Of a stretch of 64,000 bases of DNA, positions 1 through 64,000 are shown piece by piece. The notes under the pieces were generated by a model. That model searched no databases, had not been told where the DNA came from, and was given only the letters and a program-made list of their open reading frames with translations. Numbering within the stretch: the stretch's first letter is position 1; every line of letters begins with the position of its first letter. Made by a program: the position numbers and the translations under genes. Source of the DNA: Formivibrio citricus (GTDB lineage: Bacteria; Pseudomonadota; Gammaproteobacteria; Burkholderiales; Chitinibacteraceae); NCBI RefSeq assembly GCF_900115065.1, contig NZ_FOVE01000001.1, forward strand, positions 1-64,000, in the 5' to 3' direction.

Positions 1-1
1 G

Positions 2-493
2 TTCGTGACCGGCCTCGTCGTCTTCATCCTGCCGTCGGCCCTGCCGCTGATGGGCTGCTTCGCCTTCGGCAACTTCGTCAAGGAATCGGGCTGCCTGGAG
101 CGTCTGACCAAGACCATGCAGAACGAACTGATGAACCTCGCCACCATCTTCCTGGGTTTGGGCGTGGGCATGCAGATGATGGGCGACAAGTTCCTGAACC
201 TGGAAACGCTGGGCATCCTGCTGCTGGGCGCCCTGGCCTTCGCGCTGGGCACCGCTGGCGGCGTGATCTTCGCCAAGGTGATGAACATCTTCTCGCCGAA
301 GAACCTGATCAACCCGCTGATTGGCTCTGCCGGTGTATCGGCCTTCCCGATGGCCGCGCGCGTATCCAACAAGCTGGGTCTGGAAGCCGATCCGCACAAC
401 TTCCTGCTGATGCATGCGCTGGGCGCCAACGTGGCCGGCCAGATTGGCTCGGTGGTGGCTGCAGGTGTGATGCTGGCGATCTTTGGTTACTAA
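2..493 (+). CDS. oadB: Na+-translocating decarboxylase beta subunit, C-terminal part
   Basis: This is the last 163 codons of a polytopic membrane protein; the reading frame is open to the left edge, so the start lies outside the window. The residues resemble the end of OadB/GcdB/MmdB, the subunit that couples decarboxylation of a biotin-bound acid to outward Na+ pumping. The hydrophobic stretches, the [18 protein letters not shown] segment and the [21 protein letters not shown] ending region are typical of the family C-terminus. Which acid is decarboxylated (oxaloacetate, glutaconyl-CoA or methylmalonyl-CoA) cannot be told without the alpha subunit, which should lie upstream. A strong terminator follows 25 bases after the stop codon, so this is the last gene of its operon. 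Confidence 0.88.
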
Positions 494-517
494 GCAACAC
501 GTTCTCGCAACAAAGCA

Positions 518-547
518 GCGGGTGGTCTTCGGACCGCCCGCTTTTTT
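518..547 (+). terminator. Rho-independent terminator after oadB
   Basis: A 10-bp stem (518-527 with 532-541, one G-T pair) is closed by a TTCG tetraloop and followed by six T residues at 542-547. This is a textbook intrinsic terminator for the decarboxylase operon. Confidence 0.93.
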
Positions 548-812
548 GTTGTCAATGCCTTCGTATTGTGTATTGCTCAATGTTTTTATATTGCATTGCA
601 GCAATTGTTTTTTTGTCTCCTGACATGCCAGTGATCCCGTCACGCAATATTTTGTAAAAAATCAATTCATGCAATGGCAAGCCCCGCATCCGTGTGCTAC
701 GTTGAAATGGCGAGCGCATTTTTTATAAATGTTTTATGAATATAACTATTTGCTGCGCTGCAATATTTTATGTTTGCTGTTGTTGATTCGTTTTTAATAT
801 GGGAGACAATAA
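548..812. promoter_or_regulatory. AT-rich intergenic region upstream of phaB
   Basis: There is no coding sequence here. The region is much richer in A+T than its surroundings, particularly 720-800, and must carry the phaB promoter. It holds repeated TGC-containing motifs: ATTGC at 590-594 mirrored by GCAAT at 601-605, and GCTGCGCTGC near 752-761. PhaR-type regulators of polyhydroxyalkanoate genes are known to bind TGC-rich sequence, so these are candidate sites, but this is inference. The ribosome binding site GGGAGA precedes the phaB ATG. Confidence 0.4.
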
Positions 813-1553
813 ATGCAACGAGTGGCTCTGATTACAGGTGGCATGGGCGGACTGGGTGAGGCAATCTGCATCAAGCTCGCCGAGTTGGGCGATAAGGTCA
901 TTACGACCCACAGCCCTGGCAACAAGAGCGCCCATGAGTGGCTGCGTCGCATGAATGACATGGGGTACGGCTTCAAGGCATACCCGTGCGATGTCGCTGA
1001 CTTTGATTCCTGCAAGGCCTGTGTGGAGCAAGTCGTGGCCGAAAATGGCCATGTGGATGTGCTGATCAACAATGCCGGCATTACCCGCGACATGACGTTC
1101 AAGAAAATGACCAAAGCCGATTGGGATGCGGTCATTCATACCAACCTGGATTCCGTATTCAACATGACCAAGCAAGTGCTGGATGGCATGGTGGATCGCG
1201 GCTGGGGACGTGTGATCAACGTGTCGTCGGTGAACGGTACCAAGGGCGCTTTTGGCCAGACCAACTATTCCGCCGCCAAGGCAGGGATGCACGGCTTCAC
1301 CAAAGCGCTGGCATTGGAAGTGGCCAAGAAAGGGGTGACGGTGAATACCATTTCGCCGGGCTATATCGGCACCAATATGGTCATGGCCATTCCCGAGGAA
1401 GTGCTGGAAACCAAGATCCTGCCGCAAATTCCGCTGGCGCGACTGGGTCGCCCGGAAGAGATTGCGGGCTTGTGCGCCTATCTCGCTTCGGAAGAGGCTG
1501 CATTTATCAGCGGGGCCAATATTTCCATCAACGGCGGTCAGCACATGTTCTGA
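813..1553 (+). CDS. phaB: Acetoacetyl-CoA reductase (PHB synthesis)
   Basis: This short-chain dehydrogenase of 246 residues reduces acetoacetyl-CoA to (R)-3-hydroxybutyryl-CoA with NADPH, the second step of polyhydroxybutyrate synthesis. The Rossmann glycine motif TGGMGGLG is at residues 8-15, NNAG at 86-89, the catalytic Ser at about 138-139 and the YxxxK pair at Tyr152/Lys156. Length, the ITRDMTFKKM segment and the C-terminal SINGGQHMF are typical of PhaB rather than FabG. The ATG is preceded by a GGGAGA ribosome binding site. It stands alone: phaC and phaA are not adjacent, and a bidirectional terminator follows. A FabG-like role is the main alternative and is less likely. Confidence 0.93.
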   Translation: MQRVALITGGMGGLGEAICIKLAELGDKVITTHSPGNKSAHEWLRRMNDMGYGFKAYPCDVADFDSCKACVEQVVAENGHVDVLINNAGITRDMTFKKMTKADWDAVIHTNLDSVFNMTKQVLDGMVDRGWGRVINVSSVNGTKGAFGQTNYSAAKAGMHGFTKALALEVAKKGVTVNTISPGYIGTNMVMAIPEEVLETKILPQIPLARLGRPEEIAGLCAYLASEEAAFISGANISINGGQHMF

Positions 1554-1570
1554 TTGTGCCTCCCCGGCAA

Positions 1571-1600
1571 AAACCCCGGTTTTTCAGCCGGGGTTTTTTT
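1571..1600. terminator. Bidirectional terminator between phaB and the glycosyltransferase
   Basis: The stem CCCCGG/CCGGGG (1574-1579 with 1588-1593) is extended by AAA/TTT pairs and followed by seven T residues. The A-run on the left gives T-runs on the opposite strand, so it can stop both converging genes. The stop codon of the minus-strand glycosyltransferase (1599-1601) overlaps its right edge. Confidence 0.88.
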
Positions 1601-2495
1601 ATGCGGCCCTCTTCTGGCCGGAAGTCTTCAGACGTTTGATCTCGAAACGGAATAACTTTCCAATTCCGGCCAATTTCCAGGGGGCGCGCCGGAATATCTG
1701 CCAGACCAACCGGCGTGCGGCCTGGTGGTCTCCAATTCGGTACAGGTGGCCGACAAGGCTGTCGTGATAGTGTTGCCAGAGCTGCGGATATCGTTCCAGG
1801 AAGCTCTGGTTTTTCTTCACCAGGATGCGATAACTGTCCACGAAGCGCTGGTAGTTTCGTCCCCGGCTCAAACTGGCCCCGGCGTGGAGGTGGATGTTGA
1901 GGAGCACTTCGGGAACTGGCATGCCGATATGGCCGGCTGTTTCCAGCCTGAAAAGCAGGTCGAGATCCTCGGCGACGGGCATCGATTCATCGAATCCCCC
2001 CACCTGTTCCAGGAGCGTTTTGCGTATCAGCAGCCCGTATGAGGCTGCCAGTTGCGTCAGATAGCGTTTGTTCGTGTCGGCTTCGAGCCAGACTTGATCC
2101 CTGCATTCCACCTGTCCATCGCTGTGCCAGAAATGGCGGCGGATGCCGCTCCAGTGCCAGCCGGCTTCCGGGTGTTGCTGGATCAGCGCATGGTGACGTT
2201 CCAGAAATTCCGGCCAGTATTCGTCATCGTCATCAAGAAAAGCGATCCATTCGCCGGTTGCCGCGCGAATGCCGGTGTTGCGCGCCGCAGAGGCGCCACG
2301 CGGTGTTTCGTGGCGCAGAATCCTGATCCGGTCTTCTGCGAGCGAGGCCAGCCATTCCCTCGTTCCATCGCTGGAGCCATCGTCCACGATGACAAGTTCG
2401 AAATCGCGAAACTTCTGACCCAAAACACTGTTGACCGCGCGCTGGAGGAGTTCGGCGCGGTTATGCGTCGGCAGGACAATGCTAAATAAAGACAT
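1599..2495 (-). CDS. Family 2 glycosyltransferase
   Basis: This 298-residue GT-A fold glycosyltransferase has an N-terminal nucleotide-sugar domain opening with SIVLPTHNRA. It has the VDDGSSDGT motif near residue 35 and an acidic DXD-type stretch (FLDDDDEYWP) near residue 85 for metal and UDP-sugar binding. The GGFDES and EDLDLLFR motifs typical of inverting GT2 enzymes lie near residue 175. The C-terminal 80 residues are basic. The frame remains open far upstream, but that part is the antisense shadow of uvrC; the ATG at 2495 matches the family start. The acceptor is unknown, with cell-surface polysaccharide or LPS most likely. No neighbouring polysaccharide genes are present, and a palindromic element lies just upstream. 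Confidence 0.88.
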   Translation of the reverse strand: MSLFSIVLPTHNRAELLQRAVNSVLGQKFRDFELVIVDDGSSDGTREWLASLAEDRIRILRHETPRGASAARNTGIRAATGEWIAFLDDDDEYWPEFLERHHALIQQHPEAGWHWSGIRRHFWHSDGQVECRDQVWLEADTNKRYLTQLAASYGLLIRKTLLEQVGGFDESMPVAEDLDLLFRLETAGHIGMPVPEVLLNIHLHAGASLSRGRNYQRFVDSYRILVKKNQSFLERYPQLWQHYHDSLVGHLYRIGDHQAARRLVWQIFRRAPWKLAGIGKLFRFEIKRLKTSGQKRAA

Positions 2496-2561
2496 GGCGA
2501 CAGGAATCGAAACGTGAGGGATGCATGATAACCTGCATGAGAGGCCAAGCGTTATTCGACA

Positions 2562-2705
2562 AGAACCTGTTTGCGATCTTGCTGCGAAGCCGTGATCGGG
2601 GCTCATGCGCTGCTCAAAATCCTCATGTACTACTTGTACATTCCGGTTTTTGCGCTGCTCTTTACCCCGCTGACGGCCTCTCGCGACAGATCGTGAACGG
2701 GTTCT
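2562..2705. repeat. Palindromic miniature element, copy 1 (class I ends)
   Basis: This 144-base element is one long imperfect palindrome. Its ends AGAACCTGTTTGCGATCT (2562-2579) and AGATCGTGAACGGGTTCT (2688-2705) are inverted repeats matching at 15 of 18 positions. The inner arms (GCGAAGCCGTGATCGGGG against the complement of CCCCGCTGACGGCCTCTCGC) also pair, and the exact centre is ATGTAC-TACTT-GTACAT at 2625-2641. A second copy with the same ends is at 37312-37454. It lies between two divergent genes and contains no credible gene. Confidence 0.85.
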
Positions 2706-2747
2706 AAGATTCTGAAACTGTTTCCGAAAGACATCCTGAAAACACCC

Positions 2748-4586
2748 ATGACAACCGATCAAGACCGTGCTGCGCTGCAGGCCAGCCTGCACGAAACCGT
2801 CAAGGCCCTGCCGCATCTGCCGGGCGTGTACCGCTATCTGGACGCGGCGGGCAACGTGCTGTACGTCGGCAAGGCCATCGATCTCAGAAAGCGTGTCGGC
2901 TCGTATTTCCAGAAGACTGACCACAGCCCGCGCATCCGCCTGATGCTGAACCAGGTGGTAAAGATCGAAACCACGGTGGTGCGCTCGGAAGCCGAGGCGC
3001 TGCTGCTGGAAAACAACCTGATCAAGGCGCTCGCTCCCCGCTACAACATCCTGTTCCGCGACGACAAGTCCTATCCCTATCTGGTGATTACTGGGCATGA
3101 CTATCCGCGCCTGGCTTACTATCGGGGCGCGCTGGACCGCAAGAACCAGTATTTCGGGCCGTTCCCCAACGGTTTTGCGGTGAAGGAAAGCATCCAGTTG
3201 CTGCAGAAGGTGTTCCGCCTGCGCACTTGCGAGGACACGGTGTTCGCCAATCGCTCGCGGCCGTGCCTGTTGTTCCAGATCAAGCGTTGTTCCGCGCCTT
3301 GCACGCACGAGATCAGCGACGAGGATTACCGCCGCGATGTCACGAACGCCGTGCAGTTCTTCAACGGCAAGACCAATGAGTTGCTGGAAGAGCTCGAAGC
3401 GCGCATGCAGGCGCTGTCGGCTGAATGGAAGTTCGAGGAGGCTGCCGCGGTGCGCGACCGCATCCAGGCATTGGCGCGGGTACAGGAAAAACAGTTCGTT
3501 TCGTCGAACACCAGCGAGCAGGATGTCGACATCATCGCCTGCGTCGAAAGCCCCGCCGGCTTGTGCGTGAACCTGGCGATGGTGCGCGGCGGACGGCATG
3601 TCGGCGACAAGAACCTGTTCCCGAGTCACTGCGACGGCTACGAGCCCGCGCAGGCGCTGGAGGCGTTCATCGGTCAGCATTATCTGGAGCGCAGCGTACC
3701 GCCGCTGATCCTGTGTTCGCCCGAACCGGACAATGTCGCGATGCTCATGGAAACCTTGAGCGCGCAGGCCGGGCGCAAGGTGTTGCTTAACAGTAACCCG
3801 AACGGCCCGCGGCGGGTGTGGCTGGAAATGGCCGCGAAGAATGCCGAACTGGCGCTGGCGCAGCGCGCGTTGCACAGTGCGACGCAGGAGGGTCGACTTG
3901 CCGCACTGATCGAAGCGCTGAACCTGCCCGATACCACCCAGCGCATCGAATGCTTTGACATCTCGCACACGATGGGCGAGGCGACCGTGGCCTCGTGCGT
4001 GGTGTTCGACCGTGGCGACATGCAACCCAAGGAATATCGGCGCTACAACATCGAAGGCATCACGGCGGGCGACGATTACGCCGCCATGAAGCAGGTACTC
4101 GAACGCCGCTATGGCAAGATCGCAGCCGGGGAGGGCGTCGCGCCCGATCTGGTGCTCATAGATGGCGGCAAGGGGCAATTGGCGCAGGCCGAAGCGGTGA
4201 TGGCGGAGATCGGCCTTGGCGATCCCGCGCTGGTCGGCGTAGCCAAGGGCGAAACGCGCAAAGCCGGGCTGGAGCAATTGATCGTGGCTATAACGGGAAA
4301 TACGCTACAATTGCCGCGCGATCATCCCGGCCTGCATTTGATCCAGCAGATCCGCGACGAAGCCCACCGTTTCGCCATCACCGGGCACCGTGCACGCCGT
4401 GCCAAGGCACGGGTTGCCTCCAGCCTGGAAGACATCGAAGGTGTGGGGCCGAAACGCCGGCAAAAGCTCCTCACGCGCTTCGGCGGCTTGCAGGGCGTGA
4501 AGGCGGCCAGCGTGGACGACCTGATGCAGGTGGACGGGATCAGCCGCACACTTGCCGAAACCATTTATGCCGCACTGAGAGGCTGA
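2748..4586 (+). CDS. uvrC: UvrABC excinuclease subunit C
   Basis: This is nucleotide excision repair endonuclease UvrC (612 residues, normal length). Once UvrB is loaded at a lesion, UvrC makes the 3' and then the 5' incision. The N-terminal GIY-YIG domain begins at [19 protein letters not shown] (about residues 25-43). A UvrB-binding UVR motif lies near 205-240, the RNase H-like 5' nuclease domain contains [10 protein letters not shown] and [10 protein letters not shown], and the C-terminal double helix-hairpin-helix carries [13 protein letters not shown] and [13 protein letters not shown]. It is followed after one base by pgsA, the widespread uvrC-pgsA pair. The ribosome binding site is weak. 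Confidence 0.97.
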
Positions 4587-4587
4587 A

Positions 4588-5160
4588 GTGCCCTTGAACA
4601 TACCTATTGTCCTGACCTGGTTCCGCGTGGCGTTGATCCCGGTCTTTACCGTGCTGTTTTACCTGCCGGAAACAACTTTGTCCCTGCAGCACCAGAACGA
4701 GATCGGCGCGCTGATCTTTGCCTTGGGCGGCATCACCGACTGGCTCGATGGCTACCTTGCGCGGCGCTGGAACCAGACTTCGAGCTTCGGCGCGTTCCTC
4801 GACCCGGTCGCGGACAAGCTGCTGGTCGCGGCGGCGCTGATCCTGCTGGTGGAACTGAACCGTGCGCCGGCCTGGCTGGCAGTCATCATCATGGGGCGCG
4901 AGATCACGATTTCTGCATTGCGCGAGTGGATGGCGCAACTGGGCAAGGCCAAGAGCGTGGCCGTGGCCTATATCGGCAAATTGAAAACCGCCGCCCAGAT
5001 GGTCGCGATTTTCCTGCTCCTCTGGCAGGGGCCGCTGTTGTTCATGGCGGGCAAGCAGACGCAGTGGTTGGGAACGGTGGCGCTGTATGTGGCCGGTATT
5101 CTGACGATCGTTTCGATGTTCTATTACCTGCGGGTCGCCGCTCACCAATTCCGCGAGTGA
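4588..5160 (+). CDS. pgsA: CDP-diacylglycerol-glycerol-3-phosphate 3-phosphatidyltransferase
   Basis: PgsA makes phosphatidylglycerol phosphate, the committed step to phosphatidylglycerol and cardiolipin, at the inner membrane. The CDP-alcohol phosphotransferase signature is complete: D54-G55-x2-A58-R59-x8-G-x3-D-x3-D in DGYLARRW through FLDPVAD. There are several transmembrane segments, and the 190-residue length is normal. The start is GTG at 4588, one base after the uvrC stop and behind GAGAGG. The stop codon falls inside the first bases of a palindromic repeat (5158-5281), so transcription must leave through that element. Confidence 0.95.
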   Translation: MPLNIPIVLTWFRVALIPVFTVLFYLPETTLSLQHQNEIGALIFALGGITDWLDGYLARRWNQTSSFGAFLDPVADKLLVAAALILLVELNRAPAWLAVIIMGREITISALREWMAQLGKAKSVAVAYIGKLKTAAQMVAIFLLLWQGPLLFMAGKQTQWLGTVALYVAGILTIVSMFYYLRVAAHQFRE

Positions 5161-5281
5161 CAGGCGGCTGCGCCTGCGCATTTTGCAGTCACGCGGTGCT
5201 CGGAATCCTCATGTACTCCATGTACATTCCGGTTCCTGTGCTCCGGGTTCCCGCAAACTGCTTTGGCTCGCTCGCCTGTCA
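5158..5281. repeat. Palindromic miniature element, copy 2 (class III ends)
   Basis: This element is bounded by TGACAGGCG (5158-5166) and CGCCTGTCA (5273-5281), an exact 9-bp inverted repeat, with the core hairpin ATGTAC-TCCAT-GTACAT at 5211-5227 at its centre. The flanks of the core (CGGAATCCTC on the left, TCCGGTTCCTG on the right) are the same as in the other copies although the outer arms differ. The first 84 bases recur at 5364-5447 with one mismatch. Confidence 0.83.
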
Positions 5282-5363
5282 GTGACTTTGTCGATTTCGC
5301 CTTGCCGTGCTGTCTGCACTGTCTGCGGCTTGTCTTCGCGTCACTGACAATTTCCAAATGGAA

Positions 5364-5447
5364 TGACAGGCGGCTGCGCCTGCGCATTTTGCAGTCACGC
5401 GGTGCTCGGAATCCTCATGTACGCCATGTACATTCCGGTTCCTGTGC
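5364..5447. repeat. Palindromic miniature element, copy 3, right arm lost
   Basis: This is an 84-base direct repeat of 5158-5241 (83 of 84 identical; T5217 becomes G5423, in the hairpin loop). It keeps the left arm and the core hairpin, but the right arm is replaced by a different dispersed repeat, CGTCATACCGGCGCAGGCCGG, starting near 5455. The rest of 5282-5574 contains no gene. A further low-complexity repeat resembling GGTGCGCATGGCGCCCCCTACC is at 5533-5554. Confidence 0.75.
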
Positions 5448-5574
5448 ATTTTTGTCGTCATACCGGCGCAGGCCGGTATCCAGTTGCAGGGTGCGCATGT
5501 GTTGCGCACGCGGGCATGACGTTTGACCGGGATGGTGCGCATGGCGCCCCCTACCTTGCTTGCGGATAACGACC

Positions 5575-6738
5575 GTGTTCCCATCCCATCCCGGCCTGAG
5601 GGCCATCGCCGCTTACTACCTGTTCTATTACGGGTTCGTGGGCGTTTTTTCGCCGTACTGGGGCCCGTATCTGCGGGCGCTGGGTGTGTCGATGGCAATG
5701 ATCGGGCTGATGACTTCCCTGCCGCAGATCAACCGTATCTATGCCCCTGCGCTCTGGGGCTGGCTGGCGGACCGCACTGGCCGCCGCAGCGCCATCCTGC
5801 GCCTGGCCGGCCTGGGCAGCCTCGCCGGTTTCTCCACGCTGCTGTTTACCCAGGATGCGGATTGGATGTTTGCCGCCATCCTGATCGCCAGTTTCTTCTG
5901 GAGCGCAGCCCTGCCGCAGGTCGAAGCCACGACCATGAGCATTCTCAAGGGCGATAGCGGCGGGTATGCGCGGCTGCGGATCTGGGGGTCGGTCGGTTTC
6001 ATTCTCGCCACGCTGGCGGGGGGCTATTTCGTCGATCACTGGGGCGTGCAAGCCTTGCCCGCGCTCGTGGTGGGCATCATGGCCGGAGTCGCCATTCTGG
6101 CCTGGTTCGTGCCGGATGCGGGAGCAAGCCGCAAGCAAGAAGGCAGCGCCGGTTTGCGCGAGATTCTGTATCGCCGCGAAGTGATGGCGCTGCTGGGCGG
6201 TTGTCTCCTGATCGGCGCGGCGCACGGGCTGTTGATGGGGTTCTACTCGATCCATCTCGACGAACATCATGTCGCCAAGCGCGCGATGGGCTGGCTGTGG
6301 TCGCTCGGGGTGGTCGCCGAGATCGGCTTGTTCTGGTGCATGACGCACCTGACCGGGCGCTTCCGCTTGCGTTCGCTTTACCTCTTTGCCATGTCGGTCG
6401 CGGTGGTGCGTTACCTGATGATCGGCTGGGGCGCAGACTGGATGACGGTGCTGGTCGCGGCGCAATTACTGCATGCCTTCACGTTTGCCGTGCATCATGC
6501 GGTATCGATTGCCTATGTTCACCGCTTCTTTGGCGCGGCGCATCGCACGCAGGGGCAGGCGCTGTACATCGTTTTCACCTTCGGCATCGGCGGCAGCCTG
6601 GGAACGCTCCTGACCGGCTGGTTCTGGAACGATCTGGGCGGCAACTGGATGTTCACCATGGCGTCACTGGTTTCGCTGCTGGCGCTGGTGATTTGTTGGC
6701 GCTGGCTGAAAGACACCGCCGAAGCGCTTTCAGCGTAA
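5575..6738 (+). CDS. MFS permease, HcaT/LacY-like family
   Basis: This is a twelve-helix major facilitator permease of about 387 residues. The first helix pattern AAYYLFYYGFVGVFSPYWGPY and the cytoplasmic loop WGWLADRTGRR (motif A-like, between helices 2 and 3) place it in the MFS_1-like branch with the 3-phenylpropionate transporter HcaT and nucleoside/sugar:H+ symporters. The substrate is not predictable. The start is chosen at GTG 5575 behind GGAT; a TTG at 5560 would add five residues. It stands between a repeat cluster and DAHP synthase, and its stop is 46 bases from the next start, so cotranscription is possible but no functional link is evident. Confidence 0.85.
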   Translation: MFPSHPGLRAIAAYYLFYYGFVGVFSPYWGPYLRALGVSMAMIGLMTSLPQINRIYAPALWGWLADRTGRRSAILRLAGLGSLAGFSTLLFTQDADWMFAAILIASFFWSAALPQVEATTMSILKGDSGGYARLRIWGSVGFILATLAGGYFVDHWGVQALPALVVGIMAGVAILAWFVPDAGASRKQEGSAGLREILYRREVMALLGGCLLIGAAHGLLMGFYSIHLDEHHVAKRAMGWLWSLGVVAEIGLFWCMTHLTGRFRLRSLYLFAMSVAVVRYLMIGWGADWMTVLVAAQLLHAFTFAVHHAVSIAYVHRFFGAAHRTQGQALYIVFTFGIGGSLGTLLTGWFWNDLGGNWMFTMASLVSLLALVICWRWLKDTAEALSA

Positions 6739-6784
6739 AATCTTTGTCTGACATTCAACTCAACGACACAAGCACGGAAAAACC

Positions 6785-7801
6785 ATGATCATTGTAATGA
6801 AGCACGGCGCGACCGAAGCCGAGATTCAGGCCGTCGTCGACAAGATCCGCGCGGCGGGCCATAAGGAGCACGTTTCGCGCGGCGCGGAGCTGACCATCAT
6901 CGGTGCGATTGGCGACGAATCCAGGCTCGACCCTGAATACTTCGAGATGATGCAGGGCGTTGAGCGCGCCACCCACATCGTCAAGCAATACCGCATCGTT
7001 TCGCGCGATACCCATCCGCAAGGCACGATTGTCAATATCCGCGGCATTCCTCTGGGTGGCGAGCAAATCCAGGTGATTGCCGGCCCGTGTTCGGTCGAAA
7101 CCCAGGAGCAGATGGACCTGGCCGCCGAAGGCGTCGTGGCGGCCGGCTGCCGCATGATGCGCGGCGGCGCGTTCAAGCCGCGTACCAGCCCGTATGCCTT
7201 CCAGGGGCTGGGCGTGGAAGGGTTGGAAATCTTCCAGAAGGCGGCCCGCAAGCACAACCTGCCCATCGTCACCGAGCTCATGGATGTGCGCATGCTCGAT
7301 ACTTTCATGGAGCACGATGTCGACGTGATCCAGATCGGCGCGCGCAACATGCAGAATTTCGACCTCCTGAAGGAAGTCGGGCGCGTCAACAAGCCGGTGA
7401 TCCTCAAGCGCGGTCTATCCGCCACGATCAGCGAATGGCTGATGTCCGCCGAATATATCGCCGCGGGCGGGAATCACGACATCATCTTCTGCGAGCGCGG
7501 CATCCGCACCTATGAAACCGCGTACCGCAACGTGCTCGACATCACCGCGATTCCGGTGCTCAAACGCGAAACCCACCTGCCGGTGATCGTCGACCCGTCG
7601 CATGCCGGCGGCAAGGCGTGGATGGTGCCGGCGCTGGCCCAAGCCGCCGTGGCGGCAGGCGCAGATGGTCTGATGATCGAAATGCATCCGAATCCCTGCG
7701 AAGCCTGGTGCGATGCCGACCAAGCGCTCAAGCCGCAGGAACTCAAGCAGCTCATGGACACCTTGTCCGTGATCGCCAAGGCCGTGGGGCGCACGCTTTG
7801 A
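6785..7801 (+). CDS. aroF: 3-deoxy-7-phosphoheptulonate synthase, type I-beta
   Basis: DAHP synthase condenses phosphoenolpyruvate with erythrose 4-phosphate, the entry to the shikimate pathway. At 338 residues it is the type I-beta form: an N-terminal ferredoxin-like domain (about 1-70, starting MIIVMKHGAT) precedes the TIM barrel. Barrel motifs seen are IAGPCSVET, GGAFKPRTSPYAFQGLG, IQIGARNMQNFDLL, KRGLSATISEW, CERGIRTYE and VDPSHAGGK, which carry the phosphate and metal ligands. The N-terminal domain usually confers feedback regulation. It overlaps tyrA by the TTGA junction, so the two are translationally coupled in an aromatic amino-acid operon. Confidence 0.95.
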   Translation: MIIVMKHGATEAEIQAVVDKIRAAGHKEHVSRGAELTIIGAIGDESRLDPEYFEMMQGVERATHIVKQYRIVSRDTHPQGTIVNIRGIPLGGEQIQVIAGPCSVETQEQMDLAAEGVVAAGCRMMRGGAFKPRTSPYAFQGLGVEGLEIFQKAARKHNLPIVTELMDVRMLDTFMEHDVDVIQIGARNMQNFDLLKEVGRVNKPVILKRGLSATISEWLMSAEYIAAGGNHDIIFCERGIRTYETAYRNVLDITAIPVLKRETHLPVIVDPSHAGGKAWMVPALAQAAVAAGADGLMIEMHPNPCEAWCDADQALKPQELKQLMDTLSVIAKAVGRTL

Positions 7802-8676
7802 GCGCCTCTGTTGCCCCGTTGCGCAAGCTGGTCCTGCTGGGAACCGGCCTGATCGCCGGTTCCTTTGCGCTCGCGCTGCGCCGTGCCGGCCTGGTTGCGC
7901 AGATCGTGGGCGTGGATTGTTGCGAGGGCAACCTGCAGCGTGCGTTGGCGCGCTCGGTCATCGACGTGGCGAGCCTGAATGCGGCCGCGGCGGTGCAGGG
8001 CGCCGATCTGGTCTTCCTGGGCGCGCCGGTCGGGCAGATGGGCAAGCTGATGCAGGCCATTGCGCCGCATCTGACCGCAGATTGCATCGTGACCGATGCG
8101 GGCTCGACCAAGCAGGATGTCTGCGAACTCTATCGCACGCATCTGGCCGGGCATCTCGCGCAGTGCGTTCCGGCTCATCCGATTGCCGGTTCTGCGCAAT
8201 CCGGCGCGGCAGCGGCCAGCGATGATCTGTACCAAGGCCGCCGGCTGGTGCTGACTCCGTTGCCGGAATCCAGTCACGTAGCCGTCGAACGGGTGCGGGC
8301 GCTGTGGCAAGCCTGCGGCGCCGAGGTTTGCACCATGACGGCAGCCGAGCACGACGGCATCTTCGCCGCGATCAGCCACACCCCGCAATTGCTGGCCTAC
8401 GCCTACATGAACGCCGTGCTCGACAACCCCGATGCCGCGCGTTGCCTGGATTTCGCCGCGACGGGTTTTCGCGACTTCACGCGCATCGCCGGGTCGAATC
8501 CGGACATGTGGCGCGACATCGCGCTCGCCAACCGCTGCGCAATCCTGACCGAACTCAAGCAAAGCGCCGCGCGCATCGACGAGCTGATCGCACTGGTCGA
8601 ATCCGCAGACGGGCCGGGAATGCGCGCCTTCTTCGAGCGAGCAAGTGTGGCGCGCAATGCGTGGAACATGAAATAA
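7798..8676 (+). CDS. tyrA: Prephenate dehydrogenase
   Basis: TyrA oxidatively decarboxylates prephenate (or arogenate) with NAD(P)+ on the way to tyrosine. The dinucleotide-binding motif GTGLIAGSFALALRRAG starts at about residue 14. The substrate domain carries AHPIAGSAQSG and the SHTPQLLAYA helix with the catalytic His region. At 292 residues it is a stand-alone enzyme without a chorismate mutase domain. The start is TTG at 7798, sharing TTGA with the aroF stop, because no ATG or GTG is available in frame nearby; GGGG lies 9 bases upstream. The gene usually next in betaproteobacteria, aroA, is missing; a repeat pair fills the gap to cmk. Confidence 0.92.
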   Translation: MSASVAPLRKLVLLGTGLIAGSFALALRRAGLVAQIVGVDCCEGNLQRALARSVIDVASLNAAAAVQGADLVFLGAPVGQMGKLMQAIAPHLTADCIVTDAGSTKQDVCELYRTHLAGHLAQCVPAHPIAGSAQSGAAAASDDLYQGRRLVLTPLPESSHVAVERVRALWQACGAEVCTMTAAEHDGIFAAISHTPQLLAYAYMNAVLDNPDAARCLDFAATGFRDFTRIAGSNPDMWRDIALANRCAILTELKQSAARIDELIALVESADGPGMRAFFERASVARNAWNMK

Positions 8677-8692
8677 ATCCGAAAAACATTTG

Positions 8693-8812
8693 AACCACAG
8701 AGGCACAGAGAACACTGAGAAACCCATGCTTCAATATGCTGAACTTGTTTATCGAGTGAATTTCAGGCTGTTGTATTCGGGTTTTCTCCCCTTCTCCGTG
8801 ATGCTGTGGTGA
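8693..8812. repeat. CACAGAG-type inverted repeat pair, copy A
   Basis: The left half, GAACCACAGAGGCACAGAGA (8693-8712), faces a partly degenerate complementary right half, TTTTCTCC..TCTCCGTG..CTGTGGTGAG (about 8782-8813). The same half-sequence occurs at 25921-25955 and, as a better-preserved pair, at 49028-49126. It occupies the place where aroA normally sits between tyrA and cmk. Confidence 0.65.
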
Positions 8813-8823
8813 GACTTATCTTA

Positions 8824-9495
8824 ATGAATGCAAACAACACTATTCCCGTGATCGCCATCGATGGGCCGTCCGCTTCCGGCAAGGGTACGGTCGCACAACG
8901 TGTGGCTCAGCAGCTTGGTTTCCATTACCTCGATTCCGGTGCGCTCTACCGTCTGACCGCGCTGGCGGCGCAAAAACAGGGCGTGGACTGGAGCGACGAA
9001 TCGTCAGTCACACGGCTGGCCGCAGCGCTGGATGTGGTATTTGAAGGCGAAACCATCCTGCTGGCCGGCGAGGACGTCAGCCAATCCATTCGTACCGAAG
9101 AAATGGGCTACGGCGCTTCGAAGGTCGCGGCATTGCCCGCCGTGCGCGATGCCCTGCTGCAACGGCAGCGCGATTTTGCGCGTGCACCGGGGCTGGTTGC
9201 TGACGGGCGCGACATGGGCGCGGTGGTGTTCCCGTCGGCCCCGCTCAAGATCTTCCTGACCGCAACCGCCGCTGTGCGCGCCGAACGCCGCTACAAGCAA
9301 CTGCTTGGGCGCGGCGAAGCCGCCGACTTGGCTGCGATCACCGCCGATCTCGAAGCGCGCGACGAGCGCGATCGCGCGCGCGCCGTGGCCCCGCTGATGC
9401 AGTTGCCCGATGCGCTGCTGCTGGAAACCTCGAACCTCAACATTGAACAGGCCGTGGCGCAGGTACTGGCCTGGTGGCGCGAGCGGGCCGGATGA
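8824..9495 (+). CDS. cmk: Cytidylate kinase
   Basis: Cmk phosphorylates CMP and dCMP with ATP, recycling nucleotides from RNA turnover and lipid synthesis. The P-loop GPSASGKGT is at residues 14-22, followed by the substrate motif LDSGALYRL and the lid/adenine region DGRDMGAVVFP and ERRYKQL. ATG 8824 gives the usual family N-terminus (223 residues); a GTG at 8806 would add six residues inside the repeat. Its stop overlaps the next gene, a Zur-like regulator, through ATGA. In most relatives cmk is followed directly by rpsA; here 4.8 kb of zinc-related and repeat DNA intervenes. Confidence 0.95.
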   Translation: MNANNTIPVIAIDGPSASGKGTVAQRVAQQLGFHYLDSGALYRLTALAAQKQGVDWSDESSVTRLAAALDVVFEGETILLAGEDVSQSIRTEEMGYGASKVAALPAVRDALLQRQRDFARAPGLVADGRDMGAVVFPSAPLKIFLTATAAVRAERRYKQLLGRGEAADLAAITADLEARDERDRARAVAPLMQLPDALLLETSNLNIEQAVAQVLAWWRERAG

Positions 9496-9899
9496 CCTCC
9501 GACGACCGCGCCCGTGCCCTGATCGAAGCACGGCAGGCCCGCCCCACGGCGGCGCGCCTGCAGGTGCTGCGCGCGCTGCTCGATGCCGGGCGCCCGCTTT
9601 CGCATCAGGAAGTGCAGCAATCGCTGGAGCTGGACCGCGTCACGCTCTACCGCGTACTCGACTGGCTGGCCGATACCGGCATCGCCCACCGCATCAACGC
9701 CGCTGACCGCATCACCCGCTTTTCCGTCTCCAGCGCGCCGCATTGCCATGCGCATTTCCAGTGCGAGCAGTGCGGGCGCATCTTCTGCCTGCCCGAAGGC
9801 GCTCCGATCCTGCCCGGCCCGTTGCCGGAAGGGTTCGTGTTGCGCGAGATCGAAATGACGGTGAAGGGGGTGTGTGCGGATTGCGCGCACCAAGGTTAA
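9492..9899 (+). CDS. zur: Fur-family metalloregulator, probable zinc uptake regulator
   Basis: This Fur superfamily repressor has 135 residues. The N-terminal winged helix includes LSHQEVQQSLELDRVTLYRVLDWL (about residues 37-60), with the TLYR recognition helix. The C-terminal dimerisation domain has HCHAHFQCEQCG and a second CxxC at VCADCAH, the four-Cys structural zinc site of Zur/Fur proteins. It is shorter than E. coli Zur. The zinc specificity is inferred from the nearby znuCBA operon and a perfect operator-like palindrome at 14094-14112. The ATG overlaps the cmk stop (ATGA), so translation is coupled to a housekeeping gene. A Fur or PerR role is less likely. Confidence 0.85.
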   Translation: MTSDDRARALIEARQARPTAARLQVLRALLDAGRPLSHQEVQQSLELDRVTLYRVLDWLADTGIAHRINAADRITRFSVSSAPHCHAHFQCEQCGRIFCLPEGAPILPGPLPEGFVLREIEMTVKGVCADCAHQG

Positions 9900-9904
9900 G
9901 TTAA

Positions 9905-10034
9905 GCGCCTGCCGGCGCGTCTGATTGAATGCCGGGAGTTCGCCCCGGCGGCCGAGTTTCTTTTCTTGTCTCGCCAAGAAAAGAAACCAAAAGAAGGCGA
10001 CCCCGCCCTGCGGCCCTCCGGGCTGCCCTCGGTC
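9905..10034. repeat. Three-hairpin structured repeat, copy 1
   Basis: Three consecutive perfect hairpins: GCGCC/GGCGC (9905-9918), GCCGGG/CCCGGC with a 7-base loop (9931-9949), and a 13-bp stem GTTTCTTTTCTTG/CAAGAAAAGAAAC with loop TCTCGC (9956-9987). They are followed by AAGGCGACCCC and CCCTCCGGG. A second copy at 27480-27610 keeps the layout and loop but uses different, still perfectly paired stems. Short frames crossing it are not credible genes. Confidence 0.8.
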
Positions 10035-10117
10035 GGTCGCGAGCCTGGGTCTCGCTCCGCTTCCTCGGCGCCGGCAAGGGGAGGGAAGGCCTGCTACCTT
10101 TGCCGGCGATTGAGCTC

Positions 10118-10245
10118 GTAGCCTGGATTGGCCGTGCAACGGCGTAATCCGGGTCGCCGCAGGCGATGATGGTGAGGGCGAATAGCGAAGCGTATTCGCC
10201 CGACCAAAGCATGCATGCGATTACGCTTCGCCAATCACACCTGCA
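10118..10245. repeat. Dispersed repeat with GGATT..AATCC hairpin, copy 1
   Basis: The repeat runs from GTAGCCTGGATTGGCCGT, through ACGGCGTAATCCGGGTCGCC and GGGCGAATAGCGAAGCGTA, to ATTACGCTTCGCCAATCACA. A longer copy is at 27742-27927 and fragments occur at 27365-27395 and 55428-55468. It follows the three-hairpin repeat at both full-length sites. Confidence 0.75.
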
Positions 10246-10250
10246 CGGTC

Positions 10251-10514
10251 TTAACGTGCCGGCGGAGCCCCGTTGGGCGGTGGGCCGGACGGTCGTGTGA
10301 ATCCCTTGCCTTGCATGCAGGTATCCATGGCGGAGCGGTCCGGGCGGCCGCTGCTGTCTTTCTTGGCACTGCTGGCGCAAGCCGAAAGCGCGGCTTCCAG
10401 ACTGCTGTTGCTGCCGGATGCCGGGGCAGAAGCATTGGGCGCAGCCATGGCCGCGGAGGCAAGGCAGGAAGCAGCCAGCAAGCTGATCCGAAGTAAGGTG
10501 TGGCGGGTAAACAT
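10251..10514 (-). CDS. Small exported protein of unknown function
   Basis: This 87-residue protein has a clear Sec signal peptide: a basic start, a hydrophobic core ending SAAMAA, and a probable cleavage after residue 24. The mature part is rich in Ser, Ala and Pro, with two Cys residues (in LSACASSAKK and DTCMQGKGF) about 22 residues apart, suggesting one disulfide. A GAGG ribosome binding site lies 8 bases upstream of the ATG. It lies between repeats, near the zinc locus, without an operon partner. The CMQGKGF ending recalls small periplasmic proteins seen in related bacteria, but no function can be assigned. Confidence 0.65.
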   Translation of the reverse strand: MFTRHTLLRISLLAASCLASAAMAAPNASAPASGSNSSLEAALSACASSAKKDSSGRPDRSAMDTCMQGKGFTRPSGPPPNGAPPAR

Positions 10515-10646
10515 GGCAACCTCGTTGGGTTAAACAGGTCTTCCCAGTTTCGGGAGGCCGATCCAGCCGGTCAACGTGGTTTACCCCGGTTAACGAGGTT
10601 TTACTCAGGCAATGCTGTTGTCAACGATGGGGCGCAAACCGGCTGG

Positions 10647-11018
10647 CTACACGCCATGGGTTTGAGATAGCTGCCGTTCCACGACCGCAGGCAGTTTTTT
10701 GGGCGACTTGATTCGCATTTGCTTGTTGACGTTGTATCGACCAAATACCACCTTGATCTCTGCACTTGTCACGCCAAATTCCTCAGCCAGAAATCGAACC
10801 ATGTGATCGGTTGCCCGGCCCCGTACCGGTGCTTCGGTCACGCTGATGCAGAGTTGATGGCCCTTGGGGTTGCCGATGGCATCCTGTTTGGCATTGGGCG
10901 TGCCGAGAATGTTGAGAACCAGCGTGTCACCATCCCAGGCGCAGAAGGAATCAATGGCCAAACCTTTAGGGGGGGCGGAAGAGGCCGGTGTTTTTTTGCG
11001 TTTCATGGAAATGGTCAT
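10647..11018 (-). CDS. DUF167 (YggU-like) protein
   Basis: This small cytosolic protein of the DUF167/UPF0235 family has about 123 residues. The family core is visible: LVLNILGTPNAKQDAIG, LCISVTEAPVRGRATDHMVRFLAEEFGV and IKVVFGRYNVNKQMRIKSP, matching the usual PxA-xxD, A-P-pxxGxAN and xGxxSRxKxxxI pattern, although the usual ASN at the centre is RATD here. The first 20 residues are a basic extension. ATG 11018 is preferred over TTG 11030; ATG 11006 is also possible. The biochemical function of the family is not established. It is transcribed toward the small exported gene, with 130 bases between them. Confidence 0.75.
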   Translation of the reverse strand: MTISMKRKKTPASSAPPKGLAIDSFCAWDGDTLVLNILGTPNAKQDAIGNPKGHQLCISVTEAPVRGRATDHMVRFLAEEFGVTSAEIKVVFGRYNVNKQMRIKSPKKLPAVVERQLSQTHGV

Positions 11019-11084
11019 TGTTCGGTTCAAACGACGGAGCGGGTGGAAGTCGCTTCGCTCCGATCACGCCTTGCGGGGCGATTT

Positions 11085-11205
11085 AGAGCCTGTTTCAGTA
11101 GGCAAGCGAGCCAAAGCAGGTGGCAGGAGGACGGTGCGCAGGAACCGGAATGTACATGGGAGTACATGAGGATTTCGAGCGCCGCTGCCTAATGAAATAG
11201 GTTCT
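11085..11205. repeat. Palindromic miniature element, copy 4 (class II ends)
   Basis: The ends AGAGCCTGTTTCAGTAGGCA (11085-11104) and TGCCTAATGAAATAGGTTCT (11186-11205) form an inverted repeat with 17 of 20 matching. In reverse orientation the core reads ATGTAC-TCCCAT-GTACAT with the shared CCTC/TCCGGTTCCTG flanks. Trinucleotides TTA adjoin both ends (11083-11085 and 11205-11207), as expected of a 3-bp target duplication. The right TTA is also the stop codon of znuA read on the minus strand. Confidence 0.82.
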
Positions 11206-12098
11206 TACTGGTTGCCCTGCATCCCTGTCACCAACATCCCCACGTTATGTCGATACATCTTGAGATAGGTGTTGGCTGCTCCGTCGCGCGACAGTGCGTC
11301 CGAATACAGCCGCCCGCCGGCGCGGGTGCCGGTGTCGCGGGCGATCTGTTCGACGAGTTTCGGGTTGCTGATGTTTTCCATGAACACGGCGCGGATGCCG
11401 GTTTTCTTCATTTGCTGGATCAGTCTGGCAACATCGCGGGCGCTGGCTTCGGCTTCGGTGGAAACACCCTGCGGTGCCAGCAGTTTGATGCCGAGGCGCT
11501 GGCCTAGATAGCCGAAAGCATCGTGCGAGGTCAGTACCACGCGTTTGCTCTGGGGGATGGTGGCAACCTGCTGGTTGGCCCATTCGAGCAACTGGTCGAG
11601 TTCGCGGTTGTAGTTTGCGGCGCGGGTCTGGTAGTAGGCGCGGCCTTCCGGGTCGGCAGCGCTGAGTGCGTCGCGGATGTTCTGCACCATCTGCTTGACG
11701 CGAACCGGGTCTTGCCAGACGTGCGGGTCGTGACCGTGGCGATGCCCATGCCCGTGATTGGCTTCGCGCGCCGCAATGCCCTGCGAGACAGTGACGATCT
11801 GGCCGCGGTATTTGCTGGCCTGTTGCAGGCGTTTTTGCCAACCCTCGAAGCCCAGTCCGTTGACGAACAGCAGTCTGGTCCGGGTGAGCCTCTGGATGTC
11901 AGCCGGCGTGGGCTGGTAGACGTGAGCATCCTGATCGGGGCCGACCAGCGTGGTGAGCTCGATGCGCTCCCCGCCGACGTTCTGCACGATGTCGCCGAGG
12001 ATGCTGAAACTGGCAGCAACCGGCAGCGGCTTGGCTTGCACGAGTGCGCTTGCCAGTGCGGCAAAAACAGAAAAGCACAAGAGTGTCTTCTTCATCAT
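11205..12098 (-). CDS. znuA: Zinc ABC transporter, periplasmic binding protein
   Basis: This cluster A-I solute-binding protein of 297 residues captures Zn2+ in the periplasm for ZnuBC. A signal peptide (MMKKTLLCFSVFAALASALV, then a cleavage near QAKP) is followed by the first metal-ligand region, DQDAHVYQPTPAD. A His-rich loop NHGHGHRHGHDPHVW near residue 120 is characteristic of zinc rather than manganese carriers, and SHDAFGYL carries a further His ligand. The start is ATG 12098 behind AGGAA. It is the last gene of znuCBA, 19 bases after znuB, and ends inside a palindromic element. A manganese role is the alternative and less likely given the His loop. Confidence 0.93.
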   Translation of the reverse strand: MMKKTLLCFSVFAALASALVQAKPLPVAASFSILGDIVQNVGGERIELTTLVGPDQDAHVYQPTPADIQRLTRTRLLFVNGLGFEGWQKRLQQASKYRGQIVTVSQGIAAREANHGHGHRHGHDPHVWQDPVRVKQMVQNIRDALSAADPEGRAYYQTRAANYNRELDQLLEWANQQVATIPQSKRVVLTSHDAFGYLGQRLGIKLLAPQGVSTEAEASARDVARLIQQMKKTGIRAVFMENISNPKLVEQIARDTGTRAGGRLYSDALSRDGAANTYLKMYRHNVGMLVTGMQGNQ

Positions 12099-12117
12099 GT
12101 CGGGATTCCTTGATAAA

Positions 12118-12987
12118 TCAATTTTTGCGGTGACGACGCGCGCGCCAGCGGCCATGCCAGCCGTGTGGCGCGAACAAGAGGGAAAGCAGGTAGCACAGGC
12201 CAGCGAAGAGCACGATGGCGGGGCCGGAGGGCAGGCCGAGATGGTAGGAAAGCATCAGCCCGCTCAGTGCCGACAGCAGTCCGCAGCCCCAGGCTGCGAG
12301 GATCATCCCGGGCAGCGTGCCGGCCCAGAGGCGGCTGGTGGCTGCGGGCAGCATCATCAGGCCGACGGCCATCAGCGTGCCCATGGCCTGGAAGCCGGCG
12401 ACGAGGTTGAGCACGGTCAGCGCGACGAATCCCAGGTGGTAGCGCGAACCGCGCTTGCCGCAGCTTTGCAGGTAAAACGGGTCGGCGCATTCGAGTACCA
12501 GCCCGCGGTAGTTGAAGGCGAGCCAGAGCAGCGTGAGGCTGGCGATACCGGAGACCATCAGCATCGAGAGGTCGTCCACGGCCAGCACCGAACCGAACAG
12601 GAGGTGGATGAGATCGACGCTGTTGCCCCATTGCGAAACCAGCAAAACACCCAATGCCAGTGCGACCAGATAGAACCCTGCGAAGTTGGCATCCTCGCTG
12701 AGATCGGTGAAACGGCTTGCGAGCCCTGCCAGCAGCGCGACCAGCAGCCCCGCTGCGATGCCGCCGCCGGCGAGCCAGGGCAGGGCAAAGCCGCCGAAGA
12801 TGAAGCCGACGGCGGCGCCGGGCAGGACGGCATGGGAGAGCGCATCGCCCATCAGGCTCATGCGGCGCATGATCAGCAGCACGCCGATGGGTGCGCAGCC
12901 GGCCGACAGTGCAATACAGGCGGCAAGCGCGCGGCGCATGAAGGCGAAATCGGAAAAGGGTGAAATCAGGAATTCGTAAAGGGTCAT
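12118..12987 (-). CDS. znuB: Zinc ABC transporter permease
   Basis: This ABC-3 family metal permease of 289 residues has eight or more hydrophobic helices. The GDALSHAVLPGAAVGFIFGG segment after the second helix is the family's cytoplasmic coupling region, and GTLMAVGLMMLPAATSRL is the conserved late helix. The end is strongly basic and His-rich (HGWHGRWRARRHRKN), possibly a cytosolic metal-handling tail. ATG 12987 overlaps the znuC stop by ATGA, so the two subunits are translationally coupled. Confidence 0.93.
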   Translation of the reverse strand: MTLYEFLISPFSDFAFMRRALAACIALSAGCAPIGVLLIMRRMSLMGDALSHAVLPGAAVGFIFGGFALPWLAGGGIAAGLLVALLAGLASRFTDLSEDANFAGFYLVALALGVLLVSQWGNSVDLIHLLFGSVLAVDDLSMLMVSGIASLTLLWLAFNYRGLVLECADPFYLQSCGKRGSRYHLGFVALTVLNLVAGFQAMGTLMAVGLMMLPAATSRLWAGTLPGMILAAWGCGLLSALSGLMLSYHLGLPSGPAIVLFAGLCYLLSLLFAPHGWHGRWRARRHRKN

Positions 12988-13697
12988 GGTACGGCGCACC
13001 ATTCGGCTTCGTTGTGCCAGTGTTCGATGAGTTTTTGCGCGCGTTCCAGGTTGTCTGCTTGCAGGGCTTCATCGCTCGGCCCCCAAGCGACGACTTCACG
13101 CGCCAGCAGCAACGCTTGCGGAAAGTGTGCACGCGCTACGCCCAGATCGTGAACGACTGTCACGAGCGTCTTGCCGGCGGCATGCCATTCGGCCAGTACT
13201 TCGATCAGGATGCCGGCGGTGCGGCTGTCCACGCTGTTGAAGGGTTCGTCGAGCAGCATGATCGGCGTGTCCTGAACAATCAGGCGGGCAAAGCGCACGC
13301 GCTGCATCTGGCCGCCGGACAGGGTGGCGACTGAGCGGGCGGCGAAATCGGCCAGCCCCATGCGCTCCAGCGCAGCCAGGGCGCGTGCGCTGGCGGTGGC
13401 ATCGAGTTGCCCCGCGTTGCCGGCGCGCAGCCAGTGGCCGGACAGCGCCAGCTCGGCGACGGTCAGCGGAAAATGGCGGTCGATCTCGGCGAGTTGCGGA
13501 AGATAGCCGATTGCTTCGTTGGCGACGATCTTGCCGGTGGCCGGCAGCAGGCCGGCAATAGCCTTGAGCAGCGTGCTTTTCCCCGCGCCGTTGGGGCCGA
13601 CGATGGCGGTATGGCTGCCGCGCTCGAACCGGCCGCTGATGTGGTGGATCGCCGGGCGCTGTTGGTAGCAGACTGTGAGGTTGGAAAGTTGGATCAT
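12984..13697 (-). CDS. znuC: Zinc ABC transporter ATPase
   Basis: This ABC ATPase of 237 residues energises zinc import. Walker A GPNGAGKST is near residue 37, the Q-loop region GYLPQ near 68, the signature LSGGQMQR near 140 and Walker B IMLLDEPF near 161, with the switch His in TVVHDLG. ATG 13697 starts the normal family N-terminus; the frame upstream runs through a repeat and is not coding. It leads znuCBA on the minus strand, but about 260 bases of repeat separate it from the small membrane peptide and promoter at 13954-14115. Confidence 0.93.
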   Translation of the reverse strand: MIQLSNLTVCYQQRPAIHHISGRFERGSHTAIVGPNGAGKSTLLKAIAGLLPATGKIVANEAIGYLPQLAEIDRHFPLTVAELALSGHWLRAGNAGQLDATASARALAALERMGLADFAARSVATLSGGQMQRVRFARLIVQDTPIMLLDEPFNSVDSRTAGILIEVLAEWHAAGKTLVTVVHDLGVARAHFPQALLLAREVVAWGPSDEALQADNLERAQKLIEHWHNEAEWCAVP

Positions 13698-13770
13698 CCG
13701 GAAAACCCCGATTGGCCGCGTTCGAAAGTGGTGCTTCGCTTTTCTGTTCTGCTCGTCATAATCCCGTTGC

Positions 13771-13880
13771 ACCAGCTCCCTCTCCCACGAAGGGAGAGGG
13801 TTGGGGTGAGGGTGAATGACGTTGAGCGCAAGAATCGATCCCCACCCCGCCCTCCCCCTGAAAAGGGGAGGAGGCATGTC
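13771..13880. repeat. GGGAGAGGG hairpin repeat in the znu leader
   Basis: A perfect hairpin CCCTCTCCC-ACGAA-GGGAGAGGG (13778-13800) is followed by TTGGGGTGAGGGTG and a second hairpin of CCTCCCC/GGGGAGG near 13851-13872. This resembles common dispersed repeats of Proteobacteria. It lies in the presumed transcript between the 39-codon gene and znuC and could affect distal expression. Confidence 0.7.
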
Positions 13881-13953
13881 TGTGTGCACCGCCTATCCTG
13901 AATTCCGTTTCCCGGATGCTCATTTTTGTGTCTTCGGTGTGAGCGATTCAAAG

Positions 13954-14073
13954 TCATGCCAGCGCCCATAGGGTCAGCAACCAGATGGCAGCGAGCAGCG
14001 GCAGCATCAGCAATACGCGTTGCCAGGCAGAGAAGGAAAAGAGGCGGGCGGCCAGACTGGAGCTTGGGTTCAT
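13954..14073 (-). CDS. 39-residue single-pass membrane peptide at the head of znuCBA
   Basis: This is a small open frame of 39 codons plus TGA. It begins [17 protein letters not shown], has a basic QR before the membrane, then an uninterrupted hydrophobic helix ([20 protein letters not shown]) to the C-terminus. The layout is that of a one-helix inner-membrane peptide with an N-terminal cytosolic or amphipathic part and four Trp residues. It starts 20 bases downstream of a perfect operator-like palindrome and 36 bases from a TATAAT box on the same strand. It is in the same orientation as znuCBA. No strong ribosome binding site is seen. No known family is recognised; a modulator of the zinc transporter is inferred only from position. 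Confidence 0.55.
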
Positions 14074-14093
14074 GTTCTTGAGGTTAATTCTCA

Positions 14094-14115
14094 AATGCAA
14101 CCAAGTTGCATTATA
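14094..14115 (-). promoter_or_regulatory. Candidate Zur operator over the znu promoter
   Basis: AATGCAAC-CAA-GTTGCATT (14094-14112) is a perfect 8-bp inverted repeat with a 3-base spacer. On the minus strand a consensus TATAAT box (14110-14115) overlaps its upstream edge, so a bound dimer would block RNA polymerase. Size and symmetry fit Fur/Zur-type operators; assignment to the nearby Zur-like regulator is inference. Confidence 0.65.
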
Positions 14116-14178
14116 GGCGCAGCGTCGGATGTGTTGGATGTGAATTGTTTGCCACTCGTCAAAATTATGGCTAACTGC

Positions 14179-14207
14179 TTGAAGAAAAAAAGGGAACTTA
14201 TTAGAAT
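14179..14207 (+). promoter_or_regulatory. Sigma-70 promoter of rpsA
   Basis: TTGAAG (14179-14184), a 17-base spacer and TAGAAT (14202-14207) form a good housekeeping promoter. It gives rpsA a leader of about 125 bases. An own promoter is needed here because cmk, the usual upstream cistron, is 4.8 kb away. Confidence 0.7.
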
Positions 14208-14340
14208 CCCGAGATTGTCGTTCGCCGGCTTATTTTCCGGTGGATGTTTCAATGGTGCCGGCGCAGTGCAAAGCAGTGTCGGCAGATTATCAACTAACCC
14301 CCTTGTGCCCGCTTGGGGATATGTATGGATTTTCCATCAA

Positions 14341-16035
14341 ATGACTAACGAAACCATGAGCTCCATGGAGAGCTTTGCCAGCCTGTTCGAAGAAAGCCTC
14401 ACCCGCCAGGAAATGCGCGCCGGTGAAGTGATTACCGCTGAAGTCGTCGGTGTCGATGCCAACTTCGTGATCGTGAACGCTGGCCTTAAATCCGAATCCC
14501 TGATTCCGGTTGAAGAATTCAAGAACGACGCCGGCCAGCTCGACGTCAAGGTTGGCGACTTCGTCACCGTCGCTATCGACAGCCTGGAAAACGGCTACGG
14601 CGAAACCAAGCTCTCCCGCGAAAAGGCCAAGCGCCTCGCCGCCTGGATCGAGCTCGAAGATGCGCTGGAAAAGGGTGCCATCCTGAATGGCGTGATCTCT
14701 GGCAAGGTCAAGGGTGGCCTGACCGTCATGGTGAACGGCCTGCGTGCCTTCCTGCCGGGCTCCCTTGTCGACATCCGCCCGATCAAGGACACCACGCCTT
14801 TCGAAGGCAAGCAAGTCGACTTCAAGGTTATCAAGCTCGACCGCAAGCGCAACAACGTTGTGGTTTCCCGTCGCGCCGTGCTGGAAGAAAGCCTGGGCGA
14901 AGAGCGTCAGAAGCTGATGGACGTGCTGAAGGAAGGCGCTGTCATCAAGGGTATCGTCAAGAACATCACCGATTACGGTGCGTTCGTTGACCTCGGCGGT
15001 ATCGACGGCCTGCTGCACATCACCGATCTGGCATGGCGCCGCGTCAAGCACCCGTCCGAAGTTCTGGCCGTGGGCGACGAAGTCGAAGCCAAGGTGCTCA
15101 AGTTCGATCAAGAGAAGAACCGCGTTTCCCTGGGTCTCAAGCAGCTCGGCGAAGATCCGTGGGTTGGCCTCTCCCGTCGTTACCCGCAAGGTACCCGTCT
15201 GTTCGGCAAGGTGACCAACCTGACCGACTACGGTGCATTCGTTGAAATTGAACAAGGCATCGAAGGTCTGGTTCACGTTTCCGAAATGGACTGGACCAAC
15301 AAGAACGTTCATCCGTCCAAGGTTGTCCAGCTCGGCGACGAAGTCGAAGTCATGATCCTCGATATCGACGAAGAAAAGCGTCGTATCAGCCTGGGCATGA
15401 AGCAGTGTGCTGCCAATCCGTGGGATGAGTTCGCTCAAAACCACAAGAAGGGCGACAAGCTGCGCGGCGCGATCAAGTCGATCACCGACTTCGGCGTGTT
15501 CGTGGGTCTGCCGGGTGGCATCGACGGTCTGGTTCACCTCTCCGACCTGTCCTGGAACGTGACTGGCGAAGAAGCCGTTCGCAACTTCAAGAAGGGCGAC
15601 GAAGTGGATGCCGTGGTTCTGTCCATCGACGTCGAGAAGGAACGCATCAGCCTCGGTATCAAGCAACTGGAAGGCGATCCGTTCAACAACTTCGTGGCTG
15701 GCAGCGACAAGGGTTCTATCGTCAAGGGTACCGTCAAGTCCCTGGATGCCAAGGGCGCTGTTGTTACCCTGTCCGATGAAGTTGAAGGCTACCTGCGTTC
15801 GACCGAAGTCTCCCGCGACCGCGTGGAAGACATCCGCTCCGTGCTGAAGGAAGGCGACGAAGTCGAAGCCATGATCATCAACGTTGATCGCAAGAACCGC
15901 TCGATCAACCTGTCGATCAAGGCCAAGGATCTGGGCGAAGAGAAGGACGCAATGAGCAAGCTGGCTGCTGAAAGCAATGCCGGCACCACCAATCTGGGTG
16001 CGCTGCTCAAGGCCAAGCTCGCCGGTGGCGAATAA
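14341..16035 (+). CDS. rpsA: 30S ribosomal protein S1
   Basis: S1 has 564 residues and binds mRNA leaders on the 30S subunit, helping initiation on weak ribosome binding sites. Six S1 RNA-binding repeats can be followed, from [21 protein letters not shown] through [44 protein letters not shown] and [21 protein letters not shown] to the degenerate last repeat. The N-terminal [10 protein letters not shown] motif is the ribosome-anchoring helix. ATG 14341 is chosen; ATG 14356 is possible. No clear Shine-Dalgarno precedes it, which is common for the autoregulated rpsA leader. Codon usage is strongly biased (highly expressed). ihfB follows after 18 bases. Confidence 0.97.
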
Positions 16036-16053
16036 TTCGCCACGGGTGCGAGC

Positions 16054-16341
16054 ATGACCAAGTCGGAACTCATTGCAAAACTCACCGAGCGCTATCCGCA
16101 GCTCGTGGGGAAAGATGCAGAGTTGGCTGTTAAAACCATTCTCGACGGGATGGCCCGGAGTCTTTCTCAAGGGCAGCGCATCGAGATCCGTGGTTTTGGC
16201 AGCTTCGACCTGAACTACCGTCCGCCGCGCCAGGGGCGCAACCCTAAATCCGGCGCCAAGGTTTTGGTTCCGGAGAAGTATGTGCCCCACTTCAAGGCGG
16301 GCAAGGAACTGCGTGAAATGGTCGATGGCGAAACCGCCTGA
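16054..16341 (+). CDS. ihfB: Integration host factor subunit beta
   Basis: This DNA-bending protein of 95 residues forms a heterodimer with IhfA and acts in nucleoid architecture, sigma-54 promoters and site-specific recombination. The HU/IHF signature is [21 protein letters not shown] (about residues 46-66), containing the beta-arm Pro that intercalates into DNA, with the [12 protein letters not shown] ending. It sits in the standard place just after rpsA and before a strong terminator. Confidence 0.96.
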
Positions 16342-16368
16342 AGCCAATCAAGCTGCTTCCCGATCCAG

Positions 16369-16400
16369 CGGGCGATGTCGCAAGACATCGCCCGTTTTTT
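16369..16400 (+). terminator. Rho-independent terminator after ihfB
   Basis: An 11-bp perfect stem CGGGCGATGTC/GACATCGCCCG (16369-16379 with 16384-16394), a GCAA tetraloop and six T residues end the rpsA-ihfB transcript. Confidence 0.94.
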
Positions 16401-16522
16401 CGTCTGGCAGCCAGTCGCGCAGGTTTGCGTGATGCCGAACTGGCAGGTCTGTGTGACGGACTGCTAAAGCCGGCTTGGCGCTTTTCCGCTACAATGAGCG
16501 GCAAATCATTGCCGGTGCTGCC

Positions 16523-16825
16523 ATGCGCTATCTTCGACCCCTGTTCTGGTTGCTCAAGTTTGCCCTGTTTGCCGTGCTGTTCGGCTTTGCCATGCATAAC
16601 GCTGATCCGGTCAAGCTGCACTTCTTTCTCGGTTATGCCTGGAACCTGCCGTTGCATGTGCTGTTGCTGATCTTCTTCGTGCTGGGCGCTGCATTCGGGC
16701 TCTTGGCCTGCATTGCACGCATGGCACGCCTGCGGCGTGAACTGGTCAAGCTGCGGCGCGAGATTCGTAACCGCACACCGGCACCCCGTCCGGTCAATCC
16801 GGAAACCCCGCGCGACGCTATTTGA
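16523..16825 (+). CDS. lapA: LapA-domain inner-membrane protein
   Basis: This protein of 100 residues has two transmembrane helices (about 5-25 and 38-62), linked by the conserved MHNADPVKLHFFLGYAWNLPL loop, and a basic C-terminal coiled tail (RMARLRRELVKLRREI). It is the partner of LapB (YciM) in lipopolysaccharide assembly control at the inner membrane. ATG 16523 matches the family start (MRYLRPLFWLL). A TACAAT box at 16490-16495 may be its -10 element. It is followed by lapB after 10 bases. Confidence 0.9.
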   Translation: MRYLRPLFWLLKFALFAVLFGFAMHNADPVKLHFFLGYAWNLPLHVLLLIFFVLGAAFGLLACIARMARLRRELVKLRREIRNRTPAPRPVNPETPRDAI

Positions 16826-16835
16826 GTAATTCCCC

Positions 16836-18002
16836 ATGACAGAAATCCAGTACTGGTGGCTGCTGGCCCTGCCGGCATTTTTCGGCTTGGGCTGGCTTGC
16901 CGCCCGCATCGACATCAAGCACGTTCTTTCCGAGGCACGTTCCCTGCCGGCGGCCTACTTCAAGGGTGTCAACCATTTGCTGCACGGCGAAACCAACCGC
17001 GCGGTGGATGTCTACGTCGAGATCGCCAAGCATCACGTAGAAACGGTCGAACTGCAGTTCACGCTGGGCATGTTGTTCCGTCGGCGCGGCGAACTGGAGC
17101 GCGCGATCCGGATGCACCAGAAGCTGCTCGCGCGCCGCGATCTGGATGCCAACCAGAAACAGTCTGCACAACTTGAACTTGCAATTGACTTCATGAAGGC
17201 CGGTCTTTTTGATCGGGCCGAAGCGCTGCTGCATGATCTCGCCGATACCCCCTATGCCCGGCAGGCTCGCGTGGAATTGTTGGCGATCTACCAGCAGGAG
17301 CACGAGTGGAACAAAGCGATTGAGGTTGCGCAGCAGTTGCGCGATGAAAGCCACACCTACCAGCATGAAATTTCCCAGTTCAACTGCGAACTGGCCGCGC
17401 AGGCGATCACGCGCGGCAAGGTTGACGAAGCGCGCCAGTACCTCGAACGCGCCTTGGGCGAGCATCGCCAGTGCGCGCGCGCCAAGCTGATGCAAGGCGA
17501 GATGGCGCTGGAAGCGGGCGATGTCGAAGCCGCAATCGAATGCTGGCTGTCGATGGAAAAACAGGACGTGCATTACCTGGCATTGGTTGCGCGGCAGATG
17601 ATGGCCGGCTATGACAAGCTGGGCAAGGGTGAGGAGGGCGATGCCTTGCTCAAGCGCCTGCTGCGCCAGCATCCCGAGCTTGATGTCGTTGACGTGGTCT
17701 ACGAGCGTCTGACCGCGCGTCAGGGTGTGAAAGCGGCCTACGAGTTTGTGCGCGAGCGCTTGCGCGAGCACCCGACCATGCCGGGCTTGAGGAAAGTGCT
17801 TGAAGCGCATCTTTTGGTTGCGCCCGACGAGCAGAAGCCCGAGCTGGAAATCATCATCCGTTTGCTGAACGAAAATACCCGCGAGCATTCCATGTATTAC
17901 TGCAGCGAGTGCGGCTTCAAGACCCGCCAGTATTTCTGGCATTGCCCGGCCTGCAACGACTGGGAAACCTATCCGCCGGTGCGCGGCAAGCAAAGCCGTT
18001 AG
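16836..18002 (+). CDS. lapB: Lipopolysaccharide assembly protein B
   Basis: LapB (YciM) has 388 residues. It has an N-terminal membrane anchor ([18 protein letters not shown]), a long array of TPR helices, and a C-terminal rubredoxin-like zinc ribbon with CSECGFK and CPACNDW (about residues 351-373). In enterobacteria it regulates LpxC turnover by FtsH together with LapA and YejM, balancing LPS and phospholipid synthesis. The four Cys and the family length are intact. It lies between lapA and pyrF in the usual betaproteobacterial order. Confidence 0.95.
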
Positions 18003-18031
18003 TGGTCTGCCCTGATTTCAAGGAGATTCCA

Positions 18032-18727
18032 ATGAAACCCGATCCGCGCGTCATCGTTGCGCTCGACTATGCCGCCGCCGCGCCGGCGCTTGAATTCGCT
18101 TCCCGCGTGACCCCCGATTTGTGCCGTCTCAAGGTGGGCAAGGAGCTGTTCGTCAGCGCCGGCCCGCAACTGGTAGAGAAACTGGCCGGGCAAGGCTTCG
18201 ATGTCTTTCTCGATCTCAAGTTCCACGACATTCCCAACACGGTCGCGCAAGCCTGCAAGGCCGCCGCGCAACTGGGCGTGTGGATGGTGAACGTACACGC
18301 GAGTGGCGGTCGCCGCATGATGGAAACCACGCGCGAAGCGCTGGAAGCGCTGCCGCAACGTCCGCTCCTTATCGCCGTAACCGTGCTGACCAGCATGGGC
18401 GCTGATGATCTTGCTGAGCTCGGTTTGCCGGAGCCTGCCGTACAGGTCGAGCGCCTGGCTCGCCTGACCAAAGACAGCGGCCTCGACGGCGTGGTGTGCT
18501 CGGCGCAGGAAGCCAGCCTGCTCAAGGCCGCTTGCGGACGGGATTTCAAGCTCGTGACCCCCGGCATCCGCCCGGCCACGGCGAGCCTTGACGATCAGAA
18601 CCGCGTCATGACGCCGGAAGCCGCGATGGCTGCCGGTTCGGATTACCTCGTGATCGGCCGTCCGATTACGCAGAGCACCGATCCTGTGGCGACCTTGAAG
18701 GCGATCAACGCCTCCATCGGATGCTGA
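18032..18727 (+). CDS. pyrF: Orotidine 5'-phosphate decarboxylase
   Basis: This is the last enzyme of UMP synthesis, 231 residues, a short bacterial-type TIM barrel. RVIVALDYA opens the barrel, the catalytic Lys/Asp array is [12 protein letters not shown] (about residues 58-69), and the phosphate-binding end is VTPGIRP with VIGRPIT. A good AGGAGA site precedes ATG 18032. Its stop overlaps the start region of rfaE1, so the two are cotranscribed with lapAB. Confidence 0.96.
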
Positions 18728-19665
18728 TCATGTCGGCAGCCGTCCTGCGCCAACGCCTTGCCTCCTCCCGCGTGCTGGTGGTCGGCGACGTCATGCTCGA
18801 CCGCTACTGGTTCGGTGAAGTCGAGCGCATTTCTCCGGAAGCGCCGGTGCCGGTCGCGCGCATCCGCCGCAGCGAGGAACGCGCCGGTGGTGCGGCCAAC
18901 GTCGCGCGTAATATCGCCGCGCTTGGTGGCCAGGCGAAATTGCTGGCCGTGGTGGGCGACGACGAAGCCGGTCATGCGCTGGAAAAGCTGCTGCAGGCAG
19001 ATAGCGTGCAGACTTCGCTACACCGCGATGCCGGGATTGCCACGACCGTCAAGCTGCGCGTGCTGGCGCGCCAGCAACAACTGCTGCGCATCGATTTCGA
19101 AAATGAACCCAGTCATGAAGTGCTGGCCGCCAAGCTCGACGAATTCCGCGCATCGCTCGAGCAGACCGATGTGGTGATCCTTTCAGATTATGGCAAGGGC
19201 GGTCTTCAGCATGTGCGGTTGATGATCGATGCCGCGCGCGCTGCCGGCAAGCCGGTGCTGGTCGATCCCAAGGGTGACGAATACGAGCGCTACCGCGGCG
19301 CCACGCTGATGACACCCAACCGCAGCGAATTCCGCGAAGTGGCCGGGCGCTGGCGCGACGAGGACGAACTCGCCGCCAAGGCGCAAGCGCTGCGCGAATC
19401 GCTCGCGCTCGATGCGCTGATGGTTACTCGCAGCGAGGAAGGAATGACGCTGTTCCGCGCCGAAGGCGTGGTGCACAAGCCCACCGTGGCGCGCGAGGTC
19501 TACGATGTTTCCGGTGCCGGCGATACCGTGATCGCCACGCTCGGGCTGATGCTCGCCGCCGGGCTGGAATTGCCCGAAGCCATGGAATGGTCCAACCGCG
19601 CTGCGGGGATTGTCGTCGGCAAGTTGGGGACGGCCGTGGTGCATCCGGAAGAGCTGTTCTCCTAA
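18721..19665 (+). CDS. rfaE1: D-glycero-beta-D-manno-heptose-7-phosphate kinase
   Basis: This PfkB-family sugar kinase of 314 residues phosphorylates heptose 7-phosphate at C1 for ADP-heptose, the LPS inner-core donor. The first family motif is [12 protein letters not shown] with [12 protein letters not shown], the second is [15 protein letters not shown] with the catalytic Asp in GAGD. It corresponds only to the kinase half of bifunctional HldE; the adenylyltransferase (rfaE2) must be elsewhere, which is usual in betaproteobacteria. ATG 18721 overlaps pyrF; ATG 18730, just after the pyrF stop, is equally plausible. Confidence 0.94.
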
Positions 19666-19667
19666 CG

Positions 19668-19702
19668 CTAAGCCGTTGGCCTCATGTAGGCTTTTGGCTT
19701 AG
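19668..19702. terminator. Hairpin between converging rfaE1 and the RlmN-like gene
   Basis: The outer stem CTAAGCC/GGCTTAG (19668-19674 with 19696-19702) encloses an inner GCCT/AGGC stem and a TTTT run. It spans the stop codon of the minus-strand gene and probably ends both transcripts. Confidence 0.55.
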
Positions 19703-20761
19703 GATTTTGCTCGCAGGCTTGAACTGTTGGAGCAATGTCCCGTCCTGCGGTGTACTACTTCCCAGCGCCCGCGCGCGCAATTGCCCGCAGCCGCCGTCGA
19801 TGTCCTGCCCCGCCGAATCGCGCAGCCGCACCAGAATGCCGTGCTGGTGCAACAACCCCGCCAGTCTTGCCACCCGCTCCGGCGAAGGGCGGTTGAAACC
19901 GGAGCCTTCCACGCGGTTGAACGGAATGAAATTCATGATCGCGTATTTCCCGGACAAAAGGCGGATGATGTTTTCCGCTTCCTCGTCACTGTCGTTCACG
20001 CCATCCAGCAAGGTCCACTGATACTGCACCGGGTAGGCCGTGGCGCGTGCGTATTGTTCGGCCAGTTCGACCAACTCTTCCGGTGCGATGCGCGGCGCGC
20101 GCGGCAGGAGTTGTTCGCGCAGCTCGGCGCGCGTGGTGTGCAGCGACAAGGCAAGCGCCGGCTTGACCCGCCCCAGCGGCAGGCGCTCGAACACGCGCCG
20201 GTCGCCGACGGTGGAGAGCACCAGATTCTTGTGGCCGATCACGTTTTCCGAACCGAGCAGGTCAATGGCTTCCAGCACGTTGTCGAGGTTGTGCGCCGGC
20301 TCGCCCATACCCATGAAAACGACTTTCTTCACCGGGCGCAGGGCGCGTGCCAGAACCACCTGCGCCACGATTTCCGCGCTGCCCAGTTGGCGCAGCAGCC
20401 CGTCGCGGCCGGTCATGCAGAACGCGCAACCCACGGCACAGCCCACCTGGCTTGAAACGCACACGCCATCCCGTGGCAGCAGCACACTTTCCACGCACTG
20501 ACCATCGGCCAGTTCCACCAACAGACGCGCCGAACCATCCTCGCCGGGGTGCTCCGAGCGCACGCGAACCAGACCCGCCAGATCGGCCGCCAAGCCGGGC
20601 AGGATTGCGCGAATTTCCTTGGGGAAGAAATTTTCCGCGCTGCGCCGGCGCGGGCCGCTGTCGAGCGGGAGCGATTGCAGCCAGGCGCGCAGGATGCGCT
20701 CTTCGTGGCAGGGCAGGGCGTGGCCGGCGCGCAGGCGCTGGCGGATGTCTTGGATTCGCAT
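19682..20761 (-). CDS. RlmN/Cfr-family radical SAM rRNA methyltransferase-like protein
   Basis: This protein of 359 residues has the radical SAM cluster CAVGCAFC (CxxxCxxC). It has the upstream Cys in GVCVSSQVGC and the C-terminal Cys in DIDGGCGQLRA, the pair needed by RlmN/Cfr for the mC-SAM mechanism. GMGEPAHNLDNV and LALSLHTT are further family motifs. RlmN methylates C2 of A2503 in 23S rRNA and A37 in some tRNAs. The adjacent VRLRDSAGQ sequence deviates from canonical RlmN (usually RKTRGDD), and this is not the usual rlmN neighbourhood, so it may be a second, divergent member. ATG 20761 is chosen over an upstream alternative. Confidence 0.85.
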   Translation of the reverse strand: MRIQDIRQRLRAGHALPCHEERILRAWLQSLPLDSGPRRRSAENFFPKEIRAILPGLAADLAGLVRVRSEHPGEDGSARLLVELADGQCVESVLLPRDGVCVSSQVGCAVGCAFCMTGRDGLLRQLGSAEIVAQVVLARALRPVKKVVFMGMGEPAHNLDNVLEAIDLLGSENVIGHKNLVLSTVGDRRVFERLPLGRVKPALALSLHTTRAELREQLLPRAPRIAPEELVELAEQYARATAYPVQYQWTLLDGVNDSDEEAENIIRLLSGKYAIMNFIPFNRVEGSGFNRPSPERVARLAGLLHQHGILVRLRDSAGQDIDGGCGQLRARALGSSTPQDGTLLQQFKPASKILSQKPT

Positions 20762-20873
20762 AGGTGGCGCGGAATATAGCATCGGCGCGGGGTTGGGGGT
20801 AGGGGCGTTCGCTTTGTACGATTGGACGATCTACACTTGAAAGGTTGATTCAAGCACAGGGAGAAAGCGCACC

Positions 20874-22328
20874 ATGAAACAAAACACCCCCCCATCTTTC
20901 TTGGCTGGGCTGCTGATCGCGGCCAGTTTGTTCATGGGCATTCCGCTCCAGAGCAGCGCCGCAGGCGCAGCCAAGTCGCCGAGCCTGGCGCGACTGGATG
21001 CCGATGCGTCCCGGCTCGACAGCGACATGATGGCGCTTCACACAAGGCTGCAGGACATCCACAAGACACTCTGGCTGACCAAAACATTGCTTGCCGTTCC
21101 AGGCAATCTGGCCAGCGATCTGAAAAAGCTGGAAGCCGAATTGAAATTGCTTGATGGCATGCTCGATACGGCGCAAGCCATCCCGCAAACCAGGGAAGAT
21201 GCCAAAAAAGCCAAGCAGGAAGTCGATGCTGCACTCAAGGAAGTTTCGGCGGCCCGAGCCAAAGCCGAGGAGGTTGAACAGCGTGTGGAGCCGTTCCGGG
21301 CGCGCCTGGATACTGCCGACAACCGGATCCAGAAAGTGGATACCAACGCCGAGCGTTTCAGGGTGGCCGTGGTGCATCCGATGCCGACCTATACCGGCGT
21401 TGCGCAAACCTGCGTCAACTATGCCGAGCAGAGCAGAATGCAGTGCATGCAAAGGACGGCCGACAACAAGGCCGATACGCTGGACCGCGGCGTGGTACAG
21501 CTCGACGAGATCGTCAGGCTGGCTCTGACGGATGTTCCCGATCTCGTTTCCCTGAAAAAGCTTGAAGCGGATTTCGAGGCGCTCGATTCGATCAGAAACA
21601 AAGTTGAAGCGCTCCTCAAAAAGACCCATGCGATGCTGGATGCGCTGAAAGAGCTCGACGGTCTGATGGGGCATCATTTCCATGTGTCTTTCCCCTATCC
21701 CGACCCCACCTGGAAAAACCCGGCCAGAATCTCGCACTATGAAATCAAGGTGAGCATGCGCACCATCCTGAATGGCAGCAAGGCCATCGAAGACGAAATA
21801 GAGCGAACCCTGAGCAAATCGCTCTGGAAAGCCGCCAAGCTGTTCGGCGTGGGCAAGCTGGTCGATTCGTTGAAGCACCAGGCCGAAAGCGAATTGAATG
21901 CCATCAAGAACAAGCTGCATCTCAACCAGAGCCTGCGTATCCCCGAGCTTGCGCGGATCGACGGATTTTTCGGCAATATCACCGCAGACATCGCAAGATT
22001 CTCGGCCGATTTCGGGATGAATCTGCCCGATATCTCGCTGGATGCGCCGTCCTTCAATTACCGCGGGCAGCGCATTGATCTGAACGCCATCAGGAACCTG
22101 ATGAACGAGCTTGCCCCGCATGGCATTTCCGGCCCGGCTGCCAGCCTGTGCGCAGGTGTTTCGTATGGCTGTACCGCGTCGGCTGCCCCGTCATCCCGCC
22201 CGTCTGCGGCAACGCCGGTCCATGCACCGACCGTGACTCCGCACACAACAACAAACCACGGGACAACCCCGAGCCCGCAGCCCGTGCATACCTCCCCCAA
22301 GCATACGGAGTGGCCTTTCAAGCGGTAA
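20874..22328 (+). CDS. Large exported coiled-coil protein, function unknown
   Basis: This protein of 484 residues has a Sec signal peptide (hydrophobic FLAGLLIAASLFMGI, cleavage near QSSAAGA). Residues about 40-150 and 195-260 are rich in Leu/Lys/Glu/Ala heptads typical of coiled coils (for example EVSAARAKAEEVEQRVEPF). A middle segment has Cys residues (QTCVNYAEQSRMQCMQ) and PTY-type aromatic residues, and a second helical region with HHFHVSFPYPDPTW follows. The last 55 residues are a low-complexity Pro/Thr/Ser/His tail ending WPFKR. A GGGAG site precedes the ATG. It is monocistronic between divergent or convergent neighbours. No family is recognised; a periplasmic or surface structural role is possible. 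Confidence 0.8.
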   Translation: MKQNTPPSFLAGLLIAASLFMGIPLQSSAAGAAKSPSLARLDADASRLDSDMMALHTRLQDIHKTLWLTKTLLAVPGNLASDLKKLEAELKLLDGMLDTAQAIPQTREDAKKAKQEVDAALKEVSAARAKAEEVEQRVEPFRARLDTADNRIQKVDTNAERFRVAVVHPMPTYTGVAQTCVNYAEQSRMQCMQRTADNKADTLDRGVVQLDEIVRLALTDVPDLVSLKKLEADFEALDSIRNKVEALLKKTHAMLDALKELDGLMGHHFHVSFPYPDPTWKNPARISHYEIKVSMRTILNGSKAIEDEIERTLSKSLWKAAKLFGVGKLVDSLKHQAESELNAIKNKLHLNQSLRIPELARIDGFFGNITADIARFSADFGMNLPDISLDAPSFNYRGQRIDLNAIRNLMNELAPHGISGPAASLCAGVSYGCTASAAPSSRPSAATPVHAPTVTPHTTTNHGTTPSPQPVHTSPKHTEWPFKR

Positions 22329-22453
22329 ACGTGGTCAGGGGCGGTTCACTTTCTGCAAAGTGGAACGCCCCTGGTAGTCAGTCACACAGGTTTGCGTGGA
22401 TGTGGTGTTTGCCGAACATAGTAGATCTGCTTGACTGACAGTTCAGGGGCCAA

Positions 22454-23719
22454 TCAAGACATTTCAAAGTGCTGCCGCACACGTTCTTCCAGTAGTCGGC
22501 GTGCATCGCTTTCAGTGCTGTTTTCCAGGCGTTTGTAGATATCCAGTGCCATCGGGCGGAACACCGCCATGACCGCCGGATCGAAATGGCTGCCAGTATC
22601 CCTCTCAAGAATCGCCATGGTTTCATCAAACCCCAAAGGTTCCTTGTAGGGGCGTTTTGAACAGAGGGCGTCGAATACATCGGCAACGGCAAAAATGCGT
22701 GCCGAAAGGGGGATATCCTCTCCGGCCAGACCACAAGGGTAGCCGGAGCCATTCCACTTTTCATGATGGGCAGCAACAACCGCGTGGGCGCCATCCAGCC
22801 AGCCCATGCCGGTCACAATTTCATCGCCCTGCTCAACATGGGTACGCATCACGGACCATTCCGCTTCATCCAGCTTCCCGGGTTTGAGCAAGATCGCATC
22901 GGGAATCCCGATTTTGCCAACATCGTGCAGAAAACTGCCGGCGATCAGGGCCTGCATATTGTTTCCGGACAGGCCCATGCACTCGGCGATGCGTGCGGCG
23001 ATCCAGGCGACCCGGTAATTGTGGGCGCCTGTATCGGAATCGCGCTTGGCAATGGCACGGCCAAGCGCCTCCATCATGGAAATATGCGAATCGAGCACCT
23101 CGCGTGCCTTGCGTTCGTTATCGGCAGAGAGATGCACCACCACAGGATAGAGGGCCGCGCCGCAAAGCAAAGATGCCAGGCAGACCATCAATGCGGCGGT
23201 CAAGGACGTGGAAAAGATTTGCTGGTGCTGCCAGGGCGGAACAACCCGCACGCCTTCGAAATAGCCCGTGATCGGCCCATTGGTATCGGTTTCCGATTTG
23301 CGCAGAGGAACAAAAACCCGCAAGGCCCAGCGCTCCCCTGAAATTTTCAGGCTTTCATAAGAGGCAGAGGTATAGCCGGGAACGCCATGTTTGGGTAAAG
23401 CCGATTCAGCGGCCTCGCCCTCTTTGGTCATTGATTCGGCAAGCTTGCGACCATTGCCGTCATAGATTTCGGCGATGTCAAACATGCCGCCGGCAATGGT
23501 TTTGGCGGCAATGGCTGCATGTGCGGCGGCATCCGGGCCGGCCAGGTTGATGGCATCGTAATGGTGAAGCAGGCGGCCGGATTCTTCGATTGCCAGGGAG
23601 ACGATGCTTTCTTCGGCATTTTCGCGGGCAACAAACCATGAAACCGGGCTGGCCAAAGAAGCCAGAATGACGCTGACGGCGGCAATTCTAATCGCGGTTC
23701 GTTTCTGGAAGGCATTCAT
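22454..23719 (-). CDS. Membrane-anchored HD-GYP cyclic-di-GMP phosphodiesterase
   Basis: This protein of 421 residues has a transmembrane helix at about 13-30, a periplasmic sensor region to about 165, a second helix (about 172-197) and a cytosolic HD-GYP domain. The domain is intact: SFLHDVGKIGIPDAILLKPG carries HD and the following Lys, then HVEQG, and AHHEKWNGSGYPCGL carries the GYP motif. HD-GYP proteins hydrolyse c-di-GMP through pGpG to GMP. The sensor ligand is unknown. It faces the coiled-coil protein gene and is divergent from the FapA-like gene. Confidence 0.92.
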   Translation of the reverse strand: MNAFQKRTAIRIAAVSVILASLASPVSWFVARENAEESIVSLAIEESGRLLHHYDAINLAGPDAAAHAAIAAKTIAGGMFDIAEIYDGNGRKLAESMTKEGEAAESALPKHGVPGYTSASYESLKISGERWALRVFVPLRKSETDTNGPITGYFEGVRVVPPWQHQQIFSTSLTAALMVCLASLLCGAALYPVVVHLSADNERKAREVLDSHISMMEALGRAIAKRDSDTGAHNYRVAWIAARIAECMGLSGNNMQALIAGSFLHDVGKIGIPDAILLKPGKLDEAEWSVMRTHVEQGDEIVTGMGWLDGAHAVVAAHHEKWNGSGYPCGLAGEDIPLSARIFAVADVFDALCSKRPYKEPLGFDETMAILERDTGSHFDPAVMAVFRPMALDIYKRLENSTESDARRLLEERVRQHFEMS

Positions 23720-23915
23720 TGTGGCGCCTGTATCAGGGAGTCTGATTTAGCCTAGTTTATCGATTTATCGATCATCTTCCTAACCCCTTCTTGCGGAGGG
23801 GCGTTCACCCACGCAGCCACCAGTCTGGAGCGAATTTCGCGTTTTCCCTATATCTGACAGCGCCATGACGTCAATACGGTGCCATATTGAAACAAATGGC
23901 CAGCAGGAGAGCGCG

Positions 23916-25550
23916 ATGACTGAACTGCAACAGGGAATGGGGCTCGCTTTCAGGTTCGATCCGGAGACAAAGGGTTTGATCGCCAGCCTTGAGCCCAATT
24001 CGCAAGCGGCGCCGATCGATGAACCCTGGCTAAAGGCAAAGCTTGACGAGCTGGGCTGGGGCGCGTTGCGCTGGTTGCCGGCGGCGGCAGCCGAGTTATT
24101 GGCCAAGTACCAACAGGGGACGCGGGTCGTCGCGTTGCGCTTGGCAGAGGCGGTCGATGCCAGCATGAGTATTGCGCTCACACCAGACGGATTGGAGGCT
24201 CGCCTCGACATCGTACCGGCCCAGGGGGGCGTGGCTATCAGTCAGGACATGGTTCTGGAAGCGTTGTCGGCCAAGGGGGTGACGGAGGGGATCTTGCCTG
24301 ATGCCATCAACGAAGCCGTTGCTGCCGGCGAGGCCCACGGCGTGACGATTGCGCGCGGCATTCCGCCGGTGGACGGTTCCGATGCCTGGCTGGAATGCCT
24401 GTTGCCGACCGCGCGCAGCCGGGTGCCGAAGGTGGACGAGTTCGACCATACCGATTACCGCGATCTCGGCGATATTTTGGTGGTTCATGCCGGCGATTCG
24501 TTGATGTTGCGCCATCCGGCAACCGAGGGCGTCCCCGGAGTCACGCTTCAGGGAGAGCCGGTTGCCCCCAAGGTTGGCAAGGATGTCCGGTTTGCGGCGA
24601 ATCTGGCCGGTGCCGCCATATCGCCGGACAACCCCGATCTGCTGGTTGCGACGACGAGCGGACAGCCCATCCAGGTTCACGATGGCATGGTGGTTGAACC
24701 CGTGTTCACCATTGAATCCGTGAACGCAGCCAGCGGCAACATCCGTTACGACGGAAGCGTGGTGATAAAAGGGGATGTCCATGCCGGCATGACGGTTCAT
24801 GCCAGCGGCGATATCGAGGTTGGCGGGGTGGTCGAACCGGCCACGCTGGAAGCCGGGGGCAACATCGTCATCAAGGGCGGCGTCATGGGCGGGCTGGGGC
24901 ACAATGACGGCCATTACCTGCGCTGCGGCGGGACGTTCAACGCGAGCTATGCCTCGCAAGCAAGAATCGAAGCGGGCGACAGCATCTTTATCGACGACTC
25001 GGCGATCCAGTGCGAGCTTTCAGCGGTCAATTGCATCCATGTAGGCAACAAGAAGAGCGGGCATATCATCGGGGGCCGGGCGCAAGCCACGTTCTCGATT
25101 GTTGCCAAGGTCATCGGCTCGCCAAAACGCGTGGTCACGCGTTTTGAAATTGGCGTCAACCCGGTCATGCACAAGCATTTGCACGAGATCGTGAAACACC
25201 GCGAGGAAAGGGAAACCCAGTTGTTTGAACTCAGCAAGGTGCTCGATTTTGCCCGGAAAAACCCGGCCAAAGTACGCCCGGAAATGGTTGAGAAAGCGCG
25301 CAAGGCCGCATCCGCGCTGACCGCGGAAATTACCGGGATACGCGAAGAGCAGACGGCGCTGGAACAGAAAATCGAACTATCCCAACAGTCCCGGGTGGTG
25401 GCGGAACAGGCCCTGTTTGAAGGCGTGGAAGTTTTTCTGGGCGGCCAGCATTACCAGGTTTCCGGAGAGCATCGCGCTGTGGCCATCGGGATGGGCAAGG
25501 ACGGGCTTGGTTTGCTGTCGCTGGCGGATGTTGCCGAGGGTACGACTTGA
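23916..25550 (+). CDS. FapA-like (DUF342) polymer-forming domain protein
   Basis: This protein of 544 residues belongs to the DUF342/FapA family. An N-terminal alpha/beta region ends at about residue 170. The beta-helical middle is marked by repeated glycine-rich turns (VVIKGDVHAGMTVHASGDIE, GGNIVIKGGVMGG). A coiled coil from about 425 to 500 precedes the C-terminal domain. Relatives include the flagellar assembly protein A of Vibrio and bactofilin-like polymers; some relatives influence flagellar placement. No flagellar gene is in the window, so the role here is open. ATG 23916 is preceded by AGGAGA. The gene is divergent from the HD-GYP gene, which suggests a link to c-di-GMP-governed motility but does not prove it. 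Confidence 0.85.
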   Translation: MTELQQGMGLAFRFDPETKGLIASLEPNSQAAPIDEPWLKAKLDELGWGALRWLPAAAAELLAKYQQGTRVVALRLAEAVDASMSIALTPDGLEARLDIVPAQGGVAISQDMVLEALSAKGVTEGILPDAINEAVAAGEAHGVTIARGIPPVDGSDAWLECLLPTARSRVPKVDEFDHTDYRDLGDILVVHAGDSLMLRHPATEGVPGVTLQGEPVAPKVGKDVRFAANLAGAAISPDNPDLLVATTSGQPIQVHDGMVVEPVFTIESVNAASGNIRYDGSVVIKGDVHAGMTVHASGDIEVGGVVEPATLEAGGNIVIKGGVMGGLGHNDGHYLRCGGTFNASYASQARIEAGDSIFIDDSAIQCELSAVNCIHVGNKKSGHIIGGRAQATFSIVAKVIGSPKRVVTRFEIGVNPVMHKHLHEIVKHREERETQLFELSKVLDFARKNPAKVRPEMVEKARKAASALTAEITGIREEQTALEQKIELSQQSRVVAEQALFEGVEVFLGGQHYQVSGEHRAVAIGMGKDGLGLLSLADVAEGTT

Positions 25551-25596
25551 GAATGTCCGTTGCAGGTCAGCGGTGGAGTGACCAAATCTCCGCCGC

Positions 25597-25875
25597 TTAC
25601 TGGGTTGCTGGCTTCTCGGCTGGCGCGGTTGAACCGGCCGGGCAGTCAGGAAGTTTGTCGGTTCCGGTTAGCGCTTTCAGTTGTTCCCAACTCGCGGCCG
25701 GGCAGCTTTCCGGCTTCCCGGCTGGCATGCACCACGCGCGATAGGTGTTGATCTCCTGAGTGGCCAGACACAGCTTGAAATCCTTGATCCCAAGGTACTT
25801 GGGAGGAAGCGCGGCTGAACTGCTGGCCGTTACGGCAGCAAACACGATGAGGGCGGGGAGCAGGTTTTTCAGCAT
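25597..25875 (-). CDS. Small exported cysteine-containing protein
   Basis: This protein of 92 residues has a signal peptide (LLPALIVFAAVTASSSAA) and a mature part LPPKYLGIKDFKLCLATQ. Four Cys residues (KLCLA, RAWCMP, ESCPAA, PDCPAG) could form two disulfides in the periplasm. The tail is Pro/Ala-rich. It is transcribed leftward, convergent with the FapA-like gene, ending 47 bases after that gene's stop. AAGG lies about 6 bases upstream of the ATG. The compact, conserved-looking centre argues that it is a real gene. Function is unknown. Confidence 0.7.
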   Translation of the reverse strand: MLKNLLPALIVFAAVTASSSAALPPKYLGIKDFKLCLATQEINTYRAWCMPAGKPESCPAASWEQLKALTGTDKLPDCPAGSTAPAEKPATQ

Positions 25876-25920
25876 GTTTGGCCTTTGGGTGCGTGGGTTG
25901 TTGAACCTGAAAACCTCTGT

Positions 25921-25955
25921 TGAACCACAGAGGTACAGAGAACACAGAGGAAAAA
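25921..25955. repeat. CACAGAG-type repeat, single half (copy B)
   Basis: TGAACCACAGAGGTACAGAG followed by AACACAGAGGAAAAAC matches the left halves at 8693 and 49030. No complementary right half is present nearby. It lies between two minus-strand genes. Confidence 0.65.
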
Positions 25956-25966
25956 CAAACCGTTAT

Positions 25967-27259
25967 TTATTGTCGTGGCGGTAGTTCCCGCATGCGCTTT
26001 TCAGCTTCTTGAAGCAGTTTCTTGTATTGATCCGGGTTTTCCATGAAATCGCTGAAGAGCTGCAATCCGATTTCTGCCTGCTCGGGCCGGGTTGCCAGAT
26101 CGTAATTGAAAGCCCAGGCGTTTGTTTGGGCAATGTCAGCCAGAATGGCCTTTTTCATGGGGCTGTAACTCGCCTTTGAAACATGCAGGCTGGGCGATAA
26201 TGCCCCCATGCCCTGGCTGATGGCCATTTGCGCATTGTTGCCGGAAAAATGCTGCAATACTTTCTTTGCCGACTCGATGTTCACAGCGTCTTTGGGGATT
26301 ATCAACCCGTCGATCGGCCCGAGCGCGACAGGGGGAATTTCCGGATCGATAGTCGGGAAGGGAAAGAACCCGTAATCCTTGTCTTCCTCCCAGCCTACCT
26401 TGATCGAGCTGAAGTAGCCGGTTATCCAGGTGCCCATCAGTGTCATGGCCGCCTGGCCGTTGCGCACCATCAGCCCTGCGCCACTGTCGAATTCGAGTTT
26501 CCCTGCGTCTTGATTGAACATGCCGGTTTTGACAAGGCCGTGCCAGCGTTCAAATGCATGCATGACCTGCGGGTCGGTCCACGACGCTTTCCCGGCCATG
26601 AGTTTTTCACGGTATTCCACTGGGGCAGTGCGCAGCAGTAGATAGTCAAACCAGAATTGCGCCGGCCATTTGGCTCGTGAACCCAGCGCGACAGGTGTAA
26701 TGCCGGCAGCTTTGAGTTTTTCCCCCAGAACGAGAAATTCATTCCATGTTTTTGGCGGTGCCAGATGGTGGTCGGCGAAGATTTTTTTGTTGTAGAAAAA
26801 GCCGACATAGTGCTGAGTCACCGGCAGCAGATAGATGCGACCGTTGTAGGTGCAGGCCGACCGCACCATTGAGGCGCCGAACAGCCGGTTCATCTCGGCC
26901 GGCGGCAGGGCATCGTCGATCGGCGCCAGCTTGTCGACGAGGGATTGCACTCGTGCGCCGGCCCAGTAGCTGTAAATGTCCGCAGGGGTTCCCTGCCGGA
27001 TATCCCTGCGGATGTTGGTTTTGAAGGACTCATGGTCCTCCGGGCTGATTCTGAGGTTCAAACCGGCGTTGGCACGGTTGAAGTCCGTGGAGATGGCATG
27101 CATCGTGCCGGCGAACGGGCCGGAAAAGGAGAAGTAATGCCGCAGCGAAATTTCCCGCTTCTCGGCCGGAGCCTCTACTTTGCTTTTCTGACAACCGGAA
27201 CAAACCAGTGCTGCAGCAAAAAGCGCGATCAAACAGGGTCTTGCGAAAATTCTGCTCAT
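25967..27259 (-). CDS. Extracellular solute-binding lipoprotein (family 1)
   Basis: This is a substrate-binding protein of ABC importers, 430 residues. The signal ends in a lipobox (LVCSGC; the Cys is residue 23), so it is anchored to a membrane by lipid. Type 1 solute-binding motifs include GTPADIYSYWAGA, YLLPVTQHYVGFFYNKKIF, PKTWNEFL and the hinge region AAMTLMGTWITGYF, as in sugar- or polyol-binding proteins of the MalE/UgpB class. The start is ATG 27259; the frame upstream of it lacks a signal-compatible N-terminus. No permease or ATPase gene is adjacent, so its transporter is encoded elsewhere or it serves as a sensor. The ligand is not predictable. Confidence 0.87.
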   Translation of the reverse strand: MSRIFARPCLIALFAAALVCSGCQKSKVEAPAEKREISLRHYFSFSGPFAGTMHAISTDFNRANAGLNLRISPEDHESFKTNIRRDIRQGTPADIYSYWAGARVQSLVDKLAPIDDALPPAEMNRLFGASMVRSACTYNGRIYLLPVTQHYVGFFYNKKIFADHHLAPPKTWNEFLVLGEKLKAAGITPVALGSRAKWPAQFWFDYLLLRTAPVEYREKLMAGKASWTDPQVMHAFERWHGLVKTGMFNQDAGKLEFDSGAGLMVRNGQAAMTLMGTWITGYFSSIKVGWEEDKDYGFFPFPTIDPEIPPVALGPIDGLIIPKDAVNIESAKKVLQHFSGNNAQMAISQGMGALSPSLHVSKASYSPMKKAILADIAQTNAWAFNYDLATRPEQAEIGLQLFSDFMENPDQYKKLLQEAEKRMRELPPRQ

Positions 27260-27479
27260 GATGGAGCTGCCCTTGGAGGGATTTTGCAGTGAAACTGCAA
27301 GCGGTATAGGTAGCAAAATGCAATTTTATTGTGAATGGCTTGGTTGCACAAATCAGGCACGGTTGTGATTCGCCCGATCAACGTCATGCGCGTGCGCCAT
27401 ACGTGGTGGACAAGGGGGGTAACCTCGCTGTTATTGCAGGGGCTGTGGGAGCGGATGCAATCCGCGAAGAGGGATTTAT

Positions 27480-27610
27480 GCGCCTGCGGCGCGGTGTTTT
27501 TGAATGCGGGTTTCCGCCCCGCTTGCGGGAAAGGGGAATTGTCTCGCCAATTCCCCTTTCATCCCCAAGGCGACCCCATCGCCCGCCCTCCGGGTTCCCT
27601 GCGCTTCTTG
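27480..27610. repeat. Three-hairpin structured repeat, copy 2
   Basis: Same layout as 9905-10034: GCGCC/GGCGC (27480-27492), GCGGG/CCCGC with a 7-base loop (27506-27522), and a perfect 13-bp stem GAAAGGGGAATTG/CAATTCCCCTTTC with loop TCTCGC (27529-27560). AAGGCGACCCC and CCCTCCGGG follow. The third stem shares length and loop with copy 1 but hardly any stem sequence. Confidence 0.8.
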
Positions 27611-27741
27611 ATTGCCACGGCGGCTGCGGAACTTGGCCTGCGGCCTCAAACAGTCCTCGCCGAAACCCCTGCGCCAATCTGCGATGCTCGGCGGGCTCAA
27701 GGGGATGAAAGTCGTCTGCCATGGTGGCAGAGCGGAATTGC

Positions 27742-27927
27742 GTAGCCTGGATTAGCCGTAAAACGGCGTAATCCGGGTCGCCGCAGGCGATGTTGGATGC
27801 TTGAGGCGAAGAGACGTTGCGGGGTTTGTGCATCCGGCGCAGTTCGCGGGGATGGTAGGGGCGAATAGCGCAGCGTATTCGCCCGATCAACGTCATGCGT
27901 GCGATTACGCTTCGCTAATCGCACCTG
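27742..27927. repeat. Dispersed repeat with GGATT..AATCC hairpin, copy 2
   Basis: GTAGCCTGGATTAGCCGTAA, ACGGCGTAATCCGGGTCGCC and, after a 60-base insertion relative to copy 1, GGGGCGAATAGCGCAGCGTA and ATTACGCTTCGCTAATCGCA. A further fragment is at 27365-27395. The whole of 27317-27950 is repeat-derived; I see no gene in it. Confidence 0.75.
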
Positions 27928-27950
27928 CGCTTGCTTAAATATTTGGTAAA

Positions 27951-28301
27951 TTAAAGTGTTTTGCATTTTGTATCGAATTTTGCACGAAATTCTGATACGC
28001 CTTCCTTGGTTATGGGTCTTGGAATACTGCTTTGAAGCTCAAAAAATTTTTCATGTACTAAGTTTGGAATATTTTTTTCTGAGCCTATGTTTTCAATAAT
28101 TAGACGGTGTTTGAAGTAAACTTTTCCGGCTTCTTTTTCTGAATAGTCGTGGACGAAATCTGGCGAAAGCAATGAGAGTGTCAAATAATATCCGGCGCAA
28201 GTTAGGTGCTTTCCAAATAAATCTTCATTTGCTGCTGAACTCGCATGTGTGGAATGCATTAAAATAGCTGCGGCAAACACCCTGTAAATATACTTTCTCA
28301 T
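27951..28301 (-). CDS. AT-rich small exported protein, function unknown
   Basis: This protein of 116 residues has a signal peptide (MRKYIYRVFAAAILMHSTHA, cleavage near SSAA) and a mature domain with two Cys residues (HLTCAGYY and FDTKCKTL) near its ends. Base composition (about 37% G+C) and codon use (many AAA, TTT, ATA) are far from the GC-rich neighbours, and it is flanked by dispersed repeats. These are signs of recent horizontal acquisition. No family is recognised, and no ribosome binding site of note is present. It could alternatively be a decayed gene, but the intact signal and frame favour a working one. Confidence 0.6.
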   Translation of the reverse strand: MRKYIYRVFAAAILMHSTHASSAANEDLFGKHLTCAGYYLTLSLLSPDFVHDYSEKEAGKVYFKHRLIIENIGSEKNIPNLVHEKFFELQSSIPRPITKEGVSEFRAKFDTKCKTL

Positions 28302-28470
28302 AAATTTCTATTCCTGTTCAAGGAAGTTGAAAAAATTATTTTATGGTGATGATTTGATTGTCCTGTTTGTGGTGTGGATTTTCAAGTTGCGAGCAAAACA
28401 AGGGGTCGGCTACGTTTTGCACAGATTGTCAGCTTGACCTTAGCCAATCCACCCCATCCCACCCAAAACC

Positions 28471-31152
28471 TCACACCAACTCTCCAAACAATACCCCCCA
28501 CAATCCCCGCGCCGCCTCCAGCTCCCCCGCCAGTGGCGCAAGGCGTTCTGCATCCAGGGTGCCATCGTTGAGGCGGCTGATATGTTGCAGGTGGCGCAGT
28601 TCGCGGTAGGCGTTGCGCGATTTTTCCGCGAGGTCGGCGGGGATCAGGCCGCGCTGGGCGGCGGTGGCGAGTAGCGCAATGGTGCCGGTGTTGGCGGTGA
28701 GCTCCGGGTATTCGCCGGAGTGGGCGAGGATCAGGTATTGCACGATGAATTCGATATCGACCAGCCCGCCGTGGCAATGTTTGACGTCGGTTTCCTTGGC
28801 CGGGTGGGTTTCGAGCATGCGCTGGCGCATGGAGACGACTTCTGCGCGCAGTTTTGCAGTGTCGCGTGGCTGGCGCAGGATGCTCTGGCGGATGGCTTCG
28901 AATTTGCGGCCGATCTCTTCGTTGCCGGCGCAAAAACGCGCGCGCGTCAGGGCCTGGTGTTCCCAGGCCCAGGCCGATTTGCGCTGGTACTGCTCAAAGG
29001 CTTCCAGGCTGGAGACCAACAGGCCCGAGGCGCCGTTGGGGCGCAGCCGCAGGTCGATGTCGTAGAGCATGCCGGTCGAGGTGTGCGTGGTCAGCCAGGT
29101 GGAGATGCGCCGCGTGAGGCGGGCATAGATTTCGCCGGCATCGGGGTGATCGTCTTCGTAGAGGAACACCAGATCGAGGTCGGAGGCGTAACCGAGCTCC
29201 TTGCCGCCGAGCTTGCCGTAGCCGATGGCGGCGTAGAGCGGGGTTTCGCGGTGGCGACCGGGGATTTCCGGCCAGAGTTGTTCGATGACGACCTGCAGGA
29301 TCAGGTCGGCGAGCAGCGAGATCTGGTCGGAGAGCTTTTCCACGGTCCAGAGCCCTGCGATGTCCTGCACGGCAAGGCGGAAAATCTGGCTGTGCTGGAA
29401 TATGCGCAGCACATCCATGCGCGCCTCGGTGTCGCCGGCGTGTTCGGCGAGCTCGCGGCGCAGGCGGGCGGCGAGCGCGGGCCAGTCCGGGAGTTGTTCC
29501 AGCAGGCGCGGGTCGAGCAGCTCGTCGAGCAGGATCGGGTGGCGCGTGAGATAACCGGAAACCCAACTGCTGGCGCTGTAGATTTCGCCGAGTCTTTCCA
29601 GCGTTTTCGGGTGTTCTGCGAGCAGCGCGAGGTAGGATTCGCGCCGGCCGATGGCTTCGATCAGGTCGAGCAGGCGCGCGAACGTGGCGTCCGGGGCGGG
29701 CAGCGCGGCGGCGGTGTGCAGGAGGTGCGGCAGCAGCGAATCGAGCCGCTGGCGGCAGCGTTCGGACATCTGCAGGTAGCGCGTGCTGTTCTTCAGCGCC
29801 TGGATGCGGCGGCGGGCTTCCCTAGGGTCGGCCAGCCCCTGCGCGGCGAGCTGCTGCAAACCTTCGTCGTCGTCGCCGTCGAGCCAGGCGCCGGCGGGGC
29901 TGGGAGCGGGAGCTTCGCGCGAGGTGTCGAAAATCTGTTCGAAATGACGGGTGACGATGGCGCGGTGCGCATCGAGCGCGGCGAGGAACTGCGGCCAGTC
30001 GGCAAAGTCCATGCTGACGGCGATGCGCGCGCGGTCGTCTTCATTGGTGGGCAGCATCTGCGTCTGGGCATCGTCCAGATACATGATGCGGTGTTCCAGG
30101 TTGCGCAGGAACACGTAGGCGGCGTCGAGTTCGGCGGCGGCCTGGTGCGGCAGCGAGCCCTGGTCGACGAGCTCGGCGAGGATGGTGCGGGTGTTGCGCT
30201 GGCGCAGTGCGCGCACGCGCCCGCCGCGGATGAGCTGGAAAACCTGGCAGATGAATTCGACTTCGCGGATGCCGCCCGGTCCGAGTTTGATGTTGTCGGC
30301 GCGGTCGCGGCGGATGACTTCGCGGCGGATCTGCGCATGCAGCTCGCGCATCGACTGGAACGCGCCGTAGTCGAGGTATTTGCGGTAGACGAAAGGCGTG
30401 ATGAGTTCCATCAGGCCCTTTTCGTCGCCGGTCATGGCCCGGCCTTTGATCCAGGCGTAGCGTTCCCATTCGCGGCCTTGGGTCAGGAGGTAGTTTTCCA
30501 GCGCGGCGAAACTGCAGACCAGCGGGCCGGAATCGCCGAACGGGCGCAGGCGCATGTCAACGCGGAACACGAAGCCTTCTTCGGTCGGGTCGTCAATCAT
30601 CTGGATCAGCCGGCGGCCGATGCGGGTGAAGTAGTCGTGGTTCTCGATCTTCTGCGGGCCGCTGGTTTCGCCGGTTTCCGGATAGACGAAGATGAGGTCG
30701 ATGTCCGATGAAACGTTCAATTCGTAACCGCCGAGCTTGCCCATGCCGACCACGATCAACTCCTGTACGGTTTGGCTGTCTTCGCCGATGGGCTGACCGT
30801 AGCGGGTTTCGGACTGGATGATCTGCTTGAGGGCCGTGGCGGTGGCTACATCGGCCAATTCACTGACCGTGCGGCCGGCTTCGTCGAATGTGCAGCGACC
30901 GGTCAGCTCGCGCGCGATGAGGCGCGCCATCACGGCCTGGCGCAGGCGGCGCAGGTGAACCTTGAATTCTTCGTCGCTGCAAGCTGCGGTGGGCAGGCGT
31001 GCGAGCATTTCGTCCTTGAGGAAGGGCGTTTCGATCTGCGTGGCGGTTTCTTCGGCCAATTCCGGGTGGCGGGTGAAGAGGCGCTCAAGGTAACGGCTGT
31101 GAGCGAGCGCGGGGGCAAGCAGTCGGGCGGTATCGGGCGTGAGTTCTGTCAT
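28471..31152 (-). CDS. glnE: Bifunctional glutamine synthetase adenylyltransferase/adenylyl-removing enzyme
   Basis: GlnE (893 residues) adenylylates glutamine synthetase under nitrogen excess and removes the AMP by phosphorolysis under limitation, directed by PII. There are two nucleotidyltransferase domains. The N-terminal adenylyl-removing domain carries GMGKLGGYELNVSSDIDLIF and the C-terminal adenylyltransferase domain GYGKLGGKELGYASDLDLVF, each with the metal-binding DxD. ATG 31152 is chosen over an ATG-less extension; it is divergent from yhdP. The glnE-yhdP-amidase-tldD order is a hallmark of betaproteobacteria. Confidence 0.96.
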   Translation of the reverse strand: MTELTPDTARLLAPALAHSRYLERLFTRHPELAEETATQIETPFLKDEMLARLPTAACSDEEFKVHLRRLRQAVMARLIARELTGRCTFDEAGRTVSELADVATATALKQIIQSETRYGQPIGEDSQTVQELIVVGMGKLGGYELNVSSDIDLIFVYPETGETSGPQKIENHDYFTRIGRRLIQMIDDPTEEGFVFRVDMRLRPFGDSGPLVCSFAALENYLLTQGREWERYAWIKGRAMTGDEKGLMELITPFVYRKYLDYGAFQSMRELHAQIRREVIRRDRADNIKLGPGGIREVEFICQVFQLIRGGRVRALRQRNTRTILAELVDQGSLPHQAAAELDAAYVFLRNLEHRIMYLDDAQTQMLPTNEDDRARIAVSMDFADWPQFLAALDAHRAIVTRHFEQIFDTSREAPAPSPAGAWLDGDDDEGLQQLAAQGLADPREARRRIQALKNSTRYLQMSERCRQRLDSLLPHLLHTAAALPAPDATFARLLDLIEAIGRRESYLALLAEHPKTLERLGEIYSASSWVSGYLTRHPILLDELLDPRLLEQLPDWPALAARLRRELAEHAGDTEARMDVLRIFQHSQIFRLAVQDIAGLWTVEKLSDQISLLADLILQVVIEQLWPEIPGRHRETPLYAAIGYGKLGGKELGYASDLDLVFLYEDDHPDAGEIYARLTRRISTWLTTHTSTGMLYDIDLRLRPNGASGLLVSSLEAFEQYQRKSAWAWEHQALTRARFCAGNEEIGRKFEAIRQSILRQPRDTAKLRAEVVSMRQRMLETHPAKETDVKHCHGGLVDIEFIVQYLILAHSGEYPELTANTGTIALLATAAQRGLIPADLAEKSRNAYRELRHLQHISRLNDGTLDAERLAPLAGELEAARGLWGVLFGELV

Positions 31153-31224
31153 GGAAGATGTCTGTTTGCGGGTACAATATGAGTTTAGCCTAGCCTGATG
31201 CGGTCTTGGTGCCGCGAACTGTCG

Positions 31225-34200
31225 ATGAAGCCTGTTTTTCTGCAACGTATTGCCGGATGGATGCCGCTGGTTCGGCAGCATGTCTGGCGCTTGCTGAAAT
31301 GGCACAGCCGCCTGCTGCTGCGGATTGCGCTGGGCATCGCCTTGCTATTGGCCGGCATTGCGGCAGCCTGGCAGTTCTGGCTGATCCCGCGGCTGGAAAA
31401 CTACCGCCCGGCCTTGATCGCCGAATTGACGCGCGCGGCCGGAATGCCGGTGCAGGTGGGGACGATTCGCGGGGGCTGGGAAGGTTTCAGGCCGGAATTA
31501 TCGCTGGGCGAGATCAGCGTGCTCGATCCCGCTGGCGTGCCGGCCCTGCGTCTGGCGCGGCTGGAGGGCGCGCTGTCGTGGTGGGCGCTGCCGATGGGGC
31601 GTTTGCATTTCAGCCGCATTGAACTGGTTCAGCCCGATCTGACGCTGACCCGTCTGCAGGACGGGCGCTGGCGCGTTGCGGGCGTGGTGCTGGAGCAGAA
31701 GGAAGGCGATTCCGGTTTCATCAACTGGTTGCTGGATCAGGGCGGGCTGTCGCTGCAAAAGGGCAGGCTCGTGGTGATCGACGAACGTACGCCCGGCTCC
31801 CCGCTCGAACTCAGGGATCTTGATCTGCAGGCCGGCAATTTTCTCAGTCGGCGCAAGATCAGCTTCGGTTTTACGCCGCCAGCCGAAATCGGCGATCGTG
31901 TCAGCGGCGAGGGTATGCTCTCCGGTAGCGACATCAACCGGCTCAAGGAGTGGTCCGGGCAGGTGCGCTTCAACCTCTCGCGCGTCGATCTGGCGCGTCT
32001 GGATGCGCGCATCAATGCGCTCGTGCCCCGCGATTCCGCGAAGTGGCCGCGCATGGAATCCGGCACCGGCCGCCTTTCGCTGAAATTCGTTTTTGATTCC
32101 GCCGTGCTGGAAAAGCTCGATGCCGATCTGGGCGTGGAGAAATTCCGTTTCGTGCGCGGCAAGCTGCGGTTCGATCTGCCGTTCTTCGATGCCGGCGTGC
32201 ACTGGCAGATGGACAAGAAGCGCGAACAGTTGACCGTCGATGCACGGCGAATCGACGGCGCAGCCGGTCCGCTGGCCAGTAATGGCCGTTTCGAATACAA
32301 GCTGCAAGACGACGAACGCGAATTTCTGCTGCGCAATTTCACCCTGCAGGGCTTGTCGGGCTATGCCGCCTGGCTGCCGGACGCATGGGCGCGCAAGCTC
32401 GCCGGCAACAAGCTCGCCGGCGATGTCGGCACGCTGCGCTATGCCTGGAAGGGCGACTGGATGCAGCCGGAGCGCTGGCGCGGCGAATTCAAGCTCGCCA
32501 ATCTCGATATCGTCGTTCCGGAAGTGCTGCCCAAGCTTGGCAGGCTCGATCTGTCCGGCAAGTTCGACCAGAAGGGCGGTTCCGCTTCGGCGTCGAGCAA
32601 GGCGCTGGAGTTTTCCTGGCCGAAGCAGTTCATCGAGCCGCTGTCGTTCAGCGATTTTCAGGCCGGCGTGAGCTGGAAACACAGCAAGGAAAAAGGTTGG
32701 GAAGTCGATGTCCAACGGCTCGCGCTTTCGAATGCCGATGCCGCCGTGTCGGTTACGGCCAAATGGCAGTATGCCGGGGAGAAGCTGGGTACCATCGACC
32801 TGAACGGCAGCATCGAGCGCGCCGTGGCATCGCGTGTCTACGCCTACCTGCCGCGCGCAGTCGACGACAAGACGCTGGCCTGGCTCAAGAACGCCCTGCG
32901 CGCCGGCAATGCTTTCAACGGCAAGGCCACGTTGCAGGGCGATCTCGCGCAATTTCCGTTCGCTGACGGCAAGTCGGGCAAATTCCTGATCACGGCCGAT
33001 GCGCGCAACGTCACGCTCGATTACGGCAAGGGCTGGCCGGCGCTGACCGGTATCGACGGCGACATGCGCTTCGAAGGCCAGAGCATGACGATCCGCGCGC
33101 AACGCGCCAACACCAGCGGCGCGCATCTCAAGGATGTCGTGACCCGGATTCCCGATCTCACCAATAACCAGCACGTACTCGTCGAAGGCAAGGCCGAAGG
33201 CGCGACCTCCGCTTTCCTGCGTTTCGTGCACGACAGCCCGGTGCGTCAGGCCACCCACGATTTTCTCGAAGGCGCCAAGGCCGAGGGCAATGGCCAGCTC
33301 GACTTGAATCTCGATATTCCGATCAGCAAGCCCGACGATGCCAAGGTCAAGGGGCAGTTCCGCTTCGCCAACAACAAGCTCGATCTGGGGCGCGGGATTC
33401 CGCCGTTGACGCAAGCCGGCGCGCATGTCGATTTCAGCGAATCCGGGCTGAAAATCAGCGATGCCGGCGGACGGGCGCTGGGCGGTAGTGTGAAGCTTGC
33501 GGGTGCGAACGACAGCAACGGCCAGCTCAAGCTGTCGATCAACGGCGATGCGCGCCTGCAGGATCTGGCAAGGCAGTTCAAGCTGCCTCAGGCGAAGCGC
33601 CATGCCGGTGCGCTGAGCTACCAGGGCGATCTGGGCGTGCGCCGCGACCGCTACGAGCTGGTGCTGCAAAGCTCGCTGGCCGGCGCGCGCTTCGATTTTC
33701 CTGCACCGCTCGGCAAGCCGGCCAATGAAACGCGCCCGTTGCGCGTGAAACTGAACGGCGATTCGCAACGCCAGGCGCTGGAGTTTTCCTACGGCAGCCA
33801 GTTGCAGGGCACGCTGGCGAGCCTGGGAGACAAACCCTATGCCGGTGTGATCAATATCGGTACGGCGCAACCGGCGGGGCTCATGCCGGGCAAGGGCATC
33901 CTGTTGACGGGTAGGTTGCCGGAAACCAATCTCGATGCCTGGAGCGATCTGCTCGAAGGCGAGGGCGGTACGGACACGGCAGCCATCAGCGGTGTCGACT
34001 TGCGCTTTGACCGGCTGGGTGTCAAGGGCAAGCAGTTGAACGAAGTCCGCATCAAGGCGGCTCCGTCGGCGCAGGGCTGGGCCGTGCAGCTTGCCAGCAA
34101 GGAGGCATCCGGGCAGATTAACTGGCGCGGCGGTAGCCAGGCACGCGTGACTGCAAGGATGGAGCGCCTGGCCCTGCCTTTTGCGGATCAGGACGATGCG

Positions 34201-35055
34201 GATGCCGTGGTGGTGACGCCGCTGGAGCAAGGAAAGCCGGCAGCCAAGACCAGCACGAAACCCCATCTCGATCTCGTCGTGGAGAATTTCCGCTACAAGG
34301 AATCGAACCTCGGGCAGTTGATCGTTGAGGCTGCGCCGCTGGGCGACGGCTGGCAACTCAACAAGGTAAGCCTTGCCAATCCGGACGGGCGTTTTACCAT
34401 GACTGGGCAGTGGCTGGGCAGCGGGACGAACGAACGCACCATGGCGCGCATGAACCTGTCGAGTGAAAACACCGGCAAGCTGCTGGCGCGGCTGGGCTAT
34501 CCGGATGCGCTCAAGCGTGCGCCGACCGAGATCACAGCCGAGGGCAGCTGGTACGGTTCGCCTTTCTCGCCCGACTACAAGACGATACAGGGCAAGCTGC
34601 ACCTGGACGTGAAAGCCGGTCAGTTTGCCAAGATTGAGCCGGGAGCAGGACGCCTGCTTTCGGTGATCAGCCTGCAATCGCTGACGCGCCGGGTGAAGCT
34701 GGATTTTAGCGACGTGTTCTCCGAAGGCATGGCCTTCGACACGATCAGTGGCGATGCCGTGATCAACCGTGGCATTGCGCGTACCGACAATCTGGCCATC
34801 GACGGACCGAGTGCCAAGGTGCGCTTCAAGGGCGAAACCGACCTCGCAGCTGGCACGCAGAACCTGCGGGTGCGCGTGACGCCGCTGGTGGGCAACGCTG
34901 CGGCGCTGGCGGTGGGCGTGGTCAACCCGATTGCCGGGGCAGCCGCCTTCGTGGTGCAGCAGGTGTTGAAAGACCCGCTCGGGCAACTGATTTCCTATGA
35001 ATACGACATTACGGGCGAATGGGCCAATCCCAAGGTCACCAAGGTGAAACGATGA
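31225..35055 (+). CDS. yhdP: YhdP family (AsmA-like) envelope phospholipid transport protein
   Basis: This very large protein of about 1276 residues has one N-terminal membrane helix (LLLRIALGIALLLAGIAAAW). A periplasmic AsmA-like beta-groove follows, then a conserved C-terminal domain of the TIGR02099 type (GRLLSVISLQSLTRRVKLDFSD near the end). YhdP, with TamB and YdbH, is known to bridge the envelope and move phospholipids to the outer membrane in enterobacteria. ATG 31225 is preferred; ATG 31198 would add nine residues. A TACAAT box at 31173-31178 may be its -10. The stop overlaps the amidase start (ATGA). Confidence 0.92.
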   Translation: MKPVFLQRIAGWMPLVRQHVWRLLKWHSRLLLRIALGIALLLAGIAAAWQFWLIPRLENYRPALIAELTRAAGMPVQVGTIRGGWEGFRPELSLGEISVLDPAGVPALRLARLEGALSWWALPMGRLHFSRIELVQPDLTLTRLQDGRWRVAGVVLEQKEGDSGFINWLLDQGGLSLQKGRLVVIDERTPGSPLELRDLDLQAGNFLSRRKISFGFTPPAEIGDRVSGEGMLSGSDINRLKEWSGQVRFNLSRVDLARLDARINALVPRDSAKWPRMESGTGRLSLKFVFDSAVLEKLDADLGVEKFRFVRGKLRFDLPFFDAGVHWQMDKKREQLTVDARRIDGAAGPLASNGRFEYKLQDDEREFLLRNFTLQGLSGYAAWLPDAWARKLAGNKLAGDVGTLRYAWKGDWMQPERWRGEFKLANLDIVVPEVLPKLGRLDLSGKFDQKGGSASASSKALEFSWPKQFIEPLSFSDFQAGVSWKHSKEKGWEVDVQRLALSNADAAVSVTAKWQYAGEKLGTIDLNGSIERAVASRVYAYLPRAVDDKTLAWLKNALRAGNAFNGKATLQGDLAQFPFADGKSGKFLITADARNVTLDYGKGWPALTGIDGDMRFEGQSMTIRAQRANTSGAHLKDVVTRIPDLTNNQHVLVEGKAEGATSAFLRFVHDSPVRQATHDFLEGAKAEGNGQLDLNLDIPISKPDDAKVKGQFRFANNKLDLGRGIPPLTQAGAHVDFSESGLKISDAGGRALGGSVKLAGANDSNGQLKLSINGDARLQDLARQFKLPQAKRHAGALSYQGDLGVRRDRYELVLQSSLAGARFDFPAPLGKPANETRPLRVKLNGDSQRQALEFSYGSQLQGTLASLGDKPYAGVINIGTAQPAGLMPGKGILLTGRLPETNLDAWSDLLEGEGGTDTAAISGVDLRFDRLGVKGKQLNEVRIKAAPSAQGWAVQLASKEASGQINWRGGSQARVTARMERLALPFADQDDADAVVVTPLEQGKPAAKTSTKPHLDLVVENFRYKESNLGQLIVEAAPLGDGWQLNKVSLANPDGRFTMTGQWLGSGTNERTMARMNLSSENTGKLLARLGYPDALKRAPTEITAEGSWYGSPFSPDYKTIQGKLHLDVKAGQFAKIEPGAGRLLSVISLQSLTRRVKLDFSDVFSEGMAFDTISGDAVINRGIARTDNLAIDGPSAKVRFKGETDLAAGTQNLRVRVTPLVGNAAALAVGVVNPIAGAAAFVVQQVLKDPLGQLISYEYDITGEWANPKVTKVKR

Positions 35056-35873
35056 GCTGCAGCACTTTTCGATCCGTTACCGTTGCGGCGGTGCAGATGG
35101 TTTCCTCGCCGGACGTGCGCCGCAATCTGGCCACGGCCGAGCGGCTGGTACGCGAAGCCGCCGAACGCGGTGCTGAACTGGTGTTGTTACCCGAATACTT
35201 CCCGCTGATAGGCGCAAGCGATGCCGACCGGCTTGCCGCAGCAGAAAATTTTGGCAGCGGGACAATCCAGGATTTTCTGGCCCGGCTGGCTGCCGAAAAC
35301 CGCATCTGGCTTGCGGGCGGAACGATTCCGCTCACATCCGCGCAGCCAGGCAAGGTGCGCAACAGCTTGCTTGTCTACGACCCGCAGGGCCATCATGTGG
35401 CGCGTTACGACAAGATTCACCTCTTCGGTTTCGATAGCGGCACCGAGCGCTATTGCGAAGCCGACCATATCGAAGCCGGCGATACGCCCGTGACCTTCGA
35501 TACCCCGTTCGGCCGCGTGGCCGTCGGTGTTTGTTACGACCTGCGCTTTCCGGAACTTTTCCGCCAGTTGGACGCAGTGGATATCCTGCTGCTGCCTGCG
35601 GCATTCACCGCGACCACGGGCCGCGCGCACTGGGACGTGCTGCTGCGCGCCCGTGCCATCGAAAACCAGTGCTTCGTGCTGGCGAGCGGCCAGGGTGGGG
35701 TGCATGAAAACGGACGCGAAACCCACGGCCATAGCATGGTTGTCGATCCTTGGGGGCAGGTGCTCGATTGCTTGCCGACCGGGGAGGGCGTCGTGCTCGC
35801 AGAACTCAAGGCCAGCCAACTGAACCGGGTCAGGGAAACCCTGCCCGCCCTCAAACACAGAGTCTTCAAATAA
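35052..35873 (+). CDS. Nitrilase-superfamily amidase, Nit1-like (deaminated glutathione amidase type)
   Basis: This carbon-nitrogen hydrolase of 273 residues has an intact Glu-Lys-Cys triad: Glu in [10 protein letters not shown], Lys in [10 protein letters not shown] and Cys in [14 protein letters not shown]. The residues around the Cys match the Nit1/YbeM branch, which in other organisms hydrolyses deaminated glutathione, a metabolite-repair activity. ATG 35052 overlaps the yhdP stop, and the gene's own TAA overlaps the tldD ATG (TAATG), so three genes form a tightly coupled operon. Confidence 0.92.
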
Positions 35874-37312
35874 TGAGCCACCACATTCAAGAAGCCAGCG
35901 CGCTGCTGCTGGCCCCGTTCGGGCTGGACGATGCACGTCTGGACCAGGTATTCGCCGGCATGTTCAACCACAACCTCGACTATGCCGATCTCTACTTCCA
36001 GTATTCGCGCAGCGAGGCATGGAGCCTCGACGAAGGCATCGTCAAATCCGGCAGCTTCAACATCGACCAGGGCGTCGGCGTGCGCGCGATCAGCGGGGAG
36101 AAGACCGCCTTTGCCTATTCCGACGAGATCAGCATGGATGCGCTGCTGCAGGCCGCTACCGCAACGCGGGCGATTGGCCGTCAGGGCGGGCAGGGCGTGG
36201 CGCCGCTGTTGCGCCAGATTCAGGGCCATGATCTCTATCGCCCTTGCGATCCGCTGGCGAGTCTCGGCGAGTCGGCCAAGGTGGCATTGCTGGAGAAAAT
36301 CGAAAAAATCGCCCGCGGGCTTGATTCGCGTGTGACGCAGGTCATGGCAAGCCTCGCGAGCGAATACGAAGTCATCTATGTGGCGCGGCACGATGGCCGC
36401 CGCGCGGCCGACATTCGCCCGCTGGCGCGTCTGTCGATCCAGGTGATTGTCGAGGAAAACGGCAAGCGCGAGCAGGGCAGTGCCGGCGGCGGCGGGCGCT
36501 TCGACTATGCCTTCTTCAATGAATCGGTACTGCACGATTACGCCAAAAAGGCCGTCGATCAGGCCGTGCTCAACCTCAATGCACGCCCTGCACCGGCCGG
36601 CGAGATGACCGTCGTGCTCGGCAACGGTTGGCCCGGCATTCTGTTGCACGAAGCCATCGGCCACGGCTTGGAAGGCGACTTCAACCGCAAGGGCGCATCG
36701 GCGTTTTCCGGCATGATCGGCGAGCGCATCGGCGCGCCCGGCGTGAACGTGGTCGATGACGGCACGCTGCCGGACCGGCGCGGCTCAATCAACATCGACG
36801 ACGAAGGCGAACCCGGCCAGCGCACCGTGCTGATCGAAAACGGCATCCTCAAGGGCTACCTGCAGGACAGCCTCAACGCCCGCCTCATGGGCATGGCCCC
36901 GACCGGAAACGGCCGCCGCGAAAGCTACGCCCACCTGCCGCTGCCGCGCATGACCAATACCCTGATGCTAGCGGGTGACAAGTCGCCTGAAGAAATCATC
37001 GCCTCGATCGACCGGGGCCTCTATGCCGTGAACTTCGGCGGCGGGCAGGTTGACATCACCAGCGGAAAATTCGTGTTCTCGGCCGCCGAAGCGTGGTGGG
37101 TGGAGGGCGGCAAGCTGCAATATCCGGTCAAGGGCGCCACGCTGATCGGCAACGGCCCGGACGTGCTCAAGCAGGTCGGCATGATCGGCAACGATCTGGC
37201 GCTCGACCCCGGTGTCGGCACCTGCGGCAAGGAAGGCCAGAGCGTGCCGGTCGGCGTCGGCCAGCCGACGTTGCGGATTGATGGTGGGTTGACAGTGGGT
37301 GGAACGGCCTAA
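35873..37312 (+). CDS. tldD: Metalloprotease TldD
   Basis: TldD (479 residues) pairs with TldE/PmbA to form a zinc protease that degrades unfolded peptides, and matures microcin B17 in E. coli. The zinc site [11 protein letters not shown] (HExxxH, about residue 260) is intact, as are [19 protein letters not shown] and [17 protein letters not shown]. The ATG overlaps the amidase stop. The pmbA partner is not in the window, as is usual. The TAA stop lies at the left edge of a palindromic element, possibly using its TAA target. Confidence 0.95.
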
Positions 37313-37454
37313 AAACCTGTTCACGCTCTTGCTGCGAAGCCGTGATCGGGGTTCATGTGCTGCTCGGAATCCTCATTTATCCGCATAAACTCCGGTTCCT
37401 GCGCTGCGCTTCACCCCGCTGACGGCTTCTCGCGACAGATCGTGAACAGGTTCT
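37312..37454. repeat. Palindromic miniature element, copy 5 (class I ends)
   Basis: The ends are AAAACCTGTTCACGCTCT (37312-37329) and AGATCGTGAACAGGTTCT (37437-37454). The inner arms match copy 1 at 2562-2705 closely. The core is ATTTAT-CCGC-ATAAAC (37375-37390): two base pairs differ from the ATGTAC/GTACAT stem of all other copies by changes on both sides. The next bases, TTAGAACCTGTCCCGATCT (37454-37472), begin the IS remnant. Confidence 0.85.
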
Positions 37455-37783
37455 TAGAACCTGTCCCGATCTCTTGAACAGGAAGCCAGAAAAGCCAAGT
37501 GGATGAACTGCAAGCTGGTGTTCAACTTGCGTGTGCAGTTTTTCCACAATCGCCAGTTCTTATCCTGCCAGGCGAAACTGCGCTCGACGATCCAGCGCTG
37601 GGGCATAACCTTGAAGCAGTCCAACTCACTGCGCTTGGCAATCCGCACACTGACCTGTTCGCCCAAGATGCCCTGAACGCCCTGTGCAAATGGCTTGCCC
37701 GTATAACCACCGTTAGCCAGCAAGCTGACAACCCGGCGGCCGGCAAGAAAAACACCTCTGCCGAGTAAATCAAAATCCCGCAA
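37454..37783 (-). pseudogene. IS5-family transposase, C-terminal remnant
   Basis: The 109-codon frame covers only the last part of an IS5-type DDE transposase. ANGGYTGKPFAQ corresponds to the (A)DxGY block, but with Asn in place of the second catalytic Asp. KRSELDCFKVMPQRWIVERSFAWQDKNWRL is the K-RxE-F-V-P-RWVVERTFAW block with the catalytic Glu. The N-terminal half with the first Asp is absent. With one catalytic Asp missing and the other changed, it cannot be active. Its outer end (TTAGAACCTGTCCCGATCT at 37454-37472) nearly matches the ends of the palindromic elements. Confidence 0.82.
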
Positions 37784-37867
37784 AAATCAGTCCGGATTCT
37801 GCGAAATCCTGTGTCGGGATTCCCTGCAGATTACTCCGGATTGCGGAGTGGTCTGTCGGGCGTTTGT

Positions 37868-38470
37868 CTACTGCGGGCCGTAGGCTGCCATAAATACGGC
37901 AACGGCACGATCCACGATCTCACCGATTTTTTCCGGGCTGGTATCGCAAGGAATCTGGAATAAAAAACTGTCGAGGAGTTCGGCTTCGAGCAAACCCCGC
38001 AAATGCAGGGTTGCGGCGGCTGGGTCGCTTTGACGCAGTTTCCCCTTTTTCATTGCCGCTAGCAGAAACTCCGAAGTCTCCCTCAGACTGTGCTGCGGTC
38101 CCCGCTCATAACAGAGTTTCCCCAGTTCGGAGCCAAAGCTGGAGCTCATGAGCCGACGCGCCGCCTGGATTTCGGGTGAATAGATCAGCGTCAGAAAGCC
38201 CCGGCCGAAATTGCGCAGGGCCTCGGAAATATCTTCCGTCGTGGGGTCGAGCACCCGATGAATGGCGTGGAATTCAGCCTCGCTCGACTGGAACATGATT
38301 TCGAAAAACAGCTTCTCCTTTGAGGGGAAGTAGTTGTAGATCGTTGCCTTGGAGCCGCCCACCCGCTGGCAAATCTCCGTCATCGACGCCCGCTCGAACC
38401 CCACCTCGCGAAAGACCTGTGCCGCCACGTCCATGATGGCCTGGCGTTTTGTTTCGCTCTTCGATCTCAT
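37868..38470 (-). CDS. TetR/AcrR-family repressor of the efflux operon
   Basis: This protein of 200 residues has an N-terminal helix-turn-helix (ASMTEICQRVGGSKATIYNYFPSKEKLF, about residues 28-55) in the usual TetR form and a C-terminal ligand domain resembling the AefR type. It is divergent from an outer membrane factor/EmrA/EmrB operon. The 103-base gap has a symmetric pair of operator arms lying on both -10 boxes, so it very likely represses itself and the pump. AGGAGG precedes the ATG. The inducing ligand is unknown. Confidence 0.92.
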   Translation of the reverse strand: MRSKSETKRQAIMDVAAQVFREVGFERASMTEICQRVGGSKATIYNYFPSKEKLFFEIMFQSSEAEFHAIHRVLDPTTEDISEALRNFGRGFLTLIYSPEIQAARRLMSSSFGSELGKLCYERGPQHSLRETSEFLLAAMKKGKLRQSDPAAATLHLRGLLEAELLDSFLFQIPCDTSPEKIGEIVDRAVAVFMAAYGPQ

Positions 38471-38496
38471 GTCGACCTCCTAAAACTAAACCGATT

Positions 38497-38543
38497 GGTA
38501 CAGTTTAACTTGACATGCTAAAAAGTCAAAAATAAACTGTACC
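38497..38543. promoter_or_regulatory. Divergent promoters with mirrored TetR operator arms
   Basis: GGTACAGTTTA (38497-38507) and TAAACTGTACC (38533-38543) are exact 11-base inverted copies. On the plus strand TTGACA (38510-38515), a 17-base spacer and TAAACT (38533-38538) form a strong promoter for the pump. On the minus strand TTGACT (38527-38522), 16 bases and TAAACT (38505-38500) form one for the repressor. Each -10 box is the beginning of an operator arm. Confidence 0.8.
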
Positions 38544-38573
38544 GAACAGTTCAGTTATGGAGGCTGTACGATC

Positions 38574-40022
38574 ATGAATTTACGAACCGACATCGCCCTG
38601 CCGGGCCGACTGCAGGTCGTTGCGCTTGTTCTTGCGCTGACCGGTTGTGCCCAATACCCCTCGCTTGGGCAGTTGCCTCTAATGAAGGACATCAACAGCT
38701 ACAAGGCGGAAAAGTCTTTCAATGCGGCGTCCGTGCAATGGCCGGTCGAGCGCTGGTGGCAGGTGTACGGCGACAAGCAGCTCGATTCCTTGATCGATGA
38801 GGCGCTGCAAGGCTCGCCGAACCTGGCTGCCGCCAGTGCGCGCCTGCGCCGTGCCGAAGCGGTCGGCCAGATCACGGGGGCCGCGTTGTTGCCGCAGTTG
38901 AGCGCCAACGGCTCGGCAACCGAACAGAAGCAGAGCTACAACCACCTTACGCCGCGTGCCATGCTGCCCGACGGCTGGACCGACTACGGCCGGGCAACGC
39001 TCGACTTCAGTTGGGAAATCGATTTCTGGGGCAAGAACCGGGCCGCGCTGGCTGCCGCGACTTCCGAGCTTGAGGCAAGCCGTGCCGAGATGGCGCAGGC
39101 GCGCTTGGCGTTGACGGCTGCGGTGGCAACGAACTACACCGAGCTGGCTCGTTTGTTCGCGGCACGGGATACCGCAGCGCGCTCCGTGGAAGTGCGCAGC
39201 AAGACTGCGGCCCTGTTCGCCGAACGCTTCGCCAATGGCCTCGAAACCAGAGGCAGCCTGCGCGAGGCCGAGGCCCGCCGGGCCGGTGCTGAAGGCGAAT
39301 TGCTGCTGGTCGACGAGCAGATTGGTTTGCAACGGAATCGTTTGGCGGCTCTGTTGGGGGCTGGCCCGGATCGCGGATTGACCATCGAGCGGCCGACCAT
39401 GAATCTCCAGCGCCAGATCGGTTTGCCCAAAGAGCTGGCGGTCAACCTGCTGGGCCGCCGTCCCGACGTGGTGGCTGCCCGGTTGCGGGCAGAAGCCCAG
39501 TTGAAGCGCATCGACCAGAAAAAGGCCGAGTTTTACCCCAACGTCAACCTTGCCGGCTTCATCGGCTGGCAATCGCTGGGGCTGGATATGCTGACCAAGA
39601 GCGGATCGTTTGCCGGCAGCATCGGCCCGGCGATTTCGCTGCCGATCTTCACCGGCGGGCGGCTGCGGGGCGAATTGCGCGGCACGGCCGCGGCCTACGA
39701 CGAAGCAGTGGCCAACTACAACGGCACCGTGACCCAGGCGCTGCAAGACGTGGCCGATACCGCACTGAGCCAGAAGGCGCTGGCCGGGCGGCTTGCCAAA
39801 GGCGAGGAAGCCGTTGCTGCCGCGACCGAGGCGCACCGGGTGGCGCGCAACCGCTATGAAGGCGGACTGTCCAGTTACCTCGAAGTGCTCTCGGCCGAGG
39901 ATGTTCTGCTGAACAGCCTGCGCAGCCTGACCGATCTCCAGTCGCGCTCTTTCTCGCTCGATGTCGCATTGATCCGCGCCCTGGGCGGCGGATATCGCGA
40001 AGCGCGTGAAGCCAATAATTAA
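38574..40022 (+). CDS. NodT-family outer membrane efflux lipoprotein
   Basis: This TolC-like outer membrane factor has 482 residues and a lipoprotein signal (LALTGCAQ; the Cys is about residue 23). Two outer membrane efflux repeats cover about 75-280 and 290-475. WEIDFWGKNRAALAAA and the second-repeat LLGRRPDVVAARLRAEAQL with AFYPN-like EFYPNVNL are typical of the NodT/OprM group. It provides the exit duct for the EmrAB-type pump encoded next. GGAGG lies upstream of ATG 38574. Confidence 0.94.
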   Translation: MNLRTDIALPGRLQVVALVLALTGCAQYPSLGQLPLMKDINSYKAEKSFNAASVQWPVERWWQVYGDKQLDSLIDEALQGSPNLAAASARLRRAEAVGQITGAALLPQLSANGSATEQKQSYNHLTPRAMLPDGWTDYGRATLDFSWEIDFWGKNRAALAAATSELEASRAEMAQARLALTAAVATNYTELARLFAARDTAARSVEVRSKTAALFAERFANGLETRGSLREAEARRAGAEGELLLVDEQIGLQRNRLAALLGAGPDRGLTIERPTMNLQRQIGLPKELAVNLLGRRPDVVAARLRAEAQLKRIDQKKAEFYPNVNLAGFIGWQSLGLDMLTKSGSFAGSIGPAISLPIFTGGRLRGELRGTAAAYDEAVANYNGTVTQALQDVADTALSQKALAGRLAKGEEAVAAATEAHRVARNRYEGGLSSYLEVLSAEDVLLNSLRSLTDLQSRSFSLDVALIRALGGGYREAREANN

Positions 40023-40043
40023 GTTAGAAAAAGGATTCCTGTC

Positions 40044-41177
40044 ATGTCTGAAAATATCACCACGATTCCCGACAATACCGGCAACGAACTGCGCCGGAAG
40101 AAAATGCTGATCGGTCTGGCAGGCGTAGTGGGTGTGACCGCACTCGCTTCCGCCGCCTATTGGTTCCTGTACGGTTCGCACTTCGTTTCAACCGACAACG
40201 CTTACGCCGCCGTCGAAATTGCCCAGGTCACGCCTTCGGTCGGCGGAACGATCAGCGAGGTGCGGGTGACGGATACGCAAACGGTGAAGAAGGGCGACGT
40301 ACTCGTCGTGATCGATCCGACGGATGCCAAGCTCGCGCTCGCCCAGGCCGAAGCCGATCTCGGCCGCGCCATTCGCCGGGTCAAGGGCTATGTCGCGACC
40401 GACAGCGGTCTTGCCGCACAGATCGCCGCGCGCCAGGCCGACGAACAGCGCGCGCAAGCCCAGCAATCCGCGGCCGAAGCCGATTTCGAGCGGGCAAAAA
40501 TCGACCTGCAGCGCCGCGAGGCCCTGGCCAAATCCGGCTCGGTTTCCGGCGATGAATTGACCCGCGCGCAAAACGCTTTTGCTGCCGCCCAAGCCAACCT
40601 CGCCGCTGCCCGTGCCGCTGCTGCCCAGGCCCGCGCCAACCGCAATGCCGCGGCGGGCAGCAAGGAAGCCAACGCCGTGCTCATTGCCAATACCACGGAA
40701 GAAACGAACCCGGAAGTCGCCCTGGCGCGTGCGCGCCGCGACCAGGCCGCGGTCGATCTGGAGCGCACCGTCATCCGTGCGCCGGTTGATGGCATCGTGG
40801 CCAAGCGTCAGGTTCAGCTCGGCCAGCGCGTGCAGGCCGGCACGCCCTTGCTGACCGTCGTTCCGGTGCAGGAGATGCACGTCGACGCCAACTTCAAGGA
40901 AGTGCAGCTTGAGAATGTCCGACCGGGCCAGCCTGTAACACTCAAGGCCGACATCTACGGTGGTTCGGTAACCTACCACGGCACCGTGGAAGGCTTCTCT
41001 GCCGGCTCCGGGGCCGCGTTTTCCGCCATTCCTGCGCAGAACGCCACCGGCAACTGGATCAAGGTCGTCCAGCGCCTGCCGATCCGCATCAAGCTTGATC
41101 CTGCCGAGCTTCAGGCCAAACCGCTCAAGGTCGGTCTGTCGATGACGGCGAAGATTGATACGCGCAGCAAAAACTGA
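40044..41177 (+). CDS. emrA: Membrane fusion protein, EmrA-type
   Basis: This HlyD-family periplasmic adaptor has 377 residues. One N-terminal membrane helix (LIGLAGVVGVTALASAAYWF) precedes the split biotinyl-lipoyl domain (TDNAYAAVEIAQVTPSVGG and the matching VIRAPVDGIVAKRQVQLGQRV), a long alpha-helical hairpin rich in Ala/Arg between them, and the C-terminal beta domain ending with GLSMTAKIDT. It joins the inner-membrane EmrB-like pump to the outer membrane factor. AAGGA precedes the ATG, 21 bases after the previous stop. Confidence 0.94.
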   Translation: MSENITTIPDNTGNELRRKKMLIGLAGVVGVTALASAAYWFLYGSHFVSTDNAYAAVEIAQVTPSVGGTISEVRVTDTQTVKKGDVLVVIDPTDAKLALAQAEADLGRAIRRVKGYVATDSGLAAQIAARQADEQRAQAQQSAAEADFERAKIDLQRREALAKSGSVSGDELTRAQNAFAAAQANLAAARAAAAQARANRNAAAGSKEANAVLIANTTEETNPEVALARARRDQAAVDLERTVIRAPVDGIVAKRQVQLGQRVQAGTPLLTVVPVQEMHVDANFKEVQLENVRPGQPVTLKADIYGGSVTYHGTVEGFSAGSGAAFSAIPAQNATGNWIKVVQRLPIRIKLDPAELQAKPLKVGLSMTAKIDTRSKN

Positions 41178-41188
41178 GTGAGGCGCAC

Positions 41189-42733
41189 ATGAGCCAAACG
41201 ACCAATCCGGGACAGGGCGATGCGCCGCTGACGGGCGGCATGCTCTGGGCGGCAGCGATCATCCTCGCAGCGGCCAACTTCATCGCCGTGCTGGACATGA
41301 CTATTGCCAACGTCTCGGTGCCCAATATCGCCGGGGGGCTGGGCGCGACGACCAGCCAGGGCACCTGGGTAATCACCTCCTACGCCGTGGCCGAGGCGAT
41401 CACCGTTCCGCTGACCGGTTGGCTCGCGGCGCGTTTCGGCGCCGTGCGCGTGTTCGTCGTCGCCATGGCGCTCTTCGGTGCATTCTCGGCGCTGTGCGGG
41501 TTTGCCAATTCGCTCGGCATGCTGGTCTTCGCCCGTATCTGCCAGGGCTTTGCCGGTGGCCCGTTGATGCCGTTGTCGCAAACACTGCTGCTGCGCATCT
41601 TCCCGAAAGAAAAGGCCGCAGCTGCCATCGGGCTCTGGTCGATGACCACGCTGGTTGCTCCGGTACTGGGGCCGATCCTTGGCGGCTACTTGTGCGACGA
41701 ATACAGTTGGCCGTGGATTTTCTACATCAACCTGCCGATTGCCTTTGCCTGTGCATTCATTGCCTGGAAGATGCTCAAGCGCTACGAACAGCCGCTGCAG
41801 AAAAGCCCGATCGACCGGATCGGCCTGGTGCTGCTGATTATCTGGGTGGGGGCGTTGCAACTGCTGCTTGACGAAGGCAAGAACCTGGACTGGTTTTCGT
41901 CGCCCGAAATCGTCGCACTGGCCATCGTGGCTGTGGTCGGCTTTATCGCCTTCCTGATCTGGGAGCTGCACGAGGCGCACCCGGTGGTGGATCTGCGCGT
42001 ATTCCGCCATCGCGGCTTTTCGGCCAGTGTGCTGACCATCAGCCTTGCGTTCGCGGCCTTTTTCGGCGCCAACGTCCTCACGCCGCAATGGTTGCAGAGT
42101 TTCATGGGCTATACCGCCACCTCCGCGGGCATGGCGACGGCATGGACCGGCGTCTTTGCCGTGTTCGTTGCGCCGATTGCCGCCACGCTGTCGCATCGGG
42201 TCGATCCGCGCAAGCTGGTGTTCGGCGGCGTGATCTGGCTCGGACTCGTCACGCTCTTTCGCACCATTGCCACGACCGACATGGATTACTGGAGCGTATC
42301 GGTCCCCTTGATGTTGATGGGGCTCGGCCTGCCGTTCTTTTTCATCCCGCTGACCGGCCTGGCCATGGCCAGCGTGGACGAGCATGAAATGGCTTCCGCC
42401 GCAGGGTTGATGAATTTCCTGCGCACGCTTTCGGGGGCCTGCGCAACTTCGCTGATTACAACACTGTGGGATGACCAGATCACGTACCACCATGCGGAGC
42501 TTGTCGGGTTAAGCGATAGCGATCAGAGCGTGCGTACGCTGCTGGAAAACTCGGGCATGACCGCCGATGCCGTATTGCAATCGATCGACCGGTTGATTAC
42601 CGGCCAGAGCGTCATGCTGGCCACCAACCAGATCATGGCGTGGGTTGGTGTCGCTTTTATCGTGGCGGCGATGGCCATCTGGCTCGCGCCCAAACCGCAG
42701 CGGGTGGTCGATGCCTCGGCCAGCGGGCATTGA
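41189..42733 (+). CDS. emrB: DHA2-family multidrug/H+ antiporter, EmrB-type
   Basis: This fourteen-helix MFS exporter has 514 residues. VLDMTIANVSVPNIAGGLG in helix 1 is the DHA2 motif D1, GWLAARFGAVRVFV is motif A, and GFAGGPLMPLSQTLLLRIFP together with LGPILGGYLCDEYSWPWIFYIN is motif C with its continuation. The relatives export hydrophobic drugs, fatty acids or uncouplers; the natural substrate is not known. It is the last member of the tripartite operon, with GAGG before the ATG. Confidence 0.95.
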   Translation: MSQTTNPGQGDAPLTGGMLWAAAIILAAANFIAVLDMTIANVSVPNIAGGLGATTSQGTWVITSYAVAEAITVPLTGWLAARFGAVRVFVVAMALFGAFSALCGFANSLGMLVFARICQGFAGGPLMPLSQTLLLRIFPKEKAAAAIGLWSMTTLVAPVLGPILGGYLCDEYSWPWIFYINLPIAFACAFIAWKMLKRYEQPLQKSPIDRIGLVLLIIWVGALQLLLDEGKNLDWFSSPEIVALAIVAVVGFIAFLIWELHEAHPVVDLRVFRHRGFSASVLTISLAFAAFFGANVLTPQWLQSFMGYTATSAGMATAWTGVFAVFVAPIAATLSHRVDPRKLVFGGVIWLGLVTLFRTIATTDMDYWSVSVPLMLMGLGLPFFFIPLTGLAMASVDEHEMASAAGLMNFLRTLSGACATSLITTLWDDQITYHHAELVGLSDSDQSVRTLLENSGMTADAVLQSIDRLITGQSVMLATNQIMAWVGVAFIVAAMAIWLAPKPQRVVDASASGH

Positions 42734-42779
42734 GCGTCTTGCGCTTTGCCGCAAACAGGTTTTTAAAACAGGACTCACC

Positions 42780-43223
42780 ATGTTCAAACATCTTCTCGTT
42801 CCGACCGATGGCTCGGAATCCTCACTGGCCGCAGTCCGGCGCGCCGTCTCGTTCGCGAAGGAAGCTGGCGCACGCATCACCTTCCTGCATGCCGAGCACG
42901 AATTCCCGGCTGTTTATCTGGGGGAGGGCGCCATCATCGACGAGAGCGCGCCTACCCGCTTCCACGAACTGGCCGATAGCCAGGCCCATGAAATCCTGGA
43001 CGAAGCGAAAGCCATTGCACGGGAAGGCGATGTCGTGTGTACCACGCTCGTGATGGTCTGCGACTCGGCCTATGACGCGGTCATCGAAGCGGCCGACAAG
43101 ACCGGCTGCGACCTGATTTTCATGGCCTTGCACGGGCGGCACGGCATCGGGGAGATGCTGCTCGGCAGCGATACCGAAAAGTTGCTGAGACGCGCCAGGG
43201 TGCCCGTGCTCATTCATCGGTGA
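42780..43223 (+). CDS. Universal stress protein, UspA family
   Basis: This single-domain Usp protein has 147 residues, starting FKHLLVPTDGSESS and ending with the nucleotide-binding motif GRHGIGEMLLGSDTEKLLRRARVPVLIHR (G-x2-G-x9-G-S form). ATP-binding residues are therefore present. AGGA lies upstream. It follows emrB by 46 bases and may be read through from the efflux operon. The role is probably stress survival; targets are not predictable. Confidence 0.9.
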   Translation: MFKHLLVPTDGSESSLAAVRRAVSFAKEAGARITFLHAEHEFPAVYLGEGAIIDESAPTRFHELADSQAHEILDEAKAIAREGDVVCTTLVMVCDSAYDAVIEAADKTGCDLIFMALHGRHGIGEMLLGSDTEKLLRRARVPVLIHR

Positions 43224-43323
43224 TGGAGGCGAGAAGCGGCCCGGCTGGACTCCGTCCTGCGCCGGGGTGTCGAAGTTCAACAAAATCTGGTTGAATCAAT
43301 AGCCCCGATGCCCAGGAAAAACC

Positions 43324-44748
43324 ATGCTGAAAGCCATCCCCCCGCTTTTGCGAGACCGTAGCGCGACGAGCCGTGTGGCGGCGCTGTCTGTCGTAATGGT
43401 GCTTCTTTCCGGCTGCGCTTCGACCCTGGCGCCTCACAATCAGCCGACAGGTACCATTCCCGCTGACCGTGGCTACCATTCGGGCATTGCAAAGCCGTCC
43501 CCCAGCCCTGAAAGCGTGCTTGTCGGCCTGAGCTTTTCCGGTGGAGGGACGCGCGCAGCGGCGCTGGCCTATGGCGTCATGGAGGAATTGGCGAAAACCA
43601 AAACTACCGTGAACGGCAAAAGCGTGCGTGCACTGGATCTGGTCGAGCACATTTCGGCGGTTTCCGGAGGCAGCTACCCGGCCGCGTACTACGGGCTGTT
43701 CGGAGACCGGCTGTTCGAGGATTTCGAGGCGAAATTCCTCAAGCGCGACATACAGGGCGAGATCGCCGATGCTGTCATGTCGCCGACCAATCTTGTTCGC
43801 ATGACGTCGCCCTATTTCGGGCGCTCGGATGTGACGGCGGAGTTTCTTGATCAGGCCCTGTTCGAAGGGAAAACCTTTGCCGACATGGAACACGCGGTGC
43901 GAGTACAGGGGCGGCCGTTTGTCGTCATCAACGCGACGGACATCGCCCGAACGAGCCGCTTTGAATTCACGCAAGACCTGTTTGACCTGTTGTGTTCCGA
44001 CTTGGGCAGCTACAAGGTATCCAGGGCTGTTGCCGCTTCCAGCGCCGTGCCGGTCGTGTTCAGCCCGATCACGCTCCGGAATTACGCCAGCCAATGCAAG
44101 ACCGGGATCGAAAAAAAACCGCCGGCCGACATGGCCAAGCGCGACGTTGCCATTCGCCGTCGCGCCCTGTTGGCGGACATACAGGCCTATCGGGATGAAA
44201 AACAGCGCAAGTATATCCATCTGCTCGATGGCGGGCTGGCGGACAATCTGGGGCTGCGCTTCATGCTGGACAAGCTTACGCTGGATAGTGCCACTGAGTT
44301 GTCCGACCGCTATGGCCGGCCCCGTTTGCGTCGCATTGTGCAAATTGTCGTGAATGCCCAGGTACGACCGGTTTTCCCGGAATTGGATCATAAGGCCGAA
44401 GTGCCCACGCTGCGTGCCATTACCTTCTCCATTGCCAATACCGTTGACCGTTTCAGCGTCGAAACGCTGGCTTATGCCCGCAGCAGCATGGAAGAGGCGG
44501 CGAAGGCGCTGACGGAAAAACAGCGTGAACAAGGCGATTCGACCGGTGATGACGTGCAGGTAACGTTGATCGAGATCGCCTTCGATAACCTTGAGGACCG
44601 CGCCGAGCGCGAATATTTCAATGCGCTTGAGACCAGTTTCAACCTGCCGCCAGAGGCCGTGGACAAACTGCGGGAAGTGGGCGCGCGCTTGCTGCGCCAG
44701 TCACCGGAATATCAGAAACTGCTGAGCGAGCTGCCCCATTTGCGCTGA
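43324..44748 (+). CDS. Patatin-like phospholipase lipoprotein
   Basis: This protein of 474 residues has a lipobox (VLLSGCAST; the Cys is about residue 31). The patatin fold has the oxyanion loop SFSGGGTRAAALAYG (about 70-84), the nucleophile elbow SAVSGGSYPAAYYG (about 115), and the catalytic Asp in LLDGGLADNLG (about residue 300). Such enzymes are Ser-Asp dyad lipid acyl hydrolases. The lipoprotein signal places it in the envelope. Between uspA and this gene (43240-43275) is a decayed dispersed repeat. It may act on phospholipids of the outer membrane or on foreign lipid; this is inference. Confidence 0.88.
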   Translation: MLKAIPPLLRDRSATSRVAALSVVMVLLSGCASTLAPHNQPTGTIPADRGYHSGIAKPSPSPESVLVGLSFSGGGTRAAALAYGVMEELAKTKTTVNGKSVRALDLVEHISAVSGGSYPAAYYGLFGDRLFEDFEAKFLKRDIQGEIADAVMSPTNLVRMTSPYFGRSDVTAEFLDQALFEGKTFADMEHAVRVQGRPFVVINATDIARTSRFEFTQDLFDLLCSDLGSYKVSRAVAASSAVPVVFSPITLRNYASQCKTGIEKKPPADMAKRDVAIRRRALLADIQAYRDEKQRKYIHLLDGGLADNLGLRFMLDKLTLDSATELSDRYGRPRLRRIVQIVVNAQVRPVFPELDHKAEVPTLRAITFSIANTVDRFSVETLAYARSSMEEAAKALTEKQREQGDSTGDDVQVTLIEIAFDNLEDRAEREYFNALETSFNLPPEAVDKLREVGARLLRQSPEYQKLLSELPHLR

Positions 44749-44897
44749 TAAAATGCCGGACTTTCTCCTTGCTGTTTTTTCTCTACGGGGGTCGTAGCGA
44801 CGGCAACATGTTCGCCATGTTTTTTCTGTTTCTTGGCGGTGTTGCCATGGTGTGTTCGCCAGCAGTCGCGTGCACGTAGTTACGCCGGCGACTAACT

Positions 44898-44921
44898 GCC
44901 GGTACCCTTGGGCCGGCTTTT
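44898..44921 (+). terminator. Possible terminator after the patatin-like gene
   Basis: The short GCCGG/CCGGC stem (44898-44902 with 44913-44917) is followed by TTTT. It lies between the converging patatin-like gene and kdpE. The rest of 44749-44954 contains no recognisable gene. Confidence 0.4.
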
Positions 44922-44954
44922 CCCTCCTTCGCAGAAACAGGATGCGGAAAGCGG

Positions 44955-45650
44955 CTATTCCCCCGTCTTCAACCGATATCCCACGCCTGTCTCGGTCAGG
45001 ATGTATTTGGGCAGCGCCGGGGTGTCTTCGAGTTTGTGACGCAAGTGTCCCATGTACATCCGCACGTACTGGCTGCTTTCCGAGTGCGAGGGGCCCCAGA
45101 CTTCGCGCAGCAGTTCGCGGTGGGTCATGACTTTGCCGGCATGGCGGATCAGCGTGGAGAGCAGACGGTATTCGATGGGCGTGAGGTGGACGGCTTCGCC
45201 GGCTTTTTCGACGAGGCGGTTGACCAGATCGACCTTGATGGCGCCGAACTGGAAAACCTGCTGGCTGGCGGCGCTGCCGGACTGACGGCGCAGCAGTACG
45301 CGGATGCGCGCCAGGCATTCGGCGACGCCGAAAGGCTTGGTCAGGTAATCGTCCGCGCCGTTGTCGAGCGCATTCACTTTTTCCGTTTCCTGGCTGCGCG
45401 CCGAGAGCACGAGAATCGGCAGGTTGCTCCATTCGCGTATCCGGCGGATGACTTCGATGCCGTCCATGTCCGGTAGTCCGAGGTCAAGGATCACGAGATC
45501 GGGGCGGCGGGTGGCGGTTTCGATCAGCCCGCGCTTGCCGTTTTCCGCCTCAAAGACCTGCATGCCGGCGTCTTCCAGCGATTTGGCGAGGAAGTGGCGG
45601 ATCGGCTTTTCGTCTTCGATGACGACGAGGGTGATGGGGGCTTCGTTCAT
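44955..45650 (-). CDS. kdpE: Kdp response regulator
   Basis: This OmpR/PhoB-type regulator has 231 residues. The receiver domain has the acidic pocket VIEDEKP, the phosphoacceptor Asp in LVILDLGLPDMDG (about residue 53), the Thr/Ser switch (VLSARS) and Lys in YLTKPFG. The winged-helix domain includes HLTPIEYRLLSTLIRHAGKV and RMYMGHLRHKLE, ending TGVGYRL. Phosphorylated by KdpD, it activates kdpFABC. ATG 45650 is the family start. About 100 bases carrying an inverted repeat separate it from kdpD, although the two usually overlap. Confidence 0.95.
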   Translation of the reverse strand: MNEAPITLVVIEDEKPIRHFLAKSLEDAGMQVFEAENGKRGLIETATRRPDLVILDLGLPDMDGIEVIRRIREWSNLPILVLSARSQETEKVNALDNGADDYLTKPFGVAECLARIRVLLRRQSGSAASQQVFQFGAIKVDLVNRLVEKAGEAVHLTPIEYRLLSTLIRHAGKVMTHRELLREVWGPSHSESSQYVRMYMGHLRHKLEDTPALPKYILTETGVGYRLKTGE

Positions 45651-45683
45651 TCTGAAAACCTTGGTTGAACTACGGTAGGGTAG

Positions 45684-45739
45684 GGTGCGCCGTGCGCACG
45701 CGGAAACGGCGCCTGAATGAACGGTGCGCACGGCGCCCC
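45684..45739. repeat. GGTGCGC inverted repeat between kdpD and kdpE
   Basis: GGTGCGCCGTGCGCAC (45684-45699) and GTGCGCACGGCGCCCC (45724-45739) are inverted copies with 15 of 16 matching. Related sequence (GGTGCGCATGGCGCCCCCTA) is at 5533-5552. In the kdp transcript it would form a very stable hairpin just before kdpE. Confidence 0.75.
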
Positions 45740-45752
45740 CTGCGCTTGGGGT

Positions 45753-48431
45753 TCATGATTCCAGTTTCGCGGCAGGCGGGCTTCCGAGCGGCAGCGTGAA
45801 GGTGAAGACCGCGCCGTGCGGTTCGTGGTTTCTGGCCGAGATCCTGCCGCCGTGCGCCTCGACGATGGAACGGCAGATGGCCAGCCCCAGCCCGATTCCC
45901 GGTGTGGTGGACTCCTTGACCCCGCGCGTAAACTTGTCAAAGATGCGGCTGTCCATGCCCGCAGGCAGACCGGGGCCGTTGTCTGCGACGCTGACGGCCA
46001 GCATCCCGGATTCGATGCGTGCCGAAATGGTGATCGTGCTGCCGGCCGGGGTGTATTTCCCGGCATTTTCCAGCAGGTTGACGAGCACCCGCTCGATCAG
46101 CGCGGCGTCGATTTCCACCATGGGCAGTTCGGGCGGCACATTTACGCGCACCTCATGCCCGGCCAGGTTGCGTTCGGTGGCGTTGGCGGCGCTGCCGATC
46201 ACTTCTTCCAGCAACTGCCATTCCTTGTTGAGCTTGACCCCGGACTGCAACTTGGCCATGTCGAGCAGGTTGGTGACCATATTGCTCATGCGCAAGGTTT
46301 CGTGGCGGATGATGCCAGCGATCTCGGTACGTTCATGTTGTGTGAGCGTGTCCTTTTCCAGCAGCGTGGTCAGGCCGACCAGCGAGGTCAGCGGCGTGCG
46401 CAGGTCATGCGATACGGTGGAAAGCACACTGTTGCGCAGGCGCTCCGACTCCATGGCGACCACGGCATCCTGCGCGACCTCGACGTAATGCACGCGTTCC
46501 AGCGCCAGCGCGATCTGCACGGCGCAGGTTTCGAGCAGGCGCTGCTGTTCGGGTAGCAGGCTTGAATGCTTGTCACTCGGCAGGATCGCCAGTACGCCGC
46601 GCGTGCGCATCGGCGCCTTGATCGGGATGTACAGCGCCGGGCTGGCGGGCAGGGTGTTGGTGCCGTGTCCGGCCGCTTGCTGGTGGTCGAATACCCACTG
46701 GGCGATGCCAAGATCGATCTGCGGCGGCATTTCCGAGGCCGGGCGCAGTTGTTCGCTGCTGTCGGGAATCAGCAGCATGACCTGCGACTGGAGCAGCGCA
46801 TCCAGATGACGCATGCCGATCTCGACGATCTGCTGCACGGTCAGCGCGGAAGCCAGTTCCTGCCCCAAGTCGTAGAGCGCGCGGGTACGCTGCTCGCGAT
46901 GGGTGGCGACAGTCGCTTCGAAGCGCAGGCGCGCGGCGAGCTGGCTGATGATCAGCGCCACGACCAGCATGACGGCGAAAGTGAACAGGTACTGGGTGTC
47001 GGCGACCGCGAAGGTGAAGCGCGGCGGCACGAAGAAGAAATCGAAAGCGAGCACGGACATGATCGAGGAAAAGATACCGGCTTCGCGCCCGTAGCGGATG
47101 GCGAGCAGGACCACGGTCAGCAGGTAGAGCATGACCACGTTGGCGAGGTCGAAATAATTCAGCAGGCCTGCCGTGATCAGCGTCGTGAGCGCGCACCCGC
47201 CCAGCGCCGCCAGAAAGCCGATGCGCTGGCGCCGGGCGGTTTCTTCGTCCGGCAATTGCTTTTTCCTTGAAACGTCTTCTTCCCGCTCGAAAAAATCGTG
47301 GGCAACCACGAAGACATCGACATCCTCGGCCTGCTGCGCGAGCTTTTCGGACAGCGCTGGTTTCCAGAAACGCGACAGCCCGCTGCGCAGCGATTTGCCG
47401 ACGACGATCTTGGAGACATTGCGGCTGCGGGCATAGGCGAGCAGCGTGGCCGGCAGTTGCGCGCCCGACAGCACGCTGGTTTCCGCGCCCAGTTCCTGCG
47501 CGAGCTTGAGAATCTTCAGGATGCGGTCGCGCTTTTCGCCCGGCAGCCGCTGCAGGGCTGGCGTTTCGACGTAGACCGCGATCCAGTCTGCATGCAGGCT
47601 GGCGGCAAGCCGGCTGGCGCTGCGCACGAGTTTTTCCGCGCTGGCGCCGGGACCGACGCAGACCAGCAGGCGTTCGCGTGCCTGCCAGACCGGCTGGATC
47701 GCCTGGTCGGCGCGGTAGGCGCGCATCTGTGCATCTACCCGGTCGGCAGTGCGGCGCAACGCCAGTTCGCGCAGCGCCAGGAGGTTGCCTTTGCGGAAGA
47801 AATTCTTGGCGGCGCGCTCAGCCTGGTGGGGCATGTAGACCTTGCCCGCGCGTAACCGCGCAAGCAGCTCGTCGGGCGGCAGGTCGACGAGCGTGACGTC
47901 GTCGGCGGCATCGAACACGTTGTCGGGCAGGGTCTCGCGCACCACGATGCCGGTGATCTGGCCCACGATGTCGTTCAGACTTTCCAAGTGCTGCACGTTG
48001 AGCGTGGTATAGACGTCGATCCCCGCGGCCAGCAGTTCTTCCACGTCCTGCCAGCGCTTGGGGTGACGCGAGCCCTCGACGTTGGAATGTGCCAGTTCGT
48101 CCATGAGGATCAGTGCCGGCTGGCGTGTCAAAGCGCCATCGAGATCGAATTCCGGCAGCTTGCGCGATTTGTATTCGATCTGCTTGAGCGGCAATACTTC
48201 CAGCCCGATGAGCTGGGCGGCGGTTTCGCTGCGGCCATGGGTTTCCACGACCCCGACCACGACCTCGCAGCCCTCCCGGATACGGGCATGCGCTGCGGCG
48301 AGCATGGCGTAGGTCTTGCCCACGCCGGCGCAGGCGCCGAAGAAGATTTTCAGCCGGCCGCGCTGGGCGGCCTCTTCCTCGCGTTTGAGCTCTTCGAGCA
48401 GGGCATCGGGATCCGGGCGGTGGTCGGTCAT
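45753..48431 (-). CDS. kdpD: Kdp sensor histidine kinase
   Basis: KdpD (892 residues) senses low external K+ or turgor and phosphorylates KdpE. The N-terminal KdpD domain has the Walker A-like [13 protein letters not shown] and ETHGRSET, and a universal stress-like domain follows. Four close transmembrane helices lie at about 400-500, a GAF-like segment comes next, then the kinase with the H-box [11 protein letters not shown] and N/G boxes [20 protein letters not shown] and GIGLGLAI. The ATG overlaps the kdpC stop (ATGA), so it is translated as part of the operon. Confidence 0.96.
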
Positions 48432-49003
48432 GACATCAACTTATCGAGAGCAAGGTTGAGTTGCAGCACGTTCACGCGCGCCTCGCCGAATACACCCCAC
48501 TGCCGGCCTTCGGTGTGCGCCTCTACCAGTTTAAGCACTTTTTCCACGGGGAGCTGGCGGGCTTGGGCCACGCGCTCGACCTGATAACGCGCAGCAGCCG
48601 GGCTGATCTGCGGGTCGAGGCCGCTCGCGGAGGCTGTGACCAGATCGACCGGAACCGGCCCGCTCTGCGCGGGATGCGCGGCCTTGAGTGCGGCAATGCG
48701 TTCCTTGACGGCATCGGGCAGCGCGGGGTTGGTCGGCCCGAGGTTGGAACCGCCGGAATTGGCCGCGTTGTTGGGCATCGGCCCGGTGGCGGAAGGGCGG
48801 CCCCAGAAGTATTGGTTTTCCGTGAAGTTCTGCCCGATCAGTGCCGAGCCGACGACTTTGCCGTCGCGCACGATCAGGCTGCCGTTGGCCTGTTCGGGAA
48901 AGACTGCCTGGGCGATGCCGGTTACGGCCAGTGGATAAAGCAGCCCGGTTAGCAGCGTCAGGATGCCGAACAGCATGAGCGCGGGGCGAAGATGGTTTTT
49001 CAT
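48428..49003 (-). CDS. kdpC: K+-transporting ATPase subunit C
   Basis: This protein of 191 residues has one N-terminal membrane helix ([19 protein letters not shown]). The conserved FWGRPSATG motif and [18 protein letters not shown] follow in the periplasmic part. KdpC stabilises the KdpA-KdpB complex. GGAG precedes ATG 49003. It is separated from kdpB by 129 bases filled by a CACAGAG repeat, unusual for this operon. Confidence 0.95.
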
Positions 49004-49027
49004 TGCAATTCTCCGAACTGATTCAAG

Positions 49028-49126
49028 TTTCACCACAGAGTCACAGAGGGAGGGAGAAAACCCGTAAATCAGAACTTGTCTGTGGGTAGGTTTTTCTCTG
49101 TGTCTCCGTGTCTCTGTGGTGATGAA
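49028..49126. repeat. CACAGAG-type inverted repeat pair, copy C, inside kdp
   Basis: TTCACCACAGAGTCACAGAG (49029-49048) is mirrored by TTTCTCTGTGTCTCCGTGTC and TCTGTGGTGATGAA (about 49092-49126). The pair fills the gap between kdpB and kdpC and could fold into a long hairpin in the transcript. Confidence 0.75.
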
Positions 49127-49132
49127 GTTTTT

Positions 49133-51205
<2,073 letters not shown>

Positions 51206-51219
51206 TGTTTATCTCTCCC

Positions 51220-53025
51220 TTAATTGGCCAGCATTTGCAGGTGCTCGATGATCGGGCCCAGCGCCAGCGCGGGAATGAAGTTGAGCGCGCCGACCAGCAG
51301 CACGGTGCCGATCAGCAGAATCACGAACAACGGACCATGGGTGGGCAGGGTGCCGGTGGTCACGGCCAGACGCTTCTTGGCGGCGAGCGAGCCGGCAATC
51401 GCCAGAACCGGCACGATCACGGCAAAGCGGCCGAACCAGACGGCAATACCCAGCAGCACGTTGTAGAACGGCGTGTTGGCGGAAAGCCCGGCAAACGCGC
51501 TGCCGTTGTTGTTGGCGGCGGACGAGAACGCATACAGGATCTCGCTGAAGCCGTGCGCGGCAGGGTTGGCCACGCCAGCCTTGCCTGCGGTCGCCATGAC
51601 GGCGATGGCTGTGCCGACGAGCACCAGGATGGGGGTGACCAGAATGGCGAGCGCAGTCATCTTCATCTCGAAGATTTCAATCTTCTTGCCGAGGTATTCC
51701 GGCGTGCGGCCGATCATCAGTCCGGAAATGAAGACCGCCATGATCGCGAAGATCAGCATGCCGTACAGCCCGGAACCGACGCCGCCGAAGACCACTTCGC
51801 CCATCTGGATCAGCGCCAGCGGAACCAGCCCGCCCAGCGGCGTGAAGGAATCGTGCATGGCGTTGACCGCGCCGCACGAAGCCGCCGTGGTAATCGCGGC
51901 GAACAGCGCCGAAGCGGTGATGCCGAAGCGGGTTTCCTTGCCTTCCATGTTGCCGCCGGCCTGCACGGCACTGGCGATCTGGTCGGCGCCGAGTTGGGTC
52001 AGTTGCGGGTTGCCCTGCTGCTCGGCGTAAAGTGCGACGCAGACCATGACGACGAAAATCGCCGTCATTGCCGCCAGCACGGCCCAGCCCTGGCGCTGAT
52101 CGCCCACGATGCGCCCGAAGGTAAAGCACAGCGCGGTCGGGATCAGGAAAATCGCCAGCATCTGCAGGAAGTTGGTCAGCGGGGTGGGGTTCTCGTACGG
52201 ATGCGCCGAGTTGGCGTTGAAGAAGCCGCCGCCGTTGGTACCGATCATCTTGATGGCTTCCTGCGAGGCGACCGGCCCCATGGCGATGCTCTGGGTCGCG
52301 GTTTTGGCTTCTTCCGTGACCGGATTGCCTTTTTCATCCTTGAGCGGGTTGCCCTGGGCATCGTTCTTGGGTTGCTGGTAGGTGGTGACCTGCAGCGTCT
52401 GTGCATCCTGATAAGGCTTCAGGTTCTGGATCGAGCCCTGTTGCACTTGAACCAGCGCCAGCACGAAGGAAAGCGGCAGCAGTACATACAGCGTGCAGCG
52501 GGTGAGGTCGGCCCAGAAGTTGCCGATGGTGCCGAAGCTGTGGCGGGCAAAGCCGCGGATCAGCGCGATGGCCACGGCAATGCCGGTCGCGGCGGAGAGG
52601 AAGTTCTGCACCGTCAGCGCTAGCATCTGCGTGAGGTAGCTCATCGTCGATTCGCCGCCGTAGCCTTGCCAGTTGGTGTTGGTGGCAAAGGACAGCGCAG
52701 TGTTGAACGCCGAATCGGGCGAGACTGCGCCGAGATTTTGCGGGTTCAGCGGCAGCCCGCCTTGCAGGCGCTGCAGGCCATAGACGGCTACGGCGCCGAG
52801 GGTGTTGAACAGGATCAGCGCAATCGCGTAGTTTTTCCAGTTCATTTCCTCGTCGGCACGAATCCCGCAGATTCGGTAGATCAGGCGTTCGGCTGGGGCC
52901 AGCAGGCGGACTGGCCCCCAAGCCTCGCCTTGCAGGACACGGGACAGATAGGCACCCAGCGGCCAAGCCAGCGCAAGCAATACGGCCAGATAAAGGCCGA
53001 GTTGGAAAATGGCATCGGTTGTCAT
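51220..53025 (-). CDS. kdpA: K+-transporting ATPase subunit A (channel-like)
   Basis: KdpA (601 residues) carries the K+ selectivity filter and has about ten membrane helices. Four filter regions can be seen: [48 protein letters not shown] and [16 protein letters not shown] 53025 overlaps the last base of the kdpF stop (TGATG), and GGAG is at the right spacing inside kdpF. Confidence 0.97.
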
Positions 53026-53114
53026 CAGAAGCGCTCCGGGAAAATGAGGGCGTACAGCAGATAGCCGGCCAGGAAGAGGGCGGCGATCCCCGCCAGCAGA
53101 TAGACCAGAATCAT
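53025..53114 (-). CDS. kdpF: K+-transporting ATPase subunit F
   Basis: This 29-residue single-helix peptide, [20 protein letters not shown] followed by YALIFPERF, ends in the family's characteristic PERF. KdpF stabilises the KdpABC complex in the membrane. GGGAGG precedes the ATG. The start overlaps the stop of the upstream 30-codon gene (ATGA) and its stop overlaps kdpA. Confidence 0.93.
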
Positions 53115-53203
53115 TGGGAACCTCCCACGCGGCTGCAAGCCGCAATCAACAGGTAAATGGCGGCGGCACAAGCGGCCACGGCGAGCAGATAAACCAGATC
53201 CAT
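53111..53203 (-). CDS. 30-residue membrane peptide, first cistron of kdp
   Basis: A small frame of 30 codons begins [20 protein letters not shown] and ends [10 protein letters not shown]: one hydrophobic helix with two Cys residues and a short polar tail. A GGAGG ribosome binding site lies at ideal spacing, and the stop overlaps the kdpF ATG (ATGA), so it is coupled to the operon. It resembles KdpF in size and in its LVYLLA beginning, and may be a duplicated or divergent KdpF or a conserved leader peptide. Nothing about function can be read from the sequence beyond the link to Kdp. Confidence 0.72.
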
Positions 53204-53249
53204 GAATTGCCTCCAGGTGGATGACGGTCATGCTGCAACTTTAGGCGGG

Positions 53250-53295
53250 CGGGCATATAAACGGTGATAGAAGGTCAAGCGGGCGTATATAAATG
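53250..53295 (-). promoter_or_regulatory. Candidate KdpE sites in the kdp promoter region
   Basis: Upstream of the 30-codon gene, ATATAAAC (53255-53262) and ATATAAAT (53287-53294), each beside a GGGC run, are direct repeats spaced 32 bases apart, close to three helical turns. KdpE of E. coli is known to bind T-rich TTTATA-type sequence before kdpFABC, and the minus strand reads TTTATAT here. The assignment is tentative. A CGTCATACCGGC-type dispersed repeat lies just beyond at 53312-53340. Confidence 0.4.
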
Positions 53296-53470
53296 TTGTA
53301 GCAATTCCTGGCCGTCATACCGGCGAAAGCCGGTATCCAGGGCGCTGTATGCAAAGCATGAGTGTTTCTCGTCGGCTTGGCGGCAATAAGTCACACAGTT
53401 GACATGGTCATCAATTTGTTACATACGCTATTTAAGCTGGCGCACTGATTATGTTTTACGGGGTATTCCC

Positions 53471-55276
53471 ATGGCGCCCATTTCCCTTGATGTCCAGCGC
53501 AACGATCTGGTCGAGTTGCTTGAATCCGGTCAGCTTTCCGCCTTGTTTCAACCCATCGCCGGCTTGGGTGCCGGCGAAATCCTCGGCTACGAAGGCCTGA
53601 TCCGCGGCCCTTCCACGAGCTACCTGCACTCGCCAATCAACCTTTTCAGCGCCGCGAGCCGTTGCGGGTTGCTGCCGGAGCTGGATTTCGCCTGCCGGCG
53701 CGCCATCATCCATGCCTTCGTGAAAGCCGGGTTGTCGGGGCGGCTGTTTTTGAACGTGTCGCCGATTTGCCTGACCCTGCCTTCGTTCCGCCCCGGTGCG
53801 ACGCTGGAGATCCTGCGCGAAGCGGGCCTGTCGCCCCAGCGCATCGTGATCGAGCTGACCGAAACCCAGCCGGCCGAGAATTTCGATCTGCTGTTCGATG
53901 CCCTGCTGCATTACCGCGACATGGGTTTTCAGATCGCGCTCGACGACCTGGGCGAGGGGTTTTCCGGCCTGAGATTGTGGTCCGAGCTGCAACCGGATTT
54001 CGTCAAGATCGACAAGTATTTCATCCAGGATATGGCCGGCGACCCGCAGAAGCGGCAATTCGTGCGCTCGATCCAGCATATTGCGGTCAGCACCGGCGCG
54101 CGTGTGATCGCCGAAGGCGTGGAAAACCGCGAGGATCTCGAAGCGATTCGCCGCATCGGTATCGACCTGGTTCAGGGCTACCTCATCAGCCGGCCGCAGG
54201 CCAACCCCCTGCGCAAACTGCCGGCCGCGCTGTGCGAATCGATGCAGGTACCGGGGCGCGGCATCGACCGGCAGACGGCCATCAGCCTGCTGACGCGGGT
54301 CGAGCCGGCCGCAGAAACCGAGACCAACAACCACATTTACGAGCGCTTCAGTGCGGAGCCCGATCTGCATGCCATCCCGGTCGTGGATTCGCAAAATATT
54401 CCGGTCGGCCTGCTCAAGCGCCATATCGTGCTGGAACGTTTCGCCCGCCCGTTCTGTCGTGAGTTGTACGGCCATCGCCCATGTGCGCAATTGATGGACC
54501 AGTCCCCGCTGATCGTCGAACACGGCATCAGCCTGCAGGAGCTCTCCAGCCTCGTAACTTCGAGCGACCGGCGCTATCTCGCCGACGGCTTCATCATCAC
54601 CGAAGGAGGCGCTTTCCTGGGTATGGGTAGCGGCCAGGACCTGATGCGCGCGATCACCGAATTGCAGATGCGCGCCGCGCGCCACGCCAACCCGCTGACC
54701 CTGCTGCCGGGCAATGTGCCGATCCAGGAAGAAATCCAGAGCCTGCTTGCCCGTGGGCAGTGCTTTGTCGCGGTGTATGCCGATCTTGGCCACTTCAAGC
54801 CGTTCAACGACATCTACGGCTACGACCGTGGCGATGAGCTGATCAAGATGCTGGGCGAGTTGCTGCAGGGGGCAATCGACCCCAGTCTGGATTTTATCGG
54901 GCACATCGGCGGCGATGATTTTCTGGTCTTGTTCCAGTCTGAAAACTGGCGCGAACGCTGTGCCGAGTTGCTGGCGTTTTTCAATCGCCGGATACGGGAA
55001 TACTTCAGCCCCGAGCATCTGCGGGCCGGCGGCTACAGCGCCACCAATCGCCAGGGGCAACCGGAATGGTGTCCGCTTGTGAGCCTGTCGCTTGGCGCGG
55101 TCGAGATCGAGCCGGAACATTACGCCAGTCATCACGAGATTGCCACGGCGGCCGCCATGGCCAAGAAAATGGCCAAGAGCCAGCCCGGATCAAGCCTCTT
55201 CATCGAACGCCGAAGGCCGGATTCGGTTCAGGATGCAAAGAAGCCGACCGGGATCAGGCTGGCGGCGGTGCAGTAA
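53471..55276 (+). CDS. EAL-CBS-GGDEF hybrid c-di-GMP protein
   Basis: This protein of 601 residues has no membrane segment. The EAL domain is N-terminal (about 10-240) and its catalytic set looks complete: E in YEGLIRG, N in FLNVSP, E in IELTET, DD in LDDLGEGFSG, K in FVKIDKYF, E in EGVEN and Q in QGYL. A CBS-pair-like region follows (about 265-400). The C-terminal GGDEF domain has HIGGDDFLVLF, a GGDEF variant, and no RxxD inhibitory site before it. So phosphodiesterase activity is likely, with GGDEF perhaps serving as a GTP sensor. ATG 53471 is chosen over an earlier GTG-type start inside a repeat. Confidence 0.9.
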   Translation: MAPISLDVQRNDLVELLESGQLSALFQPIAGLGAGEILGYEGLIRGPSTSYLHSPINLFSAASRCGLLPELDFACRRAIIHAFVKAGLSGRLFLNVSPICLTLPSFRPGATLEILREAGLSPQRIVIELTETQPAENFDLLFDALLHYRDMGFQIALDDLGEGFSGLRLWSELQPDFVKIDKYFIQDMAGDPQKRQFVRSIQHIAVSTGARVIAEGVENREDLEAIRRIGIDLVQGYLISRPQANPLRKLPAALCESMQVPGRGIDRQTAISLLTRVEPAAETETNNHIYERFSAEPDLHAIPVVDSQNIPVGLLKRHIVLERFARPFCRELYGHRPCAQLMDQSPLIVEHGISLQELSSLVTSSDRRYLADGFIITEGGAFLGMGSGQDLMRAITELQMRAARHANPLTLLPGNVPIQEEIQSLLARGQCFVAVYADLGHFKPFNDIYGYDRGDELIKMLGELLQGAIDPSLDFIGHIGGDDFLVLFQSENWRERCAELLAFFNRRIREYFSPEHLRAGGYSATNRQGQPEWCPLVSLSLGAVEIEPEHYASHHEIATAAAMAKKMAKSQPGSSLFIERRRPDSVQDAKKPTGIRLAAVQ

Positions 55277-55390
55277 GTCACGAGCAGGCCCGCCTCTACG
55301 AAAAAAATCCAATGGTAGGGCGGGTTAGACGCAGGCGTAACCCGCCAACCTTGGCGCCGAAGGCCAAACCGATGGCAGCATAAAAACAGC

Positions 55391-55415
55391 GCCCGGCACA
55401 TGACCGGGCATTGCC
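55391..55415 (+). terminator. Probable terminator after the EAL-GGDEF gene
   Basis: GCCCGG-CACATGA-CCGGGC (55391-55409) is a perfect 6-bp stem but is followed only by ATTGCCTTTT. A GGCGGGTTA/TAACCCGCC hairpin of a common dispersed repeat is at 55319-55346. Together they separate the gene from the intergenic region. Confidence 0.45.
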
Positions 55416-56018
55416 TTTTCAATCCGATCAACGCCGTGCGTGCGATTACGCTTTGCTAATCACACCTACTCGGGCTGACGGTTTGCAAAACCCGCGACGA
55501 GTAGCCCAGGCTACGCTTGCAACTATCAGTTGCTTGAGTAGCTCGAAACCCTGTCCAGCGCCGTGCCAACTCATTGGTGTATTGCAATCCCAGCGTGTCC
55601 GCATGGCTTCTCGCCCAATCCGAAAAGCCTGTGGTTGTTGTTGGCGGGGTGTCCACGCACAACAGATCGGACATCAAGCTTTCTATTTCTGGAATAGTAA
55701 TCACAACGTCACCTTTCAACTTGCCAATGAATCGCCCAACCAGATAGCCGAGATATGGAGGGATTGAAACGATAGGACGCGATTTGCCGATGGCAGTAGT
55801 GGCGCGGTGTTGTTTTTTTGGGGGGCTTCCATACGGCGGGCAGGTTGGGAGCTTTGTCCGGTTTGTTCGCCATGGCCGCGTTTTGCCTTGCGCATGACCG
55901 TATCGATGCAAACTTGTGTGACTGACTACCATGTTGAAATACCGGAAAGCGCCCAAACCATCATGTCGGTCAAGAATGGACCGCAATGCAGTCATCCTTT
56001 GCAAGAGCACGGGCGCTC
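55416..56018. other. Gene-poor stretch with repeat and gene fragments
   Basis: No complete gene is seen. The region starts with a fragment of the GCGATTACGCTTTGCTAATC repeat (55428-55468) and holds the decayed dehydratase-like fragment described separately. Near 55912-55930 it carries a reverse copy of the AGTCAGTCACACA-type short repeat also found at 22377 and, diverged, at 16411. Confidence 0.5.
55456..55800 (-). pseudogene. Decayed C-terminal fragment, possibly an NAD-dependent epimerase/dehydratase
   Basis: A minus-strand frame reads YLGYLVGRFIGKLKGDVVIT, IPEIESLMSDLLCVDTPPTT and TGFSDWARSHADTLGLQYTN before a stop at 55456. The part from EIESLM to NELARRW has the look of the C-terminal tail of sugar-nucleotide-type epimerase/dehydratase relatives (LM..LL..D.PPTGTTR-like, then W...HADTLG..Y..ELARR). 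The region 5' of about 55800 does not resemble a Rossmann domain, so the frame up to 56028 is not taken as a gene. It is most likely a remnant; the family assignment is from memory of the pattern. Confidence 0.33.
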
Positions 56019-56047
56019 TGTTAAGCATGGCCGCTTTCCCTTATAAT
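56019..56047 (+). promoter_or_regulatory. Promoter of tRNA-Leu
   Basis: TGTTAA (56019-56024), a 17-base spacer and a consensus TATAAT (56042-56047) lie 41 bases before the tRNA. Confidence 0.6.
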
Positions 56048-56088
56048 CGGCAGCTTGGCCTGATTGTCAGGGCTTTCTGCGCGCGATT

Positions 56089-56173
<85 letters not shown>

Positions 56174-56261
56174 CGACGATTCGCAGGGGCATGACCTGCA
56201 GCAAACATTCCGGGTGACGGTTCGAACGGCATCCATTTTTAAAATCGAAGGGTACGGTTAA

Positions 56262-57569
56262 ATGCAAGCACAACTGGAAGTTCTGGAAAACCTCGAGCGT
56301 CGTCTCGTCATCTCTGTTCCGCGTGAAGAAATCTCCAAGCAGGTCGATTCCCGCCTCAAGCGCGTTGCCAAAACCGCGAAGATCGACGGTTTTCGTCCCG
56401 GCAAGGCTCCGCTGAACATTGTTGCGCAAAATTACGGCTTCCGTATTCAGGAAGAAGTGCTCGGCGAAACCGTTGAGCGTGCATTCGGTGAAGCCGTCGA
56501 AGAGCAGAAGATCGCCGTGGCCGGCTACCCGCGCTTCGAGCCGAAGGAAAGCGAAAACGCCGATGCCGATTTCCAGTTCACTGCTACGTTTGAAGTCTAC
56601 CCGGAAGTGAAGATTGGCGATTTTGCCGGTGTTGAAGTCGAGAAGGCGATTTTTACCGTGGGTGATGCCGAAGTCGACAAGACCATCGACATCCTGCGCA
56701 GCCAGCGTACCCGCTTCGAGCGCGTCGAGCGCGCTGCGGCCGATGAAGACCGCGTGATCATCGATTTCAAGGGCACGATCGATGGTGTGGCCTTTGCCGG
56801 TGGTTCCTCGGAAAACTACGCCTTCATGCTGGGCAAGGGCCAGATGCTGCCTGAGTTCGAGGAAGGCATTCGCGGCATGAAGGAAGGCGAAACCCGTACC
56901 GTGACCGTCAACTTCCCGGCCGATTATCACGGCAAGGACGTGGCCGGCAAGACTGCCCAGTTCGAAATCACCGTCAAGAACGTAGCCGGCGCCCTGTTGC
57001 CGGAAGTCGATGCCGAATTCGCCAAGAGCCTCGGTATCGAAGGCGGTGACGTGGCCAAGATGCGCGAAGAGGTCAAGGCCAACCTGGAGCGCGAAGTGCG
57101 CCAGCGCCTGAAGTCCCGCACCAAGGAAAACGTGCTCAACGCCCTGCTGCAAGTGGCCCCGATCGAACTGCCGAAGGCGCTCGTCGGCCTCGAAATCGGC
57201 CGTCTGGTCGAAGGCGCCCAATCCGATCTTAAGGCCCGAGGCATTGATCCGAAGATGATGCCGTTCGCTCCGCAAATCTTCGAAGCGCAAGCCAAGCGCC
57301 GCGTTCATCTGGGCCTCGCGCTGGCCGAGCTTGTTGAAGCCAACGATCTGAAGGCTCAACCGGAACAGGTCAAGGCCATCATCGAAGAAATGGCGCAGAA
57401 CTACGAAAACCCGGTTGAAGTTGTGGCCTGGTACTACGCCGACAAGAAGCGCCTGGCAAACGTTGAATCGATGGCGCTTGAAGATGGCGTGGTTGATTTC
57501 GTGCTGGGCAAGGTCAAGGTGGTTGAAAAGGCCATCGACTTTGACGAACTGATGGGCCAACAGGGCTGA
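56262..57569 (+). CDS. tig: Trigger factor (ribosome-associated chaperone and prolyl isomerase)
   Basis: This protein of 435 residues has the ribosome-binding tail with the GFRPGKAP signature (residues about 44-51) at the peptide exit, a PPIase FKBP-like domain (DRVIIDFKGTIDG to about 245) and a C-terminal helical chaperone domain. It folds nascent chains on the ribosome. It stands at the head of tig-clpP-clpX-lon, the usual order. Codon use is that of a highly expressed gene. Confidence 0.97.
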   Translation: MQAQLEVLENLERRLVISVPREEISKQVDSRLKRVAKTAKIDGFRPGKAPLNIVAQNYGFRIQEEVLGETVERAFGEAVEEQKIAVAGYPRFEPKESENADADFQFTATFEVYPEVKIGDFAGVEVEKAIFTVGDAEVDKTIDILRSQRTRFERVERAAADEDRVIIDFKGTIDGVAFAGGSSENYAFMLGKGQMLPEFEEGIRGMKEGETRTVTVNFPADYHGKDVAGKTAQFEITVKNVAGALLPEVDAEFAKSLGIEGGDVAKMREEVKANLEREVRQRLKSRTKENVLNALLQVAPIELPKALVGLEIGRLVEGAQSDLKARGIDPKMMPFAPQIFEAQAKRRVHLGLALAELVEANDLKAQPEQVKAIIEEMAQNYENPVEVVAWYYADKKRLANVESMALEDGVVDFVLGKVKVVEKAIDFDELMGQQG

Positions 57570-57599
57570 TCCTGACCCGCTAACAACCGGAGCTTGAAT

Positions 57600-58223
57600 A
57601 TGTCCAGAATGGAATTCGATCCGCAAAACCTTGGCTACATCCCGATGGTGGTCGAGCAGAGTGGGCGCGGCGAACGCTCCTACGATATCTATTCGCGCCT
57701 TCTCAAGGAGCGGGTCGTCTTCCTGGTGGGGCCGGTCAACGACCAGAGCGCAAACCTGGTCGTGGCCCAGCTCCTGTTCCTGGAGTCGGAAAACCCCGAC
57801 AAGGACATCCACCTGTACATCAATTCTCCGGGCGGTTCCGTTTCGGCAGGCTTGGCGATCTACGACACCATGCAGTTCATCAAGCCGGCCGTGTCCACGC
57901 TTTGCGTCGGCATGGCGGCGAGCATGGGCGCGTTCCTGTTGGCTGGCGGTGAAAAGGGCAAGCGTTTCGCCCTGCCGCATTCGCGTATCATGATCCACCA
58001 GCCGCTGGTGGGCGGGCTCGCCGGTCAGGCATCGGATATCGAGATTCATGCCAAGGAACTGCTGCGCACCAAACGTACGCTGAATGAATTGCTGGCCAAA
58101 CATACTGGCCAGAACCTGGAAACGCTGGAGCGCGATACCGACCGCGACAACTTCATGAGTTCCGACGAAGCCAAGGCCTACGGTCTCGTTGACGAAGTCG
58201 TAACGTCCCGCGCAGGCCAGTAA
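57600..58223 (+). CDS. clpP: ATP-dependent Clp protease proteolytic subunit
   Basis: This serine peptidase of 207 residues forms the tetradecameric chamber served by ClpX (and ClpA). The catalytic triad is present: Ser in [11 protein letters not shown], His in [11 protein letters not shown] and Asp in [18 protein letters not shown] is the family substrate-binding loop. ATG 57600 behind GGAG is preferred over TTG 57594. It lies 30 bases after tig. Confidence 0.97.
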
Positions 58224-58248
58224 TACTCGCCCAGGCTGAGTTCTTGCA

Positions 58249-58271
58249 GCCGCCATGTCCTGGCGGCTTTT
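58249..58271 (+). terminator. Hairpin with T-run between clpP and clpX
   Basis: GCCGCCA-TGTCC-TGGCGGC (58249-58267) is followed by TTTTCTTT. It has the form of an intrinsic terminator inside the clpP-clpX gap and may lower clpX expression relative to clpP. Confidence 0.6.
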
Positions 58272-58299
58272 CTTTCCAATCGCCGGCAGGGAGTGCCTC

Positions 58300-59565
58300 A
58301 TGCCCAAATCGAGCGACAAGCTTCTTTACTGTTCCTTCTGCGGCAAAAGCCAGCATGAAGTCGTCAAACTGATCGCCGGTCCGCAAGTCTTTATCTGCAA
58401 CGAGTGCATTGCCCTGTGCAATGACATCATCCGCGAAGAAAGCAGCCAGACCGCCGCCATCGGCCCGCAAACGCCGGAAGGCAAGCCGTTGCCGCTGCCG
58501 ACCGAGATTCGCGCCGTGCTGGACCAATACGTCATCGGCCAGGAACGCGCCAAGAAAATTCTCTCCGTCGCGGTCTACAACCACTACAAGCGCCTGGCGA
58601 CCGGCACCACCAGTGGTGAGGTCGAACTGTCTAAGTCGAACATCCTGCTGATCGGGCCGACCGGCTCCGGCAAGACTTTGCTGGCGCAAACGCTGGCCAA
58701 GTTGCTTGACGTGCCGTTCGTGATCGCCGATGCCACCACGCTGACCGAAGCCGGTTACGTGGGCGAGGATGTCGAGCACATCATCGCCAAATTGCTGGCG
58801 CAGAGCGATTACGACGTGGAAAAGGCGCAACGCGGCATCGTCTACATCGACGAAATCGACAAGATCGCCCGCAAGTCGGAAAACCCCTCGATCACCCGCG
58901 ACGTTTCGGGTGAAGGCGTGCAGCAGGCGCTGCTCAAGCTCATCGAAGGCACGGTTGCTTCCGTGCCGCCGCACGGCGGGCGCAAGCATCCGAACCAGGA
59001 CATGCCGCAGGTCGATACCACCAACATCCTCTTCATTTGCGGCGGCGCATTCGAGGGGCTGGGTAAAATCATCCGCAACCGTTCGGTCAAGGGTGGAATC
59101 GGCTTCGGTGCCGAGGTCGTCAACAAGGAAGACCAGAGCAACGCCGTCAGTCGCCTGCACGAAGTCGAACCGGACGATCTGATCCGCTTCGGCTTGATCC
59201 CGGAGTTTGTCGGCCGTCTGCCCGTGACCGCGACGCTGGAAGAACTCGACGAAGCCGCGCTGATCACCATCCTGACCGAGCCGAAGAACGCGCTGGTCAA
59301 GCAATACCAGAAGCTGTTCGAGATGGAAGGCGTGGAGCTCGAAGTTGAATCGCCCGCATTGGCCGCCATTGCCCGCAAGGCGATGGAACGCAAGACCGGC
59401 GCGCGCGGCCTGCGTTCGATCCTGGAAGCCGCGCTGCTCGATACCATGTACGAGCTGCCAGCCATGGAAGGCGTGGCCCGTGTGGTATTCAACGAGGCCG
59501 TTATCAACGAACAGAAACCGCCGGTTCTGGTTCATGCAGACGAGAACCAGTCCGAGGCTGCATAA
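58300..59565 (+). CDS. clpX: Clp protease ATP-binding subunit ClpX
   Basis: This AAA+ unfoldase has 421 residues. The N-terminal zinc-binding domain has CSFCGKSQ and CNECIALC (four Cys). Walker A GPTGSGKT, Walker B IVYIDEID, sensor segments and the ClpP-docking IGF-like loop (GGIGFGA) are present, and RYPE-like pore loop GYVGED is seen. It recognises tagged proteins such as ssrA substrates and feeds ClpP. GGGAG precedes ATG 58300. Confidence 0.97.
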
Positions 59566-59576
59566 AAAAGGGTGAG

Positions 59577-59611
59577 ACAAACCGTTCGCCGCGGGCGGAC
59601 GGCTTGTTTTG
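59577..59611 (+). terminator. Rho-independent terminator after clpX
   Basis: A 14-bp stem with one mismatch and one wobble (59577-59590 with 59594-59607) is followed by TTTT. It separates clpX from lon. Confidence 0.75.
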
Positions 59612-59621
59612 GTTGTCCGGG

Positions 59622-59649
59622 TTGAATTTGCCGGGCAGGCGCCCATTAT
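59622..59649 (+). promoter_or_regulatory. Candidate sigma-32 (heat shock) promoter of lon
   Basis: TTGAAT (59622-59627), 14 bases, then CCCATTAT (59642-59649) matches the CTTGAAA / CCCCATNT form known for RpoH promoters. The transcript start would lie about 30 bases before the ATG. lon is a heat-shock gene in other Proteobacteria. Confidence 0.5.
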
Positions 59650-59689
59650 TTATTGTCTGAATCCAATTTAAATTCTGCATAGAGCCATC

Positions 59690-62107
59690 ATGTCCGATAC
59701 CCAAGCATTGCCATTAGAACTCGGCTCTTTCCCCATGTTGCCGTTGCGGGATGTGGTCGTGTTCCCGCACATGGTCATCCCGCTGTTTGTCGGGCGGCCC
59801 AAATCCATTCGCGCGCTGGAAGCCGCTGTTGACGATGGCCGCTATATCCTTCTGGCTGCACAGAAAAATGCCGCCAAGGATGAGCCGGAGCTGACCGACA
59901 TCTATCCGGTAGGCACCATCGCGACCGTATTGCAATTGCTCAAGCTGCCCGACGGTACGGTCAAGGTACTGGTCGAAGGCGTGCAGCGTGCCCATGTCGA
60001 ATCGCTGACCGATGACGAAGGCTTCTTCCGTGCAGGGGCAACGCCGCTCGCGCAGGACGATGGTCTCAACCACGAAATCGAGGCCATGCGCCGCGCGTTG
60101 GTGACGCAGTTCGATCAGTACGTGAAACTGAACAAGAAGATTCCGCCAGAAATCCTCGCCTCGCTGTCCGGCATCGAATCGGCCAGTCGCCTTGCGGATA
60201 CGATCGCCGCGCACCTGCCGCTCAAGCTGGAACAGAAGCAGTCCATCCTTGAGATGATCGACGTCAAGAAGCGTCTGGAGCATCTCCTCAAGCAACTGGA
60301 AACCGAGCTCGACATCCTGCAGGTCGAAAAGCGCATCCGTGGCCGCGTCAAGCGCCAGATGGAAAAGAGCCAGCGCGAGTATTACCTCAATGAGCAGGTG
60401 AAGGCGATCCAGAAGGAGCTTGGTGAGATCGACGAAAACGCCGATCTGGACGATCTGGAAAAGCGCATCAAGACCGCCGGCATGAGCAAGGAAGCGCGCG
60501 AGAAGGCTGAAGGCGAACTCAAAAAGCTGCGCATGATGTCGCCGATGTCGGCCGAAGCGACCGTGGTGCGCAACTACATCGACACGATCCTTTCCCTGCC
60601 TTGGAAGAAGCATTCCAAGATCAGCAAGGATATTGTGGCGGCAGAAGAAACGCTGGATACGGATCACTACGGCCTGGAAAAGGTCAAGGAGCGCATCGTT
60701 GAATACCTCGCGGTGCAAAGTCGCGTCGACAAACTCAAGGCGCCGATCCTCTGTCTAGTTGGGCCGCCCGGTGTCGGCAAGACCTCGTTGGGCGAAAGCA
60801 TCGCCCGCGCGACGGGACGCAAGTTTGTGCGTATGGCATTGGGTGGCATGCGCGACGAGGCTGAAATCCGTGGTCACCGTCGCACCTACATCGGTTCGAT
60901 GCCGGGCAAGATCCTGCAGTCGATGACCAAGGTCGGCGTGAAGAACCCCCTGTTCCTGCTCGACGAAGTGGACAAGCTTGGTGCGGATTTTCGCGGCGAT
61001 CCGTCGTCGGCACTGCTTGAAGTGCTCGATCCGGAGCAGAACCACGCCTTCAGCGACCATTACCTCGAAGTCGATTACGACCTCTCCGACGTGATGTTCG
61101 TGGCTACGGCCAATACGCTGAACATCCCGCCGGCGTTGCTCGACCGTATGGAAGTGATCCGTCTTTCAGGCTACACGGAAGACGAAAAGGTCAACATCGC
61201 GCTCAAATACCTGGTTCCGAAGCAGATCAGGGCCAACGGCGTGAAGGAGGGCGAGCTTGCCATCACCGAAGGTGCGGTGCGCGACATTGTGCGTTACTAC
61301 ACACGTGAAGCCGGGGTGCGTAGCCTGGATCGCGAAATCGCCCGCATCTGCCGCAAGGTGATCAAGGGCTTGCTGACAAAGCCGTCAGGCAAGAAGATTT
61401 CGGTGACGCCAAAGAATCTCGACAAGTATCTGGGAGTACGCCGCTTCGAATATGGCAAAGCGGAATCGCAGAACCAGGTCGGCCAGGTGACCGGCCTTGC
61501 CTGGACCGAAGTCGGCGGCGAGCTCCTGACCATCGAAGCCGCCAAGCTGCCCGGCAAGGGCAAGATGATCCAGACCGGCAAGCTCGGCGACGTGATGCAG
61601 GAATCGATCCAGACCGCGCTTTCGGTGGTTCGCAGCCGCGCCACGCTGCTGGGAATCGACCCCGAGTTTCATCAGAAGAACGATATCCATATCCATATGC
61701 CGGAAGGCGCCACTCCCAAGGATGGCCCGTCTGCCGGTATTGCGATTGCAACGGCCATGGTGTCGGTCCTGACCGGCATCCCGGTACGGTGCGATGTGGC
61801 CATGACGGGGGAAATCACCCTGCGTGGCGAAGTGCTGCCTATCGGCGGCCTGAAGGAAAAACTGCTGGCAGCACACCGGGGAGGAATCAAGCATGTATTG
61901 ATTCCCGAAGGCAACGTCAAGGACTTGTCGGAGATTCCTGACAATGTCAAACGCGGCTTGGCCATTCATTCGGTCAAATGGTTTGACCAAGTGCTGGGGT
62001 ATGCGCTTGAGCATCAGCCTGAGCCGTTGCCGGCAGCGGAAGAAGCGCCAAAAACCGTACTGGGTCAAGGCGAAGTGGATTCAAGCCAGCCTCGGGTGAA
62101 ACACTAG
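59690..62107 (+). CDS. lon: ATP-dependent protease Lon
   Basis: This LonA-type protease of 805 residues degrades damaged and regulatory proteins. It has the N-terminal LON substrate domain ([20 protein letters not shown]), a coiled coil, the AAA+ module with GPPGVGKTS and [10 protein letters not shown], and the C-terminal serine protease domain with Ser in [14 protein letters not shown] and Lys in [14 protein letters not shown], the Ser-Lys dyad. Length is normal. It has its own promoter region after the clpX terminator. Confidence 0.97.
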
Positions 62108-62137
62108 TTGACACGCGATTTTGTGGCTTGTTATAAA
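62108..62137 (+). promoter_or_regulatory. Sigma-70 promoter of hupB
   Basis: A consensus TTGACA (62108-62113), an 18-base spacer and TATAAA (62132-62137) form a strong promoter. It starts immediately after the lon stop. Confidence 0.8.
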
Positions 62138-62194
62138 GCTCGGGTATTTCGTTTTACGCATCTACCCAACCAATAAATCTGAAAGGGGACGCAA

Positions 62195-62467
62195 GTGAAT
62201 AAAACAGAACTGATCGACGCGATTGCAGAATCTGCCGGCCTGACCAAGGCACAAGCAGGCAAGGCACTGGATGCTACGGTTGAAGCCGTTACCAACGCTC
62301 TCAAGGCTGGTGACGAAGTAACACTGGTTGGTTTCGGTTCCTTCTACGTGGCCGATCGCGAAGCTCGCTCTGGCCGCAATCCGCGCACCGGCGAAACCAT
62401 CGAGATCGCCGCAGCAAAACAGCCCAAATTCCGGGCTGGCAAAACCCTGAAAGATGCAGTACAATAA
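62195..62467 (+). CDS. hupB: DNA-binding protein HU-beta
   Basis: This nucleoid protein of 90 residues bends and compacts DNA. It begins [20 protein letters not shown] and has the HU signature [21 protein letters not shown] with the intercalating Pro. The start is GTG at 62195, behind GAAAGGGG. It lies downstream of lon in the usual place and precedes two tRNAs, with which it may be cotranscribed. Confidence 0.96.
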
Positions 62468-62511
62468 TCGACTTTGCTGCTTTCGATAAAGGCAGCAAGG
62501 TTGTGCGATAA

Positions 62512-62588
62512 GGGTGGTTAGCTCAGTTGGTTAGAGCGCCTGCTTCACACGCAGGAGGTCGGTGGTTCGAATCCACTACTACCCACCA
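62512..62588 (+). tRNA. tRNA-Val (anticodon CAC)
   Basis: This is a 77-base tRNA. The acceptor stem GGGTGGT pairs with ACTACCC (62578-62584), then A and an encoded CCA. The anticodon stem CCTGC/GCAGG has loop TTCACAC with anticodon CAC, and T-arm GGTTCGAATCC is present. Confidence 0.97.
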
Positions 62589-62641
62589 GAAAATACGGTT
62601 GTAATAAAAAATTTTTCTGGTAGAATGCGCAGCTCTGATCT

Positions 62642-62718
62642 GGAGCGGTAGTTCAGTTGGTTAGAATACCGGCCTGTCACGCCGGGGGTCGCGGGTTCGA
62701 GTCCCGTCCGCTCCGCCA
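62642..62718 (+). tRNA. tRNA-Asp (anticodon GTC)
   Basis: This is a 77-base tRNA. The acceptor stem GGAGCGG pairs with CCGCTCC, with discriminator G and an encoded CCA. The anticodon stem CCGGC/GCCGG has loop CTGTCAC with anticodon GTC. It follows tRNA-Val by 53 bases. Confidence 0.97.
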
Positions 62719-62727
62719 GATTTCTTG

Positions 62728-62758
62728 AAAAGGACAAGCGTAAAGCTTGTCCTTTTTT
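62728..62758 (+). terminator. Rho-independent terminator after the tRNA pair
   Basis: GGACAAGC/GCTTGTCC (62732-62739 with 62745-62752), extended by AAAA/TTTT, is followed by a T-run to 62758. It ends the hupB-tRNA transcript. Confidence 0.92.
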
Positions 62759-62920
62759 CATTTCAAAATTGCCAGTGATTTTCGCCTTCGCCTTGGCGTG
62801 TCATCCGCGCTATCTGTGTGTCTCTGTCTCGCAAGGGTTCTGTTTGGAGCCGAAATAAATGATTGCACGACCGCCGGGCTTTGCTACGCTGAGAGTTGCT
62901 TCATTTTGCCGTCAGTAACC

Positions 62921-64000
62921 ATGAAAAAAATCCTGCTTGGCTTGTTGTTTCTTGGTGCGTCTGTTTGTTTGCCAGCAAAAACCATTGCCCGGAACCCGAT
63001 GCTGGGTGAGCAGGTGACAAAAATTCCTGTTGTCGCGAAAGGCTTGATCGATACGACTGTATTGCTTGAGACGACCCTCTTCATTCCTCCCGGTTCCGGG
63101 CCATTTCCGATAGTTGTCATGAATCACGGCAAAGCCAGTGGAAACAATGTCTTCCAGGCCCGTTCGCGCCCTCTCCATATCGTGCTCGAGTTCCTGAGGC
63201 GCGGCTATGTCGTTGTGGTTCCCAATCGGCGGGGTTTTTCCGAGTCGGAGGGGAGTCAGCCGACGGGTATGGGGTGCGGTCTCCAGTATGAGAGCGGCCT
63301 CGACAATGCCGATGACGTGATCGGTGTGCTTGACTGGGTGGTCAAGCAATCCTGGGCGGACAAGAACAGCATTCTGGTGATGGGGCAATCACATGGCGGT
63401 TTGACGACTCTGGCGCTGGGCGCTCGTGGATATCCTGGTGTAAAGGGATTGGTCAATTTTGCTGGCGTGCTTCGCGGGTCGAACTGCAATTGGGAACCGG
63501 GCATGATTAGCGCCATGAGTCGCTATGGACGCACAAGCAACCCGCCTTCGCTCTGGTTTTACGGCGCCAATGACAGCTACACAGGCCCGGAGTTGGCCCA
63601 AAGATTCATGGATGCCTATACCAAGGCTGGTGGAAGGGCGCGGCTGGTTGCTTTTGGTGTTTTTGGGCAGGATGCACACGGCATGTCCGGGAGTGCCGAA
63701 GGCGTCAAAATCTGGCTGCCCGATGTCGAGGCTTTTTTGAGGCAAATCGGCTTGCCGGCGAAAATAGTCAATCCCATCCCGGATAGTGTCATCCGGCATG
63801 GCATCAACATTCCGCCCCCCAGTGGTTTTGCAAGGCTGGAAGATTCGGCGGCAGTCCCTTACCTTGAGGAGGTCGGTCGAAAGGGATATGCGGCGTTTCT
63901 GAAGAGGGTAAGCCCGCGTGCTTTCTCGATCAGTTCATCCGGCGGGTGGGGGTGGGCCAGTGGCACGAATGCAGCCAGCAGGTCTATCGATTTTTGTCTG
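62921..64000 (+). CDS. Exported alpha/beta hydrolase (dienelactone-hydrolase type), truncated by window end
   Basis: The frame is open for 360 codons to the right edge. A signal peptide (MKKILLGLLFLGASVCLPA) is followed by an alpha/beta hydrolase domain: HGK in VVMNHGKASG (oxyanion region), the nucleophile Ser in MGQSHGGLTTLA (about residue 157), an acid in YGANDSYTG and the catalytic His in DAHGMSG. An NRRGFSESEGS loop resembles exported peptidase or esterase relatives. The sequence continues well past the catalytic His (about 110 residues), so there is a C-terminal extension. No strong ribosome binding site is seen. It occupies the position where a ppiD-type gene commonly follows hupB and the tRNAs. 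The substrate is unknown. Confidence 0.85.
   Translation, partial: MKKILLGLLFLGASVCLPAKTIARNPMLGEQVTKIPVVAKGLIDTTVLLETTLFIPPGSGPFPIVVMNHGKASGNNVFQARSRPLHIVLEFLRRGYVVVVPNRRGFSESEGSQPTGMGCGLQYESGLDNADDVIGVLDWVVKQSWADKNSILVMGQSHGGLTTLALGARGYPGVKGLVNFAGVLRGSNCNWEPGMISAMSRYGRTSNPPSLWFYGANDSYTGPELAQRFMDAYTKAGGRARLVAFGVFGQDAHGMSGSAEGVKIWLPDVEAFLRQIGLPAKIVNPIPDSVIRHGINIPPPSGFARLEDSAAVPYLEEVGRKGYAAFLKRVSPRAFSISSSGGWGWASGTNAASRSIDFCL

Follow-up and report, generated by a model that had tools for sequence, protein, structure and literature searches.

The first 64,000 nucleotides of Formivibrio citricus contig NZ_FOVE01000001.1 (the window) hold five short palindromes with a common centre, which raises the question of what these repeats are and why their centre keeps its fold. 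The first-pass annotation had proposed a family of five such copies, and direct reading of the window finds each of them in place. A covariance model (R1), based on 58 diverse elements that include E. coli and own-genome sequences, confirms them as real: they score 61-118 bits against less than 15 elsewhere in the window, where the best non-copy places reach 14.8 and 13.3 bits.

Two classes of copy are present. Class A has GAACCTGTTCACGATC ends, while class B is recognized by GGCGGCTGCGCC..GGCTCGCTCGCC inside and has copy-specific ends. Three classes of outer arm had been proposed, but the arms of the 5158, 5364 and 11085 copies belong to one class. The copy upstream of uvrC (2563..2704, minus strand; 117.3 bits over 2562-2703) has class A ends (GAACCTGTT..) and the core ATGTAC/GTACAT; the strand listed for it is the inferred folded strand, M. 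A class B copy (5161..5278, minus strand; 117.6 bits over 5148-5289) has the pgsA stop codon TGA (5158-5160) as part of its outer arm, and its conserved core, recognized from sequence and covariation, runs from GGAATCCTC through ATGTAC-loop-GTACAT to TCCGGTTCCTG (5202..5238, minus strand). A truncated tandem copy of this element, left arm and core only, lies 206 bp downstream (5364..5447, minus strand; 84 bp; 63.2 bits over 5374-5476), with about 81 bp identical save one base. A different palindromic repeat, GTCGTCATACCGGCGCAGGCCGGTATCCAG, occupies 5453-5482, directly after the truncated copy ends at 5447. The copy at 11085..11205 (plus strand; 61.1 bits over 11087-11231) stands in the opposite orientation, with class B ends (AGAGCCTGTTTCA.. 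and AGAACCTATTTCA..) and a left arm shortened by deletion. The fifth copy (37313..37453, minus strand; 117.3 bits over 37312-37452) is flanked by TAA and TTA and has class A ends around a TTTAT/ATAAA core. One of its outer arms (37313..37329, plus strand) has two mismatches to GAACCTGTTCACGATC; the other (37437..37453, minus strand) is GAACCTGTTCACGATCT.

The window samples a much larger population. In BLAST searches of the 3.07-Mb genome, the 37312 copy recovers about 40 members of its class and a full class B copy about 35 of the 11085 class, giving a family of about 75 copies of 118-144 bp each, without coding capacity. The core 11-mer TCCGGTTCCTG is found 35 times, its reversed control 4 times. 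Two other loci in this genome share a repeat, translated as 'FADCIRSH..GADAIR', that probably belongs to a further dispersed palindromic family.

The family extends well beyond Formivibrio, through much of the Proteobacteria. An exact-pattern scan places the core on at least 114 contigs; among the matches listed are Xanthomonas, Dyella, Rhodanobacter, Halomonas, Aeromonas, Herbaspirillum, Pseudogulbenkiania and Thiobacillus, as well as some MAG contigs labelled Troglogloeales. BLAST with a Xanthomonas element reached a Klebsiella copy, which then led to E. coli, and the structured core is also found in Yersinia. In E. coli, 5375 of 5426 complete genomes carry the element, at a median of 5 places per genome, and 22,645 of 22,656 places are chromosomal; copies in K-12 lie at pyrH-frr, glrK-qseG and pheM-pheS. 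By E-values that are rough, R1 matches 91 of 274 genomes of the class (E <= 1e-3) and 35 of 249 of the phylum (E <= 1e-8). Plasmids rarely match (10 records and 1 record of 72,556 with the two queries tried). One Yersinia plasmid has a copy between the operon genes xylA and xylB, and a Yersinia phage genome carries one copy. In X. phaseoli the majority core is GGAATCGGCAT, not GGAATCCTCAT, the partner side is also changed in some copies, and the GGAATCGGCAT copies form a sub-family with another internal loop. Some genomes hold copies with TATACATAGCG.. ends and a longer palindrome that do not clearly fit the TNA target rule described below, possibly reflecting another helper type.

Selection acts on the structure of the element. 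Compensated change in the core had been taken as a sign of such selection, with a covariance model suggested as the check; run on 58 diverse copies (alignment A1), this check finds strong covariation in both the core stem and the outer arms. The consensus fold has 40 pairs in 7 helices, and pairing-preserving changes on both sides occur in 35 of them. Double-sided change cells number 522 against 154 +/- 14 in shuffles, and the covariation score is 0.575, compared with 0.195 when shuffled and at most 0.157 with partners slid. Pairing cells make up 89% against 68% shuffled, a percentage that is inflated because A1 members were selected partly for folding on M; matched changes are less affected. 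None of 500 shuffles reaches the observed structure values. Five of the six core-stem pairs show matched changes (pairing 97%), as do all 15 outer-arm pairs (pairing 79%). The interior is a rod of helices with the conserved internal loops GTAGCGAGCG/GAGCGCAGTAG, GCGCAGGAA/TTCCGAGC and CCGGAG/TGAGG.

The fifth copy is less exceptional than it had seemed. Its ATTTAT/ATAAAC core (37366..37401, minus strand) is present as described, but in this genome one sub-class typically carries it. The pair reported as lost is indeed A.C on the strand read, which makes it G.U on the other strand: on M, 37 of the 58 copies in A1 have G.U at this pair and 20 have A-U.

Matched arms could also arise at the level of DNA. 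Class B outer arms fit their own partner better than swapped ones (0 of 20,000 permutations, from a curated list of the own genome), and template switching of the kind known as quasipalindrome correction, which keeps arms complementary without selection, accounts for each copy having its own matched arms. Such correction would, however, erase the conserved mismatched internal loops, and it leaves the A.C/G.T strand bias described below unexplained; we regard it as very unlikely. Intrinsic termination was also considered and set aside, as 0 of 30 class A matches have 7 or more T in the 12 bases outside either end.

The element is a non-autonomous transposable element (a MITE), which bears out the earlier description of a structured mobile element. 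Identical TNA trinucleotides flank 36 elements, whereas any other trinucleotide class accounts for at most 3. A pair of empty and filled sites lies between hemE and nfi in E. coli: K-12 reads CGC TAA GGAG, and O121 RM8352 reads CGC TAA, the 144-bp element, TAA GGAG. The target is the hemE stop codon, so hemE and nfi both remain intact, and 293 of 5426 E. coli genomes have the filled site. Insertion into pre-existing palindromes, suggested by the copy-specific arms of class B, was rejected, since the empty hemE-nfi site contains no palindrome. Among relatives, the uvrC and pgsA loci retrieved contain no orthologous filled site, at a divergence too high for exact empty-site borders.

These target duplications bear directly on whether the copies are functional small-RNA genes, as the Rfam family sX9 is described, that multiplied with mobility incidental. 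Covariation of a strong RNA type is what such genes would show, and sX9 is reported to be expressed and to be among the most numerous bacterial small-RNA annotations (PMC9029176), with higher levels under copper in X. campestris (PMC10924375). Such an origin is nevertheless hard to reconcile with the exact TNA duplications, with the empty site and with copy numbers that reach dozens per genome at differing places. Furthermore, only half of the palindrome falls within sX9, and no promoter can be recognized by eye in the core. Multiplied small-RNA genes are therefore a decidedly unlikely origin.

The ends of class A point to a particular helper. All 17 bases of GAACCTGTTCACGATCT match both ends of an 849-bp IS5-family insertion sequence (IS) on an X. 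campestris plasmid, itself flanked by a TAA duplication, and an Aromatoleum plasmid carries a related IS with GAACCTGTTCAAAGTCT at its ends and TTA as its duplication. The IS1031 subgroup is known for TNA targets and 3-bp repeats, with ends GAACCTGTCTAGTATCT in ISLrh (PMC12016507). Because the ends are identical and the target rule is the same, an IS1031-type IS is strongly supported as the helper for class A, with its transposase probably mobilizing the element in trans. The helper applies to class A only, since the IS ends seen do not closely resemble those of the Xanthomonas and E. coli elements. Derivation of the element from an IS by deletion was rejected, as it has no internal similarity to the 849-bp IS.

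A remnant of such an IS abuts the fifth window copy. An IS5-family transposase fragment (DDE_Tnp_1; 37454..37783, minus strand), not a full IS, meets the copy at the IS end TTA|GAACCTGTCCCGATCT and is a relative of the probable helper. This rare, IS1031-like fragment has its nearest relatives on Aromatoleum, Xanthomonas and Pandoraea plasmids. In 40 relatives, neither a match to the fragment (E <= 1e-20) nor a corresponding full IS was found. The Formivibrio citricus assembly yielded no intact helper transposase, and X. phaseoli no autonomous IS with Xanthomonas ends, its paired ends lying about 125 bp apart.

Hairpin-recognizing transposases of the RAYT (Y1 tyrosine) type, which would make these REP/REPIN-type repeats, have a nearly negligible probability as the movers. 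The copies are intergenic chromosomal palindromes, Y1_Tnp genes are present in the genome, and a GTAG-like motif lies beside the arms, all of which fits such an origin. Yet no element adjoins the five Y1_Tnp loci examined in the own genome, the sole match being due to chance, and Y1 elements have neither duplicated TNA targets nor inverted ends, so the target duplications contradict this origin. The Y1_Tnp gene with the chance match has another repeat as its flanks, and a RAYT origin was rejected. One Y1/RAYT gene (G000:C23:1313-1639) has direct repeats of a GGGGTCAGACTCGATTGATTTT-like sequence on both sides, a different repeat family.

Mismatches within the arms suggest which strand folds. 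When elements are picked solely by their core pattern and their two arms are aligned with each other, plus-strand mismatches in other genomes are A.C 171 times and G.T 73 times over all counted positions; with the conserved motifs left out, a hand-summed count gives 149 against 38, although these totals are not independent events because copies share ancestry. A.C on the plus strand is G.U on M, and M is therefore the strand on which pairing is preserved. The own genome lacks this wobble bias (54 against 50). By crude ORF calls, which put 87 of 231 elements under a long, probably spurious ORF, flanking genes run with the plus strand in 31 cases and with M in 17, so M cannot simply be equated with the mRNA strand. 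The evidence supports selection acting on M (5'-GTAGCGAG..GGAACCGGAGTGTAC-loop-GTACATGAGGATTCC..GCAGTAG-3'), with either RNA or single-stranded DNA as the folded form. Folding "in DNA or RNA" had been proposed earlier; the wobble asymmetry narrows this to one particular strand and does not separate RNA from DNA.

A folded single strand could serve transposition itself. In that case the transposase or a host factor would recognize M at the replication fork, folded there as single-stranded DNA, and selection would favour mobility rather than an RNA. Any folded single strand would account for the strand bias, and the conserved internal loops stay constant while the ends vary. However, the IS1031-type helper moves without such a core, and no requirement for internal hairpins is known among DDE transposases. 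A role for the core in transposition is rather unlikely on balance, although it is the main rival to a role in the transcript.

The explanation that we consider probable treats the copies as palindromic MITEs, mobilized in trans by IS1031-type elements and carrying a structured M-strand module that may soften their insertions. The outer 16-17 bp are the transposon ends, and insertion is at TNA with a 3-bp duplication, a target that is frequently a TAA or TGA stop codon. IS1031-subgroup IS5-family DDE transposases would move the copies in trans, and lineage-specific ends would follow whichever insertion sequence the host has. The inner ~110 bp form a conserved structured module whose helices are held by matched changes and which does not derive from the single complete helper-type IS examined. 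Least certain, and suggested by analogy with what has been proposed for ERIC, is that the folded M module would act on the transcript, through processing or end protection; harmless residence in 3' ends and between operon genes would result. We prefer this transcript-level role to one in transposition.

A broader reading has a little under an even chance of being right. An ancient structured RNA or single-stranded DNA module may persist as an end-swapping mobile element across Proteobacteria, with the core performing a separate function for the element or the host transcript. The folded core would stay constant and the ends would change to fit the IS1031-type transposase present.

The analysis thus reaches beyond the first-pass annotation to a class-wide family whose element corresponds in one half to Rfam sX9 and whose ends are those of IS1031-type insertion sequences. 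One of the most numerous bacterial "small RNA" annotations is, on this evidence, half of a transposable element, and a corrected full-length model would help genome annotation. The element sits inside the three K-12 operons named above, and the filled and empty sites of E. coli open its effect on host transcripts to direct test in laboratory strains. It also shows clearly how selection can act on the structure of a non-coding element that relies on the enzymes of other elements to move.

Several known systems resemble the family in part. The RSA repeats of E. coli, which Rudd is said to have reported in 1999 as about 152 bp long, may be the E. coli copies, given that size and copy number (median 5 per genome) fit. 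No mechanism or wider family is known for them. ERIC elements duplicate TA on insertion, and their sequence differs from that of the element; the element duplicates 3-bp TNA instead and has a far wider host range. Matches to the ERIC1R and ERIC2 primers occur in 25 and 5 of 276 elements at up to 8 of 22 mismatches, a screen too permissive to indicate kinship. The likeness lies in form, as ERIC/IRU sequences are also intergenic palindromes (~127 bp) folding into one long hairpin, with a reported RNA-level effect on neighbouring expression (PMC2267715). REP/REPIN sequences (PMC2817692, PMC3733652) are likewise dispersed chromosomal palindromes, but they are units of 20-40 bp without inverted ends or target duplication, and the element shows no RAYT linkage.

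The closest parallels are with sX9 and the IS1031 subgroup. The sX9 model (RF02228) matches the right half of the element, scoring 82.7-99.2 bits for Xanthomonas and Dyella copies, 31-38 for window copies, 29-34 for E. coli copies and 29-40 for Enterobacterales copies. Its gathering cut-off of 44 bits is reached by Xanthomonas, Dyella and one gammaproteobacterial copy and missed by the window and E. coli copies; sX9 has also been predicted in Herbaspirillum (PMC6337395). That model describes a single strand of 76 nt with a local fold, limited to one half and annotated on the plus strand, whereas the element is a full palindrome of ~143 nt with transposon ends, and its wobble bias favours the opposite strand, M. 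IS and MITEs of the IS1031 subgroup such as ISLrh (PMC12016507) share the TNA target, the 3-bp duplication and the 17-bp ends, which are identical for class A. Unlike IS of this subgroup, the element has no transposase gene, its interior is unrelated to the single complete IS examined, and that interior is conserved across hosts with different ends. No paper found describes the whole family, in a literature searched largely outside subscription journals, and papers that apparently named the core sequence seem, judging by their titles, to be unrelated primer matches. What is new relative to all of these systems is a unified family in which a constant core is combined with interchangeable ends and copy-specific matched arms.

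Follow-up and report, generated by a model that had tools for sequence, protein, structure and literature searches.

The DNA analysed here, referred to as the window, is a 64,000-nt stretch of the Formivibrio citricus genome (contig NZ_FOVE01000001.1, positions 1 to 64,000 of the forward strand) and carries two copies, A and B, of a unit made up of three hairpins, a short downstream motif and a 3' module. Copy A starts directly at the stop codon of an upstream 141-aa ORF (ending at 9899) with a convergent ORF opposite, and copy B lies between genes on the minus strand. The + orientation of the unit is defined as running from hairpin 1 to hairpin 3. The features, with the basis of each, are as follows.

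9900–10085, + strand: copy A, with hairpins 1–3, predicted pseudoknot motif and 3' module I (BLAST, covariance-model match, alignment)
9905–9918, + strand: copy A hairpin 1, GCGCC-TGCC-GGCGC (sequence)
9931–9949, + strand: copy A hairpin 2, GCCGGG-AGTTCGC-CCCGGC (sequence)
9956–9987, + strand: copy A hairpin 3, GTTTCTTTTCTTG-TCTCGC-CAAGAAAAGAAAC, 13 bp, loop 9969–9974 (sequence, covariation)
9988–9995, + strand: copy A linker CAAAAGAA, a putative third strand; 9989–9995 mirrors 9976–9982
9996–10000, + strand: copy A predicted pseudoknot motif GGCGA, of which GCGA (9997–10000) would pair with TCGC of the loop (9971–9974) (covariation)
10001–10081, + strand: copy A 3' module I, from CCCC (10001–10004) to GGGG (10078–10081) (alignment of own copies, regex count)
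27475–27710, + strand: copy B with 3' module II, the best covariance-model match in the genome (also alignment)
27480–27492, + strand: copy B hairpin 1 (sequence)
27506–27522, + strand: copy B hairpin 2, GCGGG-TTTCCGC-CCCGC (sequence)
27529–27560, + strand: copy B hairpin 3, GAAAGGGGAATTG-TCTCGC-CAATTCCCCTTTC, 13 bp, loop 27542–27547 (sequence)
27561–27568, + strand: copy B linker ATCCCCAA, which mirrors CAATTCCCCT apart from TT
27569–27573, + strand: copy B predicted pseudoknot motif GGCGA
27631–27652, + strand: copy B module II core, ACTTG-GCCTGCGGC-CTCAAACA (consensus ACTCG-hairpin-CTCAAACA)

An earlier sequence-only reading of the window had described the two third stems, and its coordinates and letters are exact: both are paired at 13 of 13 positions, their arms differ and the TCTCGC loop is common to both. 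Hairpins 1 and 2 are likewise paired in each copy, and AAGGCGACCCC lies downstream of hairpin 3 in both (9994–10004 and 27567–27577), as that reading had it. A GTAG-tagged REP (GTAGCCTGGATTRGCC..GGCGTAATCCGGG) follows each window copy, at 10118–10153 and 27742–27777.

BLAST with copy A matched ten more long stretches of the host genome, at 89–94% identity over 9901–10060, along with some partial ones. With a covariance model built on the core of the unit, the type of search that the sequence-only reading had proposed, 53 copies were found in the 3.07-Mb F. citricus genome (E < 0.01, with two weaker matches next) and the unit was present in all 36 of the other family genomes sampled, at 2 to 66 copies each; one genome had 102 copies. 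Outside the family a minority of the other families in the same order were positive, and 13 of 398 genomes drawn from the phylum matched, 12 of them in this order and one elsewhere in its class. When named genomes were scanned with a pattern, the matches were mainly in Thiobacillus, Hydrogenophilales, Gallionellales, Collimonas, Crenobacter, Jeongeupia and other Betaproteobacteria, plus a few MAG labels from outside Betaproteobacteria. A plasmid search gave two weak matches, both in Comamonadaceae, and a phage search for the unit gave none. By crude ORF calls the gene context of the copies is convergent in 12 cases, co-directional in 12 and divergent in 6, which gives no support to a strong bias to convergent gene pairs.

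Aligned by hand, the own-genome copies fall into three subfamilies of stem 3, which are freely associated with either of two alternative 3' modules. In two own copies (L047 2067–2268 and L059 2440–2635) a hairpin-forming insertion, AATTTTGTAAACAAACTTG, takes the place of the loop in the module I hairpin GCGAG/CTCGC. At L110 (3471–3900) a copy is broken just past the linker, where foreign DNA with the inverted ends GGCTCTGTTGACGTTGG..CCAACGTCAACAGAGCC has been inserted. Genus g6 has a divergent variant (L153, L139 and L073), often adjoining ordinary copies, in which the loop is GTCTTGCCT and AACCCTAACGCG lies downstream.

The two window stems had been taken as full covariation between two copies. 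In part this difference is one between two subfamilies, but many intermediate stems also exist, with 85 different 5' arms of hairpin 3 among 177 copies. The set of distinct copies comprised these 177, in which hairpin 3 is recognisable, and five with none. The third stem is nearly always paired; its length is 12–15 bp, and 92 copies are perfect over the whole stem found. Among 25 own copies, standard pairs fill 97.1% of the structure cells (22 pairs, from hairpins 1 and 3 and the predicted pseudoknot) as against 75.6 ± 1.3% in shuffled controls (0/500 reached the observed value, although it should be noted that permutation counts overstate independence because copies in one genome are related) and 43–57% when the structure was slid. 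In the same copies hairpin 1 is paired in 99% of cells and hairpin 3 shows two-sided changes at 9 of its 13 pairs. Hairpin 2 in most other copies has a rewritten 5-bp stem (GCCGG/CCGGC, GCGCG/CGCGC, GCCGT/ACGGC or GCGGG/CCCGC) with the loop mostly TTCCGC, and the ACTCG..CTCAAACA motif of module II, present in 81 of 172 copies, encloses a hairpin that is rewritten in the same way (GCC/GGC, CCC/GGG, GGC/GCC). The case for selection on the fold is strong and covers hairpin 2, the 3'-module hairpin and the pseudoknot as well. The RNA folding energy is unremarkable (minimum free energy, z about −1.5) and was dropped as evidence for the fold because it is not distinctive.

The sequence-only reading had argued for a function of both the fold and the loop. 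The fold has strong support as a target of selection, but the idea of a fixed loop does not hold: TCTCGC is found in only 48 of 172 copies, the others having CTTCGC (52), CTTCTC (14), CTTCTG (10), TCTCGG (7) and further variants. The 3' part of the loop is complementary to the motif beyond the linker, 8–9 nt downstream, and the two change together, giving the paired states TCGC/GCGA, TCTCC/GGAG, TCTGC/GCAG, TCGGC/GCCGA, CGGCC/GGCCG, CCGCC/GGCGG and others; written as whole loop and motif the states include CTTCGC/GGCGA, CTTCTC/GGAG, CTTCTG/GCAG, TCTCGG/GCCGAG, CACGGC/GGCCG, CGCGGC/GGCCGC and CTTGTC/GACA. Genome G005 has three such states on nearly one stem (L162, L172 and L180). When loops were permuted among 89 unique combinations, none of 2000 permutations reached the observed score of 3.92 (3.27 ± 0.07 permuted), and with an independent, crude anchor for the motif the effect was smaller and still significant. 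This covariation indicates that the loop and the GGCGA-type motif would form a pseudoknot.

Mismatches in the stems suggest which strand folds. In 91 unique stems there are 63 non-Watson–Crick positions: 46 would be G.U if the minus strand folds and 10 if the plus strand does, the remaining 7 being of other kinds (hairpin-2 mismatches were left out as their counts are contaminated by flanking bases). Because the departures are G.U on that strand by 46:10, the folded strand is probably the outward-reading one, which for the window copies is the minus strand as written. On this strand the 5' strand of the pseudoknot comes first, followed by loop 1 of 8–9 nt, the 13-bp stem, the 3' strand of the pseudoknot, 2 nt and again the stem, a layout that would be that of a classical H-type pseudoknot with loop 1 in the deep groove.

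The linker of 8–9 nt between hairpin 3 and the motif repeats the top of the hairpin 3' arm in mirror image rather than as its complement. Thus CAAGAAAAG occurs with CAAAAGAA, CAAAAGAAA with AAAGAAAA, CAAGGAAAG with ACAAAGGAA, CAAAGCCCC with ACCCGAAA or ACCCCAAA and, in the type of window copy B, CAATTCCCC with ATCCCCAA. In 48 arm/linker combinations permuted within stem type, the mirror match was 0.94 for type A (0.77 ± 0.03 permuted, 0/300) and 0.651 for type B (0.625 ± 0.011 permuted, 0/300). Antiparallel pairing of the linker with the hairpin 5' arm was also considered and rejected, as it was not above permutation within a type. Under canonical triplex rules a third strand parallel to the 5' arm demands mirror identity. 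The type A linker on the minus strand reads UUCUUUU parallel to AAGAAAA, and the window copy of this type would have an unbroken run of seven canonical triples, U.A-U and C+.G-C, in the style of telomerase or SAM-II. The fit to the triplex code is very good for type A and partial for type B, where one or two levels are skipped and G.G-C triples are required. The covarying mirror linker looks like the signature of a triple helix, and from it we infer the triplex itself.

What the sequence-only reading missed is that the unit belongs to a repeated and probably mobile element, which is found as head-to-head pairs in relatives. As the window copies are single halves in their host genome, we infer the complete element from these relatives, in which most copies come as + then − within 350–550 bp with hairpin 1 at the outer tips; pairs in genome G004 span 0.75–1.05 kb and have centres filled with repeats. 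Overall the elements of relatives are two outward-facing units around a centre, about 0.45–1 kb, some of the centres being short. The left and right hairpin-3 arms within an element usually differ, so the two ends do not simply pair as TIRs. In Thiobacillus-type loci equivalent ends of about 300 bp each enclose one ORF that is different in each element: L238 encodes a HEPN_AbiU2 protein (1.3e-28), L187 a bPH_2 protein and L262 a putative BRCT protein (by eye; a weak PADLOC match to PDC-S48), the remaining cargo ORFs being orphans. In three Thiobacillus elements (L238 6480–7748, L229 2674–3810 and L262 4634–5860) the 50 bp beyond each shared end are inverted repeats of element-specific sequence. 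Among congeners of G004, G014 lacks the element at site L303 and G022 lacks it at site L307. Site L304 is judged from the spacing of its flanks to be occupied in G022; in G014 this site, which is occupied in G004, holds a 90-bp palindrome of two tips (L348, about 1900–2010), apparently the remnant of an internal deletion. These congener differences show gain or loss of the element, not its mechanism. No target-site duplication was recognised by eye in the flanks of 23 head-to-head elements (one congener site being the collapsed remnant), and no linked recombinase was found in the centres examined, nor was any transposase gene tied to the head-to-head element.

In the host genome many type D copies lie inside a separate 311-bp MITE that carries one half-unit. 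Its 17-bp TIR, AATGCCGTTCACTTAAG, is present with up to 3 mismatches at both ends in 13 copies, 11 of which have a target-site duplication of 9–13 bp, and several of these MITEs are inserted in the loop of an intrinsic terminator (a family that includes L105, L119, L120, L115, L104 and L107). We take the MITE ends to recall IS231/IS186-type IS4 elements; an autonomous IS with type D ends was sought, and no end pair at IS distance was present in the draft host genome.

We lean towards the view that the unit is the terminal domain of a non-autonomous, mobile repeat with folded ends, probably acting as RNA. A transcript leaving the element in either direction from the centre would end in the folded pseudoknot domain, which may serve as the element's recognition structure, its 3'-end-protecting structure or both. 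RNA is preferred to single-stranded DNA because the outward strand gives a canonical RNA triplex and because the inverted ends would then give any departing transcript an identical structure. Folded single-stranded DNA would yield equal covariation and wobble asymmetry, and DNA also forms G.T wobbles and T.A-T triples. The hairpins, pseudoknot and triplex might then be read by a transposase or recombinase, as in REP/TnpA-REP, IS200/IS605 or integron attC, and it fits such a reading that the outward strand at both ends carries each 3' tip, that the paired inverted units with their spacer look like REPIN dimers and that single-gene centres resemble cassettes. We nevertheless consider it rather doubtful: Y1_Tnp (PF01797) was not found in many genomes with 16–66 copies (e.g. 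G003–G007 and G011–G014; 22 of 41 genomes searched had a match), the unit has no GTAG or CGTC tag and no linked recombinase was found in the centres examined. A more tentative extension of the RNA reading is that the elements are an undescribed class of mobile gene cassette, with single genes, including the HEPN-type candidate defence gene, between equivalent ends, and with the triplex pseudoknot of the outward RNA as a recognition signal that replaces a fixed sequence and leaves the ends free to diverge.

A host-useful 3' UTR element, acting between genes as bidirectional terminator, insulator or RNA stabiliser, would suit the intergenic position, the start of copy A at a stop codon with a convergent ORF opposite and the many g6 elements that adjoin terminator-like hairpins; triple helices, moreover, stabilise RNA 3' ends in other systems. 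The mixed gene context, the difference in sites between congeners and the lack of a U tract after the hairpins make this unlikely. Least probable of all is an ordinary selfish MITE-like repeat whose hairpins serve only for protein binding to double-stranded DNA or arose as side effects of module exchange and of mutation that forms palindromes. Many own copies do ride a true MITE with 17-bp ends and 9–13 bp duplications, and modules are swapped between copies, but neither double-stranded binding nor template switching predicts the covariation of loop and motif, that of the mirror linker or the strand-asymmetric mismatches, and on these grounds we disfavour it.

If the preferred reading of a mobile repeat with ends folded as RNA is true, a repeat that can reach about 100 copies in a genome owes its recognition to its three-dimensional fold and not to its sequence, and a triple helix can be read from comparative data alone. 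The copies would then offer a genetically rich source of triplex variants with natural compensation and possibly a new route of single-gene mobility in Betaproteobacteria, with a clear search target, the binder of the folded domain, in hosts without REP transposases.

Among known systems, no Rfam 15 family reached its gathering score over the window units, and eight loci gave only chance-level matches (E up to 1) besides a tRNA; no published repeat that fits the unit was found in the literature, BRE being judged by description. The BRE (PMC3110155), which have mobile-like features and give small transcripts, are repeats of ~90 bp known from several Betaproteobacteria, but they are tandem; this comparison is by description, not by sequence. 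The MRSC-65-2 motif (PMC11109978) is also an abundant repeat with one long covarying stem and dozens of copies per genome, but it has a conserved UYCCGG repeat that is missing here, and it was rejected as the identity of the unit; the GTAG REPs beside the window copies fit it better. Integron attC cassettes are similar in that some elements hold one gene each, although the inverted element ends argue against that reading. MITEs and IS231-type mobile insertion cassettes share inverted ends, the lack of a transposase and sometimes single cargo genes, and the type D copies do have a classical TIR and TSD; the ends of the main element, in contrast, are structured domains with differing left and right hairpin-3 arms and no recognised TSD. 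REP/REPIN sequences with TnpA-REP (RAYT) (PMC3733652, PMC8266576) are likewise palindromes dispersed between genes, often in inverted dimers, whose stems show compensatory changes, whereas the present unit measures about 200 nt and has three hairpins plus a covarying, predicted pseudoknot. By the criterion of GTAG or CGTC at the foot of a 20–40 bp palindrome, the consensus of the hairpin units lacks the tag and the GTAG REPs are separate neighbours; a RAYT link was rejected for the many hosts with no detectable Y1_Tnp. The H-type major-groove triplex pseudoknots of telomerase RNA, SAM-II and SAM-V (PMC6061858 for SAM-V) differ in that the present unit occurs in dispersed repeats rather than 5' of a regulated gene, its stem sequence is free and its fold is predicted from sequence, but the minus strand shares their order of segments and the letters of its loop 1 match the U.A-U/C+.G-C code with the stem.

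Follow-up and report, generated by a model that had tools for sequence, protein, structure and literature searches.

The znuCBA operon of Formivibrio citricus is headed by a gene for a 39-residue, single-pass membrane peptide, which is in all likelihood an accessory subunit of the ZnuB2C2 zinc importer. We propose that this gene is the first of a Zur-repressed transcription unit and that its product, with the N-terminus inside the cell, docks on the permease ZnuB.

Organization of the znuCBA locus

The window (the whole 64,000-nt stretch of DNA that was analyzed) contains the following features:

9474–9899, plus strand: Fur-family regulator gene, probable zur, one of two FUR-family genes in the genome
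11208–12089, minus strand: znuA, periplasmic zinc-binding protein with a His-rich loop
12121–12984, minus strand: znuB, permease; the transmembrane (TM) helix at residues 138–157 bears the predicted docking face
12987–13697, minus strand: znuC, ATPase of a Zni/Tro-type zinc ABC importer (192.9 bits with the AztA model, cut-off 220)
13772–13871, no strand assigned: dispersed repeat (16 genomic matches) situated between the peptide ORF and znuC
13954–14073, minus strand: conserved single-pass peptide ORF of 39 codons (ATG at 14073, stop codon at 13954–13956)
14094–14112, no strand assigned: putative Zur operator AATGCAACCAAGTTGCATT, a perfect palindrome; the motif is also found before zinc-starvation genes in relatives
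14110–14115, minus strand: TATAAT, −10-like hexamer of a putative promoter, overlapping the operator

The original prediction of a clean 39-codon frame encoding a one-helix peptide in the direction of znuCBA agrees with the ORF coordinates and with the TM call. An alternative in-frame TTG at 14100 would yield a 48-residue product but is a less likely start, as relatives begin at the ATG equivalent to 14073. The residues conserved in the family are Arg19, Trp31, Trp36 and Ala37, so that the window peptide carries an R-x11-W-x4-W-A core in a single C-terminal TM helix, with an N-in charge bias. The ORF precedes znuC in the same orientation, and 256 nt separate its stop from the znuC start; this unusual gap is explained by the dispersed repeat of around 100 nt. 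The window peptide had no match among Pfam, NCBIfam or PHROG models, and the peptide profile matched no solved structure in the PDB. Only marginal model matches were obtained with a few relatives, and they can be put down to His-rich tails or to TM composition.

The importer belongs to a clade that comprises ZniCBA, TroCBA and neisserial ZnuCBA; of 398 Pseudomonadota genomes sampled, 98 encode it. Zinc specificity of the clade is taken from the published studies of ZniCBA (PMC10797113, PMC12183173). The ZnuC, ZnuB and ZnuA proteins of the window fall below the NCBIfam cut-offs of the E. coli-type models (85.4, 78.2 and 71 bits, with cut-offs of 306, 284 and 268, respectively). Their best matches are the AztA, AztB and AztC models, which also stay below cut-off (192.9, 231.6 and 292.9 bits against 220, 280 and 350). 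Identity with AztABC was considered and discarded because these curated cut-offs are missed and because no peptide accompanies genuine AztA loci.

The peptide accompanies znuC across Pseudomonadota

When 43 genomes of the F. citricus family were searched with the window peptide (tblastn), matches at E ≤ 5e-4 were found in 29. In the family loci inspected, the homologue lies directly 5' of znuC on the same strand and follows a similar palindrome wherever one is detectable. Twenty-three family genomes were tested for znuC: the 11 positive ones all carry the peptide upstream, and the remaining 12 have neither a znuC orthologue nor a significant peptide match. When 349 genomes from the order were searched with a profile, the picture was the same: the peptide was upstream of znuC in all of the 28 best loci, which were those checked for context. 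ZnuB of the clade is present in 71 of these 349 genomes. Twenty ZnuB-positive genomes lacking an adjacent profile match were inspected; nearly all harbor, before znuC, an ORF of like pattern that is divergent and has a single TM helix, the exceptions being one doubtful locus with differing candidates (L097) and another whose sequence ends before znuC (L101).

Wider samples (class, phylum and 80 named loci) showed that the peptide is also found in alpha- and gammaproteobacteria. Carriers include Neisseria, Pandoraea, Chromobacterium, Agrobacterium, Mesorhizobium and Pseudomonas graminis. Distant ZnuB relatives (around 30% identity) lack the peptide. Absence calls should be read with two artifacts in mind: in L174 and L183 the sequence ends before znuC, and in L042, L068, L196, L209 and L282 the peptide is present but was scored absent by an over-strict rule. 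Altogether, the peptide is found in nearly every genome that bears the clade, directly upstream of znuC. Conservation of the frame beside znu, on which the original prediction hinged, is thus seen in the family, in the order and in the phylum.

The position of the gene relative to znuC is equally regular. Of 238 peptide loci, 90 have a stop codon overlapping znuC and 112 have it no more than 30 nt away. A Zur-type box between the peptide and znuC was found in none of the 238, while 115 loci showed a box ahead of the peptide in a search with simple patterns. One locus (L009, genome G033) shows an apparent partial tandem duplication involving the 3' end of the peptide gene and the 5' end of znuC.

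On the ZnuB tree, this distribution fits ancestral presence followed by several losses, which would have occurred in a Pseudomonas-like group, in a Rhizobiaceae group and in a 1-Mb genome; this is a rapidly built tree, on which part of the “absent” labels correspond to truncated loci or to rule misses. Since AztABC proper, the Pseudomonas-like group and the 1-Mb genome work without the peptide, it is not essential to the transporter fold. In three Pseudomonas-like loci (L248–L250), ZnuCB of the clade is encoded without the peptide, and znuC is found directly behind another gene.

Selection on the peptide sequence

Of 225 unique loci of the clade, 192 have a strict motif (R-x11-W-x4-[WF]-small, with a hydrophobic core) in the region before znuC. 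The same motif was absent from all controls: antisense strands, shuffled sequences, 12 distant ZnuB loci and 255 regions inside znuC. Tryptophan occupies position +12 after the conserved arginine in 92% of unique cores and position +17 in 89%, figures that must be read knowing that the arginine was fixed by the search rule and that candidate ranking favored tryptophan. Peptide length is commonly 30–80 residues, compared with 39 in the window.

In the 28-codon core, dN/dS was 0.22 across 60 disjoint close pairs, while the value for znuC was 0.10; close pairs were used because saturated pairs gave an uninformative 0.56. Judged by this ratio, the peptide core is under purifying selection. The short length of the ORF and the lack of a Pfam or NCBIfam model might raise the suspicion that it is a chance reading frame and no gene. 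The conservation matches, the dN/dS value and the motif controls rule out this explanation, whose probability we consider negligible, and the existence and conservation of the peptide are close to certain.

Covariation with ZnuB and membrane topology

Direct coupling analysis used 212 sequence pairs, with an effective number of 125. The top peptide–ZnuB pair, position +15 after the conserved arginine and ZnuB residue 145 (B145), reached a Z of 11.2–11.7. This value exceeds every long-range pair within ZnuB (maximum 5.8) and any ZnuB–ZnuC pair listed. The maximum was 5.1 in 24 shuffled sets, 12 of which were shuffled within ZnuB clusters only, and the pair ranked first or second in 10 of 10 half-samples. 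Residue sizes at the two sites compensate each other (Val/Ala, Ile/Gly, Thr/Ser-Thr). On a tree from which the column in question was excluded, Ile at +15 and Gly at B145 showed 13 changes each. Both were gained together in six of eight independent pairs and in opposite fashion in none (p = 0.031), a test of only eight pairs whose classes were picked after viewing the residue table; no other amino-acid grouping gave enough independent pairs.

Two further pairs, +8/B149 and −3/B157, lie on one helix face with +15/B145, at a depth that matches an N-in peptide; individually they fall within the null range and are unstable in half-samples. In a model of the ZnuB monomer (mean pLDDT 82), B145 is located on the TM helix 138–157, and the predicted docking face is formed by ZnuB residues 145, 149, 153 and 157, numbered from T1 of the reference ZnuB. 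The +15/B145 covariation points to direct helix packing. ZnuC is not favored as the main contact, as peptide–ZnuC couplings are spread and weaker. Concerning topology, an excess of Lys plus Arg on the N-terminal side was found in 200 of 204 peptides and the opposite bias in none, which argues for an N-in orientation.

A second, variable feature of the peptide is its tail. At least five histidines precede the conserved arginine in 38 of 204 unique peptides, some of them as MSHxHxHDH repeats; the tailed peptides are scattered over the ZnuB tree, which requires 12 changes of state. The window peptide and most members lack such a tail. Given the N-in topology, the tail would be cytosolic, where it might serve to hand zinc on or to provide feedback.

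Predicted Zur control

The perfect palindrome and the overlapping, same-strand TATAAT box described in the original prediction are confirmed. The operator halves AATGCAAC-CAA-GTTGCATT occupy 14094–14112, the only perfect match to the pattern in the 3.07-Mb genome, and the hexamer reads from 14115 to 14110; a search for its −35 element yielded no good candidate. In relatives, the same palindrome precedes genes for COG0523 GTPases, ZnuA-like proteins, TonB receptors and a ZIP permease (identities read from sequence). Since the operator is shared with these zinc-starvation genes, the regulon context in relatives indicates that the window palindrome, initially labeled “Zur-like”, is a Zur-type box. 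As for the regulator, a Fur/Zur-type gene had been noticed near znuCBA, and a Fur-family gene is indeed present at 9474–9899. It is likely to encode Zur because the other FUR-family copy of the genome scores as a classical Fur (154 bits, compared with 43.5 for the window copy).

Additional observations on Zur-related loci can be summarized as follows:
(i). In three loci of one genus (L061, L019 and L052, genus g3), a Fur-family gene homologous to that of the window immediately precedes the peptide gene and znuC, with stop and start codons touching or overlapping, and the order zur–peptide–znuCB forms one unit.
(ii). Paired Zur boxes around 45 nt apart are found in a single promoter region before a TonB receptor gene (L025, L034) and before a ZnuA-like gene (L032, L036).
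(iii). Between zur and znuA, the window encodes a small predicted secreted protein (10254–10514) with two cysteines and without a Pfam match.

Proposed role and alternative explanations

The original prediction considered the peptide a possible partner or regulator of ZnuBC; ZnuB is favored as the partner, independently, by co-occurrence, by the spacing and order of the genes and by covarying residues. The case for a place in the ZnuB complex is strong, albeit indirect. Sequence analysis establishes that the ORF is coding and conserved, where it stands in the operon, that it co-occurs with the transporter and covaries with ZnuB and, through charge bias, how it is oriented in the membrane; the physical complex with ZnuB and its effect on transport are what we infer. 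The probable scenario is that derepression of the Zur-controlled promoter would produce the peptide as the first gene product of znuCBA and, owing to its usual translational adjacency to znuC, just ahead of its partners. With the N-terminus in the cytoplasm, the inner-membrane helix would pack on the ZnuB helix 138–157, placing +15 against residue 145, and the docked helix would stabilize the permease or modulate it. Where the N-terminal tail is rich in histidine, as in many lineages, it would bind zinc at the cytoplasmic exit, either as an acceptor or as a feedback sensor.

The latter possibility admits a stronger version: the peptide might be primarily a zinc chaperone whose tail takes zinc from the channel and passes it on in the cytoplasm, the helix being only an anchor. 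The His-rich N-termini, scattered on the tree and predicted to face the cytoplasm, speak in its favor. However, most members, that of the window included, are almost devoid of histidine, and it is the helix that is conserved. We regard this version as unlikely, bearing in mind that it overlaps with a subunit role in His-tailed lineages. Another explanation is that the ORF is a regulatory leader, with a dispensable product, whose translation controls znuC by coupling or attenuation. Its location at the operon head and the frequent 4-nt ATGA overlap with znuC are what one would expect of a leader. Such a device, however, would hardly account for the strong protein-level constraint (dN/dS 0.22), for Arg and Trp positions that remain invariant over phylum-wide divergence or for covariation with ZnuB. 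Furthermore, the window peptide has been kept despite its distance from znuC, and the repeated changes in the His tail would be superfluous for coupling. We therefore give the leader explanation a low probability.

Many bacterial single-TM small proteins act on diverse partners, and a Zur-regulated peptide might likewise be merely co-transcribed with znuCBA and act elsewhere, for instance as a stress peptide or on another membrane protein. This is, if anything, slightly less probable than a leader, since throughout Pseudomonadota the peptide strictly accompanies and adjoins a single transporter clade, and since it covaries specifically with ZnuB. An accessory subunit of ZnuB2C2 remains the explanation that we favor.

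Relationship with known systems

KdpF (KdpFABC), CydX (cytochrome bd) and AcrZ (AcrAB-TolC) are peptides of 30–50 residues with one TM helix, tied to a membrane complex or encoded beside it. The window peptide resembles these small single-TM accessory subunits; yet Pfam revealed no sequence relationship, the transporter class is different, and they have no His-tail variant. CbtB, CbiN and NikN are small membrane partners of metal transporters, some of them metal-binding. In this case the difference lies in the lack of Pfam or NCBIfam matches and in the partner, a permease of the cluster A-I ABC type. Other pumps are known to have small membrane subunits, but we found none for a metal-binding cluster A-I ABC importer. 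Nor did we find a prior account of the peptide in the open-access literature, or a model or structure in Pfam, NCBIfam or the PDB; hence, it has apparently been overlooked so far.

The window importer shares its clade and Zur control with ZniCBA of K. pneumoniae and R. leguminosarum, TroCBA of Agrobacterium and ZnuCBA/MntABC of N. gonorrhoeae. In the parts of the ZniCBA and neisserial ZnuCBA papers drawn on here, three genes are described and the peptide goes unmentioned (PMC10797113, PMC12183173, PMC9280163), whereas the loci of Agrobacterium and Neisseria spp. that we analyzed do carry it. A 37-residue peptide overlapping zniC was also found in an enterobacterial locus flanked by mltB; mltB is reported to flank K. 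pneumoniae zniCBA (PMC10797113), and the locus is of that type. For R. leguminosarum zniCBA, published reporter assays demonstrate control by Zur and zinc, with the box 153 bp before zniC and with promoter activity that requires the region from −258 to −88 (PMC12183173). Judging by two relatives (L267, L269), this 153-bp gap leaves room for such an ORF. The “ZniCBA” of C. metallidurans was discarded as an instance of the same system: it is an unrelated RND efflux system.

A speculative extension is that importers of the clade, so far treated as having three components, might really have four, with an ancestral Zur-controlled single-pass subunit that docks on ZnuB; His-tailed forms could sense zinc, gating import or feeding back on it. 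We consider this broader proposal possible rather than probable. The question is of interest since the clade, found in around one quarter of the sampled Pseudomonadota, serves the zinc supply of plant symbionts as well as of human pathogens of the Neisseria and Klebsiella types. In vitro or cross-species expression of ZnuABC or ZniCBA alone may leave out a subunit of the native importer, and upstream-region mutants may be mistaken for promoter mutants. The His-tailed variants make zinc hand-off or feedback directly testable.

Peptide presence may also separate Zni/Tro from Azt importers. AztABC(D) of Paracoccus denitrificans represents the neighboring clade (PMC5387054), and there the box lies 30–44 nt upstream of aztA (PMC5387054). 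In four Rhizobiaceae loci (L276, L277, L280 and L283), no peptide is found and a Zur box, TAATGTAATAACAT, directly precedes the ATPase gene; the two of these loci that were tested passed the AztA cut-off.
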